IMG/VR virus record: IMGVR_UViG_3300043436_001464
Coordinates: 1-24,550 of that record
Direction: 5' to 3' (one strand)
Source of the DNA: a virus
DNA: 24,550 bases
This document shows, piece by piece, positions 1 through 24,550 of the stretch. The stretch's first letter is position 1; every line of letters starts with the position of its first letter. The notes beneath the pieces were generated by a model that saw only the letters and a list, made by a program, of their open reading frames with translations, searched no databases and was not told where the DNA came from. The position numbers were made by a program, and so were the translations under genes.

Positions 1-6
1 CATTTA

Positions 7-36
7 TTAACTCCTATGTTATTTATATGTTATAAT
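7..36 (+). promoter_or_regulatory. Extended -10 promoter upstream of the first gene
   Basis: TGTTATAAT at 28-36 is a perfect extended -10 element (TG, one base, TATAAT). A weak -35-like TTAACT lies at 7-12, with an 18-base spacer. Transcription would start near 43, giving a leader of about 30 bases before the GTG at 74. The same type of element recurs at several other gene starts in this window, which supports it. Confidence 0.55.
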
Positions 37-73
37 TGTTTTTAAGTCTTACTTTGGAGTATACCATAAAACA

Positions 74-388
74 GTGAATAATTCAATAGCGATGTTTGTC
101 GAAAACTGGCAAATGTTTTTATCTCTTACCGCCATTCTAGGCGTTGGTTATGCAACCGTAAGAAAATTTGAAAGAATTCTGGGTAAAGATGAAAAGGGTA
201 GAACTATTGCAGATAGACTAGATCGTGTAGAGCATCAGATATTTCCAAATGGTGGCTCAAGCCTTGCAGACAAGGTAAACAATCTTGGATCCAATCAAGG
301 TGAAATTAAAGCAGATGTTAAGCAATTAACTGGAGAAGTAAAAGTAATTCACGATGTTTTAGTAGCATATATTGCAGATAAGAAATAA
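74..388 (+). CDS. Small membrane-anchored coiled-coil phage protein (holin-like/DUF2746-like)
   Basis: A 104-residue protein with one hydrophobic segment at about residues 11-27, then a basic stretch (RKFERILGKDEKGR) and a polar, probably helical C-terminal half. The motif NGGSSLADKV near residue 60 and the following heptad-like LTGEVKVIHDVLVAYI are typical of small actinophage proteins with one membrane segment and a coiled coil (DUF2746-like), sometimes annotated as holin or lysis accessory proteins. That family link is from memory of the pattern, not a search. The GTG start at 74 is preceded by GGAG at 56-59, with a long 14-base gap. An in-frame ATG at 92 has no better ribosome site. The gene ends just before the promoter of the next one. 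A role in lysis or as a membrane-bound structural protein is inference. Confidence 0.7.
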   Translation: MNNSIAMFVENWQMFLSLTAILGVGYATVRKFERILGKDEKGRTIADRLDRVEHQIFPNGGSSLADKVNNLGSNQGEIKADVKQLTGEVKVIHDVLVAYIADKK

Positions 389-395
389 AATAGTT

Positions 396-404
396 TGGTA
401 TAAT
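396..404 (+). promoter_or_regulatory. Extended -10 promoter of fibre cassette A
   Basis: TGGTATAAT, a perfect extended -10, lies in the 48-base gap between the first gene and the gene at 437. Transcription would start near 411. An identical nonamer precedes the matching cassette at 10181. No convincing -35 hexamer is seen, as is common for extended -10 promoters. Confidence 0.6.
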
Positions 405-436
405 AAGAAAGTAAGAAATAAATAGGAGTGCCCAAC

Positions 437-781
437 ATGACCCCAGGGCTTGTAAACTTTGTTTGTCCTCAAGGTAGTACCTTTAGAAGGACTTTAACAT
501 ACACCCTAGATAATCTTCCTGTTAATTTATCTGGATATTCTTCAAGATTACAAGTAAGACAAGCATATTATTCTGATAATCCAATTGTTTCCCTAGTTTC
601 TGGAAGTGGAATTACTATTGGAGGATCTGCAGGAACTATTGATATATTCATTGCAGCAAGTGCTACATCTAATTTCCCTGCAGGAAATCACGTTTATGAT
701 TTAGAAATAATCAGCCCATCAAACATTGTTGATAGATTAATCGAAGGTACATTCAATGTAACCCCAGAGGTAACAAGGTAA
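437..781 (+). CDS. Ig-like beta-sandwich tail/baseplate protein, cassette A
   Basis: A 114-residue all-beta protein without signal peptide or membrane segment. Alternating polar and hydrophobic strands and the ending YDLEI...RLIEGTFNVTPEV match small phage tail or baseplate proteins with an Ig-like fold, of the type seen in the N-terminal domain of lactococcal BppU. This is fold-level recognition, so moderate certainty. The open frame extends to a GTG at 428, but that codon is part of the ribosome site AGGAG (424-428). The ATG at 437 sits 8 bases after it and is the start chosen. The stop overlaps the next start as TAATG, so translation is probably coupled. A paralogue of the same size and ending lies at 10208, also first in a three-gene cassette. 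Confidence 0.75.
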   Translation: MTPGLVNFVCPQGSTFRRTLTYTLDNLPVNLSGYSSRLQVRQAYYSDNPIVSLVSGSGITIGGSAGTIDIFIAASATSNFPAGNHVYDLEIISPSNIVDRLIEGTFNVTPEVTR

Positions 782-1227
782 TGGCAGAATTAAAAGTAGA
801 AATTGATCAAATTGTAAATAATATAACAATTGATGAAGAAAATGTAGTAATTGAATTAGGAACCTCTGGTCCACAAGGTGGAAGAGGAACTGGAATTCTT
901 AATGGTACAACAGCTCCAAATAATACTATTGGTATTGTTGGAGATTTTTTCTTAAATACAACAAATATGAATTTGTATGGTCCAAAAACAGATTCAGGTT
1001 GGGGAACTCCAACAGATTTAGTTGGAAGTCAAGAGCTTGGTTACGTTCATATTCAAGAGGTTGCTTCTGCAACCTGGAACATAACACATGGATTAGGGTT
1101 TACCCCTAATATTACAGTAGTTGATACAGCAGGAACAGTTGTTGAGGGGTCATATAACTATCCAAATTCAAATACTGTAGTTTTAACCTTTATCGGAGCA
1201 TTTTCGGGAAAGGCTTATTTATCATAA
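781..1227 (+). CDS. Tail fibre linker protein with Gly-x-y motif and C-terminal beta module
   Basis: A 148-residue protein. Residues 1-27 form a short strand-rich segment, followed by a collagen-like SGPQGGRGTG stretch around residue 30. Next is the fibre motif GDFFLNTTNMNLYGPK...GWGTPTDL at about 54-81. The C-terminal module (about 89-148) has the pattern WNITHGLGFTPNITVVD...YPNSNTVVLTF...GKAYL, which is common at the ends of phage fibre and baseplate proteins and probably forms a trimeric beta tip. The start overlaps the preceding stop by one base (TAATG), indicating coupled translation. A second version of this gene type, with IGPKGERG in place of the Gly-x-y motif, occurs at 10570 in cassette B. 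A 7-base-pair inverted repeat (1092-1098 with 1104-1110) lies inside the gene. Confidence 0.75.
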   Translation: MAELKVEIDQIVNNITIDEENVVIELGTSGPQGGRGTGILNGTTAPNNTIGIVGDFFLNTTNMNLYGPKTDSGWGTPTDLVGSQELGYVHIQEVASATWNITHGLGFTPNITVVDTAGTVVEGSYNYPNSNTVVLTFIGAFSGKAYLS

Positions 1228-1229
1228 TG

Positions 1230-1239
1230 AAGGAGGTGA
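1230..1239 (+). promoter_or_regulatory. Near-perfect Shine-Dalgarno site for the 1246 fibre gene
   Basis: AAGGAGGTGA matches ten consecutive bases of the anti-Shine-Dalgarno end of 16S rRNA, six bases before the ATG at 1246. It is the longest such match I noticed in the window and suggests high expression of this fibre. Confidence 0.75.
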
Positions 1240-1245
1240 ATATAT

Positions 1246-2691
1246 ATGTCTAGAAAATTTTTAACAAATATTGATTTAAATAGCAATGAGTTGCGTAATG
1301 GTGTTATTCATAATTTGGCTACAGATCCAGGTACTGGAGTTGCTGGTCAACTTTATTTTAATACCGTTGACAACACGCTAAAAATCTATAACGGAATGGG
1401 ATGGGAAGCTGTTGGGTCTACTGAATTTATTGGAGATGCAGTAAATGATTTACTTGATAGCGGAACTGGAATATCATTAAACTATAATGATGCAGCTAAT
1501 ACGCTAACTATTGCAAATACTGGAGTAACAAGTGTTTCTGGAACTGCTAACGAAGTACTTGTAAGTGCTTCTGCTGGTTCTGTAACAATTGGTCTTCCAG
1601 ATTCAATTACAGCAGATGTTACTGGTGATTTAACTGGTAATGCAGATACTGCCTCTACTTTAGAAACAGCAAGAGCTATTAGCCTTGGTGGATCTCTTAG
1701 TGGAAGTGTTAGTTTTGACGGAAGTCAGAATGTAACAATTACAGCAGATATCGTAGCAGATTCAGTCGCTCTTGGTACAGATACAACTGGTGACTATGTA
1801 GCAGGTGCAAGTGCATCTGGTGCGGGTATCAGTGTGACTGGATCAGGTGGTGAAGGTTCAAGCCTAGTAATTTCCAATACTGGTGTGACATCTCTTTTGG
1901 GAACAGCCAATGAAGTAACCGTTTCAGCATCTGCTGGAGCAATTACAATTGGTCTTCCAGATGATGTAACAATCGGAGGAAACCTTGGTGTAACTGGAAA
2001 CCTAACTGTGAGCGGAAGCGTAACAACTTTAAATACAGAAACTTTACTAGTTGAGGATAATCAAATTACCCTTAATAGCAATGTGACTGGAGTTCCTGCA
2101 GCAAATGCAGGTCTTGAAGTTGAGCGTGGTGATTCAACCAATGCTTCTTTAATTTGGAATGAATCATCAGATAAGTGGTCAGCTGGATTGCTTGGTAGCG
2201 AAACTGCTATCTCTCTTGAAGGTCATACACATGTACCGTCTGATATAACTGGAATACAAGAATATGTTGAAGACACAGTTAGCACAATGCTAACAGACTC
2301 TTCAACAATTGATTTCACATATTCAGATAATTCTACAAGTGCTGGAACATTTACCGCTGATATCATTACAGCTTCAACAAGCTATTTGACAACTGGTAGT
2401 GGTCTTGCTGTTGATATTTCTTCTGTAGAATCAAAGTTAGTAACTGACGGATTCCCAAAGAAATATGCAGTTGGAAACACATCGCTAACATCAACTGGTG
2501 GAGTATGCACATGGACTGTAACACACAACCTTGGAACCAAGGATGTAACAGTTCAGGTATACGAAGTCGCTGCTGATTATGCACAGGTAGAAGTAGATGT
2601 ACAACATACATCAACATCTGCTATAACTATTAAAATTAATAGTGCAACAACAATTAGTGCTGACACATACCGTGTTGTAGTAATTGGTTAA
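1246..2691 (+). CDS. Phage tail fibre protein, cassette A
   Basis: A 481-residue fibre. The N-terminus (KFLTNIDLNSNELRN...GQLYFNTVDNTLKIYNGMGWEAVG, residues 4-57) is the attachment module seen in many phage fibres and shared with the next gene (KFLTGLNL...GELYFNSSASVAKIYQAGAWSVLG). Residues 91-120 and 211-240 are two copies of the unit NTGVTSxxGTANEVxVSASAG followed by TIGLPD, exactly 120 residues apart. Residues about 260-312 carry the fibre signature LLVEDNQITLNSN...AGLEVERGDSTNASLIWNESSDKW, followed by GHTH. The C-terminal 70 residues contain CTWTVTHNLG and resemble the terminal beta module of the preceding gene. The composition, rich in Ser, Thr, Gly and Ala with no membrane segment, fits a trimeric extracellular fibre. 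The start is fixed by the strong ribosome site at 1230-1239. Confidence 0.85.
   Translation: MSRKFLTNIDLNSNELRNGVIHNLATDPGTGVAGQLYFNTVDNTLKIYNGMGWEAVGSTEFIGDAVNDLLDSGTGISLNYNDAANTLTIANTGVTSVSGTANEVLVSASAGSVTIGLPDSITADVTGDLTGNADTASTLETARAISLGGSLSGSVSFDGSQNVTITADIVADSVALGTDTTGDYVAGASASGAGISVTGSGGEGSSLVISNTGVTSLLGTANEVTVSASAGAITIGLPDDVTIGGNLGVTGNLTVSGSVTTLNTETLLVEDNQITLNSNVTGVPAANAGLEVERGDSTNASLIWNESSDKWSAGLLGSETAISLEGHTHVPSDITGIQEYVEDTVSTMLTDSSTIDFTYSDNSTSAGTFTADIITASTSYLTTGSGLAVDISSVESKLVTDGFPKKYAVGNTSLTSTGGVCTWTVTHNLGTKDVTVQVYEVAADYAQVEVDVQHTSTSAITIKINSATTISADTYRVVVIG
1516..1965 (+). repeat. Duplicated 30-residue unit in the 1246 fibre gene
   Basis: Two copies, at 1516-1605 and 1876-1965, lie exactly 360 bases apart in the same frame. 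The protein copies are close to identical at conserved positions. The DNA has diverged at wobble positions apart from an identical block of 18 bases encoding TIGLPD. The duplication is therefore not very recent, or protein selection has kept it. Confidence 0.8.
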
Positions 2692-2704
2692 AGTATAATA
2701 TAAT
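2675..2704 (+). promoter_or_regulatory. Candidate promoter with tandem TATAAT before the giant fibre gene
   Basis: Two overlapping TATAAT hexamers occur at 2694-2699 and 2699-2704, just after the stop of the 1246 gene. TTGTAG at 2675-2680 lies 18 bases before the second hexamer. A start seven bases after the second hexamer would fall at 2711, the first base of the hairpin that follows. Confidence 0.45.
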
Positions 2705-2708
2705 ATGT

Positions 2709-2736
2709 GGGGGGCTAGATTAAACCCTAGCCCCTC
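2709..2736 (+). terminator. GC-rich hairpin between fibre genes (terminator or 5'-end stabiliser)
   Basis: GGGGCTAG (2711-2718) pairs perfectly with CTAGCCCC (2727-2734) around an 8-base loop. The stem can be extended by a G-T and a G-C pair to 2709-2736. In this AT-rich DNA an eight-pair stem with four consecutive GC pairs at its base stands out. There is no run of T after it, so a classical intrinsic terminator is doubtful. The alternative is a protective stem at the 5' end of the transcript for the gene at 2753. Confidence 0.5.
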
Positions 2737-2752
2737 ATATTAGAAGGAAAAA

Positions 2753-5700
2753 ATGGCAAAGAAATTTTTAACAGGATTAAATTTAGTAGTACTGGATACA
2801 GATCCAGCTACTGGCTCTGAAGGTGAGCTATATTTTAATTCTTCAGCATCTGTTGCAAAGATTTACCAAGCAGGAGCTTGGTCAGTCCTTGGTGCAGGTG
2901 GTGGCGGTACAACCGTTAGTACAACAGAACCATCATCCCCAGAAATCGGGGACTCTTGGTATAAAAATGATACTGGTGAATTCTATGTATATGATGGAAC
3001 TTACTGGGTAGAAGTAAATGGAGTTATTTCATTAACTCAAGAAGAAGTTCAGGATTATGTTTCCCCATTATTCGTACATAATAATCATACAAATATAACT
3101 GCTACCTATGATGATATTAATAACAAAGTTTTATTAGAAGGAGTATCTGCAGTATCTGGAAGCTTATCAAATATTGATTCTATTTCATCCCCAGATTTTA
3201 TTCAATTTGATACAACTGCAAATATTGCTCCAGTAACTGGATTACTTGGATGGGACAGTGTTGAAGGTACATTAAATCTTGGACTATCATCCACAAAACA
3301 TATACACCTTGGAGAAGAGTCAGTATACAGAGTAAGAAATTCAACTGGTTCTGCAATATCAAAAGGAACTGCCCTGTATGCATCTGGAGTTGAATCAAGT
3401 GGAAGAATACAAGTAACTCCATATGTAGCAGATGGATCTGTAAGAGAAGTAAGATTTATGGGTCTTGCAACAGAAAGTATTAGTAATGGCATTAACGGAT
3501 TTGTTCAACATTTTGGATATGTTAGAGACTTAGATACAAGAGGAACTTCTTCAACTGCAATAAGCGTTGGAGATGAAACCTGGGGTGCTGGAGATATCTT
3601 GTATGTTCATCCAACTGTTCCAGGAAAACTAACAAACGTAAAACCAACACATGCTGTTGTAGTTGCAATTATTATAATTCGTCATCAAACAACTGGCATT
3701 TTATTTGTAAGACCATCAAGTGGAGGTCATTTAGAAGATATTCACGACATTTTAATTTCTGGATCTGTTCAAAATAATGAAATATTATCATATGATTTAT
3801 CAAATGGTTTATGGATTAATAAAACGGCAGGAGAAGCAGGATTATCCATATCTTCTCATAATCATACTTTAGATAGTCTTTCAAATGTGTCTGCATCTGC
3901 ATCATTAGATAATCAAACTTTAAAATATGATATTACATCTGGAACATGGGAAAATAAGTTTATAGACTCAGTAGAATTTTTAGGATATAATTCTGGATCA
4001 GCTTCAATTCCAGCTTTTAGAGCAGTAAGATCCATTAATAATTTTGATGGACAATATCCTGAAATAATTAATATAGACCTACAAAGTATAGCTGCAATTG
4101 GAATAACAAGTGCTTCTGTTGCAGGTAATTCTTTTGGAAAAGTTGTTACATTTGGAATTTTAAATAATGTAGATACTTCAGAATTTATTGATGGAGATAT
4201 TTTATATGTAAGTGACACTAATGGAAGTCTTGCAACAACAAGACCAACGTCTGGAAATGTTCAAATTATAGCAAGAGTTATAAAAGGTGAAAGTGTAGAT
4301 GGCATTGTTCATGTTTTTAATAGCTCTCAAGAATTTAATTTACCAAATTTAACACAAAATAAAATATGGATGGGGGATGCTGCCAACTATCCATCAGAGC
4401 AAGATCTCTCTACAACAATAATTTCCGAAGGAAGTAATTTATATTTCACAAATCAAAGAGCTATTGATGCAACAATCTCTACTATATCTAGTGCTTCAAC
4501 TTCTGCTGTAACTTATACAAATTCACAAATTAATTTATTAACTACAACAGATATTGAAGAAGGAAATAATTTATATTTTACAAATCAAAGAGCTGTTGCT
4601 GCAGGAAGTGCAACCTATCTTACACAAACAAGTGCCTCAACTACATATCAACAAAAAACTCCAAATTTAACAGAACTATCTTTAATATCTGGAAGTTCTG
4701 GATTCTTAAAAACAGATGGATTTGAAAATTGGTCAATAGATTCAAATACATATTCTTCAACTTCGCACAATCATACTCTAGATAGTCTTACAAATGTTGT
4801 AATTACTGGAACTCCATCAGATGGACAGGCAATTGTTTGGGATACGTCTACTTCAAAATGGGTAAATGAAACAATAGCTTCAGGATCTTCTTATCCAGAT
4901 CAAACTGGTAACAATGGAAAATTTTTACAAACAAATGGTGCAAGTGTATCTTGGCAAAATGTTGATCTAAGTTCTAAGCAAAACTACTCAGTAGTCCTTG
5001 ACACATTAGGATCATCATACGTTAGTCTAGGAGAAGGATCTGGGTTCTTAAAATATACTAGAGGTTTCCTGGGAAGTTCACCAACATGGTCATTAGATAC
5101 AGCTACATATTTAACATCATATACAGAAACATCCACATTAGAAGATGTAACTGATCGTGGAGCAACATCATCAAATGCAATTACTATTAGCAATACAACA
5201 GAGGCTACTAATGCTACTACAGGTGCTTTAATTGTGTCTGGTGGTGTTGGCGTAGCAAAAGATCTTTGGATTGATGGAAATTTACATGTTGCTGGAACTA
5301 CAACAACTGAAAACACTAAAACAGTAGCAACTCATGATAATTTAATTTATTTAAATGCTGCTTTAGATTCAACTATTACAAATGCTGTATATTCAAGTGG
5401 ATCTATTATTTATACTGCAGATAATTTGTATGTTGCTGAAATGGATATTAGAATTACTGGAGTAAGTCCATCAGCATTTAATATATCTTCTGGAGATTTA
5501 TTAACAGTTGCTTCTGCAACCCCTACACAGTTTGTTGTTATAAAATCAGATCCAGGAGCATCTTATATTTCTGGTGGAACTGCACACGCAAAAGAAGAGG
5601 CTAATCCAGATTTAGGATTTTCAGGTGGATATTATGATGCAGGTTATGCTCACGCAGGTTTATTTAGAGACGCATCTGATGGAGTATTTAAATTCTTCCA

Positions 5701-6787
5701 AGGATATACCCCAGAACCAGATGAAGCGGTAAATATTGACACTACTCATGCATCATTTGCATTTGCAGACATACAAATAAGAAATATAAAGCCACAGGGA
5801 TCTGGTCAAAATGATAACTTTGGAATTGGTTATAATGCAACGTTTAATGCTACTGGATTTGCAAATTTTGGTATAGGGCAAAATGCTTTTAGTGGTGGAA
5901 GTGGAACAAACAACTTTGCAATTGGCGATAACTCCTTGGAAAATAATACTGGAGGAAGGAACTTTGCATTTGGTAATTCTGCATTAACTAATAATACTGG
6001 AGACTATAATTATGCAATCGGTAAAGATTCTTTACAAAATAATAGTGGATGGGATAACTACAGTATTGGACCTGCTCTTTATGGAAATACTGGAGACTGG
6101 AACTATGCAGTAGGAACTAATTCTTTGCAGAGTAATACTGGAGACTATAATTTTGCATTTGGGTATCAGGCTGGTCTTAATAATACTGGCTCATACAATG
6201 TTTATATTGGTAAATCAGACGGTCTTTCAACAAGTAATAATATAGTTATTGCAGATAATGAAGGCAATATAAGAGCACAATATTTGTCTGCAAGCTCTGG
6301 ATGGACTTTAGGTAACATAGTTTCTGGAACTTGGAATGGTAGTACAATTGAATATCAGTACGGTGGAACTGGACTAACATCTTTAGGAACTGCTGGTCAG
6401 GTACTTACTGTAAATGCTGGAGCTACAGCAATTGAATGGGCTACCCCGTCAGGTGGTGGTGGTGGACCATCAACAACTACCACATCAATTACAGTAAATA
6501 CTGCAGTAGCAATTGAATCATTTGCAATAGCAACATCTAGAACAGCAGAAGCAATTATTCAAATTACTCAGGGAACTGATTATTATTCATCTAAAATTCT
6601 TTTAATTCATGATGGAACAAATGTAAAAATTACAGAGTATGCAATTCTAGAATCTACAGTGGGGGCGATTCCAGTAACAATTAGCTCTGCCATTAGCGGA
6701 TCAAATGTTGAACTTCGTGCAACTATTACAGATGCAGCAACAACAAGTGCAACTGCAAAGGTAGTAATGACAGAGGTAGCGGTATAG
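2753..6787 (+). CDS. Giant tail fibre with YadA-head-like repeats
   Basis: A 1344-residue fibre, with ribosome site AGAAGGA at 2742-2748. In order: the attachment module shared with the 1246 protein (residues 3-47, KFLTGLNL and GELYFNSS); a second GDSWYKNDTGEFYVYDGTYWVEV module (about 65-90); and a beta domain of about 130 residues, YRVRNSTGSAISKGTALYAS to RPSSGG (about 193-324). A diverged second copy of that domain follows (about 407-528). The SHNHTLDSL motif occurs twice (about 369 and 671) and LYFTNQRA twice (563 and 607). A module around 850-1015 is related to the NQITLNSN region of the neighbouring fibre. Residues 1022-1148 are eight 16-residue N[FY]xxG...NNTG repeats resembling the YadA head solenoid. 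GTWNGSTIEYQYGGTGLTSL...GQVLTVNAGATAIEW lies at about 1192-1235, followed by a Gly-rich hinge and a terminal beta domain of about 100 residues. It acts in the virion, probably as a long trimeric fibre. The stop overlaps the next GTG start. Confidence 0.87.
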   Translation: MAKKFLTGLNLVVLDTDPATGSEGELYFNSSASVAKIYQAGAWSVLGAGGGGTTVSTTEPSSPEIGDSWYKNDTGEFYVYDGTYWVEVNGVISLTQEEVQDYVSPLFVHNNHTNITATYDDINNKVLLEGVSAVSGSLSNIDSISSPDFIQFDTTANIAPVTGLLGWDSVEGTLNLGLSSTKHIHLGEESVYRVRNSTGSAISKGTALYASGVESSGRIQVTPYVADGSVREVRFMGLATESISNGINGFVQHFGYVRDLDTRGTSSTAISVGDETWGAGDILYVHPTVPGKLTNVKPTHAVVVAIIIIRHQTTGILFVRPSSGGHLEDIHDILISGSVQNNEILSYDLSNGLWINKTAGEAGLSISSHNHTLDSLSNVSASASLDNQTLKYDITSGTWENKFIDSVEFLGYNSGSASIPAFRAVRSINNFDGQYPEIINIDLQSIAAIGITSASVAGNSFGKVVTFGILNNVDTSEFIDGDILYVSDTNGSLATTRPTSGNVQIIARVIKGESVDGIVHVFNSSQEFNLPNLTQNKIWMGDAANYPSEQDLSTTIISEGSNLYFTNQRAIDATISTISSASTSAVTYTNSQINLLTTTDIEEGNNLYFTNQRAVAAGSATYLTQTSASTTYQQKTPNLTELSLISGSSGFLKTDGFENWSIDSNTYSSTSHNHTLDSLTNVVITGTPSDGQAIVWDTSTSKWVNETIASGSSYPDQTGNNGKFLQTNGASVSWQNVDLSSKQNYSVVLDTLGSSYVSLGEGSGFLKYTRGFLGSSPTWSLDTATYLTSYTETSTLEDVTDRGATSSNAITISNTTEATNATTGALIVSGGVGVAKDLWIDGNLHVAGTTTTENTKTVATHDNLIYLNAALDSTITNAVYSSGSIIYTADNLYVAEMDIRITGVSPSAFNISSGDLLTVASATPTQFVVIKSDPGASYISGGTAHAKEEANPDLGFSGGYYDAGYAHAGLFRDASDGVFKFFQGYTPEPDEAVNIDTTHASFAFADIQIRNIKPQGSGQNDNFGIGYNATFNATGFANFGIGQNAFSGGSGTNNFAIGDNSLENNTGGRNFAFGNSALTNNTGDYNYAIGKDSLQNNSGWDNYSIGPALYGNTGDWNYAVGTNSLQSNTGDYNFAFGYQAGLNNTGSYNVYIGKSDGLSTSNNIVIADNEGNIRAQYLSASSGWTLGNIVSGTWNGSTIEYQYGGTGLTSLGTAGQVLTVNAGATAIEWATPSGGGGGPSTTTTSITVNTAVAIESFAIATSRTAEAIIQITQGTDYYSSKILLIHDGTNVKITEYAILESTVGAIPVTISSAISGSNVELRATITDAATTSATAKVVMTEVAV
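5816..6196 (+). repeat. Eight tandem 48-base units encoding a YadA-like solenoid
   Basis: Residues 1022-1148 of the giant fibre form eight consecutive units of 16 residues (the sixth has 15). Each starts N[FYV][AGS][IFV]G, and most end NNTG plus two residues; the strand beginning NVYIG caps them. The pattern matches the left-handed solenoid repeats of YadA-type trimeric autotransporter heads and similar phage fibres. The DNA copies are diverged, so this is an old or selected array. Confidence 0.85.
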
Positions 6788-7581
6788 TGGCTAATTTAAA
6801 ATTAAAAGAAGGTATTGATATTAAGCCAAAAGTTAATACTGGATTATCAGATCAAGGATTAAATGTTTTACCTCAACCAGGATTTACAATTTTATATGCT
6901 GGAAATATAACTCAATCTTCTTCTAGTGGAGTAATTACAACAAATGCCCCTGCTGGATGGTATTTATGCAATGGAAATCTTGCACTCATATCAGAAAATC
7001 CAATTTTATTTTCTATATTAGGAACAGATTTTGGAGGAAATGGAACAACAACTTTTGGATTACCAGATTTTACTAATAGATATGCAGGATCTTCATCAGA
7101 TGTAAATGCTAAAACAATTGCTGGAAGTTTTAAACATTCTCATACAAGTGTAAATGTTGCTAATCCAGTAAATCACACTCCAGTATATTCAAGTCACACT
7201 CATAATTCTTTAGATCAAATTAATAGCCAGACATGGCTCCACCTTCATAATCATGCTGCAAACATGGGCGTTTCGACAACTTCTGGTGGTGGTTCTACTA
7301 GTGGTAGACGCAACCAAACTGGTAATTTTCTTGCTACAGGCGGTAGTCATACCCATAATTCAGTTGGTAATTCCGTAACTCTTAATACAAATAATTCAGA
7401 GCACTACCATTATGAGTCATCAGCTAACTTTAATAGTCAAATTACCAGAGTATTTGATGGTGATTTAGGATTAATCCATCACCAACATCCTTATTCTTCA
7501 ACACCAACTGCATCTTTTCAAGAATCTACTGATCAAAACATTAATAGCATAAGATTAAATTTTATAATAAGAGGTGGATAA
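6787..7581 (+). CDS. Tail collar domain protein 1 with six HxH motifs
   Basis: A 264-residue protein. The N-terminus MANLKLKEGIDI is shared with the next two genes and probably docks on the same partner. Residues about 54-100 match the phage tail collar domain: PAGWYLCNGNLALISENP...TTFGLPDFTNRYAG. The remainder is Ser/Thr/Asn-rich with six HxH motifs (residues 117-119, 137-139, 152-154, 188-190, 206-208, 232-234). In the T4 gp37 tip, HxH motifs from three chains bind iron ions along the trimer axis, so a metal-stabilised trimeric tip is a fair inference. The ending SIRLNFIIRGG is the usual terminal strand of this family. The GTG start overlaps the stop of the giant fibre (TAGTG), with AGAGG at 6772-6776 upstream. 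Confidence 0.82.
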   Translation: MANLKLKEGIDIKPKVNTGLSDQGLNVLPQPGFTILYAGNITQSSSSGVITTNAPAGWYLCNGNLALISENPILFSILGTDFGGNGTTTFGLPDFTNRYAGSSSDVNAKTIAGSFKHSHTSVNVANPVNHTPVYSSHTHNSLDQINSQTWLHLHNHAANMGVSTTSGGGSTSGRRNQTGNFLATGGSHTHNSVGNSVTLNTNNSEHYHYESSANFNSQITRVFDGDLGLIHHQHPYSSTPTASFQESTDQNINSIRLNFIIRGG

Positions 7582-7583
7582 TA

Positions 7584-8375
7584 GTGGCAAATTTAAAAGT
7601 TAGTGAAGGAATAACTTTGGGAGACAATGCAAATCCATTCTTTATGCCAGGAGATATTGTTTCAATGTTTACTTCAACCATACCTGATGGATGGATATTA
7701 TGTGATGGATCTGAGTATTTACAAATATCCTATCCAGACTTATTTAACTCAGCATCAACATATTATAATGATGGAACAGAGACTCCTGGACACTTTAGAG
7801 TGCCAAATTTAAGTGGCAGTCTAGCAAATCCAGTTCAGCCAGTTGGGGTAGTTGGAAGCGACAACTCTGGAAATATTTCAGGTGGTGGATATTATAACCA
7901 CACCCATTCAATGACTTATACAGGAATTTCAGAAAGTACTAATGATTTAAATAGTCATTTTCATTATAATAGTCTTATTACTGGAGGAAATATACAAGAA
8001 AATTATACACATCTTCATTCTCAAGGTGGTGCTAGTGGTGGTCCAACAAATACCACTAATGCTTCTCAAATATTTAGAGGAAACCTTTCATCTACTTCAA
8101 CATTTGGTCATAGTCACAGTGTAACTGCTTGGACTATAGCTGGTATAAATGCACTTTCTGCTGTAGACGTTAATTCTACAGCAATTCTTCATAAACACAA
8201 TGGAAACAATAATTTAAACGACTCCTCCGCAACTGGAGGAGTTACTGGTAACACTAATTCAACTACAGACACATCTACCGCATCCCACTATCATACAGCT
8301 ACATATGTAGCAATTCTTAGCCAACCTTCTTCTCAATTGCCAACACTTTATGTAAAGTATATGATAAAGGTATAA
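7584..8375 (+). CDS. Tail collar domain protein 2 with six HxH motifs
   Basis: A 263-residue paralogue of its neighbours. The N-terminus MANLKVSEGITL is followed by a collar domain at about residues 33-80 (PDGWILCDGSEYLQISYPDLF...GHFRVPNLSGS). A Gly/Asn/Thr-rich shaft carries HxH at 106-108, 125-127, 143-145, 176-178, 203-205 and 235-237, and the end is TLYVKYMIKV. A GTG start is used with AGGTGGA at 7571-7577, two bases after the stop of the previous gene. The region between HxH motifs differs strongly from the neighbouring copies, while the ends and collar are kept, as expected for receptor-binding proteins under diversifying selection. A perfect 8-base-pair inverted repeat lies inside the gene at 8221-8242. 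Confidence 0.82.
   Translation: MANLKVSEGITLGDNANPFFMPGDIVSMFTSTIPDGWILCDGSEYLQISYPDLFNSASTYYNDGTETPGHFRVPNLSGSLANPVQPVGVVGSDNSGNISGGGYYNHTHSMTYTGISESTNDLNSHFHYNSLITGGNIQENYTHLHSQGGASGGPTNTTNASQIFRGNLSSTSTFGHSHSVTAWTIAGINALSAVDVNSTAILHKHNGNNNLNDSSATGGVTGNTNSTTDTSTASHYHTATYVAILSQPSSQLPTLYVKYMIKV
8221..8242. repeat. Perfect inverted repeat inside collar gene 2
   Basis: ACTCCTCC (8221-8228) and GGAGGAGT (8235-8242) are perfectly complementary around a six-base loop. The 3' arm contains a Shine-Dalgarno-like GGAGG, but no start codon follows at a useful distance. There is no T run, so it is not a terminator. The codons read through it as ordinary coding sequence. Confidence 0.6.
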
Positions 8376-8377
8376 GT

Positions 8378-9172
8378 ATGGACAATTTAAAAGTAAAAGA
8401 ATCAATAGAGTCTTCAACAGAGACTAACCTTTTTATTCCAGTCGGATCAATAATTGCTAAGGCTATTCCCTATACTAGCTTATCTTTATACGATAGTGAG
8501 TTAAAAATTCAAGAGTATGGATGGTCTCCTTGTGATGGAAGATCTATTAGTAGAACTAGTTTTTCTAATTTATGGAATGTTTTAAGAGATGGAACATCTT
8601 TTAGTCCATATGGAAATGGGGATGGCTCTACCACTTTTAATTTACCAGATTTAAGAACTCAAAGAAGGTTCATTCTTGGAAATGGATATGGAGAACTTAT
8701 AAATGCTACATCTACACATTCTCATTTGTCATCTTCACTAAATACTTCAAATTTTTTGTCAAACAACGTTCCTCAGCAGCATTTACATGAATATAATACA
8801 AACGGTGTTTCTGTTCAGGTAGACTCTCACCTACATACCGCTTCTTCTGGCGGAGCAACAGTGACTGGAAATTCAAATTCACAAAATTCCAGTCTTTCAA
8901 CTTCAGGAACCACTAGTTCTACTGGCGTAGGAAGTCATTCTCATGGTTTAGCTTCAAGACCAACTACTATTCCTACTGGAAATGCATCCTTTAACGTAAA
9001 TCCTCATAGCCATGGGGGTCATCAAGTAAAATTATTGCACAATGATAATGCATCCCATAATTCTCACATACATTCTTCAGCATCTGTTAATCCTACAGCA
9101 TTTCCAAATAGCACCAGCGTTTCATTGTCCGAACCATATTATGTAAATGTGTTATACTTTATAAAATTATAG
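8378..9172 (+). CDS. Tail collar domain protein 3 with six HxH motifs
   Basis: A 264-residue third member of the tandem family, starting MDNLKVKESIES. The collar domain spans about residues 22-104 and is longer than in its neighbours because of an insertion (YTSLSLYDSELKIQ) before YGWSPCDGRSISRTSFSNLW...STTFNLPDLRTQRRFILG, the most canonical collar of the three. HxH motifs are at 114-116, 135-137, 151-153, 187-189, 210-212 and 230-232. The C-terminal EPYYVNVLYFIKL is the standard closing strand. AAGG at 8367-8370 serves the ATG at 8378, two bases after the previous stop, so the three genes form one translational block. The role is a likely trimeric receptor-binding tip or short tail fibre, by analogy with T4 gp12/gp37. 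Confidence 0.84.
   Translation: MDNLKVKESIESSTETNLFIPVGSIIAKAIPYTSLSLYDSELKIQEYGWSPCDGRSISRTSFSNLWNVLRDGTSFSPYGNGDGSTTFNLPDLRTQRRFILGNGYGELINATSTHSHLSSSLNTSNFLSNNVPQQHLHEYNTNGVSVQVDSHLHTASSGGATVTGNSNSQNSSLSTSGTTSSTGVGSHSHGLASRPTTIPTGNASFNVNPHSHGGHQVKLLHNDNASHNSHIHSSASVNPTAFPNSTSVSLSEPYYVNVLYFIKL
9150..9158 (+). promoter_or_regulatory. Candidate extended -10 promoter in the end of collar gene 3
   Basis: TGTTATACT fits TG, one base, then a five-of-six -10 hexamer. It lies in the last codons of the collar gene and would start a transcript near 9165, ahead of the gene at 9191. No -35 element was identified. Confidence 0.35.
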
Positions 9173-9190
9173 TAGAAAGATTTATTCAAA

Positions 9191-9904
9191 ATGTTAAAGA
9201 AAATAATTAACTTTATTCCTTCAAGTAGCCATGAAGAAGGAATTTTTGATCCACCAGTTCTAACAAAAAAAATAATTCCAGAATGGTATGTTAAACAAAA
9301 TAAGTATACTGATGGAAGAAAAAGTCATAGCATTGAAAATGGCAACGTAAACCATACAATAAAAGGTTGTATGCCAGTATTTGATATTATGACTGCTGGA
9401 TATACAATAACCCTGCCAGCAGACGTGTTGTTTAGTAAAGAGGATGACGGTTCTGTAGCTACAGTTTGGAGTTCAAACTCTATATCTTTAATAGAAAGTC
9501 ATCCAATTGAGCAGTACAATGAGTTTAATACATCAAAAGAATTTTTTGAAATAGGATTTAAATTTATTAATCCTTGGATAATAAAAACTCCTCCAGGATA
9601 TTCTTGTCTTTTTATACATCCATCTTATAGAGATGACTTACCATTTCAAACTTTATCAGCAGTAGTTGATACTGACAAACACCCTATATCTGTAAACTTC
9701 CCATTTTTTATTAGAAAAGATTTTGAGGGTATTCTTCCTATGGGAACTCCAATTGTTCAAGTTATTCCATTTAAAAGAGATTCCTGGAAGCATGTTGTTG
9801 AAAAAAATACAAGAATTGATCTTGTTAAAATTTGGAAAAAGGCTGAAGGAAAAATGTCTAATAGATATAAAACATTTTTTAGATCAAATAAGGAATGGAG
9901 CTAG
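9191..9904 (+). CDS. Conserved phage protein of unknown function (possibly DUF6065)
   Basis: A 237-residue soluble protein, without signal peptide or membrane segment. Notable features are IPEWYVKQNKYTDG near residue 29, TIKGCMPVFDIMTAGYTI at 56-73, NPWIIKTPPGYSCLFIHP at 127-144, DLPFQTLSAVVDTD at 149-162, VNFPFFIRKDFEG at 168-180, and GTPIVQVIPFKRDSWK at 185-200. This pattern recurs in proteins of environmental phages; I think it corresponds to DUF6065, but that assignment is from memory. The Trp-, Pro- and Gly-rich motifs suggest a compact enzyme-like or capping beta fold, but no catalytic set is recognised. The ribosome site is weak (AGAAAGA, 10 bases upstream). It follows the fibre tips and is followed by a short gene that it may be coupled with. 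No function is assigned. Confidence 0.7.
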   Translation: MLKKIINFIPSSSHEEGIFDPPVLTKKIIPEWYVKQNKYTDGRKSHSIENGNVNHTIKGCMPVFDIMTAGYTITLPADVLFSKEDDGSVATVWSSNSISLIESHPIEQYNEFNTSKEFFEIGFKFINPWIIKTPPGYSCLFIHPSYRDDLPFQTLSAVVDTDKHPISVNFPFFIRKDFEGILPMGTPIVQVIPFKRDSWKHVVEKNTRIDLVKIWKKAEGKMSNRYKTFFRSNKEWS

Positions 9905-9906
9905 TT

Positions 9907-10188
9907 GTGGATATAGTTGAAACCAATTTTAAATATTTAGGCTTCTTTTTAAATCATCATATTTGGAAAGTAAAAGACCTTATTGAAGACGAAAATGCTT
10001 ATCTTTTTAGATCTGCTGAAGAAGAAGCCTTAAGAAAATCTGCTATTGAAAAGTTAGAAAAATTAGGGCTTTCAAAAGAAGAAATTGCTGTTTTAATCCC
10101 TCCATACATCCTATATGACTGTGAAGATTTTTCAACTAAAGGTCCAAACTTTCAATATCTTATAGACAATATAACCAACATGGTATAA
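9907..10188 (+). CDS. Small hypothetical phage protein, mainly helical
   Basis: A 93-residue protein if it starts at GTG 9907, which lies six bases after GGAG (9897-9900). An in-frame ATG at 9895 would add four residues and overlap the previous gene, but its AAGGA directly abuts the codon, so I prefer 9907. The middle (about residues 25-65) is charged and helical (EDENAYLFRSAEEEALRKSAIEKLEKLGLSKEEI). It is followed by VLIPPYILYDCEDFSTKGPNFQYLIDNI. I do not recognise the family. Its position immediately after the 9191 gene suggests a joint role. The last codons contain the TGGTATAAT promoter of cassette B, and the TAA stop is part of that element. Confidence 0.65.
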   Translation: MDIVETNFKYLGFFLNHHIWKVKDLIEDENAYLFRSAEEEALRKSAIEKLEKLGLSKEEIAVLIPPYILYDCEDFSTKGPNFQYLIDNITNMV

Positions 10189-10189
10189 T
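10181..10189 (+). promoter_or_regulatory. Extended -10 promoter of fibre cassette B
   Basis: TGGTATAAT is identical to the element at 396-404 upstream of cassette A. It overlaps the stop codon of the preceding gene, and a transcript would begin near 10196, just before or at the ribosome site AAGGTG (10195-10200). The start of the following gene is at 10208. Confidence 0.6.
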
Positions 10190-10207
10190 AATTTAAGGTG
10201 ATTAATA

Positions 10208-10567
10208 ATGGCATTTCCAGGTACATATAATTTTAACTATTACAATGGAGACTCTTTTGAGTTCTTTGTTTATCCAAAAACTTCTAATGGTCAAACTTTT
10301 GACTTAGAATCTTACTCTGCAAAATTTACAATTGCTACCGCCAGAGGTTCTGAAGAGGCTATAGTTCTATCATCAACTGCAAGCACACAGGTGTTGGCAA
10401 CAATTGAAGATGATAATCACGTTGTTTGTGAAATATTACCTGCAGGTGGAGCAACTTTGCAAAGTTCATCTTATGTTTATGACGTTCAAATACAAAACGC
10501 AGGTACTGGAAAAGTTTATACTTTATTAACTGGAACAATATCTGTTACTCAGGATATAGCAGGGTAA
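10208..10567 (+). CDS. Ig-like beta-sandwich tail/baseplate protein, cassette B
   Basis: A 119-residue all-beta protein, paralogous in size, strand pattern and ending to the gene at 437: YVYDVQIQNAGTGKVYTLLTGTISVTQDIAG here against HVYDLEIISPSNIVDRLIEGTFNVTPEVTR there. Both have an early aromatic, polar strand (here YNFNYYNGDSFEF) and a long central strand set. The likely role is a baseplate or tail-surface adaptor with an Ig-like (BppU N-terminal type) fold. This is inferred from the pattern. The start is supported by AAGGTG seven bases upstream. It is the first gene of a cassette that reproduces the order of cassette A. Confidence 0.72.
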   Translation: MAFPGTYNFNYYNGDSFEFFVYPKTSNGQTFDLESYSAKFTIATARGSEEAIVLSSTASTQVLATIEDDNHVVCEILPAGGATLQSSSYVYDVQIQNAGTGKVYTLLTGTISVTQDIAG

Positions 10568-10569
10568 AA

Positions 10570-11157
10570 ATGGCTTTAACAACAGTCGTATCAAATGAAG
10601 ATTTAGTGGTTTTAGGACCACCCTCTTCTGTTGAAGTTTCTGTTGACATTGGTCCAAAGGGTGAACGTGGTGCTAGTTTTTATACTGGCTTTGGAGATCC
10701 TAATGCTAACTCTTTATTCTATAGCACTTCAGATATTCCAAAAGTTGGAGATCTTTATTTAAGAAGAGATCTTGGTGCAAACTATGGTGTTATTTATAGA
10801 TTAGTTACAGTTACTGGCGGTACTTCTTGGCAATCAGTTTTAAAATTTCAGCCAATAACTTATAACCTATCTGATAGACCATCTTTTAATTCTGGAGTTG
10901 CATCTGTAACTTTTCCTTTAGAAGATTTTTATTTTAATGCTCCAATAGATTTAGATGTTGAAAATATTATAATTCAGGCTACAGTAGAATTAGATAATCC
11001 TGTAATGCTTTCAATATCAAATAAAGAAATTAAGACTGTTTCTTCAGTAAAAAGCTTGGTAACAGAAATAACTGCTGCACAACTCAGCTCTGGCTCTATT
11101 TCAATGCTAAGTGGATCTATAGCAATAGTAAATCTAGGATATTCATTAGGAGTTTAA
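10570..11157 (+). CDS. Tail fibre linker protein with GPKGERG motif, cassette B
   Basis: A 195-residue protein. The N-terminal segment VVSNEDLVVLGPPSSVEVSVDIGPKGERGASFYTG carries a short collagen-like Gly-x-y motif (about residues 28-35) in the same place as SGPQGGRGTG in the gene at 781. Then comes a GDLYLRRDLGANYGVIYRL...TSWQSVLKF motif (about 56-92), the counterpart of GDFFLN...GWGTPTD. The C-terminal 100 residues are strand-rich (VASVTFPLEDFYFNAPIDL, VENIIIQATVEL) and differ from the cassette A copy, so the C-terminal domain has probably been exchanged. AGGG lies five bases before the ATG. The gap to the next start is one base, so translation is probably coupled. Confidence 0.72.
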   Translation: MALTTVVSNEDLVVLGPPSSVEVSVDIGPKGERGASFYTGFGDPNANSLFYSTSDIPKVGDLYLRRDLGANYGVIYRLVTVTGGTSWQSVLKFQPITYNLSDRPSFNSGVASVTFPLEDFYFNAPIDLDVENIIIQATVELDNPVMLSISNKEIKTVSSVKSLVTEITAAQLSSGSISMLSGSIAIVNLGYSLGV

Positions 11158-11158
11158 A

Positions 11159-11845
11159 ATGGCAGAAGATATTAGTTTAAGTAAAAACAATGGTGTCCCA
11201 TGGGCAATTGATTTTGATACAAAAATTCCATCACTTGGAGAAGATGCAAATATTCAAGATGCATTAAAAATATTTTACTTTGGCAATGCTGATAAAAATC
11301 AAGTTTTTGGAAATAAAAGCATCTATCAACATTTTTTAACAATTGAATCAATTACAGATTCTTTAAGTACTGATATTTTTAATCATGACGATACCGATAC
11401 TGATACACATGGTATTGGGGCAGATAATAGCGTAGTTGGAACTGGAACTACACAAACTCTAACAAATAAAAGATTAGATTCTCCAAAAATAAATGAAAAT
11501 GTTATTCTTACTGCTACAGCTACAGAATTAAATATCCTAGATGGTGCAACACTTTCTGTTGCAGAGTTAAACAAGCTTGATGGAGTAAATTCTAGCACTG
11601 CTGATTTAAATGTCTTGTTTGGAGTTTCAGCCAGCATCTCTTCAACACAACTAAACTATTTGTCTAGTGCTAGTGCAAATATTCAAACACAACTTAATAC
11701 AAAGTCTCCACTAGCATCTCCAACTTTTACAGGGTCTGTAAATTTGCCAGACGATACAAGTTTTGGTGGAAAAAGATTATTTATACAGGCAACACAGCCT
11801 TTATCTGCTGACAATGGAGATGTCTGGATTAAGATAGGTAGCTAA
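11159..11845 (+). CDS. Phage tail fibre protein with ELNxLDG repeats, cassette B
   Basis: A 228-residue protein. The N-terminal 60 residues (NNGVPWAIDFDTKIPSLGEDANIQDALKIFYFG) form a probable attachment domain. Next comes DTDTHGIGADNSVVGTGTTQTLTNKRLDSPKINENV, a common fibre signature (TQTLTNKxLxSP). Residues about 119-165 contain four related units, ATELNILDGATLS, VAELNKLDGVNSS, TADLNVLFGVSAS and STQLNYLSSASAN, the repeat typical of phage fibres. The end includes LNTKSPLASPTFTGSVNLP, another standard fibre motif, and GDVWIKIG. It is shorter than the cassette A fibre. AGGAG (11148-11152) lies six bases before the ATG. It is likely a trimeric fibre shaft or adaptor. Confidence 0.8.
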   Translation: MAEDISLSKNNGVPWAIDFDTKIPSLGEDANIQDALKIFYFGNADKNQVFGNKSIYQHFLTIESITDSLSTDIFNHDDTDTDTHGIGADNSVVGTGTTQTLTNKRLDSPKINENVILTATATELNILDGATLSVAELNKLDGVNSSTADLNVLFGVSASISSTQLNYLSSASANIQTQLNTKSPLASPTFTGSVNLPDDTSFGGKRLFIQATQPLSADNGDVWIKIGS

Positions 11846-11846
11846 A

Positions 11847-13244
11847 ATGCCAACATTTAATATTGGTGATGATAGTGGTGGATATTATAATTGGCGTGGA
11901 CTAAACGTTGATCCAAACGTTGTAGGATCTTCGGTTGTAACTGGAAACTGGCTGGTATCAAGTTTTAGTATACAGATGGCAACTAACACATCTGGTGGAA
12001 CAGCTAAGGGAACTATTTGGAATTCTGCTGGCACTGCAATATGGAGATCTGGGGCAACTGCAAACACTCCAACAGACTCAAGTCCACCATTTACATCAAA
12101 AACATTTTCTCCAAACATATATCTCCCTGCTGGAACTTACTATTTTGGTTTTTCAAAACCAGAAGCTTCTAGTATTTATTGGGACTGTGTAAATGGAAAT
12201 AATACTAGTAGAGTTGGAAATGCTGTTGATGGAGACTTGACTACTGGTGGAACTGGAACTATCTATCGTAGACTTTGTGGAAAAATAAGTTATACAGATG
12301 TCTATGTCCCAACAATGTCATCTTGTACTGCAACTGCAAATATTGGTTCCATATCAGTTTCATGGGCAGCATCTTCTGACGGAGGCATGGGAATAACCTC
12401 TTATTCAGTTTATAGAAATAACGACCCTAATCAACTAGTTTATAGTGGAACTAATACATCTTTAACTGATAGTGTTGGCAATGGTGTTGGAGCATATTAT
12501 GTGGTCTATGCTTTTAATGCAGTTGGAACATCTAATGCAGCAGTTTCTTCAACAGCCACAACTCCAAGTGTCCCAACTATGTCATCTTGTACTGCAACTG
12601 CAAACGTAGGATCTATATCCGTATCTTGGGCAGCCTCTTCCAATGGTGGTAATGCAATTGACTATTATCATGTTTATAGAAATGGAGGATACCTTGGTCA
12701 ATATACAGGAACATCTTTAACAGATAATGTTGGAAATGGTTTTACAGCTTATTATCAAGTGTATGCTCATAATGGTGTAGGATGGTCTGGTGCTGCAACT
12801 TCATCAACAGTTGCAACTCCAGTCCTTGCAGGTTCCCCAGCAACTTTAGTTGCAGTACCAGATGTAACAGAAATAGTTTTAACATGGACAGCCCCTACTA
12901 CGGGTATTCCAACATCTTATAAACTAGAATTTTCTACAGATAACACAAACTGGACTCAAATATACAATGCTCTTTCTCCTTTAACTTACACACATACTGA
13001 ACGCATTCCAGCAACTTTATATTATTATAGAGTTTCTGCAATATCTGCTCCTGGTCAAAGTCCATTTAACAATGCTCAAGCTGAAACTATTGGGGGATAT
13101 GTAAGATACTTTGATAGTTTAGGATTTGTTGATTATGTTTTACCAGAATATTATAGTTCTTCTGCAAGTGCCTGGAAAAAAGCATCTGCCTTTTCATACG
13201 AAGATGGTATTTGGGTTCCTGGAGACTACCCTCCAGCAACTTGA
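11847..13244 (+). CDS. Virion surface protein with three fibronectin type III domains
   Basis: A 465-residue protein. Residues 1-152 form an N-terminal beta domain (GGYYNWRGLNVDPN, WLVSSFSIQMATNTSGGTAKGTIW, LPAGTYYFGFS) resembling jelly-roll carbohydrate-binding modules. Three fibronectin type III domains follow: about 154-240, 242-325 and 327-416. They are marked by W in VSWAASS or LTWTAP, and by YSVYR, YHVYR and YKLEF strands. The first two are near-copies, both starting VPTMSSCTATAN. The C-terminal 49 residues end WKKASAFSYEDGIWVPGDYPPAT, a fibre-end motif. Such domains on phage surfaces are commonly linked to weak carbohydrate binding. It follows cassette B by one base and ends at a promoter, so it probably closes this transcription unit. 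Confidence 0.82.
   Translation: MPTFNIGDDSGGYYNWRGLNVDPNVVGSSVVTGNWLVSSFSIQMATNTSGGTAKGTIWNSAGTAIWRSGATANTPTDSSPPFTSKTFSPNIYLPAGTYYFGFSKPEASSIYWDCVNGNNTSRVGNAVDGDLTTGGTGTIYRRLCGKISYTDVYVPTMSSCTATANIGSISVSWAASSDGGMGITSYSVYRNNDPNQLVYSGTNTSLTDSVGNGVGAYYVVYAFNAVGTSNAAVSSTATTPSVPTMSSCTATANVGSISVSWAASSNGGNAIDYYHVYRNGGYLGQYTGTSLTDNVGNGFTAYYQVYAHNGVGWSGAATSSTVATPVLAGSPATLVAVPDVTEIVLTWTAPTTGIPTSYKLEFSTDNTNWTQIYNALSPLTYTHTERIPATLYYYRVSAISAPGQSPFNNAQAETIGGYVRYFDSLGFVDYVLPEYYSSSASAWKKASAFSYEDGIWVPGDYPPAT
12306..12825 (+). repeat. Tandem duplicated fibronectin type III units
   Basis: The DNA starting at 12306 and at 12570 (period 264 bases, 88 residues) is almost identical over the first 35 or so bases and similar afterwards. 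This indicates a domain duplication more recent than the one that produced the third, diverged domain at about 12825-13095. Confidence 0.8.
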
Positions 13245-13269
13245 TAATTTTACATACTTAATGTATAAT
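13241..13269 (+). promoter_or_regulatory. Sigma70-like promoter for the holin-like gene
   Basis: TTGATA (13241-13246) and TATAAT (13264-13269) are separated by the optimal 17 bases. This is the best complete -35/-10 pair in the window. The -35 overlaps the stop codon of the preceding gene. The expected start is near 13276, giving a leader with AGGAGA at 13289-13294. Confidence 0.7.
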
Positions 13270-13300
13270 CTATTTAAGTACTATAGACAGGAGAAATAAA

Positions 13301-13564
13301 ATGGTACTAAAACTAACAAAGTCACAAAAAGAAATGTTGCAATCCTATGGTCGCTCATTTCTAGGTGCAGCACTTGCACTATATATGGCAGGTAATACAG
13401 ATGCATACACATATGTCTATGCTTTTGTAGCAGCATTTGCTCCAGTTGCAATTCGTTTCTTTAATAAGAATGACATCGCATTTGGAAAAATTTCAGGAAG
13501 TTCAACTTCTGAAGAGGTTGCAACAGAAGCTGTAAAAGCAATTAAAAAAGTTACAAAGAAGTAA
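13301..13564 (+). CDS. Small two-helix membrane protein, holin candidate
   Basis: An 87-residue protein. Residues about 15-31 (YGRSFLGAALALYMAG) and 36-53 (YTYVYAFVAAFAPVAIRFF) form two hydrophobic segments joined by a short polar turn (NTDA). The basic N-terminus (KLTKSQK) and the C-terminal charged tail ending in KKVTKK fit a small holin of the r1t-like type. I recognise the pattern (SYGRSFLGAALALYMAGNTD...NKNDIAFG) from unannotated phage proteins next to structural genes, so a different membrane role is possible. AGGAGA lies six bases before the ATG, behind a strong promoter at 13241. No endolysin is visible next to it in this window, which weakens the holin call. Confidence 0.7.
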   Translation: MVLKLTKSQKEMLQSYGRSFLGAALALYMAGNTDAYTYVYAFVAAFAPVAIRFFNKNDIAFGKISGSSTSEEVATEAVKAIKKVTKK

Positions 13565-13574
13565 ATAACTTAGT

Positions 13575-14663
13575 ATGTCTAAACCAACAGTATCATTTTT
13601 AACTTATGATTGGACCTTTGGAGTCAAGCCACTACAGCCTAACGGTTGTGGATGGTATAGATGCTATCTTCCAATGAAAGAGTTATCCAATCATGGATGG
13701 GAAGCAGGTATAGGAATTCCAGGATTTAATCCAGAACATGGATTTGGAATTTTAATACCTGATGAAAAAGCTATCCATGGTTGGGATATTGTTGTTTTAA
13801 AACTTATTATGTTAGAAAGATGTGTTGATCAAGTAAGACAGGCAAGAGAATTTGGTCAAAAGATAGTTGTTGATATTGATGATTTTATGGAAGGTTTAGA
13901 AGAAACTAATCTTGCATATAAAACTACATCTGCAGAATCTAATCCAAATAATAATCGTGATCATTATATAAAAATTATTGCACAAGCAGATGCTTTAATT
14001 GTGTCTACACCATTTTTAAAAGACTACTATGAAAAAACATATCCAGGAAAGCCAGTGTTTGTGGTTAGAAATGGAATTGATATTCACAGATGGAAAATGA
14101 GAAATGATCATAGAAGATACCTTCCACATTTTGGTTGGGTTGGTGCTACACCATGGAGAAGTGGAGATCTTGAAACACTTCAGCCATTCTTTGGTGAATT
14201 TATCAAACAAAAACATTTAAAATTTCATCATGCTGGAAATGTAATTAATGCTCCAAGAGCATCTGATCAACTTGGTATTGACAGAAAACTTTCCACATTC
14301 GAACCAATGAAAACAATGTTGGGTGTTCCAGAACTATATAGAAAAATTGATATTGGAATTGTTCCTTTAAGAGACGTTCCATTTAATCATGCAAAATCTT
14401 ATTTAAAGGGACTTGAGTACGCAGCATCTGGCGTTCCTTTTATTGCACAAGCATTGCCAGAATATCAGTTACTTGCTGATAGCGGAGTTGGAAGAGTTGC
14501 AACTACTGCAGATGAATGGCTAGGACACATGGAAGAATTGTTAGATCCAAATGTTAGAAAACTTGAAAGAGAAAAGAATTTTGAATTAGTTAGAGATAAC
14601 TTTTCTATGGATCAGCGTGGACATGATTGGGCAGAAGTCTTAAAACAAATTTATGATATATAA
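13575..14663 (+). CDS. GT-B fold glycosyltransferase (GT4-like)
   Basis: A 362-residue enzyme. The N-terminal Rossmann-like half contains NGCGWYRCYLPMKEL (residues 23-37), IVVDIDDFMEGL (97-108) and a donor-side boundary NGID at 166-169. The C-terminal half has HFGWVGATPWRSGDLETL (185-202), the strand DIGIVPL (259-265), and KSYLKGLEYAASGVPFIA (274-291), the family's conserved nucleotide-sugar-binding region with its Glu. Length and domain order fit retaining GT-B enzymes. The likely role is transfer of a sugar to phage DNA, to a virion protein or to a host surface polymer; the substrate cannot be told. There is no strong ribosome site before ATG 13575, so expression may depend on the upstream holin-like gene, 10 bases away. 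Its TAA stop overlaps the TATAAT element ahead of the next gene. Confidence 0.85.
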   Translation: MSKPTVSFLTYDWTFGVKPLQPNGCGWYRCYLPMKELSNHGWEAGIGIPGFNPEHGFGILIPDEKAIHGWDIVVLKLIMLERCVDQVRQAREFGQKIVVDIDDFMEGLEETNLAYKTTSAESNPNNNRDHYIKIIAQADALIVSTPFLKDYYEKTYPGKPVFVVRNGIDIHRWKMRNDHRRYLPHFGWVGATPWRSGDLETLQPFFGEFIKQKHLKFHHAGNVINAPRASDQLGIDRKLSTFEPMKTMLGVPELYRKIDIGIVPLRDVPFNHAKSYLKGLEYAASGVPFIAQALPEYQLLADSGVGRVATTADEWLGHMEELLDPNVRKLEREKNFELVRDNFSMDQRGHDWAEVLKQIYDI

Positions 14664-14664
14664 T
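14659..14664 (+). promoter_or_regulatory. TATAAT placed for a leaderless transcript of the 14671 gene
   Basis: TATAAT ends at 14664, six bases before the ATG at 14671, so the expected transcription start is the A of the start codon. There is no Shine-Dalgarno sequence before that ATG. The same geometry occurs at 21113-21125. Confidence 0.4.
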
Positions 14665-14670
14665 AGTCTT

Positions 14671-15201
14671 ATGGCTAAGATATATATAAAAAGTGATGAA
14701 TATTCGGAACCAGTTAAAACTTTTTTAAAAAGATATATTAGACAAGAAACTCCTTACAACTTAGCGGTCCACGAACAAAATGCTGACATATGCATTAGTC
14801 TTTTTACCCCAGAATATCCAGCAGAACAAAGATTTTTTGCATATCTTTATAACAATGACGAGAGCATGGAAGAGCTTGCAAATAAAATTTATTATCAATG
14901 CTCTAAAGCAGAAATTATGACTAATAAAATTTCTAAAAGATCTATTCCAAGAAATGAATATGAAATAGATTTTAAATGTCCTACACTTTGTATAAACCTA
15001 ACGAATGATTCTATAGAAATAGATGAAGAAGTTTACGCTTTGGTAATTGGTCAAGGTATAGTTTCTTACCTTAATCCTGGAACTGTATTTGATACTTTTT
15101 CAGTAAAAGATAAAATTAAAAAACCAGGGGATAAAAGTTTTGTTAATAGAAAGTATGTTCAACAACCAACAAATAATTCAAAACTTTTATTTAAGAAGTA
15201 G
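14671..15201 (+). CDS. Degenerate amidase-like protein of unknown function
   Basis: A 176-residue soluble protein from ATG 14671. An in-frame ATG at 14653 overlaps the previous gene and would add six residues. Strand and helix order resembles the C-terminal two thirds of Amidase_3 N-acetylmuramoyl-L-alanine amidases. NADICISLFTP matches the place of the zinc-binding ADLFISIHAN strand, EQRFFAYLYNNDESMEELANKIYYQ that of GTETYYY...LAxxI, and FKCPTLCINLTNDSI...EVYALVIGQGIVSYL that of the MPAVLVEvGFiSN...A.AIA.GI end. The metal-binding His and the catalytic Glu expected at those places are absent (Phe and Asn here), as is an N-terminal GHGG. If the resemblance is real it is a non-catalytic relative. 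The comparison was made by eye and is tentative. The 3' end overlaps the convergent minus-strand gene by 11 bases. Confidence 0.65.
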   Translation: MAKIYIKSDEYSEPVKTFLKRYIRQETPYNLAVHEQNADICISLFTPEYPAEQRFFAYLYNNDESMEELANKIYYQCSKAEIMTNKISKRSIPRNEYEIDFKCPTLCINLTNDSIEIDEEVYALVIGQGIVSYLNPGTVFDTFSVKDKIKKPGDKSFVNRKYVQQPTNNSKLLFKK

Positions 15202-15412
15202 ATAAAGAAATATATCCTTTAATTCTTTCTATCAAATTAATTCCTGGATAAAAAGATGATCTGCATCCAAGGCAGTAAAAGAAAACTTTATCGCTGCTGT
15301 CAACTCTAGAAATAATAGTATCATCAGGATCAAACTGACATTCTATTTTTAATGCTTTATTATTTTTTACAAGATCGTTATAATGATTAACTTCTTGAAT
15401 TGTTAGATCCAT
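15191..15412 (-). CDS. Small Cys-containing protein, only minus-strand gene
   Basis: A 73-residue protein read from 15412 down to 15191. On the minus strand the ATG is preceded by AAGGAGA with six bases of spacing, a good ribosome site, which makes this a real gene and not a shadow. The sequence has an N-terminal helix (QEVNHYNDLVKNN), then LKIECQFDPDD (Cys25) and FYCLGCRSSFYPG (Cys47 and Cys50), a pattern consistent with a small metal-binding knuckle, and ends ERIKGYISLS. Similar small phage proteins with xFDPDDxx and a CxxC exist, with no known role. It converges with the gene ending at 15201 (11-base overlap) and diverges from the reductase, so it needs its own promoter, probably TGATAAAAT read on the minus strand at 15461-15453. 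Confidence 0.72.
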   Translation of the reverse strand: MDLTIQEVNHYNDLVKNNKALKIECQFDPDDTIISRVDSSDKVFFYCLGCRSSFYPGINLIERIKGYISLSTS

Positions 15413-15478
15413 TTGCTTCTCCTTGAATACTCGTGTAGAATGTATCTATTACATTTTATCAGAAGGACGTGTTACAAA
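15413..15478. promoter_or_regulatory. Divergent intergenic region between the minus-strand gene and nrdJ
   Basis: In 66 bases it carries signals in both directions. On the minus strand, ATTTTATCA at 15453-15461 reads TGATAAAAT (TG, one base, TAAAAT), and the ribosome site AAGGAGA lies at about 15418-15424. On the plus strand, TAGAAT at 15436-15441 directly preceded by TG is a weak -10 candidate, and AGAAGGA (15461-15467) is the ribosome site of nrdJ. The minus -10 and the nrdJ ribosome site share one base, so the two units may interfere. Confidence 0.45.
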
Positions 15479-17422
15479 ATGTCATTTATTGACTCCAACG
15501 GATCTATAACAGATCCATACCGCAACTTTATTCATATTTCAAGGTACGCTCGATGGATTGAAAGCGAAAATCGCAGAGAAACCTGGCAGGAGACTGTTGA
15601 TAGGTATTGTAACTTTATGAGAGATCATCTGGTATTAAATCACGGATATAGTCCAAATGCAAAAATATTTGGTGAAGTTAGAGAAGCAATCCTAAACCAT
15701 CACATAATGCCCTCTATGAGGGCTCTGATGACCGCTGGACCTGCTTTAGAAAGAGATCATATCGCAGCATACAATTGTTCTTTCATTGCTGTAGATAGCC
15801 CTAGAGCCTTTGATGAGGCTATGTACATTCTTATGAATGGTACTGGAGTTGGATTTAGTGTTGAGCAAAAGTATATCAATCAACTTCCAGTTATTTCAGA
15901 ATCATTTTTTCAAACAAATACAACTATTGTTGTTGATGATTCAAAACTTGGTTGGGCTAAAGCTTACAAAGAATTGATCGCCCTTCTTTATCAAGGTCAA
16001 ATTCCAAACTGGGACACCTCAAAGGTAAGACCATCTGGTGCAAGACTAAAAACCTTTGGTGGTCGTGCTTCTGGTCCTGAGCCGTTAGTTGACTTATTTA
16101 ACTTCACAATTGAAACCTTTAAGATGGCTTCAGGAAGAAGACTTAAGTCAATTGAAGCACATGACATTATGTGTAAGGTTGGAGAAGTTGTTGTTGTTGG
16201 TGGAGTTCGCAGAAGTGCCTTAATCTCTCTTTCTAACTTAGATGACTTTGAAATGGCAAAGGCAAAGAGTGGACAATGGTGGGAAGGAAATTCTCAAAGA
16301 GCCCTAGCGAATAACTCTGCTGTTTATAATTCAAAGCCAAATACTGCACAGTTCCTTCGTGAATGGCGCAACCTTTACGAATCAAAGTCAGGAGAGCGTG
16401 GAATCTATAACATGGATTCTGTTCGTAAGCATATTGACAAGTTTGGTCGTAGAGACTCAAGCCTTGTTGGTGGAACAAATCCTTGTGGAGAAATTCTTCT
16501 TCGTCCAAATGAATTTTGTAATTTAACCGAGGTTGTAATTGATGCAACTGATACAAAAGAAACCCTGCTTGAAAAAATTAGACTTGCTACTATTTTAGGA
16601 ACATGGCAATCTACTTTGACTAACTTTAAGTACATTAGAAAAACTTGGAGAGACAACTGTGAAGAAGAAAGACTTCTTGGAGTGTCTTTGACAGGCATCT
16701 ATGGAAATAAGATTACTGCTACAAATGGAAAAGCTCTTGAGGCACTTCTTGATGAGATGAGAGATCTATCTGTTTCAGTAAATGAAAAAGAGGCTAAGTC
16801 TTTAAATATTAATCCATCAGTATCAATTACTTGTGTAAAGCCTTCAGGAACTGTCTCACAGCTTACAGGAGTATCCTCTGGCATCCACCCATGGTATTCA
16901 GAATACTATGTAAGAAGTGTTAGAGCAGATAATAAAGATCCTTTAACACAGTTCTTGAAAGATTCTGGAATTCCATTTGAGCCAGACGTTATGAAGCCAG
17001 AAGTTACAACAGTATTCTACTTCCCAATCAAGGCTCCAAAAAATGCAGTTATAACAAAAGACTTGACTGCAATTGATCATCTTGAAATGTGGAAGACTTA
17101 TCGTACACACTGGACAGAACATAATCCTAGCGTTACTGTAAATGTTGAAGAAGATGAATGGATGCGTGTTGGTGCTTGGGTATTTGACAACTTTGATTCA
17201 ATTGGTGGAGTTTCATTCCTTCCTTCAGTTGAGCACTCTTACAAGCAAGCCCCGTACCAGGAGATTTCAAAAGAAGATTATGAGTCTTGGTTAAGCAAGA
17301 TGCCTGACTCAATCCGATGGGAAATGCTTTCACTATACGAAACAACAGATGGAACAACTGGAAGCCAAGAGCTATCCTGTGTTGCTGGAGCATGTGAGAT
17401 TGTAGACATTTCAAGTAATTAA
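15479..17422 (+). CDS. nrdJ: Adenosylcobalamin-dependent class II ribonucleoside-triphosphate reductase
   Basis: A 647-residue enzyme that reduces ribonucleotides to deoxyribonucleotides for phage DNA synthesis, using vitamin B12 to generate the thiyl radical. It matches the monomeric Lactobacillus leichmannii type. The redox pair is Cys100 (AAYNCSFIAV) and Cys347 (NEFCNLTEV). The radical Cys336 sits with Asn334 and Glu338 in GGTNPCGEIL. The two C-terminal relay cysteines are Cys634 and Cys639 (SCVAGAC). The spacing 336/347 equals that of C408/C419 in the Lactobacillus enzyme. NGTGVGFSVEQ (120-130) and the KPSGTVSQLTGVSSGIHPWYS region are also typical. All key residues are present, so it should be active. 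The open frame extends to 15413, but ATG 15479 follows AGAAGGA and gives the family-like N-terminus. Its length is about 90 residues below the 739-residue Lactobacillus enzyme, in keeping with other phage versions. Confidence 0.96.
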   Translation: MSFIDSNGSITDPYRNFIHISRYARWIESENRRETWQETVDRYCNFMRDHLVLNHGYSPNAKIFGEVREAILNHHIMPSMRALMTAGPALERDHIAAYNCSFIAVDSPRAFDEAMYILMNGTGVGFSVEQKYINQLPVISESFFQTNTTIVVDDSKLGWAKAYKELIALLYQGQIPNWDTSKVRPSGARLKTFGGRASGPEPLVDLFNFTIETFKMASGRRLKSIEAHDIMCKVGEVVVVGGVRRSALISLSNLDDFEMAKAKSGQWWEGNSQRALANNSAVYNSKPNTAQFLREWRNLYESKSGERGIYNMDSVRKHIDKFGRRDSSLVGGTNPCGEILLRPNEFCNLTEVVIDATDTKETLLEKIRLATILGTWQSTLTNFKYIRKTWRDNCEEERLLGVSLTGIYGNKITATNGKALEALLDEMRDLSVSVNEKEAKSLNINPSVSITCVKPSGTVSQLTGVSSGIHPWYSEYYVRSVRADNKDPLTQFLKDSGIPFEPDVMKPEVTTVFYFPIKAPKNAVITKDLTAIDHLEMWKTYRTHWTEHNPSVTVNVEEDEWMRVGAWVFDNFDSIGGVSFLPSVEHSYKQAPYQEISKEDYESWLSKMPDSIRWEMLSLYETTDGTTGSQELSCVAGACEIVDISSN

Positions 17423-17433
17423 AACCCTATTTG

Positions 17434-17442
17434 TGATAAAAT
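17434..17442 (+). promoter_or_regulatory. Candidate extended -10 promoter before the 1215-residue protein
   Basis: TGATAAAAT (TG, one base, TAAAAT) lies in the 36-base gap after nrdJ. A transcript would start near 17449, at the ribosome site AGAGGT (17448-17453) or a few bases from it. The same nonamer occurs on the minus strand at 15461-15453. Confidence 0.4.
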
Positions 17443-17458
17443 AGATTAGAGGTACTCA

Positions 17459-20400
17459 ATGTCTTACAAAAATGCAAATCTTTATGCTTCAAGAGTGTTT
17501 GCAGAGCACCCAATTGCTTTATGGTCCTTAGATGAAGATTACTTTTTTCTTTCACTAGTTTCTGAAGGTGACAAGAAGATTACTAACTCTACATGGTCAA
17601 TTTCTGGTGGAGAATATTCTACATCAACAACTTTTCCAGAAAATGCACCAATTGTAGGAGACTATACTAGTAAGTTTTTTATTCCAGTATCTTCTAGTTC
17701 TCAGTATATTGACATTGTTGGAGATCCTATAGTTTATCAAGACTCTATTGATGAGGCTAAAGGAAGTATTTGTTTTAGCTTAAATGTTTTTGCTCCAGTT
17801 GGAAAAAATGTTGCAAGCTATGATATAGGATTTATTTTAGGGGGACAAAGACACTATTTAAATCATATAGTTGAAGCAGAAGGATCCTGGCAAAAAATTT
17901 CTTATACAAAGCAACTTACTTCAACAGAAAATTTAACACCATTTATAAAAATAAACTATAGTGACAATTTAGAAACGGGAGAAGTAAATTCTCCTGTGTA
18001 TATAAATGGTCTGTCTGTAGGACAGTGGTCAGAACCATATAATCATAAAAATACTGGAGTTTTTTCAGAAGAGTTGCCAGAGAGCCTAACCTCATTGCTA
18101 CCGTATGCTGGATTTTTAAAAGGATTAAGGTTAGACGCTTATGGATTTAATGATTTAGACGATGCTTATATTATTCAAGAAAGAAAAAGACTTCTTGCAG
18201 AAAAAGCAAATGTCCCTATGGTGTATGGATCAAGAAACAACGTTTCAATATTTTCAAAAAATACACTAGAACTATTTGAAGATTTTACAACTGGTGGATC
18301 TTCTTTTGAATCTGTATTTATAGATTTAATAGATGGAGGATCTTCTAGTGCTACTTTTACAAGTTCTGTTGACGGAGGAACTTCTTCTTATGTAGATGAA
18401 GATATTTTGCTTCCATCAATTATTTTTCCAGGAAAAGGATTTTTAAACAATTCTGGAAAGTACACAAATTTAACTGCAGAATTCTGGTTAAGAATAAACA
18501 ATGAAAGTGTTTCTCCAGTTAGAATATTTGGACCACTTACCTCAGATGATGGAATTTATGTAGAATCAAGTTTTATTACAATAAAAGTTGGAGAGTATGT
18601 TAAGTCGTATTTTATTGGAAGCTGGTATAGACCAATGCTTGTTCATTTTAATCAAAGCCCAAATGAAATATCTTTAATGATTAACGGAGAAAAAGTTATT
18701 TCTATTCCAGTTGATTTAGAGTTAATAGAAAGCTTAACATCAGAGACTGAAGATTTCTTAGGATTTTTTGGAGATAGTAAAATTTCTATTTTTGAAATAG
18801 ATTGCTTCTCTATATTTCCATACATAGTATCAGAACAAGTTGCAAAAAGAAGATACGTCTATGGTCAAGGAGTAGAAGAACAAGATAGCCTGTTAGAAAA
18901 TATTAATGGTGATCTTCATCAAATTGATTTTGCTTTTTCTGGTTACGGTTCAACAATTAGCTATCCAGATAGAACTCAATGGGATAGTGGGTACTTTAAT
19001 AATTTAAAGGTAGACTCATCAGGATTATCTTTAATAGACTATAATTTGCCAGAAGTTTTATTTAACTATGTTTCTGCATCAGCAACAGTAACACAACTAG
19101 AAAGTGAAAACTTTTTATCCTCATTTGAATCAGATAACTTTTTAATTCAAGATGAGACCTATCCTTTTATATCAATGTCTCCAAGTGCAAATTATTCAAA
19201 TTACTATGGAACCCTGTATTTCTCTAAATTAAATCAATTAAATCATCCAACCTCTTCCGTGTATGGAATTTTTAAAGCACCACAAGGAGTTAGTCAAGAA
19301 CAGACTATTTTATATTTTGAAAACTCTAGAAACAATGACTACTTTAAGGTAGCCCTAAGTTCTGGTAGTTTGCAATATATTTATAATGGATCAGTTTTAA
19401 CTAACACTCCTGTAGCTAGTGGAGAGTTCTTTGCAGCTGGATTTGATATAGATAAAATTTCAACAACTTATGCTTCGCAAATAAAAAACTTCTTTTCAAA
19501 TACTGAAACTATATCCTTTAATGTGGCTGGGTATGGACAAAGCAAGTTCTATGGAAAGATGTTTTCTTTAACAATTAATAATAGATTCTATACAGAAAAA
19601 GATTCTTTGTTTAATGAATTTGGAATTGCAGAAAAAACCTTTACTGGAGATAAATTCTCTTACGTTGGATCATACACGCTAGTTCCAAAAATGTCTAACT
19701 CTACGGTTTATTTAGATATAGCATCTTCAGGATATTGGGAAAGCTCTATTCCACTATCCTATTTTGGAAAATACATAATTGATTCAAAAGGAAATAGGGT
19801 ATATGATTTAGATTTAATTCAGTTTAATATTGATGCTCCAACTAGTCCGTTTTTTACAGGGGATCAAGTCTCTACAGATTTTCAAAATTCTAGTCCAGTA
19901 AAGCCTTACATAACTTTACAGGAAAAAACAAATGTTGGTATGGTTCCCTATACAGATTATGTTTTAACTAGACCAATATCTCAAGAAAATAAAATTTTGA
20001 ATTTTGATGAAGAAAGTGATTTAGAAACAACAAAGTTTCTTGTGTCAGATGGAACAGTAATATTCCCTCCAGACTTTGTAGGAAATTTCTCAGACTATTA
20101 TATAGGAGTTCATGTTGAATTGAAATCAAGTGGAACAAAAACTAATAACTTAAAGGTTAAGAGAATGTCTTTCGCATCCCTGTCATTTGATGAATCAGAA
20201 TTCTTTGGAATAAATACTACTGGTGGAAGAAAAGTTTATCCAATTGTAAAGACACAAGACCAATATGTCTACGATCAAAAGAATCCAGTAATCATAGATA
20301 TTGAATCTAGTCCTTACTTATATTTAACTAAAAATTCTGGAATACATGTTGCACCATACTTAGAAGAAAGCGGTCTTGAAAGAGGACTGTCTTTTCCAAT

Positions 20401-21106
20401 TAATCCAGAACTAAGATCTAGCTTTACAGCAGCTGGAATTCAAATGTTTGTTATGTTTGACAAAGAAAGACTTTTTTCTTCAAGACAACTATTGGGAAGA
20501 ATTATTTCATCAGATAGATCTGTAGACATTGTTCTAATTCCAGAAGAGGATCAAAAAAGAGCATCTTTAAAGTTTTTTGACACATTTACACAGAATGAGG
20601 AAACTGGATTTAAAGCATTTTTGAATGGAAGATTCAGTGACAACATTTTGATTAGACCACTTGAATGGAATGTTCTAACTGTTTCTTTTGAGTCTGATTC
20701 TTTTGAGTTAAATTCAAGAATTGCACAGTTAGAAATTTATTCAGGAATAGTTGTTAACAACGTTGCTATCTTTAAAAAGTCTACTGAAGTTTCTAGCATA
20801 TCAGAATCTTCAAATGAATGGATAAATATTCTTAGAGAGCTAGACGTTTATGGGGCAGCTCAGCCAGAATTTGATTGGCAATATTGGGACTCTCTTAATT
20901 CTGGAAGTGCTTCATGGGCAGAAGTTCTTAACTTCCAAAGAAACCCTGCAGTAAGAATTACTATTAATGGAGAAGGAATCTTTAACTCATATACTGGTCT
21001 TTCTTCTGTAGTATCTGACGATAATAGCATTCTAAATGTCAATTTTGACAGTATAAGACTGTTTAATGACGTAACTTGGGACACTTTTGTGACAAAACCT
21101 GTATAG
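17459..21106 (+). CDS. Large virion structural protein with several lectin-like (LamG-type) domains
   Basis: A 1215-residue protein, with AGAGGT six bases before the ATG. The N-terminus YKNANLYASRVFAEHPIALWSLDE is a phage signature I associate with large minor tail or appendage proteins. Residues about 75-195 form a carbohydrate-binding-like beta sandwich (FILGGQRHYLNHIVEAEGSWQKISYTK...FIKINYSD...YINGLSVGQWS). Residues about 317-420 are a concanavalin A/LamG-type domain (LTAEFWLRINN...IYVESSFITIKVGEYVKSYFIGSWYRPMLVHFNQSPNEISLMINGEKV). Similar folds probably recur at about 598-720 and 960-1105. There is no signal peptide, no membrane segment, and no protease or glycosidase motif. It lies between the reductase and the head module, ahead of the portal. 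It is likely displayed on the virion and binds glycans; the exact place is unknown. Confidence 0.78.
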   Translation: MSYKNANLYASRVFAEHPIALWSLDEDYFFLSLVSEGDKKITNSTWSISGGEYSTSTTFPENAPIVGDYTSKFFIPVSSSSQYIDIVGDPIVYQDSIDEAKGSICFSLNVFAPVGKNVASYDIGFILGGQRHYLNHIVEAEGSWQKISYTKQLTSTENLTPFIKINYSDNLETGEVNSPVYINGLSVGQWSEPYNHKNTGVFSEELPESLTSLLPYAGFLKGLRLDAYGFNDLDDAYIIQERKRLLAEKANVPMVYGSRNNVSIFSKNTLELFEDFTTGGSSFESVFIDLIDGGSSSATFTSSVDGGTSSYVDEDILLPSIIFPGKGFLNNSGKYTNLTAEFWLRINNESVSPVRIFGPLTSDDGIYVESSFITIKVGEYVKSYFIGSWYRPMLVHFNQSPNEISLMINGEKVISIPVDLELIESLTSETEDFLGFFGDSKISIFEIDCFSIFPYIVSEQVAKRRYVYGQGVEEQDSLLENINGDLHQIDFAFSGYGSTISYPDRTQWDSGYFNNLKVDSSGLSLIDYNLPEVLFNYVSASATVTQLESENFLSSFESDNFLIQDETYPFISMSPSANYSNYYGTLYFSKLNQLNHPTSSVYGIFKAPQGVSQEQTILYFENSRNNDYFKVALSSGSLQYIYNGSVLTNTPVASGEFFAAGFDIDKISTTYASQIKNFFSNTETISFNVAGYGQSKFYGKMFSLTINNRFYTEKDSLFNEFGIAEKTFTGDKFSYVGSYTLVPKMSNSTVYLDIASSGYWESSIPLSYFGKYIIDSKGNRVYDLDLIQFNIDAPTSPFFTGDQVSTDFQNSSPVKPYITLQEKTNVGMVPYTDYVLTRPISQENKILNFDEESDLETTKFLVSDGTVIFPPDFVGNFSDYYIGVHVELKSSGTKTNNLKVKRMSFASLSFDESEFFGINTTGGRKVYPIVKTQDQYVYDQKNPVIIDIESSPYLYLTKNSGIHVAPYLEESGLERGLSFPINPELRSSFTAAGIQMFVMFDKERLFSSRQLLGRIISSDRSVDIVLIPEEDQKRASLKFFDTFTQNEETGFKAFLNGRFSDNILIRPLEWNVLTVSFESDSFELNSRIAQLEIYSGIVVNNVAIFKKSTEVSSISESSNEWINILRELDVYGAAQPEFDWQYWDSLNSGSASWAEVLNFQRNPAVRITINGEGIFNSYTGLSSVVSDDNSILNVNFDSIRLFNDVTWDTFVTKPV

Positions 21107-21109
21107 TCG

Positions 21110-21118
21110 TGGTACAAT
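21110..21118 (+). promoter_or_regulatory. Extended -10 element giving a probable leaderless head-module transcript
   Basis: TGGTACAAT is one base from the TGGTATAAT of cassettes A and B. It ends six bases before the ATG at 21125, so the predicted transcription start is at that codon, and there is no Shine-Dalgarno sequence in the 18-base gap. A leaderless mRNA for the start of the head module is the simplest reading. Confidence 0.5.
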
Positions 21119-21124
21119 AATGTC

Positions 21125-21496
21125 ATGGATTATCTAGAAGGATTACAAAAACTGCCAAACAAGCCAAAAGTAAGCTACGTTGAAAACGATGCTGAATATG
21201 GTCTATATGTTTGGAAAACAGAAACAGGCAGAGTATTTGGAGATGGAGATGGAAGTTTTATGAACATTCCAGCCAGAAAATATGATTTAACTGCTATTAA
21301 TAGAATTACACAAGCTGCAGCACATTATGGAGCTGGTCCAGGCAAGGCAGTATTTATGCCAGGAGTTACAAGAATTACAGAAGAAGAGCATTCTGTTCAA
21401 ATTGACAGAATGAAGCAGGGCTATATTCCAAGTGAATTCGATACTGGTGCTTTTGCTGATGCTGCAAGGGGGCTAAAAGAGCATGGAAATGACTAA
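21125..21496 (+). CDS. Hypothetical protein upstream of portal
   Basis: A 123-residue soluble protein I do not recognise. The N-terminal half is strand-like and aromatic (YVENDAEYGLYVWKTETGRVFGDGDGSFMNIPARKYD, residues 17-53). The middle is a helix followed by a Gly-rich turn (LTAINRITQAAAHYGAGPGKAVFMPGVTRIT, 54-84). The C-terminus is charged and helical (EEEHSVQIDRMKQGYIPSEFDTGAFADAARGLKEHG). Its 3' end overlaps the portal start by 14 bases, so it is translationally linked to portal. Its position directly before portal is where some phages encode a small terminase-linked or head-completion protein, but nothing in the sequence confirms that. The start is fixed by the probable leaderless promoter; there is no other ATG nearby in frame. 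Confidence 0.7.
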   Translation: MDYLEGLQKLPNKPKVSYVENDAEYGLYVWKTETGRVFGDGDGSFMNIPARKYDLTAINRITQAAAHYGAGPGKAVFMPGVTRITEEEHSVQIDRMKQGYIPSEFDTGAFADAARGLKEHGND

Positions 21497-23042
21497 TGAA
21501 GTAATTGCTAGAATTGATAATCTAGACAAGAATAAGCCATCTGCAAATAAAACAGATGACTTTATGACAGAATCAGATCTTGTAAAAAGTTTTGATGGAA
21601 TTGATGCAAACTTTAAGAGAAGAATTTCAAGGATGAGCAAAGCCTACACTGGTCAAGATGGTGCAAAGTCTAAGCAGCTATTTCCAGAACAAGATGTAAC
21701 TACAGCCTATGGTCTTTTTGACGTTGTTTTGCCACCATACAATCTTGATGAATTAGCATTCTTTTTTGATAACTCTTTTGCAAACCATGCTGCAATTAAT
21801 GCAAAGGTTGCAAACACCGTTGGTCTTGGGTACGGTTTCATAATGTCTGATATTGTTAAAGCAAGAATAGAAGAGATTGAAGATACAAATCAAAGAGTTA
21901 GAGCCCAAAGAAAAGTTGAAAGAGCAAAGTCTGAACTTGCAAATTGGCTTGAAGAACTAAATGATGAAGATACCTTTACTCACGTCCTTGAAAAAGCAAT
22001 GACGGACTATGAAGCAACTGGTAACGGATATATTGAAATTGGAAGAAAGAATACTGGAGAGATTGGATACATTGGTCATATTCCTGCTACAACAGTTCGT
22101 GTAAGACGTATGCGTGATGGCTATGTACAGATTGTAAATCAAAGAGTAGTTTATTTTAAAAACTTTCAAGACAAAAAAACAATAAATCCTGTAACAGCAG
22201 ATCAGAGACCAAATGAACTTATTCATATTAAAAAGTACAGCCCTAAGAACACATACTACGGAGTTCCAGATGTTGTTTCTGCTGCAACATCAGTAGTTGG
22301 AGATCAGCTTGCTGCAAGATACAACATTGATTATTTTGAGAATAAAGCAGTGCCAAGATATATTGTTACATTAAAGGGTGCAAAGCTAAGTTCAGAAGCA
22401 GAAGATAAGTTGTTTAGATTCCTACAGTCTGGTCTTCGTGGACAAAACCATAGAACACTTTATATCCCACTTCCTGGAGATGGTCCAGACAACAAGGTTG
22501 AATTTAAAATGGAGCCAGTTGAAAATGGAATTCAAGAAGGCTCGTTTGATAAATACAGAACTTCAAACGTTCACGACATTCTTATGGCACATCAGGTTCC
22601 AATTTCAAAAGTTGGATCAGACCCTGGCAGTTCAATTGCATCTGCACTTGTTTCAGACAGAACTTTTAAAGAGCAGGTTGCAAGACCGTCTCAAAAGAAT
22701 TTAGAAAAAACAATCAATAAACTTATTAAAGAAAAAACAGACATTCTTTTGCTAAAGTTTAATGAACTAACTTTGACTGATGAAAATACTCAAAGTCAAA
22801 TTGATGAAAGATATCTAAGAGCACAGGTTGTTGTTCCAAATGATATCAGACCTAGACTTGGACTCCCAGTAGTTCCACAAGGAGACACTCCAGTAGTTAT
22901 GACCCCTCAACAACGTGCAGAACAGAATGCTCAAATGTCTGGAACAAGACAAAGAGATCAGCAAAGAACTGATCAGGCATCTGATTCTACTTCAACCACT
23001 ACAGGAAGAAATCCTGGTGGCGAAGGAAGATCTGTAGTATAA
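21483..23042 (+). CDS. Phage portal protein
   Basis: A 519-residue portal, which would form the dodecameric ring at one capsid vertex through which DNA enters and leaves. The pattern is that of the Phage_portal/PBSX-like family. It includes AFFFDNSFANHAAINAKVANTVGLGYGF (about 95-120), the helical and wing region ending GNGYIEIGRKNTGEIGYIGHIPATTVRVRR (about 180-210), ELIHIKKYSPKNTYYGVPDVVSAATSVVGDQLAARYNIDYFENKAVPRYIV (about 244-295), and the crown-side helix ISKVGSDPGSSIASALVSDRTFKEQVARPSQKNLEKTINKLI (about 377-418). The last 45 residues are Gln/Thr/Ser-rich and probably disordered. ATG 21483 follows AAGGGGG with 10 bases of spacing; ATG 21489 is an alternative two codons on. It overlaps the preceding gene. 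The protease and then the probable capsid gene follow in standard order. Confidence 0.93.
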   Translation: MEMTNEVIARIDNLDKNKPSANKTDDFMTESDLVKSFDGIDANFKRRISRMSKAYTGQDGAKSKQLFPEQDVTTAYGLFDVVLPPYNLDELAFFFDNSFANHAAINAKVANTVGLGYGFIMSDIVKARIEEIEDTNQRVRAQRKVERAKSELANWLEELNDEDTFTHVLEKAMTDYEATGNGYIEIGRKNTGEIGYIGHIPATTVRVRRMRDGYVQIVNQRVVYFKNFQDKKTINPVTADQRPNELIHIKKYSPKNTYYGVPDVVSAATSVVGDQLAARYNIDYFENKAVPRYIVTLKGAKLSSEAEDKLFRFLQSGLRGQNHRTLYIPLPGDGPDNKVEFKMEPVENGIQEGSFDKYRTSNVHDILMAHQVPISKVGSDPGSSIASALVSDRTFKEQVARPSQKNLEKTINKLIKEKTDILLLKFNELTLTDENTQSQIDERYLRAQVVVPNDIRPRLGLPVVPQGDTPVVMTPQQRAEQNAQMSGTRQRDQQRTDQASDSTSTTTGRNPGGEGRSVV

Positions 23043-23091
23043 TATAACAATATTATAAAATATAAAAAAATACATATATAATAGGAATAAC
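23038..23091 (+). promoter_or_regulatory. AT-rich region with two TATAAT elements before the protease
   Basis: TATAAT occurs at 23038-23043, overlapping the portal stop codon, and at 23077-23082. Between them the DNA is almost pure A and T. The second hexamer sits ten bases before the ATG at 23092, with AGGA at 23083-23086 between. No matching -35 elements were seen; in such AT-rich DNA, chance matches are possible. Confidence 0.35.
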
Positions 23092-24489
23092 ATGACTAAT
23101 TTAAGCAAGGCTTATTGGACATCAGATAACGATGATATCAAGTTATCAATGCCAATCGCTAAAGTAGATGTAGAGCGTAGAATCGTTTCTGGATTTGCTA
23201 CGCTTGATAACATTGACAAGCAAGCAGATATTGTTCCTACTGATGTTAGTATAAAAGCCTTTGAAACATTCCGTGGCAACCTAAGAGAAATGCATCAAGC
23301 TATTGCAGTTGGCAAGGTTGTTAATTTTAGACAAGAAAAATTCTTTGATAAGAATACAGACAAACTTTATAATGGTGTCTATGTAGATGCATATATTTCT
23401 AAGGGTGCTCAAGATACTTGGGAAAAAGTTCTTGATGGCACTCTTTCAGGCTTTTCCATTGGTGGAGTAATCAAAGATTCAGAAAATAGCTGGGATGAAA
23501 ATATTGATAAGACAATTAGAATTGTTAAAGATTATGAACTCCATGAATTATCTTTAGTAGATAATCCAGCAAATCAATTTGCAAATGTCGTGTCAATTCA
23601 GAAAGTTAATAAAGACGAACAAATTGATGGTATAATTGCAAAAGCAGATCTTGAAAATGTCTACTGGTGTGAGAATGACGGTATCGTCAGACTTTCAGAA
23701 GTTGACGATTCAAGTTGCCCATCATGTGAAGTCAGTATGAAAAATATTGGTTTTGTTGAGACAAAGGATACAGAAAAAGCTATGACAGTTAAATCAATTT
23801 TAAATAAGTTTATTGGTTCTACAGACCTTGCTAAATCTGAAGATGTTTCCGAAACCCCACAAACTTCAGGCGAAACGCTTGAATCAGCGATTGACAATAA
23901 TGCGTCAATTGTTAAAAACAATATAGAGGAGGAGAACAACGTGTCAGAAGATAATACAGTAGTAGAAGAGACCGTTGAAGAAGTTGCAGCTGAAGAAGCT
24001 GTTAATGAAGCTCCTGCCGAAGAAACCGTAGAAAAGTCAGTTGACGCAGTTGACGCTGTTGAGGAAACAGTAGCTAAGTCTGCTGATCCAGAAGAAGCAC
24101 CTGCAGAAGAAGTTGCAGAAGAAGTTGCTTCTGATGAAGTTGAAGTTGAGAAGTCTGTTATTGCAGAAGATACAACCGATTCTGAGCTTGTAAAAGCTGT
24201 TGACGAAATTAAGGTTTCAGTAACAGAGGCAGTGAGTGAACTTGTTTCAACAATTAAGTCACTAAATGAAGAGATTGCAGACCTTAAAAAGGGTCACGCC
24301 ACAGTAGCAGAAGAAGTTGCTGGAGTAAGAGGCAGTCTTGAAGAGTTTGGAAAGCGTGTGGATGGTCTAGAAGACGATACCGCTGTCCGTAAGTCTGGCG
24401 ATCTTGGCGGGATCGTTCAGGGAAATACAATAAGAAAAGGGTCTATGTGGGGTGGACGTTTCCTAAATTCCGCTGACCTATATCATTAA
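23092..24489 (+). CDS. Prohead protease (XkdF/HK97-like) fused to scaffold domain
   Basis: A 465-residue protein. Residues 18-172 form a prohead serine protease domain of the XkdF/HK97 U9 type: RRIVSGFATLDNIDKQADIV, the catalytic His68 in LREMHQ, the nucleophile Ser122 in SGFSIGG, and ELHELSLVDNPANQFANV (150-166), which closes the fold. Residues 185-225 hold a small Cys cluster (Cys193, Cys209, Cys212; WCENDG and CPSC) like a zinc ribbon lacking one ligand. Residues about 245-350 are very acidic, with Glu/Ala/Val repeats and several KS dipeptides. Residues about 358-435 are a predicted coiled coil (IKVSVTEAVSELVSTIKSLNEEIADLKKGH), and the end is basic (RKGSMWGGRFL). It would process the procapsid and supply the scaffold. 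AGGA lies five bases before the ATG. An internal start at 23941 probably makes the scaffold part alone. Confidence 0.9.
   Translation: MTNLSKAYWTSDNDDIKLSMPIAKVDVERRIVSGFATLDNIDKQADIVPTDVSIKAFETFRGNLREMHQAIAVGKVVNFRQEKFFDKNTDKLYNGVYVDAYISKGAQDTWEKVLDGTLSGFSIGGVIKDSENSWDENIDKTIRIVKDYELHELSLVDNPANQFANVVSIQKVNKDEQIDGIIAKADLENVYWCENDGIVRLSEVDDSSCPSCEVSMKNIGFVETKDTEKAMTVKSILNKFIGSTDLAKSEDVSETPQTSGETLESAIDNNASIVKNNIEEENNVSEDNTVVEETVEEVAAEEAVNEAPAEETVEKSVDAVDAVEETVAKSADPEEAPAEEVAEEVASDEVEVEKSVIAEDTTDSELVKAVDEIKVSVTEAVSELVSTIKSLNEEIADLKKGHATVAEEVAGVRGSLEEFGKRVDGLEDDTAVRKSGDLGGIVQGNTIRKGSMWGGRFLNSADLYH
23628..23636 (+). promoter_or_regulatory. TGGTATAAT inside the protease gene, possible internal promoter
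   Basis: An exact third copy of the extended -10 nonamer found before fibre cassettes A and B, here inside coding sequence (codons for DGII). A transcript from about 23643 would cover the internal scaffold start at 23941 and the downstream capsid gene, but not the protease domain. Confidence 0.35.
23941..24489 (+). CDS. Nested scaffolding protein from an internal in-frame start in the protease gene
   Basis: GTG 23941 is codon 284 of the protease gene, in the same frame. It is preceded by AGAGGAGGAG (23925-23934), which contains the full AGGAGG consensus, with six bases to the GTG. This is a stronger ribosome site than that of the full-length gene. The product would have 182 residues: an acidic Glu/Ala/Val segment (1-70), a coiled coil (about 75-152) and a basic Trp-containing end (RKGSMWGGRFLNSADLYH). 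That is the composition of a phage scaffolding protein that binds the capsid protein through its C-terminus. The arrangement parallels lambda C/Nu3, where a protease-scaffold fusion and the scaffold alone share one frame. Use of the site is inferred from sequence only. Confidence 0.6.
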   Translation: MSEDNTVVEETVEEVAAEEAVNEAPAEETVEKSVDAVDAVEETVAKSADPEEAPAEEVAEEVASDEVEVEKSVIAEDTTDSELVKAVDEIKVSVTEAVSELVSTIKSLNEEIADLKKGHATVAEEVAGVRGSLEEFGKRVDGLEDDTAVRKSGDLGGIVQGNTIRKGSMWGGRFLNSADLYH

Positions 24490-24513
24490 GAGAAACTGGA
24501 GGTGAAATAAAAA

Positions 24514-24550
24514 ATGACAGAAAATAATGAAATTTTAGAAAAAGCGGCTG
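24514..24550 (+). CDS. Start of the next head gene, probably major capsid protein (partial)
   Basis: Only the first 12 codons (MTENNEILEKAA) lie in the window; the gene runs past its end. GGAGGTGA at 24498-24505 is a very strong ribosome site eight bases before the ATG, as expected for the most abundant virion protein. The order portal, protease-scaffold, capsid is standard, and that is the main basis for the name. The visible residues alone do not identify it. Confidence 0.55.
   Translation, partial: MTENNEILEKAA

Follow-up and report, generated by a model that had tools for sequence, protein, structure and literature searches.

The stabilising stem-loops of the E. coli ompA and B. subtilis aprE leaders place a hairpin at or near the 5' end of the mRNA with an accessible ribosome site behind it, and the function established elsewhere among bacteria for 5' hairpins is to block 5'-end-dependent decay (PMC7509114, PMC3997798). 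For M. smegmatis, a further study reports that deletion of 5'-UTR hairpins of esxB left the half-life unchanged, two such hairpins being without stabilising effect, and that, transcriptome-wide, 5'-UTR hairpins did not correlate with half-life (PMC11728522). Promoter-coupled stem-loops are also known, namely the PeSLs of T4-like phages (PMC4503421). In these phages, variable regions contain stem-loops that lie in intergenic gaps right next to a promoter box. Also comparable are the I-shaped or U-lacking hairpins of actinobacterial 3' ends, GC-rich, without a U-tract and close behind a stop codon, and the ESAS/SAS of cluster K mycobacteriophages, inverted repeats that lie shortly before start codons (PMC3203893).

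The element studied here, located at the junction between two fibre-like genes (A and B) in the window, that is, the whole 24,550-nt record, resembles all of these in part. Its hairpin is followed by a ribosome site as in ompA and aprE; unlike them, the position of the 5' end is predicted from the spacing of a TATAAT box, and the region is one of phage structural genes in a probable actinobacterial host. We consider the host to be probably an actinobacterium because the portal matches Streptomyces phages (the best 25 of 284 matches all belong to them, with 51.9% at best) and because WhiB scored above the cut-off in 9 of 22 relatives' contigs (4 of 12 plus 5 of 10), while among 14 control genomes only Corynebacterium glutamicum gave a match. 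As in the PeSL cassettes, the putative promoter box would lie right beside an intergenic stem-loop in a variable region, but here the portal points to Streptomyces-type phages, most variants of the hairpin lack a terminator U-tract, and instead of many copies per genome no contig has more than a single strong model match: model R1 gave one strong match (E <=1.3e-4) in each of 15 of 18 contigs and 4 of 8 records, most of them its own building sequences or neighbours of these, and among its further matches one reached E 0.015 in contig G003, the rest lying above E 0.03. From the I-shaped 3'-end hairpins it differs in that 24 of 38 variants have a TATAAT ahead of the stem, in most cases at a distance of 5 nt. 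Unlike the cluster K elements, its stem letters vary, and the 13-bp SAS GGGATAGGAGCCC had no match in the window with up to 2 mismatches. No description of such an element in actinobacteriophages was found in the literature searched. As a control element of a familiar kind, the hairpin may shield or mark the 5' end of a message.

Gene A (1246–2691, plus strand) encodes 481 amino acids ending in DTYRVVVIG, has its TAA stop at 2689–2691 and matches phrog_8309 and phrog_38707. The giant fibre-like gene B (2753–6787, plus strand, ATG at 2753) encodes 1344 amino acids and resembles gene A in its N-terminal region; no Pfam match was found for it, and megablast of window positions 1500–4500 against phages gave no match. 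With its stop codon gene B measures 4035 nt, in agreement with the 4-kb mRNA proposed in a preliminary description of this sequence; this figure is a lower limit, since the genes from 2753 to 13244 follow one another with gaps of 19 nt or less and the packed run behind B (6787–13244, plus strand) may share its transcript. Directly behind gene B there are three consecutive proteins with tail-collar domains (PF07484; 6787–9172). Upstream of gene A, the C-terminus of an ORF at 781–1227 matches an HNH endonuclease family, preceded by weak tail-fibre matches. Further along the window, the longest gap among plus-strand genes (211 nt) is filled by a 73-aa minus-strand ORF (15191–15412) which may be a real gene.

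The gap between A and B spans 61 nt and holds two overlapping TATAAT boxes, the hairpin and a ribosome site (Shine-Dalgarno-like AGAAGGA, 2742–2748, plus strand). Folded from upstream, the hairpin occupies 2705–2740 of the plus strand, with 14 pairs between its 5' arm (2705–2718) and its 3' arm (2727–2740) around the 8-nt loop ATTAAACC (2719–2726); the stem reads GTGGGGGGCTAG/CTAGCCCCTCAT. Its MFE of -24.4, compared with -15.3 (sd 3.2) in dinucleotide shuffles, was equalled by 1 of 200 shuffles, and no other 40-nt fold in the window, on either strand, is as low. The shuffle test and this window-wide ranking, together with the covariation described below, rule out a chance hairpin. The 8-bp GC-rich stem of the preliminary description is indeed present (2711–2718 with 2727–2734), as a part of the full 14-bp stem that would remain alone only if transcription began at 2711. 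It had also noted, correctly, that no T run follows the stem and that a ribosome site and ATG lie just downstream. The tail after the stem, ATATTAGA, lacks a U-tract, so that of the features of a canonical intrinsic terminator the GC-rich hairpin is there and the U-tract right after it is absent. Given that most variants share this lack (at least 5 T of 8 in only 6 of 38), we reject a canonical terminator. A search of the whole window with Rfam gave no match above the gathering score; BTnc005 reached 20.6 bits, far below its cut-off of 174.8.

Related junctions were collected with four queries: both ends of the A protein, the N-terminus of B, and a set of aligned B N-termini. Among 53 loci followed from gene A (55 minus L246 and L254), the hairpin was present in 35 and absent in 16, with L203 running off the sequence end and L211 incomplete. 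Another set, in which 58 of 80 loci were looked at by eye, gave 26 with the hairpin, several of them sharing contigs with loci counted in other sets, and 32 without it, in most of which A and B nearly abut. Two broader scans did not extend the collection: the scan of genome contigs with A1 yielded 76 stretches, none confirmed as a relative, and the exact-motif scan for GGGGCTAG..CTAGCCCC in viral contigs was discarded, its yield of at least 120 stretches being near chance by a rough estimate. From the hairpin-bearing junctions we hand-picked 38 letter-distinct gap variants, which are not phylogenetically independent, and 25 of them entered the covariation alignment (A2). Other stems in relatives include GCTGG/CCAGC, GGGGGTAG/CTACCC and GGGGATGC/GTGTCCCC, among more. 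In the 25 aligned variants, 85.1% of the cells are standard pairs, compared with at most 58.0% in slid registers, and 23 cells are altered on both sides, a figure that averaged 8.9 in shuffles and was not reached in any of 500. The sense strand gives the better fold in 37 of the 38 variants, with one tie, and AAA occurs within the loop in 32 of 38. Covariation of the stem in related phages, which the preliminary description had named as a check, was thus found. It is the shape of the hairpin, and not its letters, that is conserved, and an RNA structure is under selection.

A TATAAT box precedes the stem in 24 of the 38 variants, in 22 of them as A[G/A]TATAAT at the same place as in the window and in two others (L347 and L356) besides. 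Within the 22, the distance from box to stem is 5 nt in 12 variants, including the rewritten stems of L010, L012, L317 and L337, and 1–2 nt in seven, where additional A-T pairs lengthen the stem; L030 has 8 nt, and L316 and L336 have 12 nt each. The sixth nucleotide after the box is a purine in 20 of 22, and the stretch TAAAGTATAAT is letter-identical in L225, L238, L316 and L317 despite their rewritten stems. The gap contains no TATAAT in 12 of the 38 hairpin-bearing variants, and in L344 and L346 the hairpin lies upstream of a TATAAT placed 6 nt before the AUG, which is why we assign it there to the 3' side of gene A. In the window, the preliminary description took the second TATAAT (2699–2704, plus strand), which is present as reported, to set transcription start at 2711. 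This placement is probably off. The first box (2694–2699, plus strand) is the conserved -10 candidate, pointed to by the sequence, the variants and the strand bias of the motif, while the second is intact in 12 of the 22 variants that have the first. This, and the spacing of the first box to the stem, make us prefer a predicted start at 2705–2707 (plus strand), the sixth to eighth nucleotide after that box and the base of the full stem. Inspection found no convincing -35 or TG element before either box of the window, and the fibre TATAAT site was absent from the output of a consensus promoter scan.

The motif shows a strand bias in these phages. Across 287 co-directional gaps from eight records (the window and contigs of seven relatives, some of them akin to one another), we counted 124 TATAAT and 27 ATTATA. 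Around the 124 boxes, position -3 is T in 60% and position -2 is G in 61%; the next start most often lies 9 nt (13 of 124) or 6 nt (11 of 124) away. These values suggest a promoter rule for uncultivated actinobacteriophages, TGNTATAAT with a start about 6–7 nt further on. Behind relatives of gene A, 12 loci without the hairpin include nine (L247–L253, L255, and L256) in which precisely 6 nt separate a TATAAT from the following AUG and for which leaderless messages are predicted, and three without the box; the remaining four of the 16 hairpin-less loci have no TATAAT by eye. The nine look like leaderless starts from their spacing, but the gene after A there may not be a relative of B, which weakens a reading of them as B promoters. 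A strong hairpin was found at 10 of the 124 TATAAT sites, compared with 5.1% of 2834 random gap positions, and we dropped as support any general rule that a strong hairpin follows TATAAT.

Our leading reading, to which we commit only tentatively, is that the gap contains gene B's own promoter and that its transcript begins with the hairpin, in a protective role. The -10 box at 2694–2699 would drive gene B, the transcript would begin at about 2705–2707, and its first bases would fold into the 14-bp hairpin of 2705–2740, followed by B's ribosome site. Such a hairpin would leave no single-stranded 5' end for decay of the 5'-end-dependent type (RNase J or RNase E), would prevent pairing between the leader and the ribosome site, and might at the same time close off messages of gene A on their 3' side, so that roles at the 5' end of B and at the 3' end of A could coexist. 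That a -10 box is followed by a 5'-end hairpin and not by a canonical terminator had already been proposed; the proposal gains from the TATAAT before rewritten stems, the covariation, the few U-tracts, the strand bias of TATAAT and a second gene with a similar layout, while its start, box, and stem length needed correction. The further suggestion that the stem partly insulates the ribosome site receives weak backing: the calculated cost of opening the Shine-Dalgarno sequence and AUG is 1.33 kcal/mol with the hairpin and 1.35 without the leader, and 3.91 (sd 1.59) kcal/mol with the hairpin letters shuffled. Access to the ribosome site is thus not raised over that without a leader, and what the hairpin avoids is the cost that shuffled leaders bring. 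Spacing fails to separate a 5'-end from a 3'-end role. Across 35 of the 38 variants (L347, with 7 nt in the spacing table, is left out) the distance from stem to start codon varies less (sd 2.6) than that from stop codon to stem (sd 4.5), but the extra tightness comes from the 12 TATAAT-less variants (linker before the stem 8.3 on average vs 15.9; stem to start 15.0 vs 17.3), and within the 23 TATAAT-bearing variants of these 35 the two are equally tight (2.0 and 1.8). This argument for the 5' end is weakened as a result.

A possible explanation, which we find more doubtful, is that the hairpin forms the 3' end of the gene A message, either as a U-less (I-shaped) terminator or as a barrier to 3'-to-5' exonucleases once termination of the Rho type or by read-through has taken place, which would set A higher than B. 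It fits all 38 variants, including L344 and L346 and the 12 without TATAAT, and has actinobacterial precedents: in a Streptomyces Term-seq study 353 of 535 structured 3' ends lack U (PMC8269248), and I-shaped terminators no more than 50 bp from stop codons are described for mycobacteria (PMC12288462). Termination by the mycobacterial RNA polymerase without a U-tract is, however, disputed (Ahmad 2020 vs Czyz 2014, as cited in PMC12288462). Consistent with it are also a run of at least 4 T in 8 of the 38 fibre variants and, in contig G001, a hairpin without U-tract or TATAAT between the SSB and DNA polymerase genes (70169–70218). However, elsewhere in the same phages hairpins that precede a TATAAT mostly have U-rich tails (at least 5 T of 8 in 14 of 18, vs 6 of 38 for the fibre hairpins, the two counts beginning at slightly different bases), and the U-less fibre hairpin is therefore of a different type. 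For hairpins without a TATAAT the figure is 6 of 28, and the hairpin behind the major head gene (label from G001) has 4 T of 8 in G001 and 6 in its counterpart in G003. Moreover, in the lineage of the window the putative B promoter lies upstream of the hairpin, which as an efficient terminator would cut short the transcript of B itself. It is the negative M. smegmatis precedent and the weak effect on the ribosome site that keep our trust in a protective 5' end tentative and leave this 3' end as a possibility of some weight. The weakened arguments from spacing and from the nine leaderless-type loci lowered that trust slightly, raised the standing of the 3' end and made the wider conjecture given below less likely.

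Two further explanations have less in their favour. Processing between cistrons, by which A and B would be co-transcribed, an endonuclease would cut the AU-rich linker and the hairpin would protect one or both fragments, would explain the TATAAT-less variants and why the window matches a promoter consensus so poorly, the TATAAT being a mere part of the linker. We regard it as unlikely, as TAAAGTATAAT is kept letter by letter beside rewritten hairpins in the four variants named above, and TATAAT is strand-biased in these phages and has leaderless spacing behind relatives of gene A. Very improbable, in our judgement, is an element acting in the DNA, such as a palindromic operator where transcription starts or a conserved joint for recombination between fibre alleles, similar to the T4 promoter-stem-loop cassettes. 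When three segments were compared among 21 loci, the junction was the most conserved one in 116 of 210 pairs; its median identity is 0.859, compared with 0.843 for the gene A stretch and 0.587 for the gene B stretch behind it; the window and L040 share the junction at 0.979 with B at 0.496, and TTGGG..CCC palindromes lie near the predicted lysin start. Nevertheless, G-U pairs and the better folding of the sense strand in nearly every variant point to RNA and not DNA, rewritten stems are ill-suited to a single sequence-specific binder, and the conserved ends of the flanking proteins could alone explain a conserved patch.

If transcription of gene B starts at the base of the stem, as in the reading we favour, this junction offers dozens of naturally rewritten 5' hairpins, for which the leaderless-type relatives could serve as controls. 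It would then allow asking directly whether 5' structure protects actinobacterial mRNA, for which one reporter test was negative (PMC11728522). In G001 (95913) and G003 (78727), a similar layout of TATAAT and hairpin, with different stems and behind different upstream genes, is found ahead of an M23 endolysin gene. Among 49 distinct lysin upstream regions (79 of 80 loci used, L466 left out), TATAAT is present in 43, of which 11 have a strong hairpin and 32 a weak one (-4.0 to -8.8 kcal/mol), at distances of 0–7 that mix extended A-T pairs with the core stem. The covariance model matched these sites weakly (E 0.015 in G003 and only E 1.4 in G001), hence the parallel rests on layout and gene homology. 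A wider conjecture, which we think unlikely, is that actinobacteriophages possess a 5'-end module free in sequence and conserved in shape, a TATAAT whose first transcribed base opens a hairpin, placed on selected genes (giant fibre, M23 endolysin, and possibly Hsp20) whatever gene lies upstream, with leaderless starts in sister lineages; evolution would toggle between a hairpin leader and no leader, and either would spare the message an exposed single-stranded 5' end.

Genes in the contigs were called with a simple ORF script that misses or mis-calls some of them (e.g., the one preceding the lysin in G001). A small TTGGG...CCCTAA palindrome, which could be a hairpin or an operator, lies a few nucleotides after the box in many of the 43 regions with TATAAT upstream of M23 endolysins (among L425–L504), behind different upstream genes. 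In G018 (41859–41940, L403), TGCTATAAT runs straight into a hairpin upstream of a gene with a match to phage Hsp20, possibly a temperature-responsive leader. The strong U-less hairpin of G001 at 70169–70218 lies at the SSB stop codon, and a comparable one occupies G002 38413–38462, both before a DNA polymerase gene (assigned by PHROGs in G001 and by sequence likeness in G002).
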